Below, piece after piece: positions 1 to 64,000 of a stretch of DNA of 64,000 nucleotides. The notes beneath the pieces are model-generated. The model made no database searches. It was not told the origin of the DNA and saw nothing but the letters and a program-made list of their open reading frames with translations. Within the stretch, counting starts at the first letter, position 1. The number at the start of each line of letters is the position of its first letter. A program made the translations under genes and the position numbers. The stretch lies in NCBI GenBank assembly GCA_015075625.1, contig JABTTZ010000001.1, positions 744,001-808,000 on the forward strand, written 5' to 3'. This stretch comes from Anaerolineales bacterium (lineage in GTDB: Bacteria; Chloroflexota; Anaerolineae; Aggregatilineales; UBA2796).

Positions 1-979
1 TCGGTACATCCCCATAGCCCGGGATCGGACCAATGGCGAATTGGAAGGGCTTCTCAGACTTGGAAATTGCATCCCACACGAAGGGAATACCAGAGGATGA
101 ACCGGTGTAGAACAGCGACTTGCCATTGGCAAAGCTGTTCTGGTCGGCGTTGCGCTCTGGGATTTTCTTCGCACAGCCTTCAGCGATCATCTCCTGCATC
201 ACGGTGGGCATTTCGGTCACGTTTTCGTAGGTGAACCCGTTTTCCGCATCATACATGTTGCTGCCCGCGGCAAATGCTGCCGCTGCAAGGAACGAAGCAT
301 CCGTGCGCACCATGTACCCATCACGATTGGCGGGGTCAACGGCGACGAACTTACAGGTAACTTCCTTGAATTCTGCCCACGACTTCGGCGGCGCATCGTA
401 ACCGAGTTCCTTCAGCGCGTCGGGGTTGTAATAGAGCGATTCCATCGAACGGTAGGTGGCAAAGCCGAGGCGCTGCCCATCGAAGGCACTGCTCAGATCG
501 CTGAAGAAGAAATTCACGAAGAAATCGTCCTCAAAGTCCTGAATGCCAATGACCGGATCGCTGAACAAGGGGTTCATATCAGCCAACGCGCCGTCGTTCT
601 GATAGACAGTGGCTTGGTTCGGGTAGGCTACAACAATGTTTGGCAGTTCGCCTGTCTGCAACCCGGCGGTCATGGCGGTGAAGGCGTTGTCGTAATTTTC
701 CTTCGTCACTGCCTCTGCCGTGATGCCAAAGGGGTTTTCGGCATTGAACTTCTCAACGAGACTCTTGACAACTTCTTCACGGCTGCCCGTGTGCTGGTGC
801 CACCAAACAATTTTTGTACCCTTCACATCAACGCCCTTGAAGTCGCCATCAGCAAGGGGCAAGCTCAAATCAAAGGTCTTTACATACTTGCTCGTTTGGG
901 CGTGGGCGTTCCCACCAACCATCCCAAACAGGACGGCGGCGACGAGCGCAACCACTAACATAAGATTGAATTTACGCAT
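1..979 (-). CDS. ABC transporter sugar-type solute-binding protein (partial)
   Basis: Family 1 extracellular solute-binding protein of an ABC importer for a sugar or glycerol-phosphate-like substrate. It would capture ligand outside the membrane. The ATG at 977-979 opens a signal peptide (MRKFNLML..., hydrophobic core, ending near NAHA-Q). The mature part has the classic start KIVWWHQHTG, followed by EEVVKSLVEKFN, and later SWAEFKE and KSLFYTGSSSG, all typical of UgpB/MalE-like proteins. About 326 residues are present. The C-terminus lies beyond the left edge, so the partner permeases are not seen. The start is well defined by the signal peptide. The substrate cannot be told from sequence. 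Confidence 0.9.
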   Translation of the reverse strand, partial: MRKFNLMLVVALVAAVLFGMVGGNAHAQTSKYVKTFDLSLPLADGDFKGVDVKGTKIVWWHQHTGSREEVVKSLVEKFNAENPFGITAEAVTKENYDNAFTAMTAGLQTGELPNIVVAYPNQATVYQNDGALADMNPLFSDPVIGIQDFEDDFFVNFFFSDLSSAFDGQRLGFATYRSMESLYYNPDALKELGYDAPPKSWAEFKEVTCKFVAVDPANRDGYMVRTDASFLAAAAFAAGSNMYDAENGFTYENVTEMPTVMQEMIAEGCAKKIPERNADQNSFANGKSLFYTGSSSGIPFVWDAISKSEKPFQFAIGPIPGYGDVP

Positions 980-1676
980 GGATACAATCCTCCCAAAGGG
1001 TAGACGTTCTCATTCGTTGGGGATTTCTTTCCTCAACTACGTTTAGAGAGCATACCGAAATGATGTTAAGAGTTTGTTAAATATTGCGCGGGCTTGATTA
1101 ATTTCTGAGAGTAGTTTCGTTGTCGTCACGCCGTATTCATTGTGGGCTCCCCACTCCCAAAGGGCAGTCCAAGCCGGAAGTTCCCTCAAGCCTCTTGTGG
1201 AAGAAGGGGGTAGGGGGATGAGGGCTCCCGCCTAACGTCTAAGCATGTTTTGCGCCAAAGAAGGGAGAAAAACCTGTGCCACTACGCCTTTAAGCCCTGT
1301 CGGGGCGGTTAGCCATAGCCCGCTACTTTTAAGGCGGGCGTTCCCCCGACGGGGTGAGGGTTTGCGCCCAAAAGGGTGGGTGGGAGGCACAGCCTCCCAA
1401 AGAGTCTATCCCCCCTCTCCCTGTCGCGCAGCGGAAGGGAGAGGGGGTGAGGGCAACGGATGCTTGATGCGCCCACATTTGTTGCGGTAAAGGCAGTAGA
1501 AAAACCCGTAGGTATGCGCCATGCCGCTTTTTCACTGTGGCTGTATTGAGACACCTTACACACATCCGAAAATCATTATCGATACGCCACCCTTCCCAAT
1601 CTGGGTTAAAATAAAAATACACCTATATTTTTTAACGACCCCGCGACGACACACGGGATCACCGAGAGGAGCCCCA
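980..1676. other. Intergenic region with hairpin repeats between divergent genes
   Basis: About 700 bases separate the binding-protein gene from acnA. No convincing gene is present; the short open frames here have no recognisable content. It must hold both divergent promoters. It also holds GC-rich palindromes: a hairpin pair at 1291-1340 of the same design as the MITE-like family in this window, and a CCCCTCTCCCTG / GGGAGAGGGGG stem near 1411-1452. Confidence 0.6.
1291..1340 (+). repeat. Diverged hairpin pair of the MITE-like family (right half)
   Basis: AAGCCCTGTCGGGGC is followed by AGCCCGCTACTTTTAAGGCGGGC, the same arrangement of two adjacent hairpins seen at 16.7, 28.7, 57.8 and 63.6 kb. 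Only the right half is recognisable. Confidence 0.55.
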
Positions 1677-4412
1677 ATGACCTCCAACCCAATGGATCGG
1701 TTTGGCGCACGCACCGCCTTTGAAACGGGCAGCGGTTCGGCGTTCATGTACCGCATCAATCGCCTCGAAGAACTCAAGATCGCGCCCGTATCCCACCTTC
1801 CCATCTCCATGAAAATTCTTCTCGAATCCGCCCTCCGTAACCTAAACGGCTATGACGTGACCGAGGATGACGTAGTAGCGCTTGCCGAATGGAACGCCAA
1901 GCAGCCCGCCTCCCGTGAAATTCCCTTCATGCCCGCCCGTGTTCTCATGCAAGATTATACCGGCGTCCCCTGTATGGTTGATCTTGCCGCTATGCGCAAC
2001 GCCATGGTGCGGGCAAAGGGCGATCCTGCCCAAATCAACCCCCTTGTCCCCGTCGATCTCGTCATCGATCACTCGATTCAGATCGATGAATTCGGGACAC
2101 GGCAGGCGCTCCAACTGAATTCCCAAAAGGAATTTGAGCGCAACGGAGAACGTTATGAATTCCTCCGGTGGGCGCAGAAGGCGTTTCAAAATTTCCGCGT
2201 TGTGCCGCCCCGCAGCGGGATCGTCCATCAGGTCAACCTTGAATACTTGGCAAAGGGCGTCGTCTTGCGCCCTGAGAGCGGCGCACACGTCGCCTTCCCC
2301 GATAGCCTTGTGGGGACGGATTCGCACAGCACGATGATCAATGGCTTGGGCGTCATTGGCTGGGGTGTGGGCGGCATCGAGGCAGAGGCGGTCATGTTGG
2401 GGCAGCCCTACTACATGCTGCTTCCCGAAGTAATCGGCTTCAAGCTCACCGGAAAACTTCCCGAAGGGACAACCGCCACAGACTTGGTACTGGTTGTCAC
2501 CCAGATGCTGCGCAAGAAGGGCGTTGTCGATAAGTTCGTTGAATTCTACGGATCGGGCATTAGCCAAATGTCCCTCCCCGATCGGGCAACCATTGCGAAC
2601 ATGGCGCCAGATTTTGGGGCGACAATGGGCTTCTTCCCCGTTGATAGCGAAACGCTCCATTACCTCCGCCGGACGGGGCGTACCGAGGCGGAAGTTCAGC
2701 TTGTAGAGCGCTACACGAAGGCGCAAGGCTTATTCCGCACCGATGACATGCCCGAACCCGTTTTCACCGATCATGTCGAGTTGGATTTGGGCAGTGTTGA
2801 GCCAAGTTTAGCTGGTCCCAAGCGCCCCCAGGATCGCGTCCCGTTGGGGCAGATGAAGCAAACCTTCCAAGATGCCCTCCGCGCCCCCGTCGATAAGCGC
2901 GGCTATGCCCTGAACGAGGAAAAACTTGCCAGCGTCGCCCATATCAAAAACGGCACGGAGGCTGAGATAACACATGGGGCGGTGGTCATTGCGGCGATCA
3001 CAAGCTGCACGAACACCTCAAACCCATCCGTTATGTTGGGGGCGGGGTTGCTGGCAAAGAAGGCGGTGGAGCGCGGCTTAAGCGTCAAACCGTATGTCAA
3101 GACCAGCCTTGCACCCGGCTCGCGGGTGGTCACCGAATACCTCACTGAGACAGGACTAATGCCCTACCTTGAGCAGCTTGGCTTTCATGTCATTGGCTAT
3201 GGCTGCACAACCTGCATCGGCAACAGCGGACCCCTGCCCGTCTATGTGGGGAACGCCGTCAAAGAACACGACCTTGTGGCAAGTGCCGTCCTCAGCGGCA
3301 ACCGTAACTTTGAGGGGCGTATTCACTCCCTAGTGAAGGCGAACTACTTGGCATCGCCGCCGCTGGTGGTTGCCTATGCCATTGCTGGCACGGTGGATAT
3401 TGATCTTATGAACGACCCCCTCGGCTATGACGGCGACGGTCAGCCTGTCTATCTGAAGGACATTTGGTACACCCAAGCCGACCTTGCCGCGCTGCTGGAG
3501 ACTGCCACCAACCCAGAGGTGTTCCGCCGTCTCTACACAGGGATTGAGGATGCTAACGAGGATTGGAACGCCATTCCCAACAAAGGCGACATGCTTTTTG
3601 CGTGGGACGGCACATCCACCTATATCCAAGAGCCGCCCTTCTTTGAAGGGTTCAGTCTAGAGGTCAACCCCTTACGGAATATTCAGCACGCTCGCTGCTT
3701 GCTCCTCTTGGGCGATTCGATCACAACCGATCATATCTCCCCCGCCGGGGACATTGCCGAGAACAGTCCCGCTGGCGCTTACCTCATCGAGCGCAATGTG
3801 ACGAAGGCGGATTTCAACCAGTACGGCACACGGCGCGGCAATGACCGGATCATGCTGCGGGGGACGTTCGCCAACATCCGCATCAAGAACCGCCTGTTGA
3901 AAAACCGTACCGACCTCTCCGACAAGCAAAAAGAGGGCGGCTTTACCGTCCACCTCCCAAGCGAGGACTACCTCTCCGTCTACGATGCGGCAATGCGCTA
4001 TAAGGGGACGAACACCCCCACGATTGTCATTGGTGGCAAAGAGTATGGAACGGGGAGTTCCCGTGACTGGGCGGCGAAGGGAACGGCGCTTTTAGGCGTC
4101 AAGGCAGTGTTGGTCGAAAGTTTCGAGCGCATCCATCGCGGAAACCTAGTGGGGATGGGCGTCCTCCCCCTTCAGTTTAAACCCGGCGAGAATGCCGAAA
4201 CCTATGGCTTGACCGGCTACGAGACCTTCAGCATTGACGGTATCAGCGATACGATGCAGCCTCGTGCCGATCTCACCGTCAGTGTCACCCGTCCTGATGG
4301 CAAAACGTTCAGTTTCACCGTGATTGCCCGCCTCGACTCCGTTGTGGAGATCGATAACTACCGCAATGGCGGGCTGCTGCCCTCCGTCTTGCGCAACATC
4401 ATGAAGGGCTAA
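1677..4412 (+). CDS. acnA: Aconitate hydratase AcnA
   Basis: TCA-cycle enzyme that isomerises citrate to isocitrate through cis-aconitate with a [4Fe-4S] cluster in the cytoplasm. It is 911 residues, the usual length for AcnA/IRP-type aconitases. The cluster ligands are visible as C444 (SCTNTSNPS), C510 and C513 ([12 protein letters not shown]). The swivel domain with [11 protein letters not shown] is near the C-terminus. The frame is open further upstream to 1521, but the ATG at 1677 follows GAGAGGAG and begins just before the conserved N-terminus, so it is preferred. It stands alone and converges with dnaJ. Confidence 0.97.
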
Positions 4413-4424
4413 ACACACCACGTT

Positions 4425-4466
4425 CACCCTCGCTCTCTTGCCAAAGGGGGCGAGGGGTGGTGAATT
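4425..4466. terminator. Possible bidirectional terminator between acnA and dnaJ
   Basis: TTCACCCTCGC and GGCGAGGGGTGGTGAA can pair into a long imperfect stem in the 90-base gap between the convergent acnA and dnaJ genes. There is no strong T-run, so factor-independent function is uncertain. Confidence 0.4.
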
Positions 4467-4501
4467 TAGAAAGGGTGTGGGAAAGCTGCCCTCTCCCCCG
4501 C

Positions 4502-5695
4502 TCAAGAACGCGGATCGCCCCCATTGAAAAATTCGGCAACCCGCTCAAAGAATCCCTTGTTCGCCCGTGCCGGATGGACTTCTGTTCCCAAACTGCGTCC
4601 CAATTCTTCAAACAACCCGCGCTGTTCTGGCGTCAGTTTGGTGGGGATCACCACCTCAACAACGATGATCTGATCGCCGCGTCCGGCGGATGTACCATCG
4701 CCGCGCAAACGGGGCGCACCATGCCCCCGCAGCACAAAGGTCTTTCCGCTTTGCGTTCCGGCGGGAATCGTCAGCATTTCCATGCCATCCACGGTTGGGA
4801 CGGAGACATCCGCGCCAAGCGCCGCCTGCGCAATATTCACCTGAAGTTCCAACAAAATATCATTGTCTCGTCGTTTGAAGTAATCGTGCTTCTGAACACG
4901 GAAAAAGACCATCACATTTCCGTTTGGTCCGCCGTTGTCGCCGCTGTCGCCCTCGCCCGCCACACGGAGGCGTGTGGTGTCGTCCACGCCCGGGGGGACG
5001 GTGACGGTCACTTTGCGCGTCTTGCGGGTTTTACCTTCGCCTCGGCAGGTTTTGCACGGCGATTCGATCATCTCGCCTGTGCCGTTGCAGCGCGAACAGC
5101 CCGCCACGCTGACCATGCTCCCCAAAAATGTTTGGCGAACGGTTTTTACCTCACCTGTACCGCCGCAGTCTGGGCAACGTTTTACGGCTGTGCCGGGTTC
5201 AGCGCCATTGCCGCTGCACACCTCGCACTTTTCCAAACGAGAAACATCGACCTCACGGGTGATCCCAAAAATGGATTCCTCAAAGGTGAGCGTCATATCA
5301 AGGCGCAGATCGCGCCCGGCTCTGGGCTGTTTACGCCCCGCCGCCCCGCCCGCTGAGCGCCGCGAATTTCCGGTGAACGCGCCAAACAGTTCCTCAAACA
5401 TCTCAGAGAGATCGGTATACCCCCCAAACCCCCCACTGAACCCGCCTGCTCCAGCGTTGGGGTCGATTCCGGCATAGCCATACCGATCATAGCGGGCGCG
5501 TTTATCGGCATCGCTCAAGATCGCATAGGCAGCATTCACCTCTTTAAAGGTTTCTTCCGCGCCATCCTCTTTGTTTGTGTCGGGGTGATATTGTTTGGCA
5601 AGTTTGCGATAGGCGCGTTTCAAATCATCGGTGGAGGCGTTCTTCGCCACACCGAGAATGTCGTAGAGGTCTTTAGGCATCATGCGATCCATCAT
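4502..5695 (-). CDS. dnaJ: Chaperone protein DnaJ
   Basis: Hsp40 co-chaperone that delivers unfolded clients to DnaK and stimulates its ATPase. The domain order is complete: J domain with HPD at residues 37-39, a Gly/Phe-rich stretch (GAGGFSGGFGG), four zinc-binding CxxCxGxG repeats (CEVCSGNG, CPDCGGTG, CSRCNGTG, CKTCRGEG), and the C-terminal substrate-binding barrel. It has 397 residues if translation begins at the first of several clustered ATGs. MPKDLYDILG, starting at 5680 or 5683, is equally plausible because no ribosome binding site decides it. It is the third gene of grpE-dnaK-dnaJ, 151 bases after dnaK. Confidence 0.97.
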   Translation of the reverse strand: MMDRMMPKDLYDILGVAKNASTDDLKRAYRKLAKQYHPDTNKEDGAEETFKEVNAAYAILSDADKRARYDRYGYAGIDPNAGAGGFSGGFGGYTDLSEMFEELFGAFTGNSRRSAGGAAGRKQPRAGRDLRLDMTLTFEESIFGITREVDVSRLEKCEVCSGNGAEPGTAVKRCPDCGGTGEVKTVRQTFLGSMVSVAGCSRCNGTGEMIESPCKTCRGEGKTRKTRKVTVTVPPGVDDTTRLRVAGEGDSGDNGGPNGNVMVFFRVQKHDYFKRRDNDILLELQVNIAQAALGADVSVPTVDGMEMLTIPAGTQSGKTFVLRGHGAPRLRGDGTSAGRGDQIIVVEVVIPTKLTPEQRGLFEELGRSLGTEVHPARANKGFFERVAEFFNGGDPRS

Positions 5696-5846
5696 TCATC
5701 CGTCGTGGGTGTGAACGTTCATTATGACCGAAACAGACAAAGAATCATATGAGCGCATCTACTGCGCCCAATAAACTCGTCTTGTGAGGGCGCTAGCCCA
5801 GAAGGACTAGCACCCGTTTACCCATCGTGGTGCGGCGGCGGGCTGC

Positions 5847-7733
5847 TTAGTCTACAACCTCGCCTTCAATGACATCTTCCTTATCGCCCCGCTGTCCGCC
5901 AGCGGCGTCCGCGCCATCCATACCCGGCGCCCCGCCGTACATGGTCGCCCCAATCTGTTGGATGCTCCGCTGCAAATCTTCCACCGCCGCGCTGACGCGG
6001 GTTTGGTCACCCGCCTCTTGTGCCTTTTTCACCGCCTCAATCTGCCCTTCGATGCTCCGTTTCAGCGTGGGGTCAACCTTTTCGCCAAATTCACGAACCG
6101 CTTTCTCCGCCGCATAGACGGTGTTATCGGCAAGGTTCTTCAGTTCAATTTCCTTCTTGCGCCGTTCGTCGGCAGAGCGGTTGCGTTCGGCATCCTTCAC
6201 CATCTTCTCAATCTCTGCTTCGCTCAGACCGCTGGAGGCTGTGATCGTGATGTGCTGCTCGCGGGAGGTTGCTTTGTCCTTTGCCGAGACATTCAAAATC
6301 CCATTGGCGTCAATATCGAAGGTGACTTCAATTTGCGGCACACCACGCGGCGCGGGCGGAATACCATCAAGAATGAAGCGCCCCAACGTCTTGTTGTCGT
6401 TCGCCATGGGGCGTTCGCCCTGCAAAACGTGGATTTCAACCTGCGTTTGCCCATCCGAGGCGGTGCTGTAGACCTGCGACTTGCGCACAGGGATGGTCGT
6501 ATTCCGCTCAATGAGGGGCGTTGCCACGCCGCCGAGGGTTTCAATACCCAGCGTCAGCGGTGTCACGTCCAAAAGCAGCACGTCCTTCACCTCGCCAGAG
6601 AGGACGCCCGCCTGAATTGCCGCACCAACGGCAACTACTTCATCGGGGTTTACGCTCTTGTTCGGCTCTTTGCCGAAGAATTTCTTCACCGCCTCATGAA
6701 CGGCGGGCATACGGGTCATCCCGCCCACAAGGACAACCTCGTTAATGTCGCTCGCCTTCAAGCCAGAGTCTTTCAATGCCTGTGCGACGGGGGTCATCGA
6801 ATTTTTCACGAGGTCTTCCGTCAGCGATTCGAGTTTGGCGCGGGTGAGGGTGATCACCAAATGCTTGGGACCGTTGGCATCCGCCGTGATGAAGGGGAGG
6901 TTGATCTCTGCCTGCAAAGTTTGCGAGAGTTCCTTCTTGGCGTTTTCTGCCGCCTCTTTCAACCGTTGCAGCGCCTGCCGATCCTTACGCAGATCAAGCC
7001 CATTCTCTTTGTTGAACTCATCTGCCAGCCAGTTGATGATGCGGTTATCGAAGTCGTCCCCACCGAGGTAGGTATCCCCGTTCGTCGCCTTCACCTCAAA
7101 GACACCATCACCCACGTCCAAAATGGAAATATCGAATGTGCCGCCGCCGAGGTCATAGACGGCGATTTTTTCCTCGCCCTTCTTATCCAACCCATAGGCA
7201 AGGGAGGATGCCGTAGGCTCGTTGATGATGCGCTTGACATCCAAGCCGGCAATTCGTCCGGCGTCTTTTGTGGCGTTCCGTTGGCTGTCGTTGAAGTAGG
7301 CAGGCACAGTGATCACCGCATCGGTGACGGTATCGCCAAGAAAGGCTTCGGCATCGGTCTTAAGCTTGCCCAAGATCATCGCGCTGACTTCCGGCGGGCT
7401 GTATTCTTTGCCATTCATGATCACGCGCACATCGCCGTTTGGCGCTTCGGTCACCTTATAGGGAACGTTCTTCAGGGCGCGTTGCACTTCTGGGTCGCTA
7501 AACTTGCGTCCCATAAAGCGCTTGATCGAGAAGATCGTGTTTTCGGGGTTGATCACTGCCTGCCGCCGCGCCGCCTGACCCACAATCCGCTCGCCCGTCT
7601 TGGGGTTTGTCGCCACAACCGAGGGAAGCAAACGGCTGCCCTCGCTGGTGGGAATCACGGTGGGCTGTCCACCTTCCATGACCGCCATGACGGAGTTCGT
7701 CGTGCCGAGGTCAATACCAATAATTTTACCCAT
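5847..7733 (-). CDS. dnaK: Chaperone protein DnaK (Hsp70)
   Basis: ATP-driven folding chaperone of 628 residues. The nucleotide-binding domain opens with [12 protein letters not shown] and shows AYFNDSQR and [16 protein letters not shown]. The linker [16 protein letters not shown] leads to the substrate-binding domain and a C-terminal lid. The tail ends in [10 protein letters not shown], close to the usual EEVD-like ending. It sits 27 bases after grpE and is clearly in the same transcript. No frameshift or missing key residue was seen. Confidence 0.98.
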
Positions 7734-7760
7734 GATAGTTTGTCGCTCTCCTGCTGTCGG

Positions 7761-8342
7761 TTAGTTTGCTACTCGTACAATGGCGGGGCGAATCACACGA
7801 TCCCCGTAGCGATACCCTTTTTGCAATACCGCGCTGATATGCCCACTGGGAATATCGGCGGTGGGCGCATCTTGCCCGATTGCCTCGTGAAGGGCGGGAT
7901 CAAATACCTGCCCTTGTGGATCAATAACGGCTAACCCCGCCCCTTCCAAAAGAGTGGCTAGTTTTCGGTGAATCAGGCTGAAGCCCTTGATCACCTCGCG
8001 CTCTGCGTCCTCTGTGAGGATGTTGCCCATCGCCCGATCAAAATCATCGATCACCGGAATAAACTTCCGAAGGGTGTCAATGACCGCCAGTTGAAAGGTA
8101 TCCTCACGTTCTTTGTCTGCCCGTTTGCGGTAATTGGCAAAATCGGCACGCGCACGCTGCCAACCGTCAAGGTATTCCTGTGCTTTTGCTTGTGCTTGTG
8201 CCAGAGCCACTGCCAAATCAACAGGCGGGGAGTCCGCCGCTGCTTCTGTTGTCGTTGGCGGTGTCTCATTGGTTTGGGCGTGGGTGTTATCCGTCAATGT
8301 GGCTGCTCTCCGGTTTCCTTCATATGTGGGCGTGGCACGCAT
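7761..8342 (-). CDS. grpE: Nucleotide exchange factor GrpE
   Basis: GrpE releases ADP from DnaK. The protein (about 193 residues) has a low-complexity N-terminus, a long coiled coil (LAQAQAKAQEYLDGWQRARADFANYRKRADKE) and the beta-domain ending ALHEAIGQ...RYGDRVIRPAIVRV, all family hallmarks. The ATG at 8342 follows GAGAGAGG and is chosen. A TTG at about 8297, preceded by GGAGAG and giving MTDNTHAQ, is a credible alternative. It is the first gene of the chaperone operon. No CIRCE inverted repeat lies upstream, so HrcA control is not supported. Confidence 0.95.
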   Translation of the reverse strand: MRATPTYEGNRRAATLTDNTHAQTNETPPTTTEAAADSPPVDLAVALAQAQAKAQEYLDGWQRARADFANYRKRADKEREDTFQLAVIDTLRKFIPVIDDFDRAMGNILTEDAEREVIKGFSLIHRKLATLLEGAGLAVIDPQGQVFDPALHEAIGQDAPTADIPSGHISAVLQKGYRYGDRVIRPAIVRVAN

Positions 8343-8369
8343 AGCCTCTCTCGCCCATCTCTGATGCAC

Positions 8370-8400
8370 ACTATAGATCAGTTGTAATAGATTTCCGTAA
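8370..8400 (-). promoter_or_regulatory. Possible promoter of the grpE-dnaK-dnaJ operon
   Basis: On the minus strand, TTACGG (8395-8400) and TATAGT (8370-8375) lie 19 bases apart and about 28 bases before the grpE start. The spacing is long for a housekeeping promoter, so this is only a candidate. Confidence 0.3.
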
Positions 8401-8614
8401 GTGTTTCTATCAAAAATTTGTAGGAAGTTTCAATGGGGCTGTATTTTGCGCTCGGCGCTGTTGGCATTGTAAAGGGAGTGACGCCGCGCTAAAAGGAGCG
8501 GGCTGAGATCAACCGCCGCGATGATGGGCACACTCCAGCCGGAGTCGGCTAGTCTGGACGCCCTCCCACCGCCCGCCCTACTCCCAATTCACCCGTGACA
8601 CACCACCGGGTCAG

Positions 8615-9155
8615 TGGGGTGATACCATCAACACCGTTGAGACACTGGGCTACGCGCTGGCGGATACCCTCTACTGGGTCGATGACTACAAAACCATTTA
8701 TGCCGACGAGCGCACTTTCACTCGTTTTTTGCAGAGCTATTCGCGGGGCATGGGCGCGGCAGGCTGACCCGTGAAGCCAGTGCAGCAGGAACGTGCCGGT
8801 CAGGTGTTCATTGACACACTGGGGCAGCTTCCTTGCCAGCGGTGAGCTTATGCTGGCAAAAGATATGCGTGAACCGGAAGAACCTCGACATGGAACTACC
8901 ATTGTCGGTTATCTAGACGAGCGTTATGTCTATCTGCTGCCCGATGTGGCGCGTCGCGCTGTCCTGCGAGTGCAGTCGCTCAAGTTCAACACCCCGACGA
9001 TTGGCGCACAGTTGAAGGAAGATGGCTGGCTGATCCCTGGCACCAACAACCAGACAGTGCAGCGTCGCATTCGGGGTATTCCTACACGTTTGTGGCAGTT
9101 GAAAACGGATTTTTGGGGCTGTGACGATTGTGACAGTGGTTCAGTCACAGCATAG
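8615..9155 (+). pseudogene. Eroded DUF927-type helicase/primase gene, C-terminal half
   Basis: A frame at 8615 reads DTINTVETLGYALADTLYW then VDDYK and LQSYSRGMG. This matches the segment after the ATPase core of DUF927 proteins of phages and plasmids, where a DTxNxxExxGHxLAD-type motif precedes VDDYK. It stops at TGA 8765. The homology resumes in another frame at about 8823 with GTTIVGYLDERYVYLLPD and RRIRGIPTRLWQLK, ending in a CDDCDSG zinc-finger-like tail. At least one stop and one frameshift show that it is not functional. The N-terminal half is absent. Family assignment is from memory of motifs. Confidence 0.6.
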
Positions 9156-9358
9156 CAGCAGTGCGAATTATCGCAGTAAAGGAGCATAAAAGTGCCTGTT
9201 TCAGATGTGACACTGGTTCACTCTAAACAGGTACTCGCTTTTTATGGATATCCCGCTGGCTGAAAGTCGGGACAATTTTGGGACATTGCCTCATGACGAC
9301 GGGACGAATTGCCGCATACAGTACAGGTGTCGATCTTTATACTGAGGAGATGAGGCAT

Positions 9359-10402
9359 ATGCGTAAATTTACGACGCTGCTGGCTGTTGTGCTGGGTTCG
9401 GCTTTACTACTGAGTCTATCCACACAACTCGGAATTACTCTGGCGCAGGAAAGCGCATCCCAGACCTTTGTTATTCAGGCAGGGACAGGGCAGGGAAACT
9501 ATCGGGCGTTCGCGCCTGCCACTGTACAGGTGCATCCGGGCGACACGGTGCGCTGGATCACGCGCGGCTGCAACATCCATTTTGCCGACGGTGAGACACA
9601 GTTGTGGTTGCCCGGCGAATACGAGGGCAACCCAGTGATGACTACCAATCCGGCGGCGTTCGTCGGAACTATTCAGAGCGGCGACACTTTCACGGGCGGG
9701 GAAGCGAACAGCGGCTACTCGTTTGGTGGACCGCCGCCACCTTTCTTTGAACTCGTCATCGACGCGGCAGTCGGGACATATTCGTACTACTGCGATACAT
9801 ATTCGGGGATGGTCGGGGTAATCAAAGTTGTCGATGCTGCGACGCTAATCCCGACACCCGCCGATGTAACCATCCAGGGACTCGATGAAATCGCGGCGGC
9901 ACTCGGCGCGCTCAACCAGCCGATGCAGGCGGCGATGGATGCCCCGGCGCAGACGACAGATACTGGCGTGATCGTGACGATTGGGGTGAGCAGCGGACGG
10001 GCGCAGGCGCTGGACTTCTTCCCGAACGCGGTGGTGATCGAAGTGGGACAGAGCGTGACGTGGGTCGTGCCGGAAGACCTGCCAGAGCCTACCGTTGGCT
10101 TGGTCAACCTGCCGATTGGGGCTTCGCGCTTCGAGGGCGAACAAGCACCCTTCCCATTCACGTTCATCCCGCCGGATGGTGACAACCCACCAGCGATCCG
10201 GTTAGCTGTCTGGGAGGCGAATCCGCCCAGCGGCTCAACGGTGACAGCGGATATTAAAGATATTAAATGGGGGAATGCCATGATGAGTCCCGGTGACAGC
10301 TATACGCTGACGTTTACTGAACCCGGTGTGTATCGCTATCTGAATGTCTCCATGGGCACCATCAGTGGTTACGTCATTGTACAGGCAGCCGACGCGCCAT
10401 AA
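9359..10402 (+). CDS. Secreted protein with two cupredoxin-like domains
   Basis: 347 residues. The signal peptide starts at MRKFTTLL (ATG 9359, after GAGGAGATGAGG) and ends near LAQES. Two plastocyanin-like beta-sandwich domains follow, at about residues 35-165 and 210-347. Domain 1 keeps C71-N-I-H74 and YYC145DTYSGM151, but the His expected three residues after the Cys is Tyr148, so one copper ligand is changed. Domain 2 (PGVYRYLNVSMGTISGYV) has no Cys or His in that loop. It may be an electron carrier, or only a surface protein using the fold. It lies upstream of a two-component system, behind a strong inverted repeat. Confidence 0.8.
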   Translation: MRKFTTLLAVVLGSALLLSLSTQLGITLAQESASQTFVIQAGTGQGNYRAFAPATVQVHPGDTVRWITRGCNIHFADGETQLWLPGEYEGNPVMTTNPAAFVGTIQSGDTFTGGEANSGYSFGGPPPPFFELVIDAAVGTYSYYCDTYSGMVGVIKVVDAATLIPTPADVTIQGLDEIAAALGALNQPMQAAMDAPAQTTDTGVIVTIGVSSGRAQALDFFPNAVVIEVGQSVTWVVPEDLPEPTVGLVNLPIGASRFEGEQAPFPFTFIPPDGDNPPAIRLAVWEANPPSGSTVTADIKDIKWGNAMMSPGDSYTLTFTEPGVYRYLNVSMGTISGYVIVQAADAP

Positions 10403-10418
10403 GCAGCCGAATTACCTT

Positions 10419-10454
10419 GCTCAGGCAATCCGCTTGCAAACGGATTGCCTGAGC
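10419..10454. terminator. Perfect 14-bp inverted repeat after the cupredoxin gene
   Basis: GCTCAGGCAATCCG and its exact complement flank an 8-base loop, 16 bases after the cupredoxin stop. There is no immediate T-run, though CTTTTTGAT follows 16 bases later. It is likely a terminator or mRNA 3' stabiliser, and it separates the cupredoxin gene from the kinase gene. Confidence 0.6.
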
Positions 10455-10508
10455 GTATGATGGAAGAAATACCTTTTTGATACCACCGTATTGAAAGCGC
10501 CATGACCC

Positions 10509-12605
10509 ATGAACCCATCACGGACAACCTTTTTCTTTCGCCTGATGCTGGTACTCACCCTCATTCATATTGGGTTTTTTGTCTGGCTGTCGGTCGATTA
10601 CGTCTTTCACCCGCTGGAGATGGGCTTGGGAGGGGCGTACCCGCTAGAACGGGCATTTTACGCGCTGGTGGCCGGTCCGGGGACGGTGATTGTGGGGCTT
10701 CTCGTCCTGCGGCACAGTCCGGGAAACGTCGTCAGTTTGCTGCTCATCGTCTGGGGGATTGGAATCAGCAGTCTTTCTGTGCGGATCGACATTGAGCTTC
10801 CACTCTATCTGACACTACTCTTTTTGAATGGCGTTCGTTTCGTCAGCCTCATCCTGCTAGTGTTCTATTTCCCCGATGGCAAAATCTATCCTTATAGGCT
10901 CCATTACATCGCCACCCCGTACATGCTGCTGGCACTGTTCATTGGGTTGGCATCGGTTGTGGGAATGCCCTACATCTACTTTAACCCAAATAGCGGTCGA
11001 GAGACATTCGCTAATCCGCTCTTTATTCCGGCTTTGCAAGCCCCCGGTCAACTCCTGAGTTCCTTCGGCGGCTTATTCACGCTGGTTGTTATACCGCTGT
11101 TGTTCATCAGCCCCATCCTACGCTTTCGGGCAGCGGATTATCAGGTGCGGCAGCAGTTGAAATGGATGCTGTTCGGGGCGGTAATTCCTTTCACTCAGCT
11201 CATGATTTTTATGTCGATTACTCTGGGGTTTGCGTCAACGGAAGCCGATAATCAGGTGATGGTGGTTGTCCGGTTTATTTATGGACTGTATCTCGCCTTA
11301 TTCCCGGCAATCGCCACTGGAAATGCTATTTTGCGGCATCGCCTTTATGATATTGACATCATCATCAATCGCACGCTGGTTTATGGTACGCTGACAGCAC
11401 TTGTCGTCGGAATTTATGTGTTGGTCGTAGGGACAATGAGTACGGTTTTCCAGAGCAGCGGCAGTTTCCTGATTTCCCTGATCGCTACTAGTGTGGTCTC
11501 GGTATCCTTCCATCCCCTACGGGAGCGGCTGCAATATCTGGTCGATCACTATGTTTATGGGGAACGCAATAATCCTTATGCGGTGATCTCCAGCCTTAGC
11601 CAGCGCCTGGAAACTATCACCGCACCGGGTACTCTGCTGCCCGGTATTGCCGAAACCGTGGCACAGGCGTTGAAACTACCTTTTGTTTCTATCGCGCTAA
11701 AATCAGGCGCTGAATTCAAAACGGATGCGGTTTATGGTCAACCTGCGGATCGTGGGCAGATTACCACCCTGCCGCTCATGTACGGACAGGAGGTTGTCGG
11801 GCAAATGGTGATTGGGCAGACTGCCGGTGACAAGCCGCTGGATGCCAGCCAGCATCAACTGCTGATCAATATCGCACGGCAGGCAGGCACAGCAGCTCAT
11901 GCCGTTCAGTTGAGTATGGATTTACAGCAGTCACGTCAGCAGCTTGTGACGGCACGCGAAGAAGAACGCCGCCGTTTGCGGCGCGATTTGCATGATGGAT
12001 TGGGACCTACCCTGGCAGCCCATACCATCAAAGTTGGGGCGGCGCGGGCATTGATTGAGAGCAATCCCCAGACGGCAGTCGCTATTTTGTCCGAACTGGA
12101 AACCAGTCTGGCTAATTCACTCACCGATATTCGCCGTCTGGTCTATAACCTGCGTCCGCCTGCGCTCGACCAGCTTGGGCTAATTGGAGCCTTAAACGAC
12201 TTCATCCAGCAGTGCAATCAGCGCGGAAATAACGAGACAGTGTTTATGCTTCAGAGTCTAGCGCAGTTATCGCCGTTACCGGCTGCGGTTGAAGTTGCTG
12301 TCTATCGTATTGTTCAGGAAGGTGTGAATAATGTTATCCGCCATGCCCATGCCCGCAGTTGTCAGGTTGAAATCGAAACGAACGGACAGTTGATGATCCA
12401 CATTCAGGATGATGGGCTTGGCTTGCCAACCCCGCTCAACTATGGGGTGGGACTCCATTCGATGCGGGAGCGTTCTGAGGAACTTGGGGGACACTTTTCG
12501 ATTCGTAATCAACCCGGCGGTGGGACTGCGGTGCATGTACGGCTGCCCCTACAGCCGCATTCAATGGAAAAATATTCCAGTATAGCGAGTAATTTGAGTG
12601 AATGA
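10509..12605 (+). CDS. Membrane histidine kinase, NarL/LiaS type with GAF domain
   Basis: 698 residues. About nine hydrophobic segments occupy residues 1-330, including the LRHRLYDIDIIINRTLVYG element common in Chloroflexota and actinobacterial kinases. A GAF domain spans about 345-475. A HisKA_3 dimerisation domain has phospho-acceptor H495 in RRDLHDGLGPTLA. An HATPase domain has EGVNNVIRHA, IQDDGLGLP and GVGLHSMRER. The signal is unknown. Its stop overlaps the start of the response-regulator gene, so the two are translationally coupled partners. No strong ribosome binding site precedes the ATG. Confidence 0.93.
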   Translation: MNPSRTTFFFRLMLVLTLIHIGFFVWLSVDYVFHPLEMGLGGAYPLERAFYALVAGPGTVIVGLLVLRHSPGNVVSLLLIVWGIGISSLSVRIDIELPLYLTLLFLNGVRFVSLILLVFYFPDGKIYPYRLHYIATPYMLLALFIGLASVVGMPYIYFNPNSGRETFANPLFIPALQAPGQLLSSFGGLFTLVVIPLLFISPILRFRAADYQVRQQLKWMLFGAVIPFTQLMIFMSITLGFASTEADNQVMVVVRFIYGLYLALFPAIATGNAILRHRLYDIDIIINRTLVYGTLTALVVGIYVLVVGTMSTVFQSSGSFLISLIATSVVSVSFHPLRERLQYLVDHYVYGERNNPYAVISSLSQRLETITAPGTLLPGIAETVAQALKLPFVSIALKSGAEFKTDAVYGQPADRGQITTLPLMYGQEVVGQMVIGQTAGDKPLDASQHQLLINIARQAGTAAHAVQLSMDLQQSRQQLVTAREEERRRLRRDLHDGLGPTLAAHTIKVGAARALIESNPQTAVAILSELETSLANSLTDIRRLVYNLRPPALDQLGLIGALNDFIQQCNQRGNNETVFMLQSLAQLSPLPAAVEVAVYRIVQEGVNNVIRHAHARSCQVEIETNGQLMIHIQDDGLGLPTPLNYGVGLHSMRERSEELGGHFSIRNQPGGGTAVHVRLPLQPHSMEKYSSIASNLSE

Positions 12606-13257
12606 GACGATTTCGTTATTGATAGCGGATGACCATCCCTTATTTCGAGATGGCATCCGTACTATGCTGCTGTCTGTGTCCGATATGGAACTTGTTGGTG
12701 AAGCCGAAACCGGGGACGAAGCGGTCAGGCTGGCAACCCAGATGCAGCCGGATGTGGTACTGATGGATATTCAAATGCCGGGAATTAACGGGATTGAAGC
12801 GGCACGACGGATTGTTCATGCCAGTCCGAATATTGTGGTGTTAATGGTGACAATGTTTGATGATGATGATTCCGTTTTCGCCGCAATGCGGGCTGGGGCA
12901 CGCGGGTATGTTCTGAAGGGCGCGAAACAGGATGAAATTCAGCGGGCGATTCGGGCGGCAAGCAATGGCGAAGCAATTTTTAGTCCTTCGGTCGCTGCCC
13001 GGATGATGACTTATTTTTCGGTCCTGCGTCCAGCGCAACTGCCACTGATTTTTCCAGAACTCAGCGAGCGTGAACGTGAAATCCTGACGTTGATTGCTCA
13101 GGGTTATAAAAATCCTGAGATCACCGCGAAACTGGTTCTCAGCCCCAAAACCGTCCGCAATCATGTTTCCAACATCCTCGGCAAATTGCAGGTGGCGGAT
13201 CGGGCAGAAGCTATCCTGAAAGCGCGAGCCGCAGGGCTTGGCAATCTACACGAATAA
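12598..13257 (+). CDS. NarL/FixJ-family response regulator
   Basis: DNA-binding partner of the kinase encoded just upstream. It is 219 residues: a receiver domain with IADDHP acid pocket and phospho-acceptor D57 (VVLMDIQMPG), then a LuxR-type helix-turn-helix (LSEREREILTLIAQGYKNPEI). The start is GTG at 12598, overlapping the last 8 bases of the kinase gene (GTGAATGA), which indicates coupled translation. Target genes are unknown; the cupredoxin gene upstream is the obvious candidate. Confidence 0.95.
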   Translation: MNETISLLIADDHPLFRDGIRTMLLSVSDMELVGEAETGDEAVRLATQMQPDVVLMDIQMPGINGIEAARRIVHASPNIVVLMVTMFDDDDSVFAAMRAGARGYVLKGAKQDEIQRAIRAASNGEAIFSPSVAARMMTYFSVLRPAQLPLIFPELSEREREILTLIAQGYKNPEITAKLVLSPKTVRNHVSNILGKLQVADRAEAILKARAAGLGNLHE

Positions 13258-13324
13258 GGTGGGTGGTGATGTGTCGCAGGTGAACCAGTGAACCTGCCAC
13301 AGAATCGCAGTTGGGCTGCAAAAT

Positions 13325-13517
13325 ATAGAATCACACGGGGTATCGGCAACCTGCATCAACCGACTGAATTGGTAGTTGTGGCGGTTGTGACAATGGTTTG
13401 GTGTTCACGATGCCGCCTGATTTCCAAGCCAGCGTGACCTGTATCAATCCACTGCGCCGGCAAACACTGGTCGGCATGAAAGGCGATGATGTGGTGATTT
13501 ACCGGATCGGCTTATGA
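13325..13517 (+). pseudogene. Second, shorter remnant of the DUF927-type gene
   Basis: TRGIGNLHQPTEL (from 13333) resembles RRIRGIPTRLWQL of the 8.6-9.15 kb remnant. A CGGCDNGLVF segment (from 13387) resembles CDDCDSGSV at its end. The frame then continues MPPDFQASVTCINPLRRQ to a stop at 13517. The DNA of the Cys motif is also clearly alike in both places. The two copies bracket the cupredoxin-kinase-regulator genes. Confidence 0.45.
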
Positions 13518-13575
13518 GGAAACAACAGCCAAGAACAGAATCAAAATGTACTCATAAAGGCAGGATGCTTCAGAC

Positions 13576-14061
13576 ATGAAGCTGGAAGATGTGAAGATCT
13601 CTGGCGGCGAACTCAACCCGATTACGCATGATGTGGTGTCGGATGTTGAGGCAAGGCTCAACATCACTTTCCCAGTTGGCTATCGTGAATTTATCACGAC
13701 CTTTGGGCAGGGTTTCTTTTGTGAAAGTTATATTCGCGTCTATCCCCCACGCCGCATCCTCAAGGAATATCGGAATTTTCAGAAACGATGGGCGGAATAC
13801 TGGTTTTGGGATGATGGGCGAGATGTTCTGTCCAAAGTAAAGGCGCTGCAAGCCATCATCATTGCCGATACGATGGAAGGCGACGAACTCATTTTTTGCC
13901 CGGATGAACCTGATCGACTCTATGTGCTTCCCCGCAATAAAGATACCATTTTCCATGTGGGAACAACTCTGTTTGAGGCGCTGGAATGGCTGTGTCGTTC
14001 TGGGATATTGATTGAACCCATGCAGGACAATACATTTGAACCCTTTGAATGGGAGTGGTAA
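13576..14061 (+). CDS. SMI1/KNR4 (SUKH) family protein, likely immunity protein
   Basis: 161 residues. LEDVKISGGELNPITHDVVSD then VEARLNITFPVGYREFITTFGQG is the SUKH-1 opening motif (acidic helix, then LP/FP-x-x-Y-x-x-F). ADTMEGDELIFCPDEPDRLYVLPR follows, then a C-terminal FEALEWL helix and a FEPFEWEW tail. SUKH proteins commonly protect against contact-dependent or polymorphic toxins, but no toxin gene is adjacent. It is the first of four closely packed small genes; the next begins 6 bases downstream. Confidence 0.8.
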   Translation: MKLEDVKISGGELNPITHDVVSDVEARLNITFPVGYREFITTFGQGFFCESYIRVYPPRRILKEYRNFQKRWAEYWFWDDGRDVLSKVKALQAIIIADTMEGDELIFCPDEPDRLYVLPRNKDTIFHVGTTLFEALEWLCRSGILIEPMQDNTFEPFEWEW

Positions 14062-14067
14062 AGCGAA

Positions 14068-14457
14068 ATGTCAAAATTAACCCGGCAGGACGTTGAGACC
14101 CTGATTGAAAAGACCCGTGTGATTTTGACGGATTTTGAAGGGATGGGACTAAACCTTAAGGGCTGTGATTTGAGTGATGCTGATCTGCACGGTCTGGATT
14201 TACAGGGTGCATGTCTGGAATCAGCCTGCCTTGATCGTGCGAACCTGCAAGGCGCTTATCTCGGAGAAGCAAATCTCGTAAACGCCAGTCTGGTTAATGC
14301 AAATCTTCAGAGCGCTGACATCAAGAAAGCCAGGTTAGACGGAGCCAATTTGACCGGGGCAAACCTGAAGAATGCGGATATTCGAGGCGCGTCGCTTAAA
14401 AGCACAATCATCACGCAGGAGCAGCTTCGATCAGCTCGCAGGTATTTCTGGCAGTAG
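14068..14457 (+). CDS. Pentapeptide-repeat protein
   Basis: 129 residues. After a 35-residue helical lead, the protein is built of A(D/N)LxG-type pentapeptides (CDLSDADLHGLDLQGACLES and so on to IRGASLKS), about 15 repeats. They should form a right-handed quadrilateral beta-helix. There are no transmembrane segments. Small proteins of this kind act as DNA mimics or as immunity proteins, and the position next to a SUKH gene favours the latter by inference. Confidence 0.85.
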   Translation: MSKLTRQDVETLIEKTRVILTDFEGMGLNLKGCDLSDADLHGLDLQGACLESACLDRANLQGAYLGEANLVNASLVNANLQSADIKKARLDGANLTGANLKNADIRGASLKSTIITQEQLRSARRYFWQ

Positions 14458-14485
14458 ATAATCTCAGATAGGAGCAAACATCGCT

Positions 14486-15109
14486 TTGGACATCAAAGAG
14501 CTTGAAGCCGCGCTTGCCCAGGCTAATGCTGATTATCGGAATTGTGATGTGGATACCCGTGCAGCCGCAGAAGTGACAGTGTATGAACTTGAGCGTAAAC
14601 TCGCTGCTGCTAAAGGGGAAGCCTATGCAACTACACTCGATTTCCCTGTCAGGTGGGATGTTGGCGCACCCATGCCTCATGTTTTTGCGAACGAGCATTG
14701 GGTCTTCCTGACCTTCCTTGTCGCGGATTCGCCGATGATCCCCACTGAGCCTGTAAGCCTGACTTATGCGGTGGTTGAGTTTCTCAGACCTGTGGCTCAT
14801 CGATCAGGTTCACCGTCTGAAGATGACCAGTTTGGACACTACCTTTGCGGTAGAGGACAAGAAATTTACAGAGCGCAGATCGTAGAAAACTCCGCGTGGC
14901 TGCGCGAAATGATCGACATGTGGAAGAAAGCAAATCTTGAGGATGATGACAGCGATGAGAAACACTGGCAACAGCGCATCAAACACTACATCTTCTGGTT
15001 CCACGACTCGACATTCGAATGTCTGGCACGGGGCTACGAAGTCCACACCTATCATGACACTATAAATGCGGTGGTTGAAAAGATTATCAAGCGACTTTTG
15101 AAAGGATAA
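14486..15109 (+). CDS. Hypothetical protein in the immunity-like gene run
   Basis: 207 residues, family not recognised. A predicted coiled coil at residues 1-35 (IKELEAALAQANADY...YELERKLAAAK) precedes an alpha/beta region rich in aromatics (EHWVFLTFLV, HYIFWFHDSTFECLARGYEV). The acidic stretch EDDDSDEKHW and a basic C-terminus (IIKRLLKG) are notable. The start is TTG at 14486 with AGGAG about 11 bases before it. It is probably co-transcribed with the neighbours on both sides (28- and 7-base gaps). Confidence 0.7.
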   Translation: MDIKELEAALAQANADYRNCDVDTRAAAEVTVYELERKLAAAKGEAYATTLDFPVRWDVGAPMPHVFANEHWVFLTFLVADSPMIPTEPVSLTYAVVEFLRPVAHRSGSPSEDDQFGHYLCGRGQEIYRAQIVENSAWLREMIDMWKKANLEDDDSDEKHWQQRIKHYIFWFHDSTFECLARGYEVHTYHDTINAVVEKIIKRLLKG

Positions 15110-15116
15110 CTATTCC

Positions 15117-15701
15117 ATGAGCGAAGAGCTTGACCCACAGTGGCGCACGATTTCGCGCTTTCAGCCGGACGAAGTAGACACTGAAACCTTGCTCAGGCTG
15201 CTGAAACATGACGACTGGCAGGTGCGTTTCAACGCGGCGCGGGTGCTGCGGTTCAATCCCGATGCGCGAGCACTCGATGAGCTGTTGAAGTTGTTCAAAC
15301 GTGAAAAACACGGTGCGGTGCGTCATATGGTCGCGCTGGCACTGGGGGCATTACATGAAGCGGGTGTTGAAGTCCCGCTGTTCGCTGACCTCCATAACCC
15401 CGCTGTCGAAACCCGGCGCAATCTGGCGATCAAACGACTGAAAGAATTGAAAGTCAGTGTTTCCGTTGAGCATGAGGACTACATTCAACTGATGATTCCG
15501 CACAAACTGGCGGCGGAGTGTTTCATCGAAGTCGGGTTTCTTATGGCACAACTGACAGAGGCATCATTTCCCGATGCTTATGCGCCAATTGCCGAAAGTG
15601 TGCCTTCATCTGTGCTGCCTGTATGGTCAGATCCTATCGTTGAATTTGTTGAGAGCTACCCACACGGCATGAAGTTTCGGATTTATCGACGTACAGGATA
15701 A
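15117..15701 (+). CDS. HEAT-repeat protein
   Basis: 194 residues. Residues 20-110 form two to three HEAT-like helical repeats (VDTETLLRLLKHDDWQVRFNAARVL, HGAVRHMVALALGAL, PAVETRRNLAIKRLKEL). A separate alpha/beta C-terminal part (IQLMIPHKLAAECFIEVGF ... GMKFRIYRR) was not recognised. It is the last gene of the four-gene run starting with the SUKH protein. The role is unknown; HEAT proteins mediate protein binding. Confidence 0.75.
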   Translation: MSEELDPQWRTISRFQPDEVDTETLLRLLKHDDWQVRFNAARVLRFNPDARALDELLKLFKREKHGAVRHMVALALGALHEAGVEVPLFADLHNPAVETRRNLAIKRLKELKVSVSVEHEDYIQLMIPHKLAAECFIEVGFLMAQLTEASFPDAYAPIAESVPSSVLPVWSDPIVEFVESYPHGMKFRIYRRTG

Positions 15702-15748
15702 ATTGTTTCCCTATAATCGGCGACTGGGTGACAGGAGCATTTTGGCAA

Positions 15749-16054
15749 TCACCGCTCTTCCACGCCAATACATCCGGGTACTGTTACCAGATATGGATGG
15801 ACTGTCGCTGTGACAATTTTGTCGCGCACCACAGGATCAGCGGAAACAATATCCTGTGCATGTTCGATGTCCTCCGAGAGAAATATCCCCATCGCGCCAG
15901 TGTTATCCAGAAAACCGCCACCCAGGATCAGTATCCCTTCTTTCTGCAAGTGGCTCATATATGCAAAATGCCCCGTAAGGGGTTGTTCGTTGATGGGTTT
16001 GCCATGCAGCCAGTTTGGTCCGGGTCGGTAGATAAAAACATAATATAATTCCAC
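15749..16054 (-). CDS. YCII-related domain protein
   Basis: About 101 residues. VELYYVFIYRPGPNW, HFAYMSHLQKEGILILGGGF and IFLSEDIEHAQDIVSADPVV give the ferredoxin-like YCII pattern, with the conserved HxxY/H and D-P-F/V-like segment. The exact activity of such proteins is mostly unknown. A GTG at 16054 follows AAGAGGAAA with good spacing and begins right at the domain, so it is preferred over the longer frame from 16126. It is transcribed toward the immunity-like run. Confidence 0.75.
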   Translation of the reverse strand: MELYYVFIYRPGPNWLHGKPINEQPLTGHFAYMSHLQKEGILILGGGFLDNTGAMGIFLSEDIEHAQDIVSADPVVRDKIVTATVHPYLVTVPGCIGVEER

Positions 16055-16194
16055 GATATTTCCTCTTGAGAATTCTCTATTTGATGACTTGATAAACCTT
16101 GCTTCAACTTCTGTCTGAATTATCAACCCGCTGGTTTGAAATTTTTAGTCACAAAATGAACCGCTTTCCCTCTCGCACAACGCCGCTGCGACGA

Positions 16195-16601
16195 TTATAC
16201 GATGCGAGGGAACAGCCCATCAAACGACGCTATATCCAGTGTTGGCAGCACATCTAGGCACGATCCCCACAGTACCTCAATTTTCCCCTTTTCACCTAAG
16301 CCATTGAAGAAGCCCGGCAGGAAACCTGACTGTTGAAGATCAGCGCATATTTCATCCAGCTTGTGGGTGATTTCTTCGTTGAAATTGAGAATTTTGCCCT
16401 TGTCGAAGGGTTTACTGCCCTGTCGCCGCCCGGAGCGGTAATCCCAACGGAGATACTGCCCATCCTTGCCGGTGTAGCTGATTTCTTCCCGTACACACAT
16501 CACCGCAAAGCGAAGCAACTGTGCCGCAGCGCCTGTTTCTGACTCCAGCGCCACCAGATAATGGTCTAATGCTTGCTGTGTCTCATCAGGGAATGCGCTA
16601 G
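16195..16601 (-). pseudogene. Fragment of a site-specific DNA methyltransferase
   Basis: The minus-strand frame reads SETGAAAQLLRFAVMCVRE, EISYTGKDGQYLRWDYRSGR and then VLWGSCLDVLPTLDIASFDG. The last is the lead into motif IV of N4/N6 DNA methyltransferases (GSCLDVLPxLPxxSFDxxxTSPPY). The coding similarity ends just before the catalytic PPY box, where FPRIV and a stop follow. Upstream, the frame is cut at the edge of the MITE-like element at 16602. Only a middle portion of the gene survives. It is an RM or mobile-element relic. Confidence 0.6.
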
Positions 16602-16839
16602 GCTCTGTTGACGTTTTGGTTTAGAACCACTATCCCCCCACCCCCTTTCCCCGTAGACGGGGAAAGAAATTCTGCGGGCGAGGGGGTGAGATTCTCTCTG
16701 TGTTTACGGGGTGGGGATTAGGGTTTCCAAGCCCCGAAGGGGCGGCTGCTCCTAGCCCGCTGCTTTAGCGGCGGGCGCTCACGGGCGGCGCTGAGCGCAA
16801 GGCATGTCGCCCCTACGGGAATTACAATGTCAACACAAC
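16602..16839 (+). mobile_element. MITE-like element with 14-bp terminal inverted repeats (best copy)
   Basis: 238 bp without coding capacity. Ends GCTCTGTTGACGTT and, inverted, GTTGTGTTGACATT match at 11 of 14 positions, and both are flanked by CTAG (16598-16601 and 16840-16843), a possible target duplication. Inside are CTTTCCCCGTAGACGGGGAAAG, AAGCCCCGAAGGGGC and CCCGCTGCTTTAGCGGCGGG hairpins. At least nine partial relatives lie elsewhere in the window. The end sequence recalls IS5/IS903-type termini (inference). No transposase was seen. Confidence 0.65.
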
Positions 16840-16843
16840 CTAG

Positions 16844-17034
16844 TGTTCTCATATCGAGTCGATGGTCGAGAAAGTGGTTGTTGACCCCGAGGGAAAAGTG
16901 CCACTGGAATTGCGTCCTCCCTTCGCCCACCGGCAAGAAATCTCTGAGCGGGTGCGCTATCAGGGTGAGGCTGGTGCAGGCAAAACAAAAGCCAGTGAAT
17001 GTGCTGGCTCATGCTCGGATTGGATCCTAGATTG
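16844..17034 (+). pseudogene. C-terminal stub of a probable serine recombinase
   Basis: The frame VEKVVVDPEGKVPLELRPPF then AHRQEISERVR and KTKASECAGSCSDWILDCG resembles the C-terminal end of large serine recombinases. These typically finish with VExVxVD-x-G-x-I/V-x-L and PPF/Y followed by a polar tail. A stop lies just upstream at the MITE edge, and the frame runs into the tRNA gene at 17035. It looks like a remnant of an integrase beside a tRNA. Family assignment is moderate. Confidence 0.45.
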
Positions 17035-17107
17035 TGGGTCCAGTAGGATTCGAACCTACAACCAAACGGTTATGAGCCGCTTGCTCTGACCATTGAGCTA
17101 TGGACCC
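17035..17107 (-). tRNA. tRNA with CAT anticodon, probably tRNA-Ile2 (or elongator Met)
   Basis: 73 bases, full cloverleaf: acceptor GGGTCCA/TGGACCC, anticodon loop CTCATAA, T arm GTAGG/CCTAC. The stretch AGCGGCTCATAACCG then TTTGGTT resembles the tRNA-Ile whose C34 is modified to lysidine more than elongator Met, so Ile2 is favoured. CCA is not encoded. It is first in the minus-strand trio nearest the accessory island and abuts the recombinase stub. Confidence 0.93.
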
Positions 17108-17119
17108 TTGCTGGTTAAG

Positions 17120-17191
17120 AGCGGCAGGCGGGATTCGAACCCGCGACATACAGCTTGGAAGGCTGTCGTTCTACCCCTGAACTACTGCCGC
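17120..17191 (-). tRNA. tRNA-Gly (TCC)
   Basis: 72 bases: acceptor GCGGCAG/CTGCCGC, anticodon loop CTTCCAA, T arm GCGGG/CCCGC with TTCGAAT. The discriminator is U. CCA is not encoded. Confidence 0.96.
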
Positions 17192-17208
17192 ATGGGGGAA
17201 ACCTTCTG

Positions 17209-17281
17209 TCGGGGTGGTCGGACTCGAACCGACGACCTCTACGTCCCAAACGTAGCGCGCTACCAACTGCGCCACACCCCG
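17209..17281 (-). tRNA. tRNA-Pro (TGG)
   Basis: 73 bases: acceptor CGGGGTG/CACCCCG with the C1-G72 pair normal for bacterial tRNA-Pro, anticodon loop TTTGGGA, T arm GTCGG/CCGAC. CCA is not encoded. Confidence 0.96.
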
Positions 17282-17377
17282 AATGGCGTTTAGTATAGCA
17301 CGTTCCAAAGCGTAATTCTATGGTGGATTTTGGGAATGGTGGGAAAGGAAGGTTTGCCGGGGGGTGTTGATGTAATT

Positions 17378-17446
17378 GAAGCCCCGAAGGGGTGGTTGAT
17401 CTCAGCCCGGTGCTTTAGCGCCGGGCAGCCGGGTTACGATGTCAAG
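17378..17446 (+). repeat. MITE-like family, right half only
   Basis: AAGCCCCGAAGGGGTGG and CAGCCCGGTGCTTTAGCGCCGGG hairpins are followed by TTACGATGTCAAGAG, matching the right half of the 16602-16839 element. The left half is missing. Confidence 0.6.
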
Positions 17447-17471
17447 AGACTCTACGGGATTTAGCCCGAAC

Positions 17472-17924
17472 TTAGAAGTCGCAGGTTTGGAACGCCCCGC
17501 TGAGGAAGCCCATTTCCGCCAGCCCGCGCACAAAGAAATAGATTGCCCCCCACCCCCCACCGATGAGTCCCCATACCCGTGATTTCTCCGATTTTGAGAT
17601 GGCTATTGCCAAAAGCGGAAAGACGAACATCGCGATACGCATGAAAAACAAGGGAAGCCCTCGGCAGGGGTTTGAGGAAAACATATTCCATGTCCCAAAG
17701 GGGGGTTTCCAACCGACGCCGACGCGATCAATGAAGGCGAAAAAGACGACAGCCGTCAGGAACAAAAGGACATTTGTGTTGGGGATTGCTTGCCGAAACA
17801 TACAAATAAGTGCGAAGATGAAAATACCCCAGAGCATGATCCCCCATAAGATCATGATCCCTTCGCCCGACCATGGCAGTAGCCGCTGAAGGAATTGTTG
17901 TGCTGTGATTGTGCCGCCACCCAT
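17472..17924 (-). CDS. Small integral membrane protein, unknown function
   Basis: 150 residues with four to five hydrophobic segments (IMILWGIMLWGIFIFALICMF, NVLLFLTAVVFFAFI, PLFFMRIAMFVFPLLAIAI, GLIGGGWGAIYFFVRGL) and short loops. No family was recognised and no catalytic motif is visible. It precedes, on the same strand, the tRNA genes but is not obviously linked to them. The secreted protein gene at 18004 is on the same strand 79 bases upstream, so the two may share a transcript. Confidence 0.6.
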   Translation of the reverse strand: MGGGTITAQQFLQRLLPWSGEGIMILWGIMLWGIFIFALICMFRQAIPNTNVLLFLTAVVFFAFIDRVGVGWKPPFGTWNMFSSNPCRGLPLFFMRIAMFVFPLLAIAISKSEKSRVWGLIGGGWGAIYFFVRGLAEMGFLSGAFQTCDF

Positions 17925-18003
17925 AATGGTCTGTATCCTTTCTAAATCTACCGCATCATATCCTGATTGTAGCGCACGAATGGCGATTCAGACGTATGCT
18001 AAC

Positions 18004-18678
18004 CTACTGGCACGCCGGATCAATCGGCTGCCCGCCGGGTTGCCCGTAGTTTTCCGCCACATCCACCGTTGCCGCCTTCGGAATCCACCCACCCATCATA
18101 AAGACCTGAACCCAATCCCCCGTCGTGTTGTTATCAATGAGGAACACGGTTTGGCATTTGTAGATGACCTTTCCCGTTGGGTCGCCGTCCGGCGCACTTT
18201 GGACGCCAATATCGCCAATGATCAAGACGAGATCGCGGTTGGCGGGCAAGCCCGGTCCCCGAAAGGCAGCCGCCCCGCCACAGACAACCGATTCAGCGAC
18301 CAAAACGCCGATAATCGTCCCGCTCAGGTCGCGCTCGGTGACGAAAATGTATTGCTCCTGATTGTCAGGATCGGCAATCGAAGGGGGCGGGTTCACCAAG
18401 ATCGGATTGATTGGCACTTCAACGGTGATGGAGCGCGTCCCGCTGCCGGGCATAACAATCAGCCCACTGCCAGCGCGAGTGACGCCGGGAATCCCCGTCA
18501 GACGGACAATGACATCGGCTTGGACGGCGGGCGCATCGGTGGTCAGATTCACGGTGAGGTGATCGCAATAAAATATAAATGAGGCTGACCCGGCTGCCTG
18601 CGCGGGTGCTGCCAAAGAAAAGAAAGCGACCATAAGCGCAAAAATAACGAGACTCACAAGCACACGACGATTCATCAT
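18004..18678 (-). CDS. Secreted protein of unknown function
   Basis: 224 residues. There is a clear signal peptide (MMNRRVLVSLVIFALMVAFFSLAAPAQA-AG). The mature part is beta-rich with Cys-containing segments (FIFYCDHLTVNLTTDAP, AESVVCGGAAAF, VIYKCQTVFLIDN) and the tail GGQPIDPACQ. The repeated pattern of an Ig-like domain (VQADVIVRLTGIPGV) followed by TGDWVQVFMMGGWIP suggests an SH3-like C-terminal element. It occurs next to a small membrane protein and the GAF kinase. The function is unknown. Confidence 0.7.
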   Translation of the reverse strand: MMNRRVLVSLVIFALMVAFFSLAAPAQAAGSASFIFYCDHLTVNLTTDAPAVQADVIVRLTGIPGVTRAGSGLIVMPGSGTRSITVEVPINPILVNPPPSIADPDNQEQYIFVTERDLSGTIIGVLVAESVVCGGAAAFRGPGLPANRDLVLIIGDIGVQSAPDGDPTGKVIYKCQTVFLIDNNTTGDWVQVFMMGGWIPKAATVDVAENYGQPGGQPIDPACQ

Positions 18679-18964
18679 GATTCTCCAATGGTGATCATCT
18701 CGAGAAGTAAGGCGTCAGGGTAGTATAGCAGAAACCATTTTGTGGGCATTGCCTGCGGCAAAAAGGCGATATAGGGGCTTGTCCTCAACGACCAATAGAC
18801 ACCTGATGTTCTTTTAGAATAGTCCTAAACCCCACCTCCCTGCGACCCGCCTTCGGTGTGTACCCGCGCCCCGTTTACGGGGCGCGGCGGGCGTAAAAAA
18901 CGGGGGGGCGTCCCTATGGGGGGCGGACTGCCTTAATAGCTACCCCTAATTTACAGATAGGCAC
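18679..18964. other. Intergenic region with hairpins
   Basis: It contains TTTTAGAATAGTCCTAAACCCC, a diverged left end of the MITE-like family, and a strong CGCGCCCCGTTTACGGGGCGCG palindrome near 18866-18887. No gene was seen. Confidence 0.5.
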
Positions 18965-20098
18965 TTAGCCTATAGGCAAGGTCACTTCGATGGTCACGCC
19001 GCGCCCCGGATGGGCGATCACCTGAACAATCCCACCTAAGTGTTGAACGCGCTGACGGATGTTATGCAAGCCAATCCCGGGCTGAACGGCGATGGAGTCA
19101 TAGCCAATGCCGTTGTCGGAAATGACCAGCGAGATCGTGTCATGAGTTTCATGGAGATCGAAGTAAACTTCTGTTGCCTGTGCATGGCGGACGACATTTG
19201 AAAACGCCTCGCGGGTGATCTGAATCAGAGCGTGAACGACTGCTTCGGTTAGTCCCGTAAAGCTAGACGATAAATCCATCACCAACCGCGCCGAAGAAAC
19301 TTCTTCAAAACGCGCCCGAATCTCATCCATCTGCTGGCGTAAATTGAGGGTGAATTCCACACCAGCCCGCAAGTTTGCGATGTAACGGCGCAGATCATCA
19401 ATGACCCGATCCAAATCGCTGTTCACGGCGTTCACCTGTCCAGTGATCTCCGTATCACCGGCATGACTCAGACGCATGAGTTCCAGCTTGATGCCGATGG
19501 CATAGATCGATTGGATGATTCCATCGTGAAGTTCCATGCTGATGCGATCCCGTTCCTCGACAACGGCAAGTTTGCGCAGTTGTTCGGCGGTGCGGGCGTT
19601 TTCAATGGCAATGGCAGCATAGGCAGAAAGAAGGCGGATGATCCGTTCATCTTCTTCATCAAAGGGTTTGCCATCCAAGCGATCACACAGGTAAAGATTG
19701 CCTAAATGCCGCCCCCGCGCAAGAATGGGAACACCGAGGAAACTCGTCATCAGCGGATGGTTGCTGCAAAACCCAGTTGAGCGCGGATCGCTTTGCATAT
19801 CATTCAAGCGGATTAGCGCGGAGGTTGCCGACAACGCGCCAAGCAAGCCGTGACCACGCGGTTGTTTGTCCATATGAGCAAGCTGATCGTCTGCCATGCC
19901 ATAGGTGATGAACTGCGCCAAACCGCCAACGCCATCGGGAACGCCGAGCGCCGCATACTTCGCCTTCACCAGTTTCCCGGCAATTTCCGCCAAGCGGCGG
20001 AGGATGTGTTCGAGGGTGAATTCTTCCGTTAGGGCTGAAAGTGCCTCACCAAGAGCATTCAACCGTTCATCGCCAGGTTCTGTACTAACATTTGTCAT
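18965..20098 (-). CDS. GAF-domain histidine kinase (DevS-like, cytoplasmic)
   Basis: 377 residues, without transmembrane segments. A GAF sensor spans about residues 28-172. A HisKA_3 domain with H191 in SMELHDGIIQSIYAIG follows, then an HATPase domain (REAFSNVVRHAQA, ISDNGIGYDS, GIGLHNIRQRVQHLGG). The layout matches the kinase half of DevS/NreB-like redox or gas sensors, though the ligand cannot be read from sequence. It is divergent from the response-regulator gene at 20178, its likely partner, with an 8-bp inverted repeat between them. Confidence 0.92.
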   Translation of the reverse strand: MTNVSTEPGDERLNALGEALSALTEEFTLEHILRRLAEIAGKLVKAKYAALGVPDGVGGLAQFITYGMADDQLAHMDKQPRGHGLLGALSATSALIRLNDMQSDPRSTGFCSNHPLMTSFLGVPILARGRHLGNLYLCDRLDGKPFDEEDERIIRLLSAYAAIAIENARTAEQLRKLAVVEERDRISMELHDGIIQSIYAIGIKLELMRLSHAGDTEITGQVNAVNSDLDRVIDDLRRYIANLRAGVEFTLNLRQQMDEIRARFEEVSSARLVMDLSSSFTGLTEAVVHALIQITREAFSNVVRHAQATEVYFDLHETHDTISLVISDNGIGYDSIAVQPGIGLHNIRQRVQHLGGIVQVIAHPGRGVTIEVTLPIG

Positions 20099-20142
20099 AA
20101 TGACTCGTGATCTTCATCATAGACGGGTGAGTGTGAGTCATT
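20099..20142. promoter_or_regulatory. Inverted repeat in the divergent kinase/regulator promoter region
   Basis: AATGACTC (20099-20106) and GAGTCATT (20135-20142) form an 8-bp inverted repeat with a 28-base spacer, in the 79-base gap between the two signalling genes. It is a candidate site for autoregulation by the LuxR-type regulator; this is inference from position and symmetry. Confidence 0.4.
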
Positions 20143-20177
20143 GTACCCTAAAGTGAGAGAGACAGAGACTAACCATT

Positions 20178-20849
20178 ATGACCATTAACCACCATATCCG
20201 GGTATTGATCGCTGATGATCATGAAGTTGTACGGATGGGGATTCGCACCCTTCTGAGCCAACACCCTCACTTGCATGTCATTGCCGAGGCAGCCAGCGGC
20301 GAGGATGCTATCCAAATGGCGATAGAACATCATCCCGATGTCGCCGTTTTGGATGTGCGAATGCCGGGCATGTCTGGCGTTGAGGCGTGCGCTCAGATCA
20401 TCCGCCAAGTGCCAACGACGCGGGTTGTCATGTTGACCAGTTATGCGGAGGATGATCTACTCTTTGCCGCCATTCGCGCCGGCGCATCGGGCTATGTCTT
20501 GAAGCGCATCGGCAGCGACGACCTTGTGCGCACGATTGAAGCCGTAGGGCGTGGCGAATCGGCAATCGATCCCTCCATGACGGCGGCGATCTTTCGGGAA
20601 GTTCGTGAAGCAGAAAAACACCGCGAATCGGCTGTGTTTGCCGACCTGACCGCGCAAGAAATGCGCGTTTTGGCGCTGATTGCCGATGGGCTGACGAACC
20701 GCGAGATTGCCGGGCGGCTTTTTCTTGGCGAGGGAACAGTGCGCAACTATGTGAGCAACCTCTTAAGCAAGCTGCACCTTGCCAACCGCGCCGAAGCCGC
20801 CGCCTTTGCCGTGCAGCATCATGTGAAAGAGTACCTTTCGGAAGGGTGA
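20178..20849 (+). CDS. NarL/DevR-family response regulator
   Basis: 223 residues. The receiver domain has IADDHEVVRMG and phospho-acceptor D59 (VAVLDVRMPG). A LuxR helix-turn-helix follows (LTAQEMRVLALIADGLTNREIAGRLFLGEGTVRNYVSNLLSKL). It is transcribed away from the GAF kinase gene, which is the natural cognate kinase. The ATG at 20178 is followed by MTINHHIRVL; no strong ribosome binding site is seen. Confidence 0.95.
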   Translation: MTINHHIRVLIADDHEVVRMGIRTLLSQHPHLHVIAEAASGEDAIQMAIEHHPDVAVLDVRMPGMSGVEACAQIIRQVPTTRVVMLTSYAEDDLLFAAIRAGASGYVLKRIGSDDLVRTIEAVGRGESAIDPSMTAAIFREVREAEKHRESAVFADLTAQEMRVLALIADGLTNREIAGRLFLGEGTVRNYVSNLLSKLHLANRAEAAAFAVQHHVKEYLSEG

Positions 20850-21226
20850 GGATGACCCCTCACCCCCTTATTCTATAGTCATGGCGAGTTAGGATGTTGA
20901 GGTGATCCGCATCCTTTCCATCCGCACCCTCTAAAAAACACTTACAGCATTTTTCAAGGAGATTGATCCCTTAATGGTTGATAACCCCTCTTATCACGAT
21001 ATACTTACTAATGGGTTAGGCGGTGGTGAGCAAGGGGTAAACGAACGACGCCCGCCCTTCTTGTAAGAAGGCTGGTTGTAGCCCAACCAGTGAGGGTACT
21101 GCAATGTCCTCTTTCTCGTTTGCTCCCATCACAATCTAGCGTCATAATCTCCCTTATGCGGTGTTCTGTTGTATCGAATGCCGCTCATAGAGATCGTTTC
21201 CAGATTAGTGAGGGAGACCAGAGACA
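20850..21226. other. Intergenic region holding repeat family 2
   Basis: This 377-base gap has no gene. The repeat at 20950-21108 fills its middle. The last 110 bases before 21227 should hold the promoter of the peptide transporter operon; a purine-rich GTGAGGGAGA ribosome binding site precedes the ATG. Confidence 0.5.
20950..21108 (+). repeat. Dispersed repeat family 2, copy 1
   Basis: About 160 bp: TTTTTCAAGGAGATTGATCC, then a TATCACGATATACTT-like middle, then two adjacent hairpins (CCTTCTTGTAAGAAGG and CTGGTTGTAGCCCAACCAG) and GAGGGTACTGCAATG. A close copy is inverted at 52424-52576, and a more diverged one is at 28831-28985. Confidence 0.75.
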
Positions 21227-22987
21227 ATGAAACGTTTACTTGCCCTCGTGGTTATTTTTGCTTTGGCATTCGGTGGCTTTGCCGCCCTGCCGCGTCCGGT
21301 GGCTGCTGCCGATGCTCCTAGCGGGACATTCCTCGGTACGTGGCCCTATGCCCTTCCCCCCAATCACCACCTAAGTTCCTTTGCAGCGGGTGGCTTGGGC
21401 GATAACCTCGGCGTGATCTATCGCCAGATGGTGCAAATGCCCTTTGCCTTCTATATGTGGGCGCAAGATAAGTACGAGCCACTGCTTGCCGAATCATTCG
21501 GCTATAACAGTGACATGACGGCATACGATGTGAAACTTCGCGCCGATGCGAAGTGGAGCAATGGCGATGCAGTGACTGCCGACGATGTGATCGCCACCTA
21601 TGCGCTGGGGCGTATTCGTGGTTGGGCGCAGTTCACCTACTTTAGCGAGGTGAAAAAAGTTGATGATTTGACGGTTTCCTTTGTCGTTAAGGGTGAGGCG
21701 TCCCTTTTGGCAGAACGCCTTGTCTTGAAAGAATATATCCTTGACCGCGCCACATGGGGCGCGTTGGCAGATGAAGCCACCGCTCTCGTTGCCGCCGGCA
21801 AGACAAACGCCGATCAGGAATGGAAAGACCTGAACGCCAAAATTACCGATTTCCGCCCTGAGACGCTGAATGCCTCTGGTCCGTTCACCTATACCCTTGA
21901 CGATGTGAACGATAAATACCTGACTCTGAAATGGCAGCCCAACAGCATTTTCTCTGGCAGCGTGAAGTTTGGGGAAATCCGCCTGTGGGCAGGTGAAACC
22001 GATGCCACGACCCCCCTTGTGCTGAGCGGCGAGTTGGCGCACAGCACAAATGTCTACCCGCCAGCGGCGCAGCAGGCATTCAAAGATGCTGGCGTGCGCT
22101 TGATTGTGCAGCCGCGTATGTACGGACCCGCCTTGCTCTTTAAGCACGATGTGTATCCCTTCGGGATCAAAGAAATCCGTCAGGCAGCCGCCTATGCCAT
22201 CAACCGTGAGCAAAGCGCCTTCCTGACGAACGGCTTCGGGGCGATGGGAACAGTCTACATGTGCGGGCTGCTCGATAGCTCTGTGCCGGGGCTGCTCAAT
22301 GAGGATGTGATTGCCAAGCTAAACCGCTATGAGTTGAACCTTGAAAAAGCGGCGGAACTCATGACAGCGGCAGGCTTCACCAAGAACGCTGATGGCAAGT
22401 GGGCGGATAAGGACGGCAAAACGGTCAAGGCGGAATACAAGTTCCCTGCCGAATTCGCTGACTTTTCCGCCGCTGCCCAAGACGCCATTCAACAACTGAA
22501 TGACTTCGGTTGGGACATCACCGCACGGGCGCTGCCCTGGCAGCAAACGGCGGAGGATATCCGTCAGGGCAATTTTGAACTCTCTGTCTGGAGTTGGGGG
22601 AACACCTCGCCCTTCGCCGCCCGCCAATTCTTCGGGCCCGTCCAACGTTTCAACTACGTTGGTTTGCCGGAAGGTCAGGTGGGGATGAACTTCCAAATGA
22701 AGTTTGAATACGGCGGCAAAGAGATCGACCTCAACGAGATGATCAACCTCTCCAGCAGCAGCATGGATCCCGCCGTCCTGAAGGAACGGGCGGGCGAGGT
22801 GGCAGTGATCATCAACGATCTGATGCCCTTTGTTCCCTTGAATGTGATCCTCAGCACTGAACCATGGAACACTAAACTGGTCTCTGGCGGTCCTGCCGAT
22901 GGCGACCCCATCTTGCAGAATCCTAGCCCGGATCACTTTATCATTTGGTATATGCTGAACGGTACCATCACACCGCCTGCCCAATAG
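21227..22987 (+). CDS. Peptide-type ABC transporter substrate-binding protein
   Basis: 586 residues of the family 5 (DppA/OppA) binding proteins. Signal peptide MKRLLALVVIFALAFGGFAA ends near AA-ADAPSG. Typical segments are YEPLLAESFGYNSDMTAYDVKLRADAKWSNG, DAVTADDVIATY, a KEIRQAAAYAINR helix and ...PNPDHFIIWYML-like ending. It binds oligopeptide or a similar ligand outside the cell. The permease genes follow after two terminator-like hairpins, a common way to make more binding protein than permease. No ATPase gene is in the window. Confidence 0.93.
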   Translation: MKRLLALVVIFALAFGGFAALPRPVAAADAPSGTFLGTWPYALPPNHHLSSFAAGGLGDNLGVIYRQMVQMPFAFYMWAQDKYEPLLAESFGYNSDMTAYDVKLRADAKWSNGDAVTADDVIATYALGRIRGWAQFTYFSEVKKVDDLTVSFVVKGEASLLAERLVLKEYILDRATWGALADEATALVAAGKTNADQEWKDLNAKITDFRPETLNASGPFTYTLDDVNDKYLTLKWQPNSIFSGSVKFGEIRLWAGETDATTPLVLSGELAHSTNVYPPAAQQAFKDAGVRLIVQPRMYGPALLFKHDVYPFGIKEIRQAAAYAINREQSAFLTNGFGAMGTVYMCGLLDSSVPGLLNEDVIAKLNRYELNLEKAAELMTAAGFTKNADGKWADKDGKTVKAEYKFPAEFADFSAAAQDAIQQLNDFGWDITARALPWQQTAEDIRQGNFELSVWSWGNTSPFAARQFFGPVQRFNYVGLPEGQVGMNFQMKFEYGGKEIDLNEMINLSSSSMDPAVLKERAGEVAVIINDLMPFVPLNVILSTEPWNTKLVSGGPADGDPILQNPSPDHFIIWYMLNGTITPPAQ

Positions 22988-23004
22988 CCCATCCTTTAGA
23001 TGCT

Positions 23005-23037
23005 TATCCCCTGAGGGCACCCCCCTCAAGGGGCTTT
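23005..23037 (+). terminator. Terminator-like hairpin after the binding-protein gene
   Basis: CCCCTGAGGG and CCCTCAAGGGG pair with one bulge, followed by CTTTTGC. It probably attenuates read-through into the permease genes. Confidence 0.55.
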
Positions 23038-23099
23038 TGCAAAGGTTGTTTGTTCAGCGGGTGGAAGGGCTATTGCCCTCCTTCTTTACTCGCCGTATC

Positions 23100-23131
23100 G
23101 GGCGCACGCTTGTGAGGTGCGCCCTTTTCTT
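23100..23131 (+). terminator. Rho-independent terminator before the permease genes
   Basis: GGGCGCAC and GTGCGCCC form a perfect 8-bp stem with a 9-base loop, followed by TTTTCTT. This is a classic intrinsic terminator, 39 bases before the permease start. Confidence 0.8.
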
Positions 23132-23169
23132 ACTAGCCACCTAAAAACTTTTTTCGAGAACGGTACGCT

Positions 23170-24270
23170 ATGCACAGTGAAACACTCTCCCCACCAGCGG
23201 ATACCTCTACCCCAGAGAGGCGTTCTCGGCTTGGTATGCTCTGGAAGAATGCCCGCAAAAGTTATATCTTGCGATCCATTGCGCAAGGGCTGTTTACGCT
23301 CTGGGCGGTGACAACCTTCACTTTTGTTTTGATTCGCTTTTTGCCCGGCAACCCTGTAGACATCAAAATTCAACAACTGATCAACAGCCAAAACCTGACC
23401 TATGAGGAAGCCGCCCGCCAAGCCGCCGGGTTGTTTCCCTTTGATCCAAGCGAACCGGTGGTTACCCAATACATGCGCTTTATGGGAAACTTGCTGCGAG
23501 GGGATTTGGGAAAATCGATCACCTCGCCCAGTACAACAGTGGTGTCCCAAATTGCCGAATTTTTGCCATGGACGCTCTTTAGTGTCGGCTTGGGGCTGCT
23601 GATCAGCTTTACGCTGGGAACGTTAATTGGCGTAGCCATCGCCTATTGGCGCGGCGGGCTGTTCGATAACATCGTCACCTTTTTTTCCTCGATCCTCTAT
23701 GGGATTCCCGATTTCGTCATTGCCTTGTTGATCATCTTGATTGGCGGTGTCCAATTAGGTTTGTTCAAGCCGGGGAGTTTGCAAGGCGGCTCTGATCCCG
23801 GGATTCCGCCGGGCTTTACCCCCGAATACATCAGCAGTTTGCTTCGGCATGTCTTTTTACCGCTGGTGACTTATCTCACCACAACGATTGGCGGCTGGAT
23901 TTTGACCATGAAAAGCAGCACGATCACCACGCTTGGCGAAGATTACATCACAGTGGCAAAGGCACGAGGGCTTTCCCAACGGCGGATTTTGCTTGGCTAT
24001 GTGGGACGCAATGCCCTGCTTCCGCAGGTCACTCGTTTGGCGATTAGTGTGGGGTTCATCCTCGGTGGGTCGGTCATTATTGAAACCATTTTTAATTATC
24101 CTGGCTTAGGGCGGACGCTCAGCAATGCCATTATCGCCCGTGATTACACAACGATGCAGGGTGTCTTTCTCGCCATTGCTATGGCGGTGATCCTCTCGAA
24201 TATGCTTGCCGATTTACTCTATGGGATGCTTGATCCGCGTGTGCGGGTGGGGGGAGGATCATCACGATGA
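23170..24270 (+). CDS. Peptide ABC transporter permease (DppB type)
   Basis: 366 residues. After a polar N-terminus, the first membrane segment (GLFTLWAVTTFTFVLIRFLPGNPVD) has the DppB signature. The periplasmic loop (LLRGDLGKSI) is followed by five more segments. The EAA loop EDYITVAKARGLSQRRILLGYVGRNALLP contacts the ATPase. It forms the channel with the DppC-type protein, whose gene overlaps its stop by 4 bases (ATGA). A start at a later ATG (MLWKNARKSY) is possible. Confidence 0.93.
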   Translation: MHSETLSPPADTSTPERRSRLGMLWKNARKSYILRSIAQGLFTLWAVTTFTFVLIRFLPGNPVDIKIQQLINSQNLTYEEAARQAAGLFPFDPSEPVVTQYMRFMGNLLRGDLGKSITSPSTTVVSQIAEFLPWTLFSVGLGLLISFTLGTLIGVAIAYWRGGLFDNIVTFFSSILYGIPDFVIALLIILIGGVQLGLFKPGSLQGGSDPGIPPGFTPEYISSLLRHVFLPLVTYLTTTIGGWILTMKSSTITTLGEDYITVAKARGLSQRRILLGYVGRNALLPQVTRLAISVGFILGGSVIIETIFNYPGLGRTLSNAIIARDYTTMQGVFLAIAMAVILSNMLADLLYGMLDPRVRVGGGSSR

Positions 24271-25466
24271 CACCGGGAACACCAAGTGGGATCATCGCGG
24301 CTTCCCCTGTTGGGCTGCTCATTGGGGCGCTGTGCGGACTTATCCCCCTATTGATCGCCTTCCGTTACAAACGCTACCGCATCGGCGTGGGAGGGTTTTT
24401 GGCGTGTTTGTTCAGCGGCTTCGCCTGTGGTGCGTTGGGCGGTGTGCCGATGATTTTGCTGGCGTCCGCCGTTGTCATTTCTTATGTGTATGTCGATAGG
24501 CAAGACCCCTTCACCTCACGGGAATCCTTAGAGAACGTCGATTTCAGCGAATCGAACAGCGAATTTTTTCTTCGTCAAATGGCACGTTTGGGGATGTCTC
24601 TGCGTTCGTATTGGCGAGGGTTGACCCGCAACCGAGCGGGCTTTCTCGGCTTTTTGGGGCTGCTGTTCTTCTTTTTGCTGCTCACCATTGGTCCCCTGTT
24701 TATCCGTTATGAGAGTGCGCCGCAGCTGAGCCGCGCCAAACCCGGCGCCGGAACAGGCTTTCACCCCCCCTCCGCAGAGTTCCCCTTAGGCTTGGATTGG
24801 GCGGGGCGGAGCGTCTTAAGCCATATGATCTACGGCGGACAGCCGCTCATCGTGACGGCTATCCAAGCCGGCGCAATCACCACCCTGATCGCTGTCACCT
24901 TAGGGGCGTTGGCGGCGCTACTTGGGGGGGTCTTTGATCAAGTCTTGAGCGGTCTCGCCAATTTCATCCTGACCATTCCCCAATTTCCGCTGCTCATTGT
25001 CTTGGCGTCGATCATCACCTTTGACAACCGCCTTTATCTGGCGCTTTTATTAGGGTTGTTGGATTGGCCCGTCCTTATGCGGGCGATTCGCGCACAGGTG
25101 CTAAGCCTGCGCGAGCGTGATTTTATTCAGGCGGCAATCGCCCTTGATTTAGGCTTGCCCCATCTTATTTTCCGCGAGGTGCTTCCCAACCTGATCAGTT
25201 ACATCGTCGTCAACATGATTTTTAGCATCCGCGCCGCCGTTTACGCCCTCGTCGGCTTAACCTATTTGGGTATGGTGCCCTTCAAGGAACCAGATTGGGC
25301 GGTGTTGATCCTGAATGCACGGCAGCGGGGGGCAATCTTCAACGTCGATGCGATCAGCACGATTCTTTCGCCCATTTTGGCAATTGCTCTGTTTCAGTTA
25401 TCGCTTGTTTTGTTCACCCGCTCGTTGGAAGAAATCTTTAATCCACGCTTGCGCAGTGGGTTATAA
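24267..25466 (+). CDS. Peptide ABC transporter permease (DppC type) with extra N-terminal membrane part
   Basis: 399 residues, about 100 longer than typical DppC. The conserved permease starts at about residue 105 (RGLTRNRAGFLGFLGLLFFFLLL), with FPLGLDWAGRSVLSHMIYG and the EAA loop ERDFIQAAIALDLGLPHLIFREVLPN. In front of it are three extra hydrophobic stretches (PVGLLIGALCGLIPLLIAF, VGGFLACLFSGFACGALGG, ILLASAVVISYVYV). The ATGA overlap with the dppB-like gene supports this start, so the extension is real coding sequence. Confidence 0.92.
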   Translation: MTPGTPSGIIAASPVGLLIGALCGLIPLLIAFRYKRYRIGVGGFLACLFSGFACGALGGVPMILLASAVVISYVYVDRQDPFTSRESLENVDFSESNSEFFLRQMARLGMSLRSYWRGLTRNRAGFLGFLGLLFFFLLLTIGPLFIRYESAPQLSRAKPGAGTGFHPPSAEFPLGLDWAGRSVLSHMIYGGQPLIVTAIQAGAITTLIAVTLGALAALLGGVFDQVLSGLANFILTIPQFPLLIVLASIITFDNRLYLALLLGLLDWPVLMRAIRAQVLSLRERDFIQAAIALDLGLPHLIFREVLPNLISYIVVNMIFSIRAAVYALVGLTYLGMVPFKEPDWAVLILNARQRGAIFNVDAISTILSPILAIALFQLSLVLFTRSLEEIFNPRLRSGL

Positions 25467-25505
25467 AATAGAGTGAGTGGGTTGATAGTTAGGGAGAGTC
25501 AGTTC

Positions 25506-26117
25506 ATGACCGCCGCACCCCATACACCAACAACAGTACGCCTGACGAACGAGGCATTTTGGGCATTTTGCGAGCGTCCCGAAAACGCCGATAAGCAGTT
25601 TGAACTGATCGAAGGGATTCCTAGTGAGATGCCCCAACCAAAATGGCTTCACCAAGAAGTCGTGCGTTTAGTGGTTCGGCTGTTAATCCGCTTTCTTGAT
25701 CATCATCCTCTTGGCGCATGTTATACAGATAACACGGCGTATATCCTAGCGCCTGAGGTGATCCTTGTGCCGGATATCTCATTCATTCGCACCGAACGCT
25801 TGGCGGCTTTCGTCAACCTACCCGATTACCCCCCGTTTGCCCCCGATCTGGCGGTGGAGGTTGCCTCGCCAAGCAACACGCCGGTAGACCTCACCGAGAA
25901 GGCGGCGCTCTACTTGAAACATGGCACATCCAGCGTCTGGGTGATCTACCCCGAAAAACGGGCGGTGCGCTTTTACCGTCCGGCGGCGGATGGCGGGGTC
26001 TATTTCTACGATTTGGTGGGGGATGCCGTCTTGGAAAACGATCCTGTTTTGCCCGGTTTCCGCACCCCGATTACGGCGTTCTTCTCGCCCACTAAAACGG
26101 AGGAATCCCCTTCGTAG
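25506..26117 (+). CDS. Uma2-family (DUF820) putative endonuclease
   Basis: 203 residues. It has the PD-(D/E)xK-like Uma2 fold: FELIEGIPSEMPQPKWLHQEV, then ILAPEVILVPDISFIR, APDLAVEVASPSNTPVDLTEKAALYLKHGTSSVWVIYP and KRAVRFYRP. The predicted metal ligands are E (ELIEG), D (VPDISF) and E (VEVASPS). The family is very abundant in Chloroflexota and cyanobacteria, and its role is poorly known. ATG 25506 follows AGGGAG and is preferred over 25473. Confidence 0.9.
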   Translation: MTAAPHTPTTVRLTNEAFWAFCERPENADKQFELIEGIPSEMPQPKWLHQEVVRLVVRLLIRFLDHHPLGACYTDNTAYILAPEVILVPDISFIRTERLAAFVNLPDYPPFAPDLAVEVASPSNTPVDLTEKAALYLKHGTSSVWVIYPEKRAVRFYRPAADGGVYFYDLVGDAVLENDPVLPGFRTPITAFFSPTKTEESPS

Positions 26118-26149
26118 TGCTATCTATCCTTCATGAATAGCGAATTAGG

Positions 26150-26184
26150 AATCAAAAAACCCGATCACGTTGTGATCGGGTTTG
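26150..26184 (-). terminator. Rho-independent terminator of the tRNA-Tyr gene
   Basis: Reading the minus strand, AAACCCGATCAC pairs with GTGATCGGGTTT around a short loop and is followed by TTTT. It lies 4 bases beyond the tRNA 3' end. Confidence 0.85.
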
Positions 26185-26187
26185 CTG

Positions 26188-26261
26188 TCCCGAGGGCTAG
26201 ATTCGAACTAGCGAATGGCGAATTTACAGTCCGCTGCCTTAGGCCGCTTGGCTACCTCGGG
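26188..26261 (-). tRNA. tRNA-Tyr (GTA), archaeal-type features
   Basis: 74 bases. Acceptor CCCGAGG/CCTCGGG with discriminator A, D arm GCC...GGC, anticodon stem-loop GCGGA-CTGTAAA-TTCGC, T arm GCTAG/CTAGC. Bacterial tRNA-Tyr normally has G1-C72 and a long variable arm of ten or more bases. Here the first pair is C1-G72 and the variable loop is only five bases (CATTC), as in archaeal and eukaryotic tRNA-Tyr. CCA is not encoded. An intrinsic terminator follows, so the gene looks expressed. Confidence 0.93.
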
Positions 26262-26356
26262 GCGACTAGTGGGGATGATACCATAGCAAGTGGGGAGCGT
26301 CAACGGTGCGCTCCCCCAAACACCAACCTCTCTTAGCCTAAGTACACCACAGTGAT

Positions 26357-26450
26357 TTTTAGAAGAACCCCTATCCCCCCGCCGCCTTTCCCTGTGAACG
26401 GGGAAAGGGGGCGAATTCCCCAGGCGAGGGGGGGAGGGGGATGAGGGCTG
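26357..26450 (+). repeat. MITE-like family, left half only
   Basis: TTTTTAGAAGAACCCCTATCCCC, CCTTTCCCTGTGAACGGGGAAAGG and a following GGGGGAGGGGGATGAGGG stretch match the left half of the family. The right hairpins are missing. Confidence 0.55.
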
Positions 26451-26482
26451 TCTCTTTCTGTGGGTACCGTCCTGATGGACTA

Positions 26483-27337
26483 CTAGCCTTTCACCGCCCC
26501 CGCCGTTAGACCGGCAACAATCCGGTTTTGGAAGAACAAGACGAGTGAGATCAGAGGGACAGTGACGACAATGGATGCCGCCATGATCTCCCCGAATGGC
26601 TCGTTGCGGGAAATTTCTCCGGTAAAGTTTGCCAGCGCCACCGTCACCGTTTGTGAGCTTGGGCTAACAAAAGTGAAGGTGAGAGCAAAGAGGTATTCGT
26701 TCCACGCGGCGATGAACGCCAGCAGTCCCGTTGTGACCATTGCCGGGGCAACCAGCGGGAGCAAGATGCGATAGAACGTCTGGAAGGGCGTACAGCCATC
26801 GACAAGGGCGGCTTGCTCCAATTCCCCCGGTAGGGCGCGGAAGAACGCCGTCAGTACCCAGACCGTGAAGGGTAAGGTGAAAATGAGGTAGGAAATGATC
26901 AGTGAGGTGATGTTTCCATACGCGCCGATCTCCCGCATGACCACAAACAAGCCCGGCAAGATCGAAATCTGCGGAAAGAGCGTCATAGAGAGAATGAGGT
27001 ACAAAATGAAGCGTTTTCCCTTGAATTTCAATCGCCCTAGTGCATAGGCAGCAAACGAGCCAAAAACGAGCGCTAAAACGACCACCGTCAGAGCGACGAC
27101 GGTGCTGTTCAGCAGCCCACGCCAGAAGGTATCTTTCAGAAAAACTGCTTGGAAACTTCGCAAGGTTAATGCTTGCGGGATAAATGTAGCCGGCGTGCGG
27201 ATCACTTCATTTTCCGTTTTAAGCGCAGAGACCAGCGCCCAATAGAAGGGGAAAATGGTGTAGATAAAAATGAAAATGACGAGCGCCCAAAAGATAATGC
27301 GCCCCCAAAGTTCGTTATTCTTCTTTCCGGTGACCAT
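26483..27337 (-). CDS. Carbohydrate-type ABC transporter permease (MalG-like)
   Basis: 284 residues, six membrane segments. It opens with a helix typical of MalG proteins (FIYTIFPFYWALVSALK), has the EAA loop ELEQAALVDGCTPFQTFYRILLPLVAPAM and ends GLTAGAVKG, a standard MalG terminus. It is the second gene of a minus-strand pair, 12 bases after the MalF-like gene. Neither a binding protein nor an ATPase gene is adjacent. Confidence 0.95.
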   Translation of the reverse strand: MVTGKKNNELWGRIIFWALVIFIFIYTIFPFYWALVSALKTENEVIRTPATFIPQALTLRSFQAVFLKDTFWRGLLNSTVVALTVVVLALVFGSFAAYALGRLKFKGKRFILYLILSMTLFPQISILPGLFVVMREIGAYGNITSLIISYLIFTLPFTVWVLTAFFRALPGELEQAALVDGCTPFQTFYRILLPLVAPAMVTTGLLAFIAAWNEYLFALTFTFVSPSSQTVTVALANFTGEISRNEPFGEIMAASIVVTVPLISLVLFFQNRIVAGLTAGAVKG

Positions 27338-27349
27338 AAGGACGCTTTC

Positions 27350-28423
27350 CTAATCTTCCTGAACTTGGAAGGTACTCATATACAGGATGGTGAAGGCGAA
27401 GATGATGATGAAGATCACCACGCCAATGGCACTGGCATAGCCATATTGGAAGTCTTGCGCCAATTTCTCGTAATTGTAGGACGCCATCGATAACAGCTTA
27501 CGGTTAAAGAGGACGTAAAACACATCGAAGGCGCGGAGGGCATCCAGCGTGCGGAAGATCAGGGCGATCAGAATCGTTGGCATCAGCAGCGGGAAGGTGA
27601 TGCGGAAAAAGCGCTGAACCACCGTCGTCCCGTCCACTGCCGCCGCTTCATAGAGATCAGCCGAGATCGTCTGCAATCCGGCGAGGATCAGCAGCGCCAT
27701 ATAGGGGGCGGTTTTCCATACATCGACAAGGATGATCGACAAGAACGGAAAATCGACTAACCACGCCTGCGATCTCTGAATCAACCCCGTCTGGAGCAGA
27801 AGGGCATTGAGAAACCGCGAACTGTTATCCCCCAACATCTCTTTCCACAAACGGGTGGAGACTGCGGTTGGGATTGCCCATGGGATGAGCATCACCGCCC
27901 GCATGACACCGCGCCCACGAAACTTCGTGTTCACCACGAGGGCAATACCCAAGCCAAAACTGAGTTCAAGAAACACCGAAACAATGGTGAAGAATACGGT
28001 ATTGAGGATCGCCCCAACAAAATCGCCATCCCCAGCGGTGATCGTCGTCCGTCCACTAAAAATTTGAAGCACCCCTACCCGCGAATAGGTGTAACGTGGG
28101 TAGGTATCCGTTGCCTCAACACGGGGGAGAAGGCTTGTAGGCAGGCGTGTTTCATCTGGTGGGATTTGGACAAATTGAATTCCTAACAGCCGTTGATAGT
28201 TCTGAAAATTGACATTTTTGACGACAGTTCCTTCCTCAGCGGCAAAACGTTCATCGGTGAGGCTGGCGGTAAATGTCCGTGCAAGGGGGTAAAAGGCGAC
28301 CAAAATCAACACAATGAAGGTAGGCAAGAGCAAAAGCAGCGCAAGGCGCGTTTGTCGTGCATTAATCGTGTCGAAGCGGGGCATCCTTACCCTCGGTGAG
28401 GGGGAGGCTGATGCCGTTGTCAT
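27350..28423 (-). CDS. Carbohydrate-type ABC transporter permease (MalF-like)
   Basis: 357 residues from the ATG at 28423, which follows GGAAAGG. The frame is open to 28522, but the extra part is unlike the family. The first membrane helix (LALLLLLPTFIVLILVAFYPLARTFTASLTD) is followed by a periplasmic insert and five more helices, with EAA loop DLYEAAAVDGTTVVQRFFRITFPLLMPTI. It pairs with the MalG-like protein. The solute-binding protein at the window's left edge is too far away to be assumed a partner. Confidence 0.93.
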   Translation of the reverse strand: MTTASASPSPRVRMPRFDTINARQTRLALLLLLPTFIVLILVAFYPLARTFTASLTDERFAAEEGTVVKNVNFQNYQRLLGIQFVQIPPDETRLPTSLLPRVEATDTYPRYTYSRVGVLQIFSGRTTITAGDGDFVGAILNTVFFTIVSVFLELSFGLGIALVVNTKFRGRGVMRAVMLIPWAIPTAVSTRLWKEMLGDNSSRFLNALLLQTGLIQRSQAWLVDFPFLSIILVDVWKTAPYMALLILAGLQTISADLYEAAAVDGTTVVQRFFRITFPLLMPTILIALIFRTLDALRAFDVFYVLFNRKLLSMASYNYEKLAQDFQYGYASAIGVVIFIIIFAFTILYMSTFQVQED

Positions 28424-28565
28424 AAGGGTAAAAACCTTTCCAAAAAAGAGCGGTCTTTCAATGTGCCGATTGTAGCGTGTGTCTAGTGTTCCGTCATGCT
28501 TGCGCTGTGGCGTTTTGAACAAGCGTGAGCAAGACGGATAGGACTAGCGCTGTAGTTCATGTGTT

Positions 28566-28738
28566 TGGTTTAGAACCCTCCCTATCCCCTGCCCCTTCCC
28601 CGTAGACAGGGAAAGGGGAGAGCCTCTCTCTCGGTGTACGGGGTGGAGATTAGGGTTTCCAAGCTCGGAAGGGGTGGTTTCTTTCAGCCCGCTGCTTTAG
28701 CGGCGGGATCACTGGGATTACAATGTCAACATAACCTC
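28566..28738 (+). repeat. MITE-like family, near-complete copy
   Basis: TTTGGTTTAGAACC, the CCCCGTAGACAGGGAAAGGGG hairpin, GGTGTACGGGGTGGAGATTAG then GGTTTCCAAGC, and the CCCGCTGCTTTAGCGGCGGG hairpin, ending in GATTACAATGTCAACATAACC. The order is the same as in 16602-16839. The left terminus is degraded. Confidence 0.65.
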
Positions 28739-28830
28739 GTTCCCAGACACGCCTTTTGCACAGGGGCAAGGCGGCTTCAGTTCGTTCACCATGCCCCTAG
28801 GCGACTCCTCTGCGCCATTGCTTTCGAGCG

Positions 28831-28985
28831 CCATTTTCAAGGACATTGCCCCTCTTGATTGACTTGTTGACTCATCACGCTATACTTGTGGATTGGGGTA
28901 GGCTGTAGTCATCAAGGGATAAAACAACTCCGCCCGTCCTTCTTGTAAGAATGCTGGTTGTAATCCAATCAGCGAGGGGTACTGG
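28831..28985 (+). repeat. Dispersed repeat family 2, diverged copy
   Basis: TTTTCAAGGACATTG, TCATCACGCTATACTTGT, the TCCTTCTTGTAAGAATGC hairpin, CTGGTTGTAATCCAATCAG and GAGGGGTACTGGATG follow the same order as the 20950-21108 copy. It lies about 90 bases beyond a MITE-like copy, and the same adjacency occurs at 52.4-52.7 kb. Confidence 0.65.
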
Positions 28986-29005
28986 ATGGATGGATGAAAA
29001 AACCT

Positions 29006-29035
29006 TTGACCATCTACCATGCCCCATGATATAAT
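29006..29035 (+). promoter_or_regulatory. Strong housekeeping-type promoter of the S1-domain gene
   Basis: TTGACC (29006-29011) and TATAAT (29030-29035) are 18 bases apart. Transcription would begin near 29042, about 30 bases before the start codon. Confidence 0.7.
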
Positions 29036-29072
29036 GCCGTTTGTACCCCTGTTGCACGGAGAACGAAAACTG

Positions 29073-30581
29073 ATGGAGTCCAACATTCACGCCGCAGGCG
29101 AGCAGGAGCCGGCAGGGGAAATGTCCCCCACGCCTGCTGATTCGCTGGCAAACGGCGTCATAGACGCCGCCCCTGTGGCACATGCCGAGACCTCGCTCCC
29201 AATGGCGAGTGTCCCTGAAGACCACGCCCCCGCTGCTGCTGCTGATATAGATGATGCGGCGACGACGGATTCGGCTAACGCCGTAGAGGGGGCAGCCCCT
29301 GCGGATCCTTCCGATCCTCAGGTCAAAAAAGGCGCTATCCTTAAGGGAGTTATCGCCCAGACCACGCCCACCGAGATTATGATTGATTTGGGGCTGAAAG
29401 CCCCTGCCATTGTGCCGAGCAAAGAGATCGAGCGCATGGATAAAGAGACGATTGATGCCCTTAAGGTTGGCGAAGAGGTTGATGTGTTTGTCCTCAACCC
29501 CGAAAACCGCGATGGGTATGTTGTTGTCTCTATCGCCCGCGCTGCCGAGGAACGCGATTGGCGGATGGCGGAAGAACACCGTCAAAATACGAATGTCTAT
29601 GAAGGCAAAATTGACGGCTACAACAAAGGCGGCTTGATCGTCCGCTTTGGGCGTTTGCGCGGCTTTGTCCCCGAAAGCCAAGCCAGCCGTGACCGCCGGA
29701 TGCGTGCAGCCGGCACAGACCCCCAGGAAAAGTGGGGATCGATGCGCGGCGAAGATATTTCGGTGAAGGTCTTGGAAGTGGATCGGCAGCGTAACCGCCT
29801 GATTCTTTCCGAGCGCGACGCCACCCCCCAACTTCGGGAGCAGAAGAAAGAAAAACTGCTGGACGAATTGCAAGTGGGCGATGTGAAGGTGGGGCGCGTC
29901 AAGAGCGTTGCCGATTTTGGCGCCTTTGTCGATGTTGGCGGGGCAGATGGGCTTGTCCACCTCACCGAAATCTCGTGGAAGCACATCAACCATCCCAAAG
30001 ACGTGTTGAAGGTAGGGCAAGAGGTTGAGGTTGAGGTGATCAACGTTGACCGCGAACGAAAACGCATCGGCTTGAGCATCAAACGCCGCGAAGAAGACCC
30101 CTGGAAGGTGATCACCCGCAAATATCAAGAGGGTGAACTCGTTCAAGGGACGATCACCAAGCTGACCAAGTTTGGCGCTTTTGCCCGCTTGGTGGATAAC
30201 CCCGAAATTGAAGGGTTGATCCATATCAGCGAACTTTCCACTCAGCGGGTGACGCACCCCAAAGAGGTCGTCAATGAAGGGGATGTGTTGACCCTCCGCG
30301 TCGTGAAGATCGACTCCGATGAGCGTCGCCTGGGGCTGAGCTTAAAACGGGCGAACAGCACTGCCTATATAGAAGCCGACATCAAACGGGCGATGAGTCC
30401 GGCGAGGGAAGCCAACCCCGGCGCCGATATTGCCGACTTTGAGGCGCAGCAGTTGAAAGAAGGCGAACGCCGCCGTGACCGCAAAAAAGGCGGCGGGGGC
30501 AGTAGTGGTGGTGGTGGAAAGCGCGGCGGCAAGAAAGGCAAGGGCGATTTCTCCGACGATTATGGGGATGATTATCGCTAA
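29073..30581 (+). CDS. rpsA: S1 RNA-binding domain protein (ribosomal protein S1-like)
   Basis: 502 residues. An acidic Ala-rich tail (about residues 1-75) is followed by four S1 domains. Domains 1 and 2 are less canonical (KKGAILKGVIAQTTPTEIMI; VYEGKIDGYNKGGLIVRFGR). Domain 3 (VGRVKSVADFGAFVDVGGADG) and domain 4 (VQGTITKLTKFGAFARLVD) are classical. The C-terminus is basic and Gly-rich (RRDRKKGGGG...GGKRGGKKGKG). It probably binds mRNA on the 30S subunit. ATG 29073 follows GGAGA and the strong promoter; the frame's upstream ATG at 29019 lies within the promoter, so it is rejected. Confidence 0.88.
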   Translation: MESNIHAAGEQEPAGEMSPTPADSLANGVIDAAPVAHAETSLPMASVPEDHAPAAAADIDDAATTDSANAVEGAAPADPSDPQVKKGAILKGVIAQTTPTEIMIDLGLKAPAIVPSKEIERMDKETIDALKVGEEVDVFVLNPENRDGYVVVSIARAAEERDWRMAEEHRQNTNVYEGKIDGYNKGGLIVRFGRLRGFVPESQASRDRRMRAAGTDPQEKWGSMRGEDISVKVLEVDRQRNRLILSERDATPQLREQKKEKLLDELQVGDVKVGRVKSVADFGAFVDVGGADGLVHLTEISWKHINHPKDVLKVGQEVEVEVINVDRERKRIGLSIKRREEDPWKVITRKYQEGELVQGTITKLTKFGAFARLVDNPEIEGLIHISELSTQRVTHPKEVVNEGDVLTLRVVKIDSDERRLGLSLKRANSTAYIEADIKRAMSPAREANPGADIADFEAQQLKEGERRRDRKKGGGGSSGGGGKRGGKKGKGDFSDDYGDDYR

Positions 30582-30624
30582 ACCCAAAACCCTTCAGCGC
30601 CTGTTCTCCGTGCCGCGCTGAATG

Positions 30625-30664
30625 AAACCGCCTTTCTCGTTCGTCGGGGAGGGCGGTTTTTGAT
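30625..30664 (+). terminator. Rho-independent terminator after the S1-domain gene
   Basis: AAACCGCC and GGCGGTTT close a stem that continues with CTC/GAG, followed by TTTT. It lies 44 bases after the stop codon. Confidence 0.8.
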
Positions 30665-30781
30665 TTCCCCCCCTCCGGTCATATCCGGTCATGATTTCCA
30701 AACCTTGCCTCACTGCCCAAAATTCGGCATAATGACACTCATTCATACGATCTCATTTAGCCTAATTCTAAACGTGCCATC

Positions 30782-31987
30782 ATGACTACATCCTTGCCAC
30801 CGATTCAAATGATCGACTCCGATCAAAGCCTTCTGCGTCTCGTTGAGCGCCTTGCCAATGAAGCGCTGATCGCCGTAGATACCGAATCGAACAGCCTCTA
30901 CGCCTACTATGAGCGCGTTTGCCTCATCCAAATCAGCACGCAGACGGGCGATTGGGTGATCGATCCCCTTGCCCTTGATGATTTATCGCCCCTCGGCACG
31001 ATCTTTGCTGACCCCCATATCGAAAAAGTCTTTCATGCCGCTGAATATGATTTGATGTGCTTGAAGCGGGATTACGAATTCATCTTTCTAAACCTCTTTG
31101 ATACGATGGTCACTGCGCGGATTTTAGGACGCAAAGCCATTGGGTTGGGCAGCCTTTTGGAAGATTATTTCGACTTACACATGGATAAGCGCTTTCAAAA
31201 AGCGAATTGGTCGGAGCGCCCCCTGCCCAAAGACATGCTCCGCTATGCCCAGAAAGACACCCATTACCTTCCCGCCTTGCGAGATAAACTCTATGAGGAA
31301 TTGGTCGGGCGTGGTCTGCTTGAGGAGGCGCTTGATGTGTTTGCCACCTTTGCCGCACTTACCCCGCCGGCTGCCAGCACCCGCCACTTTAACCCTGATG
31401 AAGTCTGGAACATGCCTGCTGCTCGCCGTCTAAACCGCCGCCAGATGGGGGCGCTGCGCGAGATCGCTATCCTCCGTGAGGAAATTGCGCAGACGAAAGA
31501 CGTTCCTCCCTTCAAGGTGATGCTTGATGAGACGATGGTTATCCTTGCCGAAAGCGCCCCCCAACACCCGCGAGACCTCTCGAAGGTGCGCGGTGTTACG
31601 CGCTGGATCAGCGGGCGTTATGCCGAGGATACGATTGCCGCGATCACGCGGGGGTTGAATAGCCCTCCAACCCGCCGCCCACCGCCCGCCGCCCAAGATG
31701 ATGCCCTCACCCAAACGCGCTACAACGCCCTCCGCGAATGGCGTCGAAAACTTGCCGATGCACGCGGGGTTGAGAGCGACGTGATCATCCCGAAAGACAT
31801 TCTGCTGACCATTGCCCGCCTTGCCCCCGACACCCGTGAAGGGCTGGCGATGATCACCACGATGGGCGCGTGGAAACGGGAGCGCTATGGGGCAGAGATC
31901 ATCGAAGTATTAGCGTCTGTTGCCCCGCCCCCCACCCCCAAACCTAAACGGCGGCGCAAATCCACCCTGCCCAAGCAAGATACCTAA
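30782..31987 (+). CDS. rnd: Ribonuclease D
   Basis: 3'-5' exonuclease that trims tRNA and other structured RNA. It has 401 residues. The DEDD-type exonuclease core is clear: AVDTESNSLYAYYERVCLIQI (D, E), VFHAAEYDLMCLKRDY (D) and YAQKDTHYLPALRDKL (Y and final D). It is followed by an HRDC domain (RRQMGALREIAILREEIAQ ... SKVRGV) and a second HRDC-like helical region (NALREWRRKLADARGVESDVIIPKD). The C-terminus is basic (KPKRRRKS). It stands alone between terminators. Confidence 0.93.
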   Translation: MTTSLPPIQMIDSDQSLLRLVERLANEALIAVDTESNSLYAYYERVCLIQISTQTGDWVIDPLALDDLSPLGTIFADPHIEKVFHAAEYDLMCLKRDYEFIFLNLFDTMVTARILGRKAIGLGSLLEDYFDLHMDKRFQKANWSERPLPKDMLRYAQKDTHYLPALRDKLYEELVGRGLLEEALDVFATFAALTPPAASTRHFNPDEVWNMPAARRLNRRQMGALREIAILREEIAQTKDVPPFKVMLDETMVILAESAPQHPRDLSKVRGVTRWISGRYAEDTIAAITRGLNSPPTRRPPPAAQDDALTQTRYNALREWRRKLADARGVESDVIIPKDILLTIARLAPDTREGLAMITTMGAWKRERYGAEIIEVLASVAPPPTPKPKRRRKSTLPKQDT

Positions 31988-32003
31988 CCAGTTTTTGGGG
32001 GAT

Positions 32004-32041
32004 GGGCTGTTTGGGGTAACTAGGGGCAGCCCAAACAGCCC
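32004..32041 (+). terminator. Terminator-like hairpin after rnd
   Basis: GGGCTGTTTGGG and CCCAAACAGCCC form a perfect 12-bp stem 17 bases after the rnd stop. Only a short CCCTTTG follows. Confidence 0.6.
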
Positions 32042-32681
32042 ACCCTTTGTGGGAGGGTAGGCTGGATGGTTGTTTCGGTTGTGCCGCGCCTTTGTCGGGC
32101 AGCCATCACCGCTGGACGAACACGGTCTTGCCGTCGTTCCGCCTACCGCGCCGCCTACCGCCTTTCTTGGAAGAAGGCAGGTATCCGGGTTGGTGGCTAC
32201 TTAAGCGGACTAGACTGCTTGATAAGGTACGGTGGGCGACCTTTGGGAAGGTGATACCGTTCGGTATGCTTTAGACGCGAAACCACAGTGCGCAGTGTGT
32301 GGGAGCGATTGTAGCACAAAAGTTCTAATATGTCAAGGGGTGGGTTTAGGCAGTGTGTGGGGAAAAGGCTGCCGGCGTTCAAGCAGGAATGAACGACGAG
32401 CCGTTCGCCACAGGGATGGTTGGAAGCCCCCCTGAGGCTGTACCGCCGCGCCCTTTGCCCGTACACAGGCAAAAGGGGCAAATGAATTCTCCCTCTCCGC
32501 TTGCGAGGGGGGGCGCGATCAATCCACCACGCCAGCGCTCTTTTCCCCCTCTTTTGGGGGGTTATTCAAACCGCCAAATTGACCCCTTCTCAAATTTCCC
32601 AAAATGGGCATACAATGCACTCTAGATCACGACCCGCTCACGGGATGAATATGCATCAGAAAGGGATTTGCAGAGCCTTGT
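32042..32681. other. Long intergenic region without a convincing gene
   Basis: A 75-codon frame at 32047-32274 has no recognisable content and no good ribosome binding site. GC-rich palindromes at about 32451-32478 and 32496-32516 resemble the left half of the MITE-like family. TACAAT at 32611-32616, with TTCTCA 18 bases before it, is a possible promoter for the SET-domain gene. Confidence 0.4.
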
Positions 32682-33395
32682 ATGAGTTACACGACAGCTA
32701 CCAGTTCGTCCGAACAACGCTTTATCGAGAAAGGCGTTGTCGCTAAACCTATCGGGTCTATCGGTTGGGGGCTATTTGCCGAGACGACCTTTGCCCCCGG
32801 TGAACCTGTTTTTCAGCTTGAACTCCAAGATGAGTCCCGACTAAGCGTTCGCCTTTGGGCGGATGCTTTCCACAAATATAACGACAGGTCGGTCACCATC
32901 ATCCCCGATTTTTCCCTCTGTGTCGAACCTGAACACCCTTTTTGGTATGTAAATCATCATTGTGAACCAAACAGCGGGTTTGTCAATTGGGGATGGGTAG
33001 AGGAAGGAAAGATTCCCTTTGTTGCCCACCGCCCGATTCAGCCCGGTGAGCAAATACACTGTGACTATTCTTTAATTACTGTTCCCCATGATGGCTCGGC
33101 GCAAGGGGCGCCCTGGGTGATGAATTGTTTGTGTGGGGATGCCCACTGCCGAGGGGAACTCGTTGGCTTTCACGCCTTGCCCTTGCCGCTTCAATTGGCG
33201 GGAATGCTCCCCGAAGAAATGCCTCGCGGACGCATCCCGGCAAATGTCTTGTCCTACGAACCAGCCCTTGTCGAGATTTTGAAAGCCTATCCCAAACAGT
33301 ATCGCAGCTATCTCGATGCGCTGCGCCAGATACGGGATATTTCCGTGTTTTTCCATCGGAAATTTGATACCCCCGGCGCCCGTATCAGCGCTTAA
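32682..33395 (+). CDS. SET-domain protein, putative lysine methyltransferase
   Basis: 237 residues. The SET fold is visible: GSIGWGLFAETTFAPGEPVFQLE, the pseudoknot motif WYVNHHCEPNSGFVNWGW, IQPGEQIHCDYS, and a post-SET-like Cys cluster CLCGDAHCRG that would bind zinc with the NHHC cysteine. The expected activity is S-adenosylmethionine-dependent methylation of protein lysine. The C-terminal 60 residues are helical (LVEILKAYPKQYRSYLDALRQI). The substrate is unknown. It is an isolated gene, converging with the GAF protein gene. Confidence 0.85.
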   Translation: MSYTTATSSSEQRFIEKGVVAKPIGSIGWGLFAETTFAPGEPVFQLELQDESRLSVRLWADAFHKYNDRSVTIIPDFSLCVEPEHPFWYVNHHCEPNSGFVNWGWVEEGKIPFVAHRPIQPGEQIHCDYSLITVPHDGSAQGAPWVMNCLCGDAHCRGELVGFHALPLPLQLAGMLPEEMPRGRIPANVLSYEPALVEILKAYPKQYRSYLDALRQIRDISVFFHRKFDTPGARISA

Positions 33396-33443
33396 CATCT
33401 AGGGAGAGGTCTAGCCCCCCACCCGTTGGCAGGTGAGAGGGGC

Positions 33444-34346
33444 TTATTTTCCTTCTTCGTTCCCCTCATCCTTCCGGCGGCGCAGGGTGCGTGCCATCGC
33501 TTCTAATTCTCGGAAGTATTCGGAATTGGTGATTTCTTTGACTTGTTTGTCCTTCTTGCCCTCGTCAATCATGATCCGCAGTTCTTGAACTTCCTTCTGC
33601 GCCACGACCAAATCTGCCTTCACTTGCGAGAACAAGCGGGCGTTCTGAATGGCGATAGAGGCTTGGTTGGCAAAGGCGCTGAGGATGGACAAACTATCGG
33701 GGTTAAAGACCCCCTGCCCAATGTGATTATCGGCATACAGCACGCCCACAATCTGCCCTCGTACTTGCAGCGGCACGCAAATGATCGAGCGTAGGGCGTG
33801 ACTCATCACGCTCTGCATCCCCTGAAAGCGGGCATCGTCTTGGGCATTCGTGGTTAGGATGGGCTGCCGTTGTTCAATCGCTGTGTTGATGATCCCTCGG
33901 CTGAAAATCGCTTCCCCCTCAAGGAGCGACTCCCGATCCCAATTCCGTGCTGTGCGAATCTCCAATTCCCCGGTGTTTTTATCTTGGAGCATGAGGTAGC
34001 CCCGTTCTGCCCCGGTCAGTTGGATCACGGTGTCCATGACCTCTTCCAGAACGCGGTCTAGCTCCAAAGACGAATTGAGCAGGGCTGAAACGCGCACGAG
34101 TTCTTGAAGTTGATGCAGCCGTCCAGCATTTTGGGAAACACCACTACTGACCGATTCAAGGTCTTGGCGCACCGTGCGCACCATCCCCGTGAGATCTACA
34201 GAGAGTTGAATCCCACGTTTCCGTAATGCCTGAAGGCTTTGTTCGAGTGCCGTCTCTAACCGATCCAGATTTTGGGTCAAGTGGTTAAAGGTCTCGGTAA
34301 AATTCGCCGGTTTTGTATTGGATTGGTCGGTCATCGAGATTTGCAT
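33444..34346 (-). CDS. GAF-domain protein with coiled-coil ends
   Basis: 300 residues. An N-terminal coiled coil (NHLTQNLDRLETALEQSLQALRKRG; DLESVSSGVSQNAGRLHQLQELV) precedes a GAF domain at about residues 85-235 (LTGAERGYLMLQDKNTGELEIRTARNWDR, CVPLQVRGQIVGVLYADN, LSILSAFANQASIAIQNARLF). A second coiled coil and a basic tail follow. No output domain is present, so it probably acts as a stand-alone sensor or scaffold. MTDQSNTKPA at 34334 is an alternative start. Confidence 0.85.
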   Translation of the reverse strand: MQISMTDQSNTKPANFTETFNHLTQNLDRLETALEQSLQALRKRGIQLSVDLTGMVRTVRQDLESVSSGVSQNAGRLHQLQELVRVSALLNSSLELDRVLEEVMDTVIQLTGAERGYLMLQDKNTGELEIRTARNWDRESLLEGEAIFSRGIINTAIEQRQPILTTNAQDDARFQGMQSVMSHALRSIICVPLQVRGQIVGVLYADNHIGQGVFNPDSLSILSAFANQASIAIQNARLFSQVKADLVVAQKEVQELRIMIDEGKKDKQVKEITNSEYFRELEAMARTLRRRKDEGNEEGK

Positions 34347-34492
34347 TCCTCAGCGGGTCATGCCAACGGCTGATGAGGGTAGTATACGCCATTGCCTATC
34401 ATGATACAATAAGTAGCCTTATCAATGCCATGTTTCCTGCGGCGAAGGGCGTGAAGACGACGACATAGGAGTGAGGAGAGCAGCACGCTGCC

Positions 34493-35818
34493 ATGTCCGA
34501 AAAACGAACGATTCACCTTCGCAACCTCGGCTGTCGGCTGAATCAGGGCGAGATCGATCAGATGGCGCGGCAGTTCAGCGGGAACGGGCATACCGTCACG
34601 GCTGAACCCGAAACCGCCGGCGTTATTGTGATCAACACCTGTGCGGTCACCGGAGATGCCGTCCGCAGCAGCCGCCAAACAATCCACCAAATGCACCGCG
34701 CCAACGCCGACGCCCACATCGTGGTCACCGGTTGTTATGCCCATATTGCGCCCCAAGACATTCAGGGTTTGCCCGGCGTCAGCCATGTGATCGATAACCT
34801 TGCCAAAGAGTCGCTTGTCTCTATCGTCACCGGAGAGCCGCTCAGCGCGCCAGAAGTCTATGATCATGAACCTCTTCAACGGGAGGCAATCATCGGGGCG
34901 GGTGGGCGAACGCGGGCATTTCTGAAAGTTCAAGATGGCTGTGATCGCCACTGCGCCTTCTGTGTGACTCGCTTGGCGCGGGGGGCGGGACGCAGCAAAG
35001 CGGTTGCCGCCATTGTTGCCGAGGCGCAGGGGTTGGTTGCAGCGGGCTACCGCGAACTTGTCCTGACCGGTGTCCATTTGGGCAGCTATGGCGAGGATCA
35101 GGGCGCGGGATTCGCCCTCTGGGAACTCCTTGCGGCGCTGCTAAGCGACACCGACGCGCCACGAATTCGCTTATCGTCCTTAGAGCCATGGGGAATCCCC
35201 GATGGCTTTTTCCGTCTGTGGGAAAATCCGCGCCTGTGCCGCCACCTTCACCTTCCGCTGCAAAGCGGCAGCGATGCGACGCTCAAACGAATGATCCGCC
35301 GCACCAGCCAGCGGGAATTCCGCACGATTGTTGAAGCAGCACGGGAGGCGATTCCCAATGTGGCGCTGGCGACGGACGTCATTGTGGGCTACCCGGGCGA
35401 AACCGATGCAGAGTTTGCCACAAGCCACACCTTTATTGAGGACATGCATTTCGCCGCCATGCATATTTTTCGTTATAGTCCGCGCCCCGGCACAGCAGCA
35501 ATAAAACTTCCCAACCATATCTCGGACGCGGTGAAAAAAGCCCGCAGCGAAACCCTTCAGGCGCTTGCCCACCGCGAAGAAACTGCCTATGCCCGCCAAT
35601 TCATCGGGCAGCCGGTGACTATCCTTTGGGAAGCGGTGAGCGGCGCAAGCGCCGAGGGCTATTTGAACACAGGCTATACGGAAACCTTCCTTCGGGCGCG
35701 ATGGGTGGGAAAATCCGTCCTGACGAATACGATCACGCCGGCAGTCATTACCGCCTACGAGCCGGAAACACGTCTTGCCCAAGCGTCGCCCTTGGCGGGG
35801 TATACTCATCCCTTATGA
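34493..35818 (+). CDS. mtaB: tRNA threonylcarbamoyladenosine methylthiotransferase MtaB-like
   Basis: Radical-SAM enzyme adding a methylthio group to modified A37 in tRNA. It is 441 residues. The N-terminal cluster ligands are C14 (NLGCRLNQ), C50 (NTCAVT) and C81 (VTGCYA). The radical-SAM motif is C150DRHC154AFC157. A C-terminal TRAM-like segment follows (FIGQPVTILWEAVSGASAEGY). LGCRLNQ(G/A)E rather than the MiaB form LGCQMN points to MtaB. Its TGA overlaps the ATG of the first glycosyltransferase gene. Confidence 0.9.
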   Translation: MSEKRTIHLRNLGCRLNQGEIDQMARQFSGNGHTVTAEPETAGVIVINTCAVTGDAVRSSRQTIHQMHRANADAHIVVTGCYAHIAPQDIQGLPGVSHVIDNLAKESLVSIVTGEPLSAPEVYDHEPLQREAIIGAGGRTRAFLKVQDGCDRHCAFCVTRLARGAGRSKAVAAIVAEAQGLVAAGYRELVLTGVHLGSYGEDQGAGFALWELLAALLSDTDAPRIRLSSLEPWGIPDGFFRLWENPRLCRHLHLPLQSGSDATLKRMIRRTSQREFRTIVEAAREAIPNVALATDVIVGYPGETDAEFATSHTFIEDMHFAAMHIFRYSPRPGTAAIKLPNHISDAVKKARSETLQALAHREETAYARQFIGQPVTILWEAVSGASAEGYLNTGYTETFLRARWVGKSVLTNTITPAVITAYEPETRLAQASPLAGYTHPL

Positions 35819-36885
35819 CACCTAACGATCCCCTTGATCTGTCGATCATCATCACCACCTATAACCGCCGCCAACTGCTCCAAGAGGTGGTTGAATCGGT
35901 GCTGGGGAAACTCACCTGCACCTACGAGATCATCATTGTCGATGACGGCAGCACCGACGATACACGGGCGTATCTGGCAGCGCTGGGAGCGCCATGCCGC
36001 GTTGTTTTGGCGGAGCATGGCGGGGTACAGGCGGCACGCAATCTGGGGACGGGGCTGGCACAAGGGCGCTATTTAAAATTTACCGACGATGATGATGTGC
36101 TTGACCCAGAGGCAGTTTCTAGCCAAGTGGCGTATATGGAGCAGCATCCAGAGATCGGCGTTGGCTATTCGGATTGGATGTTCGTGGCGCGAACGAAAGA
36201 GGGGAAAATCAAGCGCTGGTTTTACACCATGAGCCAGATCGATGATCCTGTCGGCTACCTGATCATGGATTGGTGGTGTCCGCTCTTTGTCTACTTGTTT
36301 CGCGCTGATGCGGTGCGTGGACTGGTCTGGGATACCAGTTTTCGCGTTCTCACCGATATGCGGTTTGTGGTAGAGGCGGCGTTGAACGGCGTCTTGTTTG
36401 GCTATCATCCCACCGCGCCGCTCTCCTTGGGGTCGTATCGGGCGCTTCTTCCTCGCCAGCAACGGATAAGCCTTGCTGCCTCAAACGCTGTACGCACGGA
36501 ACGGGAACTTGAGATTATGCAGCGGATGCAATCCCGTTTGGAGCGCGATAAGGCATGGACTCCTTTCCGCATAGAGGTGCTTGCTGGGCGTTACTTTGGC
36601 ATTGCCCGCCGGATTTTTCCTGAAGACAAGCGCCTGTTTCGAGCGTTGATCAAGAAGACTCTGGCGCTGCAACCAACCTTTCAACCCGAAGGGAAACGCT
36701 ACCGACAGTTGATCCGCTGGTTTGGTTATGCCCATGCCGAACGTCTGCGCCGCTTTAGCCTGCGCCTTCGGGAAGGGTACCGTGCCTTACGCCCGCCACC
36801 ACAATCCCTCTCACCGGAGGGATCATCCCCCGACGACATCATCCCTATTATTTCAACAGGGCGCACGGTTGTCCCCAAATTTTGA
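35815..36885 (+). CDS. Family 2 glycosyltransferase
   Basis: 356 residues. A GT-A fold with LDLSIIITTYNRRQLLQEVV, EIIIVDDGSTDDT (nucleotide-binding Asp pair) and YLKFTDDDDVLDPEA (metal-binding DxD). The C-terminal part has basic helices and no clear membrane segments. The donor and acceptor sugars are unknown. The ATG at 35815 overlaps the mtaB stop (ATGA), implying coupled translation; the longer frame from 35626 lies inside mtaB and is rejected. Confidence 0.9.
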   Translation: MTPNDPLDLSIIITTYNRRQLLQEVVESVLGKLTCTYEIIIVDDGSTDDTRAYLAALGAPCRVVLAEHGGVQAARNLGTGLAQGRYLKFTDDDDVLDPEAVSSQVAYMEQHPEIGVGYSDWMFVARTKEGKIKRWFYTMSQIDDPVGYLIMDWWCPLFVYLFRADAVRGLVWDTSFRVLTDMRFVVEAALNGVLFGYHPTAPLSLGSYRALLPRQQRISLAASNAVRTERELEIMQRMQSRLERDKAWTPFRIEVLAGRYFGIARRIFPEDKRLFRALIKKTLALQPTFQPEGKRYRQLIRWFGYAHAERLRRFSLRLREGYRALRPPPQSLSPEGSSPDDIIPIISTGRTVVPKF

Positions 36886-37861
36886 TCCGATCACTGCTTC
36901 CGCCGATGATCCGCTCGTCACGGTGATTATCTGCACCCACAACCGCTGTGCGGTGTTGGCTGAAACACTCAACGCGGTGATGGCACAGGAAGGGGTGGAT
37001 TTCGCCTTTGTCATCTTGGTGGTTGATAACGCCTCAAAAGATCGCACCCCTCAACTTGTGGAAGCTATCGCCCAACGGGCAGCCGTTGAGATACGCTATA
37101 TCCTTGATCCTATTGTTGGACTCTCACACGCCCGTAATGTCGCTTTGGATTACGCCCAAACGCCTTATGTCGCCTTTTTGGATGATGATTGTCAGCCTTC
37201 ACCCCAGTGGTTGGCGGCGCTCATCGAACCGTTTCGGGGAATTGTGCCGCCGCCCGGCGCTGTGGGGGGGCGAATCTGGCTGCGCTGGACAAACGCACCG
37301 CCCCGTTGGATGTCCGACGAGTTACGGGGGTATTTTGGCTACCTTGATTATGGTGAGGATGTGCAGTCCGTTCGGATGGTAAATGGAGGGAATATTGCCT
37401 TTCCCACAGCGGTTGTTCGCCGCTATGCGTATGACACGCGGTTGGGGTTGGTAGGTCGGCAGCAAACGTTGGGGGAAGATGTTGATATTTTACTGCGGAT
37501 GCGCAAAGATCATCTCGCCATTTATTATCAGCCGGGTGCGCTCGTTTGGCATATCCTCGGTGAGCAGCGGGAAAACCGCTCATTCCTCCTGAGGCGAAGT
37601 CGTGGCTTGGGGCGGCAGCAAGCACAGCTTGCCACGCTCTATCATTACCCGGGACGCTTGGGTGTCCTCCGCCTAATGCTGAAAGAGGCTTGGTCGCGGC
37701 GGCATTGGTGGAAGCGGATTGCCCTTGATCTCGTGCGGGGGACACTGCTGCGCAGCGTCCCTGAACGGATGTGGGTACGCAGTACGCTTGTCCGCTTTTT
37801 TGCCTTTCAGCGCGTCTTACTCACCCTTGTCGTAAAAGGGGAAAAGACGCTCGGCAGATGA
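36869..37861 (+). CDS. Family 2 glycosyltransferase, second of a pair
   Basis: About 330 residues. PLVTVIICTHNRCAVLAETL, VILVVDNASKDRT and YVAFLDDDCQPSPQWLAAL are typical GT2 motifs. GPRRWMSDELRGYFGYLDYG-like and GEDVDILLRMR segments resemble exopolysaccharide transferases. The start is uncertain. The frame is open to an ATG at 36722, well inside the preceding gene. A TTG at 36869, overlapping the previous gene by 17 bases and giving LSPNFDPITASADDPLV, fits the domain boundary better. Confidence 0.85.
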   Translation: MSPNFDPITASADDPLVTVIICTHNRCAVLAETLNAVMAQEGVDFAFVILVVDNASKDRTPQLVEAIAQRAAVEIRYILDPIVGLSHARNVALDYAQTPYVAFLDDDCQPSPQWLAALIEPFRGIVPPPGAVGGRIWLRWTNAPPRWMSDELRGYFGYLDYGEDVQSVRMVNGGNIAFPTAVVRRYAYDTRLGLVGRQQTLGEDVDILLRMRKDHLAIYYQPGALVWHILGEQRENRSFLLRRSRGLGRQQAQLATLYHYPGRLGVLRLMLKEAWSRRHWWKRIALDLVRGTLLRSVPERMWVRSTLVRFFAFQRVLLTLVVKGEKTLGR

Positions 37862-37913
37862 GTGCCATCCCCCAATCTTCAGGGGTGTTGCCTTCATATT
37901 CGCCAACCCCGGC

Positions 37914-37919
37914 TATAAT
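37914..37919 (+). promoter_or_regulatory. Possible -10 element before the NfeD-like gene
   Basis: TATAAT lies 22 bases before the chosen ATG at 37942. The best -35 (TTGCCT, 37888-37893) is 20 bases away, which is long. Confidence 0.35.
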
Positions 37920-37941
37920 GAAGGGGAAGGAGAGGTTAGGA

Positions 37942-38580
37942 ATGATTCTCCAAGATGCAAATTTGATTTACATGCTGCTCATCGTTGGTCTGTGGACGGC
38001 GGTGTTCAGCATCTACACACCCGGGACGGGCGCAGGTGAAACGATTTCCTTCGCCCTTTTGGGCGTGGGAATTTATGCTTTTGCCACCAACCCAATGACG
38101 AATTGGATCGCCGTGGGGATGGTCACCGCCGGAACACTTGCCTATCTTCTCTTACCGCTCTACCGTAAAGGGTTGGCGCAGTTGGCGCTTGTTGGGTTAG
38201 CGGTACAAATGGCAGGCGGCTTGTTTATCTTCAGCGGGTCGCCTGTGTCGCCCGTCTTGATCGTCTTTACGGCGACGGTTTCCTTCGCCCTTTACCAATG
38301 GGCGTTGCTGCCGCTCTTGAACAAACGCCTGAGCGATCCCATCCTCGGTGATGAAGAACTGCTGCCCGGGTCGGTGGGGCGTGTTGTGGCACAAGTCACC
38401 CCGGCAGGGGGGACGGTTCATGTGCGCAGTGAGCAGTGGTCTGCCTATAGTGACGACACCATTCCCATTGGCGAAAGTGTCGTCGTGATGCGTCGGGATG
38501 GGCTGCGGTTAGTGGTTGCCCGCCAGAAGGATAAACGGGACGCCCGCCGCACGGGTGCAGATGGAGAACTGGAGAACTAA
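37942..38580 (+). CDS. NfeD-like membrane protein
   Basis: 212 residues. Four to five hydrophobic segments (LIYMLLIVGLWTAVFSIY, ETISFALLGVGIYAF, AVGMVTAGTLAYLLLPLY, VSPVLIVFTATVSFALYQW) are followed by a soluble OB-fold (LLPGSVGRVVAQVTPAGGTVHV ... ESVVVMRRDGLRLVV). This is the NfeD architecture. The protein acts with slipins in membrane microdomains. ATG 37942 is preceded by GAGAGGTTAGGA. The slipin gene starts at the next base after its stop. Confidence 0.88.
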   Translation: MILQDANLIYMLLIVGLWTAVFSIYTPGTGAGETISFALLGVGIYAFATNPMTNWIAVGMVTAGTLAYLLLPLYRKGLAQLALVGLAVQMAGGLFIFSGSPVSPVLIVFTATVSFALYQWALLPLLNKRLSDPILGDEELLPGSVGRVVAQVTPAGGTVHVRSEQWSAYSDDTIPIGESVVVMRRDGLRLVVARQKDKRDARRTGADGELEN

Positions 38581-39483
38581 ATGCCAAACCAAGTCACAAT
38601 TCTCATTATCGTCTTTTTGGTCATCATGCTCTTGTGGCTGCTGATGCGGTCCATCAAGATCGTCGCTGAATACAATCGTCTGGTGATCCTCTCGCTAGGG
38701 CGCTACGCCGGCACGCGGGGACCGGGCGTGACCATTGTCTTGCCCTGGGAAAACGCGATCAAGGTGGACTTACGGGAACGTTTCCTTGAAATCCCCCGTC
38801 AGATTTCGATTACGAAAGACAATGCCAGTATCGCCATTGACTTCCTCGTGTACTACCGCGTGGTCGATCCGAAGTTGGCGATCTTGCAGATTGATGATGT
38901 CGTCCAAGCCTCGCTGAACATTGCCACCACAACCCTCCGTGCCGTGATCGGGGATATTCCGCTGGACGACGTGCTGGCAAAGCGCGAGACGATCAACGAA
39001 TCGCTGCGGGTGAAACTCGATGAGATCACCGAACGGTGGGGGCTGAAGGTCACCAACGTTGAAATCCGCGAGATTGAGCCGCCGCGTGATATTCAAGAGG
39101 CGATGAACCGCCAAATGACGGCAGAACGTACTCGCCGCGCCACTGTCACCGCCGCCAGCGGGGAGCGCGAAGCCTCGATTATGGTTGCCGAGGGCGAAAA
39201 GCAGGCTGCTATCCTCCGTGCTGAAGGTGAGAAGCAATCCGCCATCCTGACGGCAGAAGGCGAACGACAGGCACAAGCGCTGCGGGCGCAAGGGTTTGCT
39301 GCCGCGCTCAGCGTGATTCAAGCCGAGGCGAAGGGGGTTGATGAAAAGACGATGGCGCTCCAATACTTAGAGGCGCTGCAAAAGATCGGCTCGTCGCCTT
39401 CTACAAAGTTTGTCCTGCCTATGGAGATCAGCGGAATTGTGGGGCAGATTGTCGCTACGATGAGTGGCGGGAAACAAGCCTAA
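38581..39483 (+). CDS. SPFH/stomatin-family protein (slipin)
   Basis: 300 residues. One N-terminal membrane segment (TILIIVFLVIMLLWLLM) is followed by an SPFH domain (VAEYNRLVILSLGRYAGTRGPG, VDLRERFLEIPRQ, DVLAKRETINESLRVKLDEITERWGLKVTNVEIREIEPP). A long Ala/Glu-rich coiled coil (EGEKQAAILRAEGEKQSAILTAEGERQAQALRAQG) drives oligomer formation. It forms membrane-associated rings. The partner NfeD gene abuts it directly upstream. Confidence 0.95.
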   Translation: MPNQVTILIIVFLVIMLLWLLMRSIKIVAEYNRLVILSLGRYAGTRGPGVTIVLPWENAIKVDLRERFLEIPRQISITKDNASIAIDFLVYYRVVDPKLAILQIDDVVQASLNIATTTLRAVIGDIPLDDVLAKRETINESLRVKLDEITERWGLKVTNVEIREIEPPRDIQEAMNRQMTAERTRRATVTAASGEREASIMVAEGEKQAAILRAEGEKQSAILTAEGERQAQALRAQGFAAALSVIQAEAKGVDEKTMALQYLEALQKIGSSPSTKFVLPMEISGIVGQIVATMSGGKQA

Positions 39484-39552
39484 AGGGAAGGCATCGTGTG
39501 AGGGCGCGTCAGAACGCGCCCGGCGAAACCGCATAGATAGCGTTAGGGGTTT

Positions 39553-40659
39553 TTAGGCTTTCGCCCCATTCAGAAAATCACTCACTGCGGCAAAGAGTTC
39601 ACGCAGATCGTCCGCCGTCAAATCTGCCATGTGGGCGATGCGAAAGGTTTTATCCTTCAACTGCCCATAACCATCAGAGAGCGTCATCCCGCGCCCCTTT
39701 AGGAATTTGTTCAGCGCCTTCACTTCTACATTGCGGGTGTTTGCCACCGTGCTAACCGTTGGCGAGTGGTAGCCTTCCTCGCTGAACATAGCAAACCCCG
39801 ATTCGACCACCCAATCGCGGGTCATTTCCGCCAGCTTCTGGTGACGGGCAAAGCGGTTTTCCAACCCTTCTACATTGACAATGTAGTCCATCTGCTTTTC
39901 GGTAGCATACAGCAGCGAGACGTTTGGGGTAGAGGGGGTATTGTTTTTGACGAGGAAACTTTCCAGTTCAAGGAAGTCAAAATAGTAGCCGCGATAGGGA
40001 ATTTCCTTCGCCCGCGCCAACGCCCGATCTGAAACAGCGGCAAACGCCAAGCCCGGCGGCAGCGCCATTGCCTTTTGCGTGCTGGTCAGCAGAACATCCA
40101 AGCCCAGACCGTCAAAATCGATCTTATAGCCGCCAAAGATGCTTACCGCGTCCACAAGGATCAGGGTGTCTGGGTACTGCTGAATCACCTTCACCATGTC
40201 TTCTAGCGGGTTTTTCACCCCCGTGCTGGTTTCGTTCAGGACAATCGCCACTGCGTCGTAGGGCTGTGCCTTCAGGCGCTCTGCCACGTCTTCCGGCTTG
40301 ATCGCCTTGCCCCATTCGGCGTTGATCACATCGACCTTTTTCCCATTGCGCTCGCTAACATCCGCCCACCGTTCGCTGAACGCCCCGTTCACAAGGTGCA
40401 GCACGCGGACGCTATCCCGAATACAGTTGCGTGATGCCGCCTCCCACAAGCCCGTTCCCGACGAGGTGGACACATACACCCGCGATTGGGTGAAGAACGC
40501 TTGGCGAAGTTTCGTTTGAACACTGCTGAACAGCGCCTCGAATTCCGCGCCGCGATGCCCAATCATCCAGCGGGCTTGTTCGTCCAGAATTTCTTTCCGA
40601 ACTTCGATGGGACCGGGAATAAACAGGCGCACATGGTCAGGCTTTTTCACATCGGACAT
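39553..40659 (-). CDS. Class V aminotransferase (alanine-glyoxylate / serine-pyruvate type)
   Basis: 368 residues, PLP-dependent. FIPGPIEVRKEIL at the N-terminus, SSGTGLWEAASRNCI, LVDAVSIFGGYKIDFDGLGLDVLLTSTQKAMALPPGLAF with Schiff-base K196. The family includes alanine-glyoxylate, serine-pyruvate and phosphonate aminotransferases; the substrate is not certain. It lies 13 bases after the SIS-domain gene in a minus-strand pair. Confidence 0.9.
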   Translation of the reverse strand: MSDVKKPDHVRLFIPGPIEVRKEILDEQARWMIGHRGAEFEALFSSVQTKLRQAFFTQSRVYVSTSSGTGLWEAASRNCIRDSVRVLHLVNGAFSERWADVSERNGKKVDVINAEWGKAIKPEDVAERLKAQPYDAVAIVLNETSTGVKNPLEDMVKVIQQYPDTLILVDAVSIFGGYKIDFDGLGLDVLLTSTQKAMALPPGLAFAAVSDRALARAKEIPYRGYYFDFLELESFLVKNNTPSTPNVSLLYATEKQMDYIVNVEGLENRFARHQKLAEMTRDWVVESGFAMFSEEGYHSPTVSTVANTRNVEVKALNKFLKGRGMTLSDGYGQLKDKTFRIAHMADLTADDLRELFAAVSDFLNGAKA

Positions 40660-40672
40660 GAGGTCTTCCTTT

Positions 40673-41755
40673 TTAGTTGTTCGTCGTTTCCACGCGAGTC
40701 AGAATTGCCATAGCCTCGTCACGGGCAGGGGTGGGTGTTGGGTCGGTGTCTGTCAGCAGGGCGAGGTAAAGGCTGACATAATCCCCGAAATGGACGGCAT
40801 AGAGCAGGTGCGCCAATGACGAGGCGCCCTTTGCCGTGACCGTATCAGGAACAATCCCCTCCATCATGAACACTTGCCGCGCCGCTTCCGCCGCTGCCCG
40901 AAGGTGCGGCGGCTCGTTCGGCGCTGCCAGACAAAATGCCCCGATACGGATACCCGATGGAATCATCGCCAGCCCTGAAAGCGTGATGAGGGTGAGGTCA
41001 GGGAGCGAATCCGCGAGGGCGGGGGCTTTCCCATTCAGGGCGATTTGTGCCTTCCAGCGGCGTGCCGCCGGAATCAGGACGCCGCCAGCGTAAATCAGGG
41101 GGAGGCGTCCTATCATTTGAGCAGCGAGGCGTTTTGCTGGATTTTCCGTAGGCGGCACAGAAAACCCGATGATGGGCTGCTCCTCGCGCAGAACACGAAT
41201 CGCCTCCCCCATGTCAGAATCGAGATCGCGCAGCCAGCCTAGGCGGGCAAAAAACGCCAGCAGTAAGCCAAACTGCCACCCTAATGCCGCCCGTTCAGAG
41301 GCAGCCGTTTTATAGCGCCAGAGTGTAGAGCCAGCCCGTTCCGCCGCCGCTGCCAGCGCCCCGCCCATGCTGATCACAAGCATCTTTGCCCCCCGTGCGT
41401 CGGCTAGATCGCGTGCCGCGCACAGATCGGCTGAGCTGCCGCTGTGGTCGATCAGGATCACCAGTGTGCTTTGCCCATCGGCAAAGGCGGGCAGATCGCG
41501 CCCACCCCAAACACAGATTGGGACATTGCACAGATCGGCGGCATAGGCGGCGAGCATCTCTCCGGCAAGTTTCGCCTCCGCCAACCCAACGATGACGATT
41601 CGTGCAATACGCGGGAACGATTCAGCAAGGGGCAGCCCCGCCCCAAGCGCCCACGCCGCCGCCAGATCGTCGGGGAAACGGGCGAGATGGTCACTCATGC
41701 CACTGGCATCGGTTTGACGGTAACGGGCGAGATCGTCGGTGGTCACAGCACGCAT
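40673..41755 (-). CDS. SIS-domain protein of the phosphoglucose/phosphomannose isomerase family, active site degenerate
   Basis: 360 residues. Two SIS subdomains are seen: IVIVGLAEAKLAGEMLAAY ... STLVILIDHSGSSADLCAARDLADARGAKMLVISMGG, and PLIYAGGVLIPAARRWKAQIALNGKAP. The C-terminus SSLAHLLYAVHFGDYVSLYLALLTDTDPTP is diagnostic for bifunctional PGI/PMI. The usual NENxK segment is LNGKAP, the HNE segment is LITL, and the Lys after DPTPVxxIxxLK is absent. It was therefore probably recruited for binding or another reaction. It is co-transcribed with the aminotransferase gene. Confidence 0.8.
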   Translation of the reverse strand: MRAVTTDDLARYRQTDASGMSDHLARFPDDLAAAWALGAGLPLAESFPRIARIVIVGLAEAKLAGEMLAAYAADLCNVPICVWGGRDLPAFADGQSTLVILIDHSGSSADLCAARDLADARGAKMLVISMGGALAAAAERAGSTLWRYKTAASERAALGWQFGLLLAFFARLGWLRDLDSDMGEAIRVLREEQPIIGFSVPPTENPAKRLAAQMIGRLPLIYAGGVLIPAARRWKAQIALNGKAPALADSLPDLTLITLSGLAMIPSGIRIGAFCLAAPNEPPHLRAAAEAARQVFMMEGIVPDTVTAKGASSLAHLLYAVHFGDYVSLYLALLTDTDPTPTPARDEAMAILTRVETTNN

Positions 41756-41968
41756 TCCTCTTGGGAAAATCGTGAATAATAGTACAAAGGAACATGCCCC
41801 CTTGCAATAGTCTCCCCTGACGAGTGTTGCTTTACGTAGGATACAACCCCTTTGGATTTGTTTTGTTTGTAAATATTTGTTTTTTTTAATCTACATTAAA
41901 CCATAAAGCGGACAAGCGCGATACAATGTTTGACGCTTGGTCTCCCTTTACACTCTTCAGGAATCCTG

Positions 41969-43849
41969 ATGGACTCATTGATTGGAAAACGGCTAGGGCA
42001 ATACGAGATTATCTCCCGTTTAGGGGCGGGGGGAATGGCGACTGTCTACCGCGCACGACAAGCATCGGTGGAACGCGATGTGGCGATCAAAATCATCCGT
42101 TCCGACATGATGAATGATCCTGTATTTGCCGAGCGTTTCCGGCGCGAGGCAAACACGATTGCCAAACTGAGCCACCCGCACATTGTGAAGGTCTTTGATT
42201 ATGGCAGCGAGGGCGACCTTGCCTACCTTGTGATGGAACTCTTGGAGGGGGGCAGTCTTGCCCGCCTGCTCCGTGCCGAAGGGGATATGCCGCTGGAGAA
42301 GGCGAGCGAGATGCTCCAGCAGGTAGCGCGAGCGCTGGATGTTGCCCATCAACAGGGAATCATTCATCGCGATTTGAAGCCAGATAATATTTTGCTGGAT
42401 AGTTTTCGCAACGCCTTTCTCACCGATTTCGGCGTGGCAAAGCTGCTGACCGAACAGAAAATGACCAGCACCGGAGCGGTGATTGGGACGCCCGCCTACA
42501 TTGCCCCCGAACTCTGGAACGGCAGTTATGCCGATAACCGCAGCGATCTCTACGCGCTAGGGGTGATCGTTTACGAAATGCTCACCGGGCGAGTCCCCCA
42601 CAATGGGGATACACCCTACCGCATGATGCACATGCACATCTACGAAGATGCGCCGCCAGCAACCAGCATCAACCCGACGCTCCCTCCCGTCATTGATGAC
42701 TTTTTAGCGGTGGCATTGGCGAAAGACCCTGACCAGCGCTTCCGTTCCGCCGACCACATGGCAACGGTTTTCCAAGCGGCAATCCACAGCGGACGCCTCC
42801 CCCCGGGAATCGTCGTCCCCACGCCAACGGGGTCTCAACAAATGCCCAACCGCACCGCCCGCTCAAGGTCTCAGGCTGCCTCATCGATTGGGCGGGGGGG
42901 CGCGGTTGTTTTCGGGGTGGTAGGCGTTCTCACCCTTGCCGTGATCGGTCTGCTGTTGAGCATGAGCGGGCGTTCAACGCCGAGCGCCAATCCCACGATC
43001 CCCCCTAGCGAAGTTGCCGTGCTGGTGACAGACATGCCAACAATGACAGCGACGGCAACCTATACCGAAACAGCGACATATACCTTCACGCCGTCTCTGA
43101 CACCGACCGAAGCGCCCAATCAGGAAACGCTCGTTGGCGTGGTCATGGCAACCCTCAGCGCCAAGCAAACACTGGAAGCTATTTCCGTGATGGTATCACA
43201 CACGGAGACAATGACGATCACCCCGACGGAGACGCCCGATATTCTTGCCACAGCACAGTGGATTGTGGAACAAACAGCAACGGGAAACGCCCTCAGACTG
43301 GCGCTGATGGCAACAAAGACCCCGACCCTAACCGCCACCGCCACAAACACCTACACTCCAACACCCACCCCCACAGAGTCAATGCTGCGCATCATGGCGC
43401 AGCCCCGCACACGGATTCGGATGGGTCCCGGCACGAATTATCTGGTTTTGGCAGTGGTTGAAACAACAAGCGACTTCTACGCCTTTGCCAAAGTGAAGGG
43501 CAAAGACGGGGCAATTTGGTATTTGATTGATGTGCCAAACCTGCAAAAACAGGGCTGGATTTCCGAAGATGTTGTGGAGGTCAGCGATCCGATCTACGCC
43601 GTGAATCTCGCTACTGCCATCACCATCCCGCCGCCGCCGCTGAACACGCGCACAGCCACACCGAGTCAGGCAACCTTGACCAGCACCCCCGATGGGGCGA
43701 ACCCGCTTCCAACGATAATGGCAACAAGTGGGGCAGTAGAAACAGTCCCTGCCCGAACAGCAACGCCCATTCCCCCAACCACCCTGCCCGCGTTCACGCC
43801 AACCCGAACGCCTATCCCAACCAGTTGTGGTCCAAACCCATGTACATGA
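41969..43849 (+). CDS. Membrane Ser/Thr protein kinase with SH3b-like extracellular end (first tandem copy)
   Basis: 626 residues from ATG 41969 (MDSLIGKRLGQYEI). Kinase domain at about 10-270 with K41 (VAIKII), catalytic D135 (HRDLKPDN), D153 (DFGVAK) and YIAPELWNG. One membrane helix lies near residue 315 (VVFGVVGVLTLAVIGLLLSM). A Thr/Pro-rich extracytoplasmic linker follows, then an SH3b-like module at about 471-543 (TRIRMGPGTNYLVLAVVE ... QGWISEDVVEV), and a TP-rich tail ending CGPNPCT. It likely senses the envelope. Confidence 0.92.
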   Translation: MDSLIGKRLGQYEIISRLGAGGMATVYRARQASVERDVAIKIIRSDMMNDPVFAERFRREANTIAKLSHPHIVKVFDYGSEGDLAYLVMELLEGGSLARLLRAEGDMPLEKASEMLQQVARALDVAHQQGIIHRDLKPDNILLDSFRNAFLTDFGVAKLLTEQKMTSTGAVIGTPAYIAPELWNGSYADNRSDLYALGVIVYEMLTGRVPHNGDTPYRMMHMHIYEDAPPATSINPTLPPVIDDFLAVALAKDPDQRFRSADHMATVFQAAIHSGRLPPGIVVPTPTGSQQMPNRTARSRSQAASSIGRGGAVVFGVVGVLTLAVIGLLLSMSGRSTPSANPTIPPSEVAVLVTDMPTMTATATYTETATYTFTPSLTPTEAPNQETLVGVVMATLSAKQTLEAISVMVSHTETMTITPTETPDILATAQWIVEQTATGNALRLALMATKTPTLTATATNTYTPTPTPTESMLRIMAQPRTRIRMGPGTNYLVLAVVETTSDFYAFAKVKGKDGAIWYLIDVPNLQKQGWISEDVVEVSDPIYAVNLATAITIPPPPLNTRTATPSQATLTSTPDGANPLPTIMATSGAVETVPARTATPIPPTTLPAFTPTRTPIPTSCGPNPCT

Positions 43850-44115
43850 TGAGGATGTTTTTTGTACAAGTCATTTCAAAACCCCGCTCCTTGACCCTCC
43901 ATAAAGGAGAGGGGTTGTTTACCCCCTTTCCCCGCTTGCAGGGAAAGGGGGTAGAGAGATAGGGGTTTTTGACATACGTTTTAGAGTAGAAGCCCCCTCA
44001 AAAAAATGCACTCCCCCTCAGCCAGCATAGGGGGAGAGAGGGCTGGGGGGTGAGGGGCTGTGCGTAAGGTGAGTAAATTTTTTTTCATAGCTCATAGGGT
44101 TATAGGATGGGAATT
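43850..44115. repeat. Intergenic GC-rich palindromes (repeat family 3)
   Basis: Between the tandem kinase genes lie CCCCTTTCCCCGC/GGGAAAGGGGG and CCCCCTCAGCC/GGGGGAGAG palindromes, with AGCCCCCTCAAAAAAATGCA between. The same CCCCCTCAAAAAA element occurs at 50.48 and 52.32 kb, always downstream of a gene of this block. Confidence 0.5.
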
Positions 44116-46257
44116 ATGGACTCATTGATAGGGAAGCGTTTAGGGCAGTATGAGATCATCTCGCGCTTGGGTGTGGGCGGGATGGCAACTGTCTACCGCG
44201 CACGGCAGGCATCGGTGGAACGCGATGTGGCGATCAAGATCATCCGCTCCGACATGATGAACGATCCCATGTTTGTGGAGCGTTTCCGGCGCGAGGCGAA
44301 CACGATTGCCAAATTGAGCCACCCGCATATTGTGAAGGTCTTTGATTATGGCAGCGAGGGCGACCTTGCCTACCTTGCCATGGAACTCTTGGAGGGGGGC
44401 AGCCTTGCCCGCTTGCTCCGCGCTGAGGGGGATATGCCGCTGGAGAAGGCGAGCGAGATGCTCCAGCAGGTGGCGCGGGCGCTGGATGTTGCCCATCAAC
44501 AGGGAATCATTCACCGCGACTTGAAGCCGGATAATATTTTGCTGGATAGTTTCCGCAACGCCTTTCTCACCGATTTCGGCGTGGCAAAGCTGCTGACCGA
44601 ACGCAAAATGACCAGCACAGGGACGGTGGTCGGCACGCCCGCCTACATTGCGCCGGAACTCTGGAACGGCAGTTATGCTGATAACCGTACCGATCTCTAC
44701 GCGCTAGGGGTGATTGTCTATGAGATGGTCACCGGACGTACCCCGCACAATGGGGAGACGCCCTACCGCATGATGCACATGCACATTTATGAAGATGCGC
44801 TGCAGGCAACCAGCATCAACCCTATGCTCCCTCCGGTGATCGATGACTTTTTGGCGGTGGCACTGGCGAAGAATCCCAACCAACGCTTCCGTTCCGCCGA
44901 CCACATGGCAACGGTTTTCCAAGCGGCAATCCACAGCGGACGCCTCCCCGCCGGAATTGTCGTCCCCCCGCCAACGGGGACATATGAGAAAATGCCCACC
45001 GGAACGCAGCCAGTGGCAATTGCCATGCCTACATCCCTTTTTGTGCCAGAGCAATCAACAGTACAACAGCCATTATACGTACCATCAGCTGCTGCACAGA
45101 CAGTCACACAGACAGTCGCACAGACAATGGTTACCCCTCAGCGGGGAGGCATTGCCGTTCTGGGGGTCGTCAGCATTCTCGCCCTTATCATGATTGGACT
45201 GTTTCTGACCATGAGCGGGCGTTCAACGCCAAGCGCCGCCTCCGCAGAACAGCCTACCGAAGTTGCCGCGCTGCTAACGGACATCCCAACAGCGACGGCG
45301 ACCTTCACCGAAACCCCAACGGCAACGCACACGGAAACTGCGACATATACCTTCACTCCAACGCATACCTTCACACCATCCCTGACGCCCACCGAAGCGC
45401 CCAATCAGGAAACGCTCGTCGGGTTGGTCATGGCGACGCTCAACGCCAAGCAAACGCTTGATATTGCCTCCACTATAGCCGCCTATACCGCGACCATGAC
45501 AATCACCCCCTCAGAGACGCCTGATTTGCTTGCCACCGCCCAATGGATTGTAGAGCGGACAGCAACAGGAAACGCGATCACACTGGCGCTGATGGCAACA
45601 AACACCCCTATCCCAACCGCCACCTATACATCTACAAGCACCAGTACAGTAACACCGACCCCCGCTTGGGTCTCCGTCCTAACGCGCTCACGGGCTAACA
45701 TCCGCATTGGTCCCAGCACAAGCTACCGTGTCTTGCTCATGGTCGATATGTCTGTTCAACTGCGTGCCTTTGCCAAAATACGCAGCAAAGAGACGAATGA
45801 TTTCTGGTTCTTAATTGAAGTACCCAACGCCTCAAATGTCGCAAATGCTACAGAGAAGGGCTGGATTCACGAAAGCGCCCTGTGGACGGAAAATGTCGCC
45901 CAAATGATGGCGCTTGAAACCTTTGATGTCGTGGTGACTGTTGTTGTGCCGCCCACCGCCATGCGTACCGCAACCCGTGTCCGCACGTTTACGGCAACGC
46001 CCAACAACAATCCTTCCAGCGGGGCAACACCGATTCCCCCAACGGCAGCCAATAACCCGTCGACGTCAGCCAATAATTCGCCCACAGCAGTTCCGCCCAC
46101 AGCAGTTCCGCCGACGGCAGTTCCGCCGACGGCTGTTCCGCCAACGGCGACAGCGATCCCGCCGACGGCAGTTCCGCCAACGGCGACAGCGATCCCGCCG
46201 ACGGCAGTTCCGCCGACACACATTCCGTTTCCCACCTGCCAACATCAATGCCCCTAA
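44116..46257 (+). CDS. Membrane Ser/Thr protein kinase with SH3b-like extracellular end (second tandem copy)
   Basis: 713 residues. The kinase domain (1-290) is almost identical to that of the preceding gene, with D135 in HRDLKPDN. The two are a recent tandem duplication. They differ after about residue 290. A Gln/Thr-rich segment (QTVTQTVAQTM) precedes the membrane helix (GIAVLGVVSILALIMIGLFLTM). Then come the TP-rich linker, the SH3b-like module at about 522-592 (ANIRIGPSTSYRVLLMVD), and a long PTAVPP repeat ending in CQHQCP. A start at 44107 adds three residues. Confidence 0.92.
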   Translation: MDSLIGKRLGQYEIISRLGVGGMATVYRARQASVERDVAIKIIRSDMMNDPMFVERFRREANTIAKLSHPHIVKVFDYGSEGDLAYLAMELLEGGSLARLLRAEGDMPLEKASEMLQQVARALDVAHQQGIIHRDLKPDNILLDSFRNAFLTDFGVAKLLTERKMTSTGTVVGTPAYIAPELWNGSYADNRTDLYALGVIVYEMVTGRTPHNGETPYRMMHMHIYEDALQATSINPMLPPVIDDFLAVALAKNPNQRFRSADHMATVFQAAIHSGRLPAGIVVPPPTGTYEKMPTGTQPVAIAMPTSLFVPEQSTVQQPLYVPSAAAQTVTQTVAQTMVTPQRGGIAVLGVVSILALIMIGLFLTMSGRSTPSAASAEQPTEVAALLTDIPTATATFTETPTATHTETATYTFTPTHTFTPSLTPTEAPNQETLVGLVMATLNAKQTLDIASTIAAYTATMTITPSETPDLLATAQWIVERTATGNAITLALMATNTPIPTATYTSTSTSTVTPTPAWVSVLTRSRANIRIGPSTSYRVLLMVDMSVQLRAFAKIRSKETNDFWFLIEVPNASNVANATEKGWIHESALWTENVAQMMALETFDVVVTVVVPPTAMRTATRVRTFTATPNNNPSSGATPIPPTAANNPSTSANNSPTAVPPTAVPPTAVPPTAVPPTATAIPPTAVPPTATAIPPTAVPPTHIPFPTCQHQCP
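46081..46215 (+). repeat. In-frame tandem repeat coding PTAVPP units
   Basis: Near-perfect 15-bp units (GTTCCGCCGACGGCA) and a longer 36-bp unit repeated exactly twice code for PPTAV and PPTATAI. The repeat number is likely to vary among strains by slippage. Confidence 0.85.
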
Positions 46258-46314
46258 ACAATGGCTGTTATCGATAGCATTCGAGGGTTGGCAAGACATT
46301 AAAGGAAATCGACC

Positions 46315-47439
46315 ATGCGCACCCGTTTAACACTCATAAGCGGTCTGGTTTTGGCGGTTATCCTCGCCACCTTGCCTCTCGCCGTGCCAACCCGCGCCGC
46401 AGACCTTCAAGCGGCACTACAACGGCTTGCCGATGATGCCGTTCGGGAAGGATTGGTTGGTGTCTCGATAGCCATCTACACACCGGAAGCGGGGATTGTC
46501 CTCGCCGCCGCTGGCGTTTCGGATAAAACGACGCGGACAGCCCTAACGACGAGTGATGTGGGGCGAATTGCCAGTTGCTCTAAGGTGTGGGTCGGTGCGG
46601 CGGTCATGCAGCTTATTGGCGAGGGGACCTTGGCGCTCGATGATCCGATTGCCCCATTTTTAGGCGCCGATGATCGGGACCACATTGCGAACGCCAAGAC
46701 CGCCACTGTAGGGCAGCTTCTCTCCCACACCAGTGGCATTTTCGATTACTTCAACAGCGATGATTTCGGCATGGATGACCCCAATAAAATGGACTTCACC
46801 CTTGCCGAGGCGCTGCGCTATGCATGGGACAAACCCGCCGAATTCCCCGCCGGTACAGCCTATGCCTACAGCAACACGAATACCGTCTTGCTCGGCGTGA
46901 TCCTTGAAAAAGTGACCGGGCAGCCCTATGCCCAAGTTCTTCGTTCGCGTATCTTCACCCCCTTAGGTTTAAAACACACCTATATTGAGGTCTTTGAGCC
47001 AGTCCCTGTGCGCATTGCGCGGGGGTATGAGGATGAAGGCGACGGGCTGATCGAAATTGGCGATAGCTATCAGGGCGGCGGCTTGCCCGATGGCGGCATT
47101 GTCACCACCGCCGAGGATATGGCGCTCTTTATGAAGGCGTTGTTCGTTGATGGCACGCTGCTGGATGCCGGACTTGCCACGCTCATGACGACTCCCGTTA
47201 CCGAAGGGGAGGATGGCGAACAGGTTGGCTACCATATCTTCATCAGCCAGACCGATCACGGGCTGCGCTATGAACACGATGGGTCACTCCCCGGTTACTT
47301 GGCGGTGCAGATGCAGTACCCTAAGTCAGGGGTGATCCTTGCCATGTGGACGAACAGCGGCGGCGAAACGGCTGAAACCGTTTTCTTTGACGATCTCCAA
47401 GCGGCGGTGATCGCTCTTGTCCACGAGGGGGCTGATTGA
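46315..47439 (+). CDS. Secreted serine hydrolase (beta-lactamase / DD-peptidase family)
   Basis: 374 residues. A signal peptide (LTLISGLVLAVILATLPLAVPTRAA) leads to the class C-type serine hydrolase fold: S87-C-S-K90 (SxxK), YAYSNTN (YxN) and YEHDGSLPGY (HxG). ADDRDHIANAKTATVGQLLSHTSGIFDY is the family's TxxxLLSHTSG motif. It could be a DD-carboxypeptidase, esterase or beta-lactamase; motifs alone do not tell. It lies between kinase genes, 57 bases after the second kinase, which suggests a role in the cell envelope. Confidence 0.92.
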   Translation: MRTRLTLISGLVLAVILATLPLAVPTRAADLQAALQRLADDAVREGLVGVSIAIYTPEAGIVLAAAGVSDKTTRTALTTSDVGRIASCSKVWVGAAVMQLIGEGTLALDDPIAPFLGADDRDHIANAKTATVGQLLSHTSGIFDYFNSDDFGMDDPNKMDFTLAEALRYAWDKPAEFPAGTAYAYSNTNTVLLGVILEKVTGQPYAQVLRSRIFTPLGLKHTYIEVFEPVPVRIARGYEDEGDGLIEIGDSYQGGGLPDGGIVTTAEDMALFMKALFVDGTLLDAGLATLMTTPVTEGEDGEQVGYHIFISQTDHGLRYEHDGSLPGYLAVQMQYPKSGVILAMWTNSGGETAETVFFDDLQAAVIALVHEGAD

Positions 47440-47511
47440 CCCCATTCATTCTCTTTTGATCTACAATCATATCCTCAAAGGGGCAGCAACCTACACAAAG
47501 GCAATTCTTTC

Positions 47512-50337
47512 ATGAGCGATTTGATTGGGGCGACCATAGGGAATTATGAGATCACCGGTGTGATTGGGGCGGGCGGCATGGCAACGGTCTACAGCGCCCG
47601 CCAAAAGAACATCCGCCGCGATGTCGCCGTGAAGGTCGTCAAAAGCGGCGTTGGCGATGCGGCGATCATGCTCCAGCGCTTTGAGCGCGAGGTGAACACC
47701 GTCGGAGCGCTGACCCACCCCAATATTTTAAAAGTGTTCGATTATGGCGAGGTGCAGGGGGTCATTTACCTCGTCATGGAGTGGCAAAAGGGAGGCAGCC
47801 TCGCCGCCCTGATCAAAGCCCAAACACGCCTCGATTTTCCCCTGATCAACCGTCTGTTCAGCCAGATTGCCGATGCGCTCGATTATGCCCACGAACGGGG
47901 TATTGTTCACCGCGATTTGAAGCCCCAAAACATCCTCATCGATGAGCGGGGAAACGCCATTCTGACCGATTTTGGCATAGCCAAAGTGAGCGCCGAGATG
48001 ATGTCGCTGACCCAGACAGGGACAGCGATGGGAACACCGGCGTACATGTCTCCCGAACAGTGGCGTGGCGAAACACTCGATGCTCGCTCCGATGTGTACG
48101 CACTAGGCATTGTCCTCTACGAGATGATCACGGGCAGCGTTCCCTTCACGGCGGATACCCCCTACGCGATGATGCATATGCACGTGTTTAACCCGCCGCC
48201 TAGCCCACGCTTGCTGCGCCCAGACGTACCCAAAGACGTTGATCCCGTGCTGCAAATGGCACTTGCCAAAGAGCGTGATGGGCGCTTCAACACAGCAGGG
48301 GAGATGGCGGAAGCGCTCTCGGCGGCGTTTAATGGAAGATCGGTTGGAGGAGCAGCCCGATCCGCACCCCATGCAGCGGAGGCAACGGCGGTAGGAATCA
48401 GCGGCGATCTGACGAACCCGCTGCCGATCACAGCGGGGGAAGGCTATAGCGGAAGTTCAATCGGGATGCCCGCACCCACCACCGCCCTTCCCGGTGACGA
48501 TCCTCCCCAACGGCGCTCTCCGGTGGCATTTTTGGCTGGAATCGCTGTTCTCATTGTGGCGGTGGTGGGCGTCGTCGCCCTCAGCGGGCGGGGCGGAGCG
48601 CCCGTCGTGGAAACCGCCACACTCCCCCCCACCGAACCGCCGACACGGGCTGTCCTTCAGGCGACACAGAATCCCTTCCTTACGCCTAGCCTTCTTGCAG
48701 CGGCAGGGGCGACAGAGACCTTACCTCCAACGGCGACAGAGAAGGCGACAAATACAGCCCTCCCAACAAACACGGTCACCTCGCGCCCAACAAATACAAA
48801 CACGGCACGTCCTACGAACACCGTTACCCCACCGCCCACCAAGACAAACACGCTGCGTCCGACGAATACTCCCTCTCCCACCAACCGACCACCCACCAAT
48901 ACCAAGCCGCCCACATCCACCCCAACACGGACGCCACAGCGGGTTGCGGCGGCGGTTCCGATTTTGGCGGAAACAGGGGCGCTGCGCCTGACCGATCACG
49001 GCTTTGATAATCTGAGCGCGGTTGTAAACGCTTGGAATATCGGTGGCGATTACAAACTTGCCTTCAAGGATGGCGTCATGGCGATGAGCCTGCGTGATCC
49101 TCTTGGCGCGGCGGCAATACACGGGGCTGGAACGGGAATAAAGGACGGGCAAGGAGCGCTGTTTTTATTCTCCTACAGCACACCCATTGGGCTGCGCAAC
49201 CTGTATATTGAGATGGGACAGTATCCGACAACAAGCTATCATGGCTGGAACTTCATCAGCGACAACTCAAATCGATGGGCGGCAACCTACTGCATCGGTC
49301 TAGGGGAAACCACCGACTGCACGAATGAATTCGCTTCGGTGACCTTAAAACCGAACACGTGGTATTACCTGTTCTTCCGCTTGGGGACGACGGGACGTGT
49401 CTTTATCTATGTGTGGGAAAAAGAAAACCCCTCCGCGTTTTTGTTGAATACGGGTGCCTACCCAAGAGGGTCAGGTTGGTCAGGAAAACTATGGCAGCCC
49501 ACTGTCTACATGACGGGGGGGAACACAAACACGATCTTACTGGATACCTACGAATCCTATGCTCTTCCCGCTGGCTTCGCCATGCCCAGCCTGCCACCGG
49601 GAGCAAGGGTGAGCCAAGCGGCAACGAAAACACCCACCCCCGCCCCAACACGAACGCCGCGTCTGACGGCGACAGCCACACCCCTTTCGCCGTTCCATTC
49701 TTTGGGCGTAAAGATTACGACTCGTCAGGAATTCAACAGCTTCAGCGAAATCCTCGCCGGAAGGTGGTCCGTCACAGGGTTGAAGATCGATTTTGAGCAG
49801 GGCGTGGCAACACTCAAAAACAGGGTAGCAGCCGATTACGAATCGATTTACCGCTCAGAACCACCCCTGACGAGTGGGAAGGGGCTTTTAATGCGCTTTC
49901 AATCGCCCGACGGCAGCGGCGCGAAGTCCTTTTATCTCAGCAGCGGCGAATGGGCGAAACCCGGCTACCGCCGTCTGAATTTTACCGCAAATTGGAGCGA
50001 AAATACATGGTTTCCCTATCTGTGGGGATGGGATAGCGCGGGGAAGGAATTCACCCAAAACCCAGGCAGCAGCGTGACCCTGAACCCCAACCGCTGGTAT
50101 TACCTGTTCATCGGCGTTCAGGGGGCGGGGCAATTCACACTGGCGGTCTGGGAATCAGGGGTGGCGCAGTATGCCTTGAAGATCGTCATACAGCCGACAA
50201 CGAATGGTTGGGCGGGCAACGATTGGATACGTCTGATCGAACTGCATGATGGGGCAACGCTGAAGATTGATATGTATGAGGAATTCACCATGCCGACGGG
50301 GTTTGCCCTACCCGTCGTGCCGCCCAAAATGCCTTAG
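47512..50337 (+). CDS. Membrane Ser/Thr protein kinase with duplicated beta-rich extracellular domain
   Basis: 941 residues. Kinase domain at about 8-275 with D135 (HRDLKPQN), DFGIAKVS and YMSPEQWRG. A membrane helix lies at about 338-358 (FLAGIAVLIVAVVGVVAL). A Thr/Pro/Asn-rich linker (TNTVTSRPTNTNTARPTNT) follows. Two related extracellular domains of about 210 residues come next, at about 485-695 and 725-941. Each has WYYLFxxxGxxGxFxxxVWE, GWxGxxW and a final E-x-F-x-(L/M)-P-x-GFAxPxxPP. They resemble lectin-like beta-sandwiches, but the family was not recognised. Confidence 0.9.
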   Translation: MSDLIGATIGNYEITGVIGAGGMATVYSARQKNIRRDVAVKVVKSGVGDAAIMLQRFEREVNTVGALTHPNILKVFDYGEVQGVIYLVMEWQKGGSLAALIKAQTRLDFPLINRLFSQIADALDYAHERGIVHRDLKPQNILIDERGNAILTDFGIAKVSAEMMSLTQTGTAMGTPAYMSPEQWRGETLDARSDVYALGIVLYEMITGSVPFTADTPYAMMHMHVFNPPPSPRLLRPDVPKDVDPVLQMALAKERDGRFNTAGEMAEALSAAFNGRSVGGAARSAPHAAEATAVGISGDLTNPLPITAGEGYSGSSIGMPAPTTALPGDDPPQRRSPVAFLAGIAVLIVAVVGVVALSGRGGAPVVETATLPPTEPPTRAVLQATQNPFLTPSLLAAAGATETLPPTATEKATNTALPTNTVTSRPTNTNTARPTNTVTPPPTKTNTLRPTNTPSPTNRPPTNTKPPTSTPTRTPQRVAAAVPILAETGALRLTDHGFDNLSAVVNAWNIGGDYKLAFKDGVMAMSLRDPLGAAAIHGAGTGIKDGQGALFLFSYSTPIGLRNLYIEMGQYPTTSYHGWNFISDNSNRWAATYCIGLGETTDCTNEFASVTLKPNTWYYLFFRLGTTGRVFIYVWEKENPSAFLLNTGAYPRGSGWSGKLWQPTVYMTGGNTNTILLDTYESYALPAGFAMPSLPPGARVSQAATKTPTPAPTRTPRLTATATPLSPFHSLGVKITTRQEFNSFSEILAGRWSVTGLKIDFEQGVATLKNRVAADYESIYRSEPPLTSGKGLLMRFQSPDGSGAKSFYLSSGEWAKPGYRRLNFTANWSENTWFPYLWGWDSAGKEFTQNPGSSVTLNPNRWYYLFIGVQGAGQFTLAVWESGVAQYALKIVIQPTTNGWAGNDWIRLIELHDGATLKIDMYEEFTMPTGFALPVVPPKMP

Positions 50338-50912
50338 AGGGGGAGTATGTCCCAAGCCCCCTCTCCAAATGGAGAGGGGAACATGATAGCTGATAGCCGT
50401 CGTACTTCTTCCCCTTACGCAGTTGGGTTTGTTCACCCCGTATTCATCGAAAGGGGCAGTTTGAGGGGGTTTCCCCCTCAAAAAACAAAAAAGTGCATTC
50501 CCCCTCTCCCGCTTAGCGGGAGAGGGGGTTAGGGGGTGAAGGTCTGTGCGTAACGTCTACACCTATAATTCGGTGAAGAAGGTAGTCATATCCATTGTTC
50601 AATGCTTTTGTTGTTGGCTTGGATTGTCCATAGACGCTGCCTTCTTTTCCTTACCGGACAAGCCCTTTAGGGTGGGGTGGTTTACCCATAGCCCGATGGA
50701 TTACCGTCGGGCGGGCGTGGGCGACCCAGGGGACGTCCCTACGGGGGGGATGGTGCGGGCGACCACACGGGGTCGCCCCTACGCTACGATGAATGGGCTG
50801 TTCCTGCCGAGGTGCATGGCGGGGATGATGGGCGAAAACTGGCGATTGCGGTAGATTGGATAGACTTTATCGCCCGTGTTGAGCCGGACTATTTCTAAGG
50901 ATACCACCTCAT
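50338..50912. repeat. Intergenic region with repeat family 3 and a MITE-like right half
   Basis: 575 bases without a gene. CCCCCTCTCCAAATGGAGAGG and CCCCCTCTCCCGC then TTAGCGGGAGAGGG palindromes flank TTTCCCCCTCAAAAAACAAA. At 50660-50716, AAGCCCTTTAGGG and AGCCCGATGGATTACCGTCGGGC repeat the two-hairpin design of the MITE-like family. Confidence 0.5.
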
Positions 50913-52235
50913 TTGACCACCTTGCTTCTACGTCCCCGCCGCCGCCTGTTCGCTATCCTCGCCGCTGTCCTCTTTCTTGGCGGTGTCTTTGCCGTTTTCG
51001 ATTTGCGCGGGCGGGGCGCCTTGTGGCGCTACCTGTACAGCCTCACCGGCGAAGTAGACCCCTTTCCACAACTTTACGCTTACCTTGCCTATCTCGGCAA
51101 CGTCACCCGCCGCCTGCCGAACACCGCCGATGAGATCGCCACCAACTACCCCGTCGAAAACCCGTTGGGCGTGAACACCTTTCTTGAGCTTGAGCCGGAA
51201 CTGGCAAAGCGCGAACGGCAGATGATCATGATTGCTGAGGCGGGAATCGGCTGGATGCGCCAAAAGTTCACCTGGCAAGACATTGAAATTCACGGGCGCG
51301 GCGACTTTATGGATCGTCGCAACGACATGAACGGCGACGGGACGCCCGATCCAGTAGACGCATGGCTAAAATACGACACAATTGTTGACCTTGCCAACGA
51401 ATACGGGGTGAAGATCATCGCTCGCTTGGGGACGCCTCCGGCATGGAGTCAGCCAGAGGGCGTGAAGGGGACATTTGCCCCGCCGGAAGACCTTCAAGAT
51501 TACGTCAATTACGCGGCAGCAGTGATCACCCGCTACAAAGGGCGTATTCGCCATGTGCAAGTTTGGAATGAGCCAAATTTGGAGATCGAATGGGGTGGGC
51601 AGCCGGTTAGCCCAGAGCGCTATACGGAGATGCTGTGCCGAACGTATCAGGCACTTAAAGCGATTGATCCAGAGATCGTCGTGATCACCGGAGCGTTAGC
51701 GCCAACGGTGGATATTAGCGGCTACAACCTGAACCCGAACATCTTCCTTCAGCGAATGTATGACGCCGGAGCAAAGCCCTGCTTTGATATTCTTGGCGGG
51801 CAAGGCTACGGCTTGTTCAGCGGACCCACCGATAGGCGCGTGCGCATCACCACAATCAACTTTAACTATCCGATGTGGCTGCGCGATGTGATGATTGCCA
51901 ATGGCGATGGTGAGAAGCCCATCTGGATCGGGGAAATGGCGTGGAATCCCGTCCCCGATGCCGAAACTGCGCCGGATATGGTCGGGCGCTATGTCTATGG
52001 GCAGGTGACCGACGAGCAAGGGGCGCAGTATGTGGTTGATGCCTATCAGCGCGTTCGCGAGGAATGGAAATGGACGGGGGTGATTTGTTATTGGTATTTC
52101 AAACGCCCCGACGAAAGCGAGAAAAACCAGAGTTGGTATTACTTCCGCATGGTAGACCCCGATTTTACGCCGCGCCCAGTCTATGCGGCGGTGAAAGCCT
52201 ACGCCGAGAAAATGGGCTACAAACGGCAGCCCTGA
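50913..52235 (+). CDS. Membrane-anchored glycoside hydrolase (clan GH-A type)
   Basis: 440 residues. One N-terminal membrane anchor (LFAILAAVLFLGGVFAVF) precedes a TIM-barrel: GIGWMRQKFTWQDIE, YDTIVDLANEYGVKIIARLGTPPAW, HVQVWNEPNLEIEWGG with acid/base E220, and PIWIGEMAWN with nucleophile E341. The NEP plus late Glu pair is the clan GH-A signature, shared by xylosidase, galactosidase and mannanase families. The substrate is unknown. The start is TTG at 50913, with AAGGA upstream at long spacing. Confidence 0.85.
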   Translation: MTTLLLRPRRRLFAILAAVLFLGGVFAVFDLRGRGALWRYLYSLTGEVDPFPQLYAYLAYLGNVTRRLPNTADEIATNYPVENPLGVNTFLELEPELAKRERQMIMIAEAGIGWMRQKFTWQDIEIHGRGDFMDRRNDMNGDGTPDPVDAWLKYDTIVDLANEYGVKIIARLGTPPAWSQPEGVKGTFAPPEDLQDYVNYAAAVITRYKGRIRHVQVWNEPNLEIEWGGQPVSPERYTEMLCRTYQALKAIDPEIVVITGALAPTVDISGYNLNPNIFLQRMYDAGAKPCFDILGGQGYGLFSGPTDRRVRITTINFNYPMWLRDVMIANGDGEKPIWIGEMAWNPVPDAETAPDMVGRYVYGQVTDEQGAQYVVDAYQRVREEWKWTGVICYWYFKRPDESEKNQSWYYFRMVDPDFTPRPVYAAVKAYAEKMGYKRQP

Positions 52236-52423
52236 TGGATAGGAAAGGTATAGGGGTTACGCCCTTGACCCTGGTTGCTTTGTACGTATCCAAAGGGACA
52301 GTCTGAGGGGGAAGCCCCCTCAAAAAGCGAAACCCCCCTCCTCCCAATGGGAGAAGGGGGCTAGGGGGATGAGGACTCCCACGAAAACGGGGAATCCGCA
52401 CTACTGGTTATTATTGCCGTACC

Positions 52424-52576
52424 CTCACTGGTTGGGCTGCAACCAGCCTTCTTACAAGAAGGGCAAGCGTCGTTCGTTTACGCCTTAGATCATCATCGCC
52501 TAGCCCATCGGTAAGTATGTCGTGATAAGGGGGGCTGTCAACCACTAAGGGGTCAATCTCCTTGAAATATGCTGTA
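52424..52576 (-). repeat. Dispersed repeat family 2, inverted copy
   Basis: On the minus strand it reads AGCATATTTCAAGGAGATTG, TATCACGACATACTTACC, GTAAACGAACGACG, CCTTCTTGTAAGAAGG, CTGGTTGCAGCCCAACCAG and GAGGGTACGGCAAT. It aligns along its whole length with 20950-21108, with roughly one change in six bases by eye. Confidence 0.75.
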
Positions 52577-52655
52577 GATTGTGTTGATAGTGTAATCCCA
52601 CTGCTCCCGCCGCTAAAGTGGGGGTTGAAAGCAGCCGACCCTTTGGGGCTTAAAA
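52577..52655 (-). repeat. MITE-like family, inverted right half
   Basis: Minus strand: AAGCCCCAAAGGGTCGGCTG, CCCCCACTTTAGCGGCGGG, GGGATTACACTATCAACACA. It directly joins the inverted family 2 copy. Confidence 0.6.
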
Positions 52656-52709
52656 GGCGTCGCTGCCCAGAGATTTCTACTTTCCTCACGCCAAAAGATT
52701 TTTTTGTAC

Positions 52710-53786
52710 TTAGGCTTTATTGCGGGCAAATTCCTGCATAATCGGGCTGAAGGCAAGCATCGTCCCCCGCTCCCCAATCGTCTTGACCAAGCCCTTTGCC
52801 TTCAGTTCTTGTAAGGGGACAACATCCTCACGGGTGGGGCGCTGCCCGCTCACCAGCCGTTTCAGCGCGTCGTGTTCACCTTCCCGCAGGGAATCCCAAA
52901 TCTTTTCACATTCTTTCCACAGCGACGCATTGCGAACGACTAACTGCCCCATTTGCTCAGGGGTTGTGGGCGGTTGTGGGGAATCAACAAGGACTTTGAA
53001 CGCCGCGCCGATCATCCCCGAATGCCCGCCCGTCACATCAATCAGCATATCACGGGTGATTTTCTTCAACTTGTAGTCGTAGCGCTGCTCCAAATCCAAG
53101 ACCATCTCTTGGGCGTCTTTGGCGTCATAGGGACCGATGGCATAGGTGTTTGAGGTAAAGAGTTCGTAGAATTCTTCCACTTCCTCTTGGCGATCTATGT
53201 GACGTTGGTAGGGCATTTGGCGGCGCGTGGCGACCAGATAGGTCAGTTGGTATTTGCTCTTGTTACGCAGCGCCCGCAGGTTACGGAACAATTGCGCATC
53301 GTAATTTTGAAACACAAAGTCGAATTCATCAAAACATAAGGTCAATTTGAAGGGGTACGCCTCAAGAAGGTAGGTGATCCCCGTCATGAGGTGACGGAAG
53401 GCGAGATCGCGCTCTTTCGTCACAAGGTCATACATGGGAGCAAGGTCGTTCTGGAAGGCGGAAAGGCGAGGGTGGTTGGCATTGCGCACCAGATCATCCA
53501 GCGCACGGGCGATCCCCTCATAAGCGCCCCATGAGGTTTGGTCAAGCCATGAATTGCATTCGACAAGGGCGATGAAGTGATCGTAAGCCTCCCGTCCGAG
53601 GTGGTATTCCATCGTCTCTGGGCGGGTCATGTGCAGCAGCAGGCGAGACTTTCCGCAGCTTCCTACGCCCACAACGCCAACACACTCGCCGCGATGGAGG
53701 TTCGTCAACACATCACGCACCAATTGAAAACGGTAATCCAGCGTCTGACGACGATTCGGCTCTTTCGGGTTACGGTAGCTGTACAC
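52710..53786 (-). CDS. Orphan AAA-type ATPase with winged-helix-like C-terminus
   Basis: 358 residues. Walker A GVGSCGKS at residues 40-47 and Walker B KLTLCFDEFDFVF near 150 define a P-loop ATPase. YLVATRRQMPY is a sensor-1-like strand. The C-terminal 90 residues (EHDALKRLVSGQRPTREDVVPLQELKAKGLVKTIGERGTMLAFSP) look like a winged helix, as in ORC/Cdc6-like and STAND ATPases. No membrane segment is seen. The function is unknown. It is divergent from the CCA-adding enzyme gene. Confidence 0.75.
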   Translation of the reverse strand: MYSYRNPKEPNRRQTLDYRFQLVRDVLTNLHRGECVGVVGVGSCGKSRLLLHMTRPETMEYHLGREAYDHFIALVECNSWLDQTSWGAYEGIARALDDLVRNANHPRLSAFQNDLAPMYDLVTKERDLAFRHLMTGITYLLEAYPFKLTLCFDEFDFVFQNYDAQLFRNLRALRNKSKYQLTYLVATRRQMPYQRHIDRQEEVEEFYELFTSNTYAIGPYDAKDAQEMVLDLEQRYDYKLKKITRDMLIDVTGGHSGMIGAAFKVLVDSPQPPTTPEQMGQLVVRNASLWKECEKIWDSLREGEHDALKRLVSGQRPTREDVVPLQELKAKGLVKTIGERGTMLAFSPIMQEFARNKA

Positions 53787-53891
53787 AATGCCCTCGCGCT
53801 TTCCAATTTTGGAACGGATGTCCCTTGCCCAGAAAAACTATACCATATCCCCGCAAGGGTGATGTGTGTTGGAGGTGTTAAACTAGAGATC

Positions 53892-55424
53892 ATGATCACC
53901 CCAACCATCCTTCCTTACCATGTCCCCTTTTCGCCCGTCCTCAACGCCCTTCAGGAGGCGCTAGGGACGGATGCCAAGCGGCTTTTCCTTGTCGGTGGCG
54001 CGGTACGCGATGCCCTGCTGCGCCGTCCGGCAAAAGACCTTGATTTCGCCGTAGCGGGGGATGGTCAGCCCTGGGCGCGGCGGATTGCCAATGCCTTTCA
54101 GGGATCGTTCTACCGCCTTGACCCAACACGAGGTGTGGGGCGGGCAATCATCGAGTATGAAGGCGAACGCTATAATGTTGATGTCGCCAGCCAGCGCGGG
54201 GACTCCCTTGCTGATGATCTGAGCCGCCGCGATTTCACCCTAAACGCGATTGGCATTGCCCTCAGCGAGATTGACGCCGAACCGCAGCCTTTCCTCGACC
54301 CCCTCGGCGGGATCGCTGATCTCACCGCCCGCCGTCTGCGCCTGTGCGCCCCAAGCGCCATTTCTGATGACCCGATTCGGGCGCTGCGGGCAGTCCGTCA
54401 GAGCGTCGCCTTCAAATTGCTGATGACCCCAGATACCCTCGCCGCTATTAAACGCGAAGGAGCGTTGTTTCGCCAAACTTCTCCAGAGCGGGTGCGCGAT
54501 GAGTTTATGGCGATACTTGGGGGGGTACGCCCCCATGTAGCGCTGCGGACGCTGGATATGCTTGGGTTGCTATCCTTGATCATCCCCGAGGTGGACGCAA
54601 TGCGCGGACTGGCGCAGCGGAAGGCGCACATCTATGATCTCTTGGCGCACACCTACGCTGTGGTGGAGCGCTTGGACGGTGTGTTGACGGTGATCAGCCC
54701 CGAACGCACGGACGATACCGCCGCCGACTCTGCGTTGGGGATGATTGTCTACAGCCTAGACCGCTATCGCCGCGCCCTCCAAACCCACCTTGCCCATCTT
54801 TTCCCCAATGGACGAAGTGTGCGGGCGCTGCTCATCTTGGCGGCGCTGCTGCATGATTCCGGCAAGCCCTCCGTGCGCAGTGTGGATGCGGACGGCGATC
54901 CGCGTTTTTTCGGTCACGAGGCGGCAAGTGCCGAGATCGCCCGCGCCCACGCCGAAGCCCTGCGTCTCAGCAACGAGGAAAGCGAGCGCCTTGTGGGGGT
55001 GGTTGCCCGCCACAATCTTATAAGCGATCTGGTGGAAGCTGCTGCACAGGAGGGTGATGCGCTAACGCCGCGCCTGATTCACCGCTATTGGCGGGCGACG
55101 GGCGATCTTGGGGGAGTGGATATTTGTCTGCTTGCCCAAGCGGACTATCTGGGAAAGGTGGGGGCAGCCCTGAATGTACACACCTGGCTAGGGCGCTTGC
55201 AAGTGATTGAAGCCCTTTTGGATGCCTATGTCAACCACTACGATCAGCGTATTGCCCCACCTCCCCTAGTGAGCGGAACAGATCTCATGAACACACTAGG
55301 GCTAACGCCAAGCCCTCAGATTGGACGACTCTTGACCCTTCTGTTGGAAGAACAAGCGGTGGGGACGATCCACACGGCAGAGGAGGCGCTTGCCCTTGCC
55401 CGCATCCTCTTGGAAGGGAGCTAA
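53892..55424 (+). CDS. CCA-adding enzyme / poly(A) polymerase family nucleotidyltransferase
   Basis: 510 residues. Head domain with LFLVGGAVRDALLRRPAKDLDF (GG and DxD motifs), RGDSLADDLSRRDFTLNAIGIAL and the RRLRLCAPSAISDDPIRALRAVR neck. An HD domain follows (LLHDSGKPSVRS ... GHEAASAEIARAHAEALRLS). All tRNA genes in this window lack encoded CCA, consistent with a need for this enzyme. ATG 53892 is chosen because upstream sequence in frame lies antisense to the neighbouring ATPase gene. GGAGGT lies 15 bases upstream. Confidence 0.9.
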   Translation: MITPTILPYHVPFSPVLNALQEALGTDAKRLFLVGGAVRDALLRRPAKDLDFAVAGDGQPWARRIANAFQGSFYRLDPTRGVGRAIIEYEGERYNVDVASQRGDSLADDLSRRDFTLNAIGIALSEIDAEPQPFLDPLGGIADLTARRLRLCAPSAISDDPIRALRAVRQSVAFKLLMTPDTLAAIKREGALFRQTSPERVRDEFMAILGGVRPHVALRTLDMLGLLSLIIPEVDAMRGLAQRKAHIYDLLAHTYAVVERLDGVLTVISPERTDDTAADSALGMIVYSLDRYRRALQTHLAHLFPNGRSVRALLILAALLHDSGKPSVRSVDADGDPRFFGHEAASAEIARAHAEALRLSNEESERLVGVVARHNLISDLVEAAAQEGDALTPRLIHRYWRATGDLGGVDICLLAQADYLGKVGAALNVHTWLGRLQVIEALLDAYVNHYDQRIAPPPLVSGTDLMNTLGLTPSPQIGRLLTLLLEEQAVGTIHTAEEALALARILLEGS

Positions 55425-55447
55425 GGGCAGCCATGCGCTGAACCATT

Positions 55448-56626
55448 TTAATATGTGATCAACTTCTGAATCTGCCATGTACAGGTGGCAAGCACATCGG
55501 CAATCCGTTCTCCGGCGTGTCCATCGCCATAGATTGGCTCGCTAGGGTAGCGCCCATGTGACACTTGCGCTTGAATCGCCTCGATCAGAGCCGTGCGGTT
55601 GGCGTCCACGTCGATGATGTTTTTCCCGCGTTGGCGCATCGTCTGGCGCGATCCAATGTTGACCGCCGGCGTGCCGATGAACGCCCCTTCCCGAATCGCG
55701 CTGCTGGAATTCCCGATCAGGCACGCCGTCCGCCGCATAAGGGCAATGTAGGCATCGGTGGGGAGATTCTTGAAGAAATGAATCTTGGAATCGTCGTAAT
55801 GTTCGCGGAATTTGCGAATCCCACGCGCCACATCCTCTGAGCCAGCATCGGCGTTGGGCCACAAGGCGATGGTCGGTATACCCAACTTGTGAATTGCCAT
55901 GAGCGATTCGGTGATCTGCCGTTCACCCTCGCCATATTCCGTCGTCACAGGGTGCTGTGAGAGCAGCAAAAAGGGCTGATTCAGGTCAAAGACGCCGCCC
56001 ACCCCTTGCGCGAACAGATCAGGACCCAGCCCGTTGGCATCGTTCGTCAAAACCTCTGCTACAAGGTCAATCCGAGGGCAGCCTACAAGGTACACATCGT
56101 CGGGGCGTTCGCCTAGCTTGATGATCCGATCCCGCGCATCGGTGCAGGCGGGAAAGTGAATGTGGGCAAATTTCGTCACGGCGTGGCGAATGCTTTCATC
56201 AATCGTGCCGGAAACTTCCCCGCCCATGGTATGCGCCAGTGGAATATTCATGTATGCTGCGGCAAGGGTCGTCGCCATCGTCTCAAAGCGATCCCCGACG
56301 GTCAGGACAATATCCGGCTGCAAGGACTCAAAAATGGTGGGGAGTTCCAGCAGCCCCAATCCCGTCGATTTCGCCATTGTGCCGGGTGTCTCGCCTTCCA
56401 CCAGCATGTGAACGCGGGCATCAATGGGAAAACCATCGGCTTCGATCAGTTTGACCACTGCCCCATAGCGATCCAAAAGCGCCGACGCCCCCACAACGAC
56501 CCGAAGGATGAGGTCAGGGTGCGCTTGAACTGCCCGCATTGCTGATTTGATGCTGCTGTAGTTAGCGCGTGAGCCGACGACGACGCAAATCGTCCGTTTC
56601 GTGGGTGTCCTAGTGCTGGCTGTCAT
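55448..56626 (-). CDS. neuC: UDP-N-acetylglucosamine 2-epimerase, hydrolysing (NeuC/LegG type)
   Basis: 392 residues. ICVVVGSRANYSSIKSAMRAV, LTVGDRFETMATTLAAAYMNIPLAHTMGGEVSGTIDESIRHAVTKFAHIHF and CLIGNSSSAIREGAFIGTPAVNIGSRQ are the diagnostic motifs. The product is ManNAc or a 6-deoxy analogue, the precursor for sialic-, legionaminic- or related nonulosonic acids. Its ATG overlaps the neuB stop by 4 bases. No CMP-transferase gene (neuA) follows in the window. Confidence 0.9.
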   Translation of the reverse strand: MTASTRTPTKRTICVVVGSRANYSSIKSAMRAVQAHPDLILRVVVGASALLDRYGAVVKLIEADGFPIDARVHMLVEGETPGTMAKSTGLGLLELPTIFESLQPDIVLTVGDRFETMATTLAAAYMNIPLAHTMGGEVSGTIDESIRHAVTKFAHIHFPACTDARDRIIKLGERPDDVYLVGCPRIDLVAEVLTNDANGLGPDLFAQGVGGVFDLNQPFLLLSQHPVTTEYGEGERQITESLMAIHKLGIPTIALWPNADAGSEDVARGIRKFREHYDDSKIHFFKNLPTDAYIALMRRTACLIGNSSSAIREGAFIGTPAVNIGSRQTMRQRGKNIIDVDANRTALIEAIQAQVSHGRYPSEPIYGDGHAGERIADVLATCTWQIQKLITY

Positions 56627-57627
56627 GGGATAAGATCGTCTTCTTTGATCAAGGTGTCGGATGGGATAGCGATGCGGGCGCGTTTGCCGATGATTTCTGG
56701 GAGGCGGCGGGCAGGAATTCCCGTACCGGGCTTTTTGACTGCCACCATCTCGGCAGTAATCGTCGCCCCGGCGGGGATGGTGATGAGGCTGACAATGCTT
56801 TTCTCAAAAATCGCTTTCATCTCGCCTTTGCCCGCCGCCACAAGGTCTTTGTCAAGGCGGGTGTTCAGCATGATTTCTACCGCCCGAATACCGCGCACCA
56901 TGTCCGCGAATTCGGCTGGCTCTAGCGAGTTTTTCGCATCGCTGCCATACATCAGACGGCTGAAGGTAAAGTGTTTTTCGATGATTGTCGCCCCCACACA
57001 CACCGCCGCCAGCGGCGCGTAGGGCGTCAGGGTATGGTCGGATAAGCCGACAGGAACACCGTAGCGCGTTTTCATCTCTGCCATGATGTTCAGCCCCACC
57101 TCCTCATAGGGGCAGGGGTACTCAGAGGTGCATTGGAGGATTGCCAGATCGGTGTGGTGACGGGTGATCGTCGCCACAGCCTCATCCAACTCTGCCCAAC
57201 TGCTCATCCCAGAGGAGAGGATAACCGGTTTTCCCGTCTGGGCGATCACCTCCAACATGGGGATATTCGTCACCTCGCCAGAGGGGATTTTGTAGCGCTT
57301 CATCCCGATGGAGTCTAGCAGTTCAACAGCGGCAATGGAGAACGGCGAGGACATAAATTCAACGCCATGTGCTTCGCAGTGTGCCTTCAGCTCTAGCCAT
57401 TTTTCGCGGCTAAAGCCCGTCCGTTGGAAATACTCATAGCGCGGCTCGCCCTTGAAATAAGGGGGCATCGGCGCATCACGGAGGGTTTCTGCCTCTGCAA
57501 TATGTGTCTGAAATTTGACGACACCTGCCCCGCTTTGGGCGGCGGCTTCAATCAGTTTTTTCGCGTTGCCGAGGCTGCCATCATGAACAGAACCAATTTC
57601 GGCAATGATCAAGCAGGGGTGGGTCAT
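56623..57627 (-). CDS. neuB: N-acetylneuraminate synthase-like protein (NeuB family)
   Basis: 334 residues. A TIM-barrel condensing phosphoenolpyruvate with an N-acyl-mannosamine-type sugar: CLIIAEIGSVHDGSLGNAKKLIEAAAQSGAGVVKFQTH, KIPSGEVTNIPMLEVIA, LSSGMSSWAELDEAV, GLSDHT and IEKHFT. A C-terminal antifreeze-like SAF domain follows (SIVSLITIPAGATITAEMVAVKKPGTGI). ATG 57627 starts right at the domain. The frame is open to 57717, but the added part is unlike the family. The exact nonulosonic acid is not determined. Confidence 0.9.
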   Translation of the reverse strand: MTHPCLIIAEIGSVHDGSLGNAKKLIEAAAQSGAGVVKFQTHIAEAETLRDAPMPPYFKGEPRYEYFQRTGFSREKWLELKAHCEAHGVEFMSSPFSIAAVELLDSIGMKRYKIPSGEVTNIPMLEVIAQTGKPVILSSGMSSWAELDEAVATITRHHTDLAILQCTSEYPCPYEEVGLNIMAEMKTRYGVPVGLSDHTLTPYAPLAAVCVGATIIEKHFTFSRLMYGSDAKNSLEPAEFADMVRGIRAVEIMLNTRLDKDLVAAGKGEMKAIFEKSIVSLITIPAGATITAEMVAVKKPGTGIPARRLPEIIGKRARIAIPSDTLIKEDDLIP

Positions 57628-57970
57628 GAAGAAGGGAAAATCCTTGCTGAAAGGGAACAGCCATTCATTCATGATCATTATAGCGAAAGCCGAAAGACGA
57701 CTCAACGGTGCAGTCAATCTGCCCTAGTCCATCACCCCATAGGGACGTCCCCTGGGGTGCCCGCCAGCCCTCATCCCTCTAACCCTTTTTTCCTTGCGAG
57801 AGAAGGGGAAAAGCGAACGCCGTCTTTTGCCTTCTAAGCCCCGAAGGGGTGGCTACTTTCAGCCCGCTGCTTTAGCGGCGGGATCAGGCTCTATGTAATT
57901 GCTATTCCCGCCCAATCCGCGTAAAACTAAGAAGGACATCGATCATCAGCCAGACGGAAAACAACCACAC
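57628..57970. other. Divergent intergenic region with MITE-like right half
   Basis: 343 bases between neuB and the carotenoid cluster. It holds CTAAGCCCCGAAGGGGTGG and CAGCCCGCTGCTTTAGCGGC hairpins at 57835-57892 and a family 3-like CCCTCATCCC stretch. No gene was seen. Confidence 0.5.
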
Positions 57971-59455
57971 ATGGGGCGAATCCTCGTCATTGGGAGCGGT
58001 TTTGGAGGGCTTGCGGCGGCGATCCGCCTTGCCGCGCAGGGGCATGAGGTGACCATCCTCGAAGGGCGCGACAAGCTCGGCGGGCGTGCCTATGTCTACA
58101 GCATGAATGGTTTCCAATTTGACGGTGGTCCCACCGTGATCACCGCCCCCTTCATGTTTGATGATCTGTGGGCGGCGGCGGGGCGGCGGCGCGAAGATTA
58201 CGTCCAGTTCGTCCCTTGCGATCCCTACTACCGGATTTTTGATCACCACCGGCGCAGCTTTGATTACAATGGAGATGAGTTCTTCATCCTCGACCAAATT
58301 GCCAAGTGGAATCCCGCAGATCGAGACGGCTATCAACGCTTCATGGGGACAACAAAGGCAATTTTCCAAAAGGGGTTTCTCGAACTAGCGGATAAACCTT
58401 TCTTGAAATTCACCGATATGGTGAGGGTTGCCCCCGACCTGATCCGAATGCAAAGTTACAAAAGCGTTTACGGTTATGTCTCGCAGTATGTGAAGAATGA
58501 CTTTCTGCGCCGTGTCTTTTCCTTCCACCCCCTCTTGATTGGCGGCAACCCCTTTGATGCACCCTCCATCTACGCGATGATCCATTACTTGGAGCGCGAA
58601 TGGGGGATTCATTACGCGCTAGGAGGGACGGGCGCATTGGTCGCCGCGATGGGGCGCTTGTTTGCCGAACTGGGCGGGACAGTTCACCTGAACGCGCCCG
58701 TTCAGCAGATCACGATCAAAAACGGGCGGGCGGTGGGCGTCCGCTTGGCGGATGGGCGAGAGATGGCGGCGGATGTTGTCGTCTCCAATGCCGATGTTGC
58801 CTCTACCTACCTCACCCTGATCGCCCCCGAACACCGCCGCAAATACACCGATCGCCGCGTGAAAAACTACAAGTACAGCATGTCCTTGTTCGTCATTTAC
58901 TTTGGGACAAAACGCCTTTACCGCGATCACGGGTTAGCCCACCATAACATCCTTTTGGGGAAACGCTACAAGGGACTGTTGAGCGATATTTTTAAGGAAA
59001 AAGTGTTGGCGGATGATTTCTCGCTCTATCTGCACATGCCCACCCTGACCGATCCAAGCATTGCCCCACCCGGACACGAGGCATTTTACGTCCTTGCCCC
59101 CGTCCCCCATTTAGGGTCGGGGATCGATTGGGCGCACGCCGCGAAGCCTTATCGGGATGCGATCATGGGCTTTTTAGAAAAACACTATCTACCCAATCTG
59201 ACCGAGAATCTCGCTGCTGAACACTGGATCGATCCGCGCCATTTTGAAACCACCTTGAACAGTTACCTCGGCGCGGCATTTTCCATCCAGCCTATTTTGC
59301 TGCAATCGGCGTGGTTTCGCCCCCACAACCGCTCAGAGGACGTAGAAAACCTCTATTTTGTTGGGGCGGGGACACACCCCGGCGCAGGGCTGCCCGGTGT
59401 GTTATCCTCAGCGATCATCGCAGCGAATTTGATTGGCAGTGAGGTGCGGGCGTGA
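57971..59455 (+). CDS. crtI: Phytoene desaturase (CrtI family)
   Basis: FAD-dependent enzyme that introduces double bases' worth of desaturation into phytoene to give lycopene-type carotenes; about 494 residues. The dinucleotide-binding motif is [38 protein letters not shown]. The C-terminal FAD motif is [23 protein letters not shown]. Related CrtN/CrtO/CrtD oxidases share these motifs, but the neighbouring phytoene synthase supports CrtI. The ATG at 57971 is at the domain start; a TTG at 57899 would add 24 residues. Its stop overlaps the crtB GTG. Confidence 0.9.
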
Positions 59456-60426
59456 CGACCCAAGCATGGGAACAATCCCTTCTGCGGCGGGCGTGGGATG
59501 CGGCTGCCAGTTTGCCCCGTCCGGTATCCCACGCCGATGACGCGCTTTTGCAGCGGGCATACCATCATTGTGAACGAATGACAGCCGCCTACAGCCGGAC
59601 GTTTTACCTCGCCTCTGGGTTTCTGCCGCCCAGAAAGCGCCGCGCTGTCCGCGCTTTGTATGCCTTCTGCCGTGTTACGGATAATCTGGTCGATGAATCA
59701 GAGGGGCTGACCGCCCGCGCCGCCCTTGAGTCGTGGCGGGGTGTCCTTACCGCGCCGCACCCAACGGGCGATGAACCGCAGGGGCTTGTGGCGTTGGCGT
59801 GGGGAGATACACAAGCGCACTTTCACATCCCAACAGGCTATGCCCTCCAACTGATTGAAGGGGTCGCCCGCGACTTAACCCAGACGCGCTACACAACCTT
59901 TGCTGACCTTGCCGATTATGCCTATGGCGTTGCCTCTACGGTTGGACTCATGGCAATGCATATCATTGGCTTTGCTGGTGAAGCGACGATCCCCTATGCG
60001 GTGAAATTGGGCGTCGCCCTCCAACTGACGAATATCTTGCGCGATGTTGGCGAAGATTGGGGACGTGGACGGTTATACCTGCCGAAGGACGATCTCGCCC
60101 GTTTTGGGATTAGCGAAGGGGAGATTGCCCTCAGCAGCCAAACCGGGCGGGTCACTCTAGCTTGGCGTTCGTTCATGACCTATCAGATTGCCCGCACCCG
60201 CCAGCTTTACGCTGAGGCACAGGCGGGAATCGCCTTTTTGAACCGTGAGGGGCGCTTTGCCATTGGCGCAGCGGCTCATCTCTATAGGGGCATATTGGAT
60301 GTGATCGAACGAAACGGCTGCAATGTATTCACCGAACGGGCGCGGCTTAGTTTGTCGGAAAAAATGCGGCGCATCCCCGCTATTTGGTGGCGGATGCGGC
60401 GGCTTCAAGCCCCGCACCTCCCATGA
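59452..60426 (+). CDS. crtB: Phytoene synthase
   Basis: Joins two geranylgeranyl diphosphates into phytoene. It is 324 residues. Substrate-binding Asp motifs are at 77-81 (DNLVD) and 198-202 (DVGED, then WGRGRLYLP). [28 protein letters not shown] and [11 protein letters not shown] are also typical. GTG start at 59452 with a GTGA overlap of the crtI stop shows coupled translation. Confidence 0.95.
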
Positions 60427-60462
60427 GCAGCGGTGGTGGGGGCTGAACCCTTCTGAACCAAA

Positions 60463-61317
60463 ATGTCAACTGAATCTAGCAATTGGGAACTCGTTGTGAC
60501 CTATTTCGGCTTTCTGGCTCGCTATATTGTTGCCCCAACCCTTCTGCTGCGCCTTTGGGAGCTGCTCGATAAAAGGGGCGGGCGTGCTTTGCCCAATGGG
60601 CTGCGCGGCTTCCCGCTGTGGGATGTCCTCGGACTCCATGCCGCAATTGCGCTGCTGTACACCACCCCCTGGGACAATTACCTTGTGGCAACAAAGGTCT
60701 GGTGGTACGACAAGGCACGGGTCACGGGCAAAGTGATCGGCTATGTGCCGCTTGAAGAATACACCTTTTTCATCCTCCAACCGCTTTTGACCGGCGCTTG
60801 GTTAGGGACGGTGGGGCGCTACCTTCCCTCCACCATCCCTCCAAGTGGAGGCGAACAGGGCATGGCAATCCGCCGGCACGGCTTGCTGGTTGGCGGCATC
60901 GCCTGGCTGCTCTCCACCCTGCTGATGATCAGCGGTGTCAAACGGACAACCTACCTCACTCTTTTGCTCTCATGGGCGCTGCCCCCCCTCTTACTCCAAT
61001 GGGCGTTTGGCGGTGATATTCTCTGGCGGCGGCGGGGGTTGGTCACCGGGGCGATCCTCCCTGCGACACTCTACCTTGCCCTCGCAGATCGCTTGGCAAT
61101 CGCCAACGGGAATTGGACAATCAGCCCGGAAAAGACGGTGGGCGTTCACCTTTTTCGGAAACTCCCATTAGAGGAATTTTTATTTTTCTTTGTGACGAAC
61201 ATTTTGATCACCAGTGGGGCAGTGCTCATGCTGGATAGCCAGAGCAAAGAGCGTTCGATCCGTTATGGGCGGGCAATTCGCACACTAATCCGCCGTTGGT
61301 TGGGAGGCAGCGGGTGA
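60463..61317 (+). CDS. Lycopene cyclase, fused CrtYc/CrtYd type
   Basis: 284 residues with about seven membrane helices. It has two related lycopene-cyclase domains. The first has HAAIALLYTTPWDNYLVATKVWWYD and VIGYVPLEEYTFFILQPLL. The second has GNWTISPEKTVGVHLFRKLPLEEFLFFFVTNILI. PWDNY and PLEEY/F are the signature of the heterodimeric actinobacterial (CrtYc/Yd) and fused archaeal-type cyclases. It would convert lycopene to cyclic carotenes at the membrane. It is third in the crtI-crtB cluster, 36 bases after crtB. Confidence 0.9.
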   Translation: MSTESSNWELVVTYFGFLARYIVAPTLLLRLWELLDKRGGRALPNGLRGFPLWDVLGLHAAIALLYTTPWDNYLVATKVWWYDKARVTGKVIGYVPLEEYTFFILQPLLTGAWLGTVGRYLPSTIPPSGGEQGMAIRRHGLLVGGIAWLLSTLLMISGVKRTTYLTLLLSWALPPLLLQWAFGGDILWRRRGLVTGAILPATLYLALADRLAIANGNWTISPEKTVGVHLFRKLPLEEFLFFFVTNILITSGAVLMLDSQSKERSIRYGRAIRTLIRRWLGGSG

Positions 61318-61418
61318 GCTTAGATTGAATTCAAATGATCATTTGATAATTTCTGAAACGTGCGTTACATTGGGCATTCACGCGGGCAACCATGCCCAAA
61401 GAACAGGGGTTTATAAAC

Positions 61419-63455
61419 ATGCTTTCTGTCCTTGAAAAACTCTTATTTGTGGCGCTGGTCATTGCCGCGCTCGGGTTGTCGGCGCGGGGCTTTTGGCAGA
61501 TGTACAAAGTTGTTAGGCGGGGGGAAGGCACGCTGAACCTTGCCAAGCTGCCGTCACGGACGCTTGAGGCGCTAAACGTCTACCTTTCCCAACGGACGAC
61601 ACTCCGCGCCCGCCCCCTCGTCAGCTTGATCCATCTCGGTGTTGTGTGGGGCTTCACCTTCTACTTCCTCGTCAATGTTGGCGATGCGCTGGAAGGCTTT
61701 TTGCCCGATTTCAAATTCCTCGGCACAGGCGGGCTGCTTGCCGGAGGGTATCGTCTGATTGGCGATTTATTGAGCGTTGTTGTCTTGCTTGGCGTTATTT
61801 ACTTTTTGTTGCGCCGCTTTGTCTTTAAGGAAAAACAACTCACCTTTCGGGAAAATGTGTTGCTCCATCCAAATGTGAAAGCGGGCGGTATCCGGCGGGA
61901 TTCGCTCATTGTTGGCGGGTTTATCCTGCTTCATGTAGGGTCGCGCTTCTTGGGGCAATCGGTGCAAATGGCTCATGGGATTGGGGTCGGACCGCAGCCT
62001 TTTGCCACAGCGCTCAGCGGGATATGGGGGACAAATCCCGATGTGCTGAAATTCTTTGATCACTTCTTTTGGTGGTCGGCGCTCGGCTTGATTGTTGCCT
62101 TTCTGCCCTATTTCCCCTATACGAAACATGCGCATCTGTTCATGGCGCCGCTCAACTTCCTCACCCGCCCACAGCGCACTTCGCTTGGGGAGATGGAGAA
62201 GGAAGACCTTGACGACGAGACAAAAGAGCAGTTTGGCGCGGCACGCTTGGAACACCTTTCCCAAACGGGGCTGGTCGATGCCTTTGCCTGCATCATGTGC
62301 AACCGCTGTCAAGATGTCTGCCCCGCCTACACCACCGGCAAAGAACTCTCCCCTTCGGCGTTGGAGATCAACAAGCGCTTCATGATCAAAGAGCAAATGG
62401 CGGCGTTTGCCGGTGGGGCGGAATCAAAAGACCCACTGGTCGGCTTTGCCATTAGCGAATCGGCAGTCTGGGCGTGTACCTCGTGCGGGGCGTGCGTCGA
62501 TATTTGCCCGGTGGGCAACGAACCCATGCTCGATATCCTGGACATTCGGCGTGATTTGGCAATGGTGCAGGCATCCTTCCCAGGGGATCTCAAGAACGCT
62601 TTTAATGGGATGGAGCGTCAGGGCAACCCCTGGCAGTTGAACGAAAGCCGCCTGAAGTGGGCAGAGGGCTTGGATGTACCAACAACCGACGACAACCCCA
62701 ATTTTGAGATTCTCTACTGGGTGGGGTGTGCCGCCGCCTTTGAACCCCGCGCCCAACAAACCGCCCGCTCGTTCGTCCAATTGATGCGTTTGGCGGGGGT
62801 GAATTTCGCCGTGTTGGGCGATCAGGAAGCCTGTACGGGGGATACCGCCCGCCGCGCCGGACGGGAAGACCTTTATCAGGCGATGGCGGAAACGAATGTG
62901 GAGACGCTCAATGGCATTGGGATGGCGGAAAAACGCATCGTCACGATGTGTCCACATTGTCTCCATAACATCGGCAAGGAATACCATCAATTCGGCGGAA
63001 ACTACACGGTAATCCACAGCACCGAATTGATTGAGGAATTGATCACGAAAGGGAGACTTCCCGCCAGCGCCCATCCCAACCGCCAATCCAACGTGACCTT
63101 CCATGATCCATGCTACTTGGGACGGCAAAATGATATTGTCGATGCGCCGCGCAGCGTTCTAGAAAAAGGCTTAGGCGTGGCACTCACCGAGATGCCCCGA
63201 CATGGCAAGAAATCGTTCTGCTGTGGGGCGGGAGGGGCGCAGTTTTGGAAAGAAGAAGAACACGGTGATGCCCGCGTGAACCTGACGCGCTATACAGAGG
63301 CGAAAGAGACAGGAGCAGCGATAGTGGCTGTGGGATGCCCCTTCTGTATGCGTATGTTCAGCGATGCGAAGGGTGAAATCACCGATGGACCAGAAGTGAA
63401 GGATGTTGTTGAACTGATTTGGGAACGCCTGGAACCTGGCGCCCCGAAGAATTAA
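61419..63455 (+). CDS. Membrane-bound Fe-S oxidoreductase (HdrD / glycolate-oxidase GlcF-like)
   Basis: About 678 residues. Five to six hydrophobic helices fill residues 1-230, of the nitrate-reductase-gamma type. Two 4Fe-4S motifs follow: C291IMCNRCQDVCP and C353TSCGACVDICP. Two CCG-like domains come next (YWVGCAAAFEPRA...CPHCLHNIG; HDPCYLGRQNDIVDAPR...KSFCCGAGG), which bind non-cubane clusters in heterodisulfide reductases. It probably passes electrons between quinones and a soluble partner. ATG 61419 is chosen, giving a hydrophobic N-terminus; 61392 is the alternative. Confidence 0.88.
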   Translation: MLSVLEKLLFVALVIAALGLSARGFWQMYKVVRRGEGTLNLAKLPSRTLEALNVYLSQRTTLRARPLVSLIHLGVVWGFTFYFLVNVGDALEGFLPDFKFLGTGGLLAGGYRLIGDLLSVVVLLGVIYFLLRRFVFKEKQLTFRENVLLHPNVKAGGIRRDSLIVGGFILLHVGSRFLGQSVQMAHGIGVGPQPFATALSGIWGTNPDVLKFFDHFFWWSALGLIVAFLPYFPYTKHAHLFMAPLNFLTRPQRTSLGEMEKEDLDDETKEQFGAARLEHLSQTGLVDAFACIMCNRCQDVCPAYTTGKELSPSALEINKRFMIKEQMAAFAGGAESKDPLVGFAISESAVWACTSCGACVDICPVGNEPMLDILDIRRDLAMVQASFPGDLKNAFNGMERQGNPWQLNESRLKWAEGLDVPTTDDNPNFEILYWVGCAAAFEPRAQQTARSFVQLMRLAGVNFAVLGDQEACTGDTARRAGREDLYQAMAETNVETLNGIGMAEKRIVTMCPHCLHNIGKEYHQFGGNYTVIHSTELIEELITKGRLPASAHPNRQSNVTFHDPCYLGRQNDIVDAPRSVLEKGLGVALTEMPRHGKKSFCCGAGGAQFWKEEEHGDARVNLTRYTEAKETGAAIVAVGCPFCMRMFSDAKGEITDGPEVKDVVELIWERLEPGAPKN

Positions 63456-63467
63456 GTACCTTACCAC

Positions 63468-63662
63468 AATAATTTCTAAAGAACCCCTATCCCCCCCTAC
63501 CCCCTTTCTCCGTACACAGGGAAAGGGGGAGGGATTCTCTCTGTGTTTACGGGGTGGAGATTAGGGTTTTCAAGTCCCGAAGGGGTGGCTGCTTTCAGTC
63601 CGCTGCTTTAGCGGCGGAGGCTGACGGGCGGTGATGGGCGCAAAGCTGTCAACAGACCCTAG
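63468..63662 (+). repeat. MITE-like family, near-complete copy
   Basis: AATTTCTAAAGAACCCCTAT, the CCTTTCTCCGTACACAGGGAAAGG hairpin, GTGTTTACGGGGTGGAGATT, TCCCGAAGGGG and CCGCTGCTTTAGCGGCGG, ending in GCTGTCAACAGACC with CTAG at 63659-63662. The right end matches the 16839 end. The left end is degraded. Confidence 0.65.
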
Positions 63663-63810
63663 GAGTCCATCAAGAGGGTAAGCATAGAATGAGACCACCC
63701 TCATCCCCCTGCAACCCGCCTTCACCATGTACCCGCTCTCCGTATGGGAGAAGGGGGAATCACGTCTTTGAGGGGACTTCCCCCTCACCCCCTCGCCCGC
63801 AGCATGTCTC

Positions 63811-63866
63811 CCCCTTTCCCTGTTTATGGGGAAAGGGGGAGGGGGTAGGGGTTCGTTTAGAAATTA
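63811..63866 (-). repeat. MITE-like family, inverted left half
   Basis: On the minus strand it reads TAATTTCTAAACGAACCCCT then ACCCCC and a CCCTTTCCCCATAAACAGGGAAAGGG hairpin, facing the copy at 63468-63662. The two left ends are mirror-placed about 400 bases apart. Confidence 0.6.
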
Positions 63867-63880
63867 CGGTGGCGAGGGAC

Positions 63881-64000
63881 TTAGTTGTTCTTGCGTCCGG
63901 GCTGACCGGGCTGCCCACCCTGCCCATCACGTCCGGGCATCCCCGGCATACCGGGCATCCCCCCGCCGCCCATGCCTTCCATACGAATCTCGCGCCGGTC
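63881..64000 (-). CDS. C-terminal end of a protein with collagen-like tail (partial)
   Basis: The last 39 codons of a gene that enters from the right edge. After DRREIRMEGMGG, the tail runs as eight Gly-X-Y triplets (GMP GMP GMP GRD GQG GQP GQP GRK) and ends NN. The uninterrupted frame, with TAA at 63881-63883, ends just before the repeat region. The main domain is outside the window, so the protein cannot be named. Confidence 0.65.
   Translation of the reverse strand, partial: DRREIRMEGMGGGGMPGMPGMPGRDGQGGQPGQPGRKNN

Follow-up and report, generated by a model that had tools for sequence, protein, structure and literature searches.

A tRNA-Tyr and TyrRS of archaeal identity as the probable replacement of the bacterial pair in a Chloroflexota family

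Tyrosine is among the few amino acids for which bacterial and archaeal tRNAs follow different rules and, because of this difference, transfer of TyrRS was, to our knowledge, long thought to be blocked, the exceptions known to us being the tiny candidate-phyla bacteria of the CPR (Patescibacteria). The identity rules for tyrosine have been reviewed (PMC9976931). Archaeal tyrosine identity was described in CPR bacteria only, where the variable arm is mostly kept (Mukai et al. 2017, PMC5370408). In the M. jannaschii TyrRS, G34 is sandwiched by Phe261 and His283 and hydrogen-bonded by Asp286 (PMC10135938).

The window analysed here is a 64,000-nucleotide stretch (contig C1:744001-808000) of a genome of 4.68 Mb, assembled in 5 contigs and 98.46% complete. 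The features of interest in the window are:
26188-26261, minus strand: tRNA-Tyr(GTA), class I, found by ARAGORN and Rfam RF00005
26157-26183, minus strand: intrinsic terminator with a 12-bp stem, a 3-nt loop and a T tail, directly downstream of the tRNA-Tyr
26275-26303, minus strand: promoter-like TTGACG-17-TATCAT with TG before the second hexamer, a consensus match only

The tRNA-Tyr matches RF00005 with 60.5 bits (gathering score 29), in agreement with the ARAGORN call, and reads CCCGAGG-TAGCCAAGCGGCCTAAGGCA-GCGGA-CTGTAAA-TTCGC-CATTC-GCTAG-TTCGAAT-CTAGC-CCTCGGG-A. All seven acceptor pairs are intact; the first pair is C1-G72, the discriminator is A73 and the anticodon loop CTGTAAA holds the GUA anticodon. 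The variable loop (CATTC) has 5 nt, and the tRNA is thus without both the long variable arm and the G1-C72 pair of bacterial tRNA-Tyr. The preliminary description, which had listed C1-G72, A73, a five-base variable loop and the terminator, was right in each of these details. Orthologues with the same identity elements were recovered in 11 of the 11 sampled genomes of the family, which excludes chance. The promoter-like site lies 13 bp upstream of the gene, one such site being found versus 0.3 expected in shuffled sequences. The window also carries an ordinary tRNA cluster, Met(cat)-Gly(tcc)-Pro(tgg), at 17034-17281 on the minus strand.

As with the CPR pairs (PMC5370408), the tRNA-Tyr of a bacterium has C1-G72 and the TyrRS is of the archaea/eukarya type, and the enzyme belongs to the same DPANN-rich branch. 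The present system differs from the CPR pairs in that most CPR tRNAs keep the variable arm, and in that the host has a ~4.7-Mb Chloroflexota genome where the slot of the old tRNA gene is visibly empty. With the P. horikoshii and M. jannaschii systems it shares enzyme architecture, acceptor-recognition residues and the C1-G72/A73/GUA set, whereas the D-arm and A37 of the window tRNA are bacterial-like and Phe261 of M. jannaschii, which stacks on G34 (PMC10135938), is replaced by Asn in the host TyrRS. The bacterial pair of the sister families has a tRNA with A37 and an anticodon arm identical to that of the window tRNA at 13 of 14 positions, but also G1-C72, a 14-nt variable arm and a TyrRS that carries a C-terminal extension missing from the host enzyme and differs from it at residues 132, 174 and 175. 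Our literature search, with most subscription journals outside it, returned no report of an archaeal TyrRS in Chloroflexota or Dormibacterota. Complete replacement of the bacterial pair in large-genome Chloroflexota is new as far as we found, the known precedent being CPR bacteria only, and so, as a lead only, is the loss of Phe261 in lineages with the queuosine enzyme Tgt.

The genome carries 49 tRNAs (RF00005), all of which could be typed. The window gene is the sole tRNA-Tyr; a second one, long-armed or other, as sought at the suggestion of the preliminary description, is missing from this set, and every long-arm tRNA of the genome is specific for Leu or Ser. PF00579 has just two matching proteins in the genome, a TrpRS of bacterial type and a single TyrRS. 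Since the tRNA-Trp is also bacterial (A1-U72, G73) and pairs with the bacterial TrpRS, only tyrosine has switched among these two related systems. A long-arm G1-C72 tRNA-Tyr together with only a bacterial TyrRS, which according to the preliminary description would mark the window gene as a pseudogene, was not seen in the host genome. Two different tRNA-Cys(GCA) genes occur in the same genome, with the D-arms GCCAAG and GCGAAG.

The expectation, also voiced at the outset, that a matching archaeal-type TyrRS would be encoded elsewhere in the genome was borne out by a single gene:
contig C3 of the host genome, 441789-442889 (1432-2667 of locus L032): tyrS, archaeal-type TyrRS, the sole TyrRS

Its product scored 401.6 bits against NF006330 (PRK08560), for which the curated cut-off is 220; among 14 control genomes this cut-off was reached by the four archaea only. 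Against TIGR00234 it scored 112.6 bits, just below the cut-off of 113.8. PF00579 is its only domain match, and a C-terminal S4 domain is absent from both the domain search and the alignment. The best relative in the PDB is the P. horikoshii TyrRS (2cyc; 439 bits, 55% identity), an identity high enough to settle the fold. Residues R132, R174, K175, H283 and D286 (M. jannaschii numbering) are conserved in the alignment; the first three, which we take to contact the acceptor end, are shared with archaea and are replaced by other residues in the bacterial TyrRS of the sister families. The gene lies inside an 832-kb contig beside bacterial-looking genes, presumably encoding, as judged from the ORFs, a CobB-like deacetylase and a DnaQ/DinG-like helicase. 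Across the family, the protein is 63-80% identical. In three archaeal genomes (G557, G565 and G573), an intact TyrRS gene is accompanied by a second TyrRS-like gene broken by one stop codon.

The fate of the bacterial tRNA gene can be read from a tRNA-Thr locus. Six other families of the order, represented by 21 genomes, have a tRNA-Tyr with a long arm, G1-C72 and A73, and wherever the locus is complete this gene sits between tRNA-Thr(tgt) and tRNA-Thr(ggt). In the window's family these two tRNA-Thr genes have remained adjacent, with a spacer of 10-106 nt (10 nt in the window's own genome), and no tRNA-Tyr is found in this spacer in nine genomes, which indicates that the ancestral long-arm gene was lost.

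Each of the 11 family genomes sampled has an archaeal-type TyrRS above the cut-off, compared with none of 50 genomes from seven other families of the order. In a sample of the phylum this enzyme was found in 15 of 400 genomes (14 of them over the cut-off), belonging to four families. In a scan of named genomes the family fell among Anaerolineae- or Chloroflexi-labelled records, such as Chloroflexi bacterium CFX4 and Anaerolinea sp. CH2, and relatives were found in Dormibacterota, Dehalococcoidia-labelled records, CPR and DPANN. Every Chloroflexota or Dormibacterota genome with an archaeal-type TyrRS and a recovered tRNA-Tyr has the short-loop, C1-G72, A73 form of this tRNA.

In a tree of 74 TyrRS sequences, a placement that the preliminary description had also called for, the sole TyrRS of the host lies within the archaeal clade. 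The sequences of the window's family form a single clade (100/100), and those of Chloroflexota and Dormibacterota together form one clade of 35 rows (96/93), whose sister is a WWE3 bacterium (98/93) and which is nested in a set of 58 rows of DPANN, CPR and P. horikoshii enzymes (93/96). Since no switch is seen in the sister families of the order, the simplest reading is a lateral gain of TyrRS by the window's family from a donor among DPANN, CPR or Thermococcus-like lineages. In the window's genome, tRNA-Tyr and tyrS are on different contigs. Two loci of the family, L057 and L054 (the latter being one gene with L087), have the tRNA gene directly upstream of tyrS, as do eight Dormibacterota-type loci; in these adjacent loci it lies ~64-216 nt away from where the matched region begins. 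This adjacency, common to distant lineages, suggests from the relatives that tRNA-Tyr and tyrS moved as one cassette.

The body of the tRNA was compared arm by arm, since whole-tRNA alignment is misleading when a long variable arm is scored as gaps. The 32 distinct tRNA-Tyr gathered from genomes that encode an archaeal-type TyrRS all have C1-G72 and A73 (that of L205 once its gene call, offset by one base, is corrected); the variable loop is short in Chloroflexota and Dormibacterota, and the long arm was found in all six CPR tRNA-Tyr read. The D-arm of the window tRNA, AGCCAAG..AAGGC, is identical at 20 of 20 positions to that of family f87 and at 19 of 20 to that of a sister-family tRNA-Gln(TTG), versus 11-14 of 20 for the archaeal tRNA-Tyr compared. 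Position 37 is A in 32 of the 32 tRNAs, whereas it is G in the archaeal tRNA-Tyr compared, among them that of M. jannaschii; with few archaeal tRNAs in the comparison, an archaeal D-arm and G37 are both absent from the window tRNA. For DPANN, one of the seven matches of a tRNA-Tyr pattern search was true, and DPANN contigs were then read, one fully and one partly. By these comparisons the window tRNA is a mosaic, archaeal in its tyrosine identity and bacterial-looking in much of its body, and it was either remodelled or was never archaeal by descent. The designation "archaeal-type" given to it in the preliminary description thus stands for its identity (C1-G72, A73, short loop) and does not clearly extend to the descent of the gene, given its D-arm and A37. 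An origin from tRNA-Gln alone was considered because all blastn matches in the sister families were tRNA-Gln; it was rejected, for the D-arm is Gln/Cys-like, yet the anticodon arm is close to that of bacterial tRNA-Tyr. With this anticodon arm, the tRNA may have arisen from a bacterial tRNA-Tyr by loss of the variable arm. Two Chloroflexota loci of family f84 (L187 and L188, in G067 and G068) have an AGCTCAG-type D-arm and a TGGTC variable loop, unlike all other Chloroflexota copies; despite this different D-arm, the f84 TyrRS belongs to the same clade as the others.

Combined, these results make it very probable that the window gene is the sole working tRNA-Tyr, with its identity switched to the archaeal rule, that an archaeal-type pair was gained and the bacterial pair lost, and that this TyrRS charges the tRNA. 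The sole tRNA, the sole TyrRS, the phylogeny, the recognition residues, the empty slot and the co-occurrence of tRNA and enzyme are the observed basis. A tRNA-Tyr/TyrRS unit with archaeal identity would have entered the group, the enzyme deriving from a DPANN/Pyrococcus-like archaeal branch also carried by CPR bacteria, and the ancestral bacterial TyrRS and long-arm G1-C72 tRNA-Tyr would then have been lost; passage as a unit, and in this direction, is what we infer. The archaeal-type TyrRS would recognise the window tRNA through A73 and the C1-G72 pair of the acceptor and through G34 of the anticodon, and its lack of an S4 domain would make the variable arm dispensable. The small gap that an assembly of this completeness may contain could in principle hide a genuine bacterial pair in unsequenced DNA, with the short tRNA-Tyr as a pseudogene or accessory gene; with the same tRNA and TyrRS and no long-arm tRNA-Tyr across 11 family genomes, and the Thr-Tyr-Thr slot empty in nine of them, we regard this as highly improbable. 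In metagenome bins, an aaRS gene of archaeal type can come from a DPANN contig assigned to the wrong bin (PMC5370408). Contamination of this kind is nevertheless extremely improbable here, as tyrS lies within its long contig beside bacterial-looking genes, the tRNA gene lies in a 2.1-Mb contig and both genes are conserved family-wide.

The single clade formed by the Chloroflexota and Dormibacterota enzymes would also be expected if TyrRS and tRNA had been retained from the stem of Chloroflexota or earlier rather than transferred. This is improbable, since with only 15 of 400 phylum genomes in four families carrying the enzyme, and the other families of the window's order having a bacterial TyrRS and a long-arm tRNA-Tyr, retention would need very many losses. 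Import of the tRNA gene with its synthetase as an archaeal gene by descent, only lightly adapted, is a less remote alternative that we consider rather unlikely: its acceptor sequence CCC...GGGA also occurs in DPANN tRNA-Tyr (G083 and G076), the gene adjoins tyrS in relatives, and the f84 D-arm is nearer to that of the M. jannaschii tRNA-Tyr (16 of 21), but the D-arm of the window's family and of f87/Dormibacterota agrees with sister-family tRNA-Gln(TTG) at 17-19 of 20 positions versus 11-15 for archaeal tRNA-Tyr, and these tRNAs have A37 instead of G37.

Bacterial Tgt makes queuosine at G34. At residue 261 of TyrRS, the window's family, f84 and most Dormibacterota have Asn, f87 has His, and archaea and CPR bacteria mostly have an aromatic residue. 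Tgt is present in 10 of the 11 genomes of the family, both of f84 and three of Dormibacterota type, and all 15 have Asn261. It was not found in one 820-contig bin, although Asn261 is present there, nor in four f87 genomes (His261) or two DPANN genomes (Phe261). We propose that Phe261 may have been lost because Tgt turns G34 into queuosine; the pattern, which reflects perhaps two independent changes, fits such a retuning of the anticodon pocket and is a lead only. A broader reading of the same sequence comparisons, which we put forward tentatively, is that an identity-switching tRNA-Tyr/TyrRS cassette passed between lineages related to Chloroflexota and later became adapted to the bacterial host through the D-arm, A37 and the loss of Phe261. 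A second Tgt-like gene with one in-frame TGA is present in the window's genome (contig C1, 595668-596726) and in G010 (C16:179697-180773), and the second copy is uninterrupted in G001 and G013.

Pairs of archaeal identity that are adapted to a bacterial host may be orthogonal in E. coli, and the system makes it possible to ask whether an imported synthetase is forced to change by queuosine. With the swap in Chloroflexota of ordinary genome size, the slot of the former gene empty and the sister families unswitched, the family constitutes a natural experiment in the change of aminoacyl-tRNA identity.
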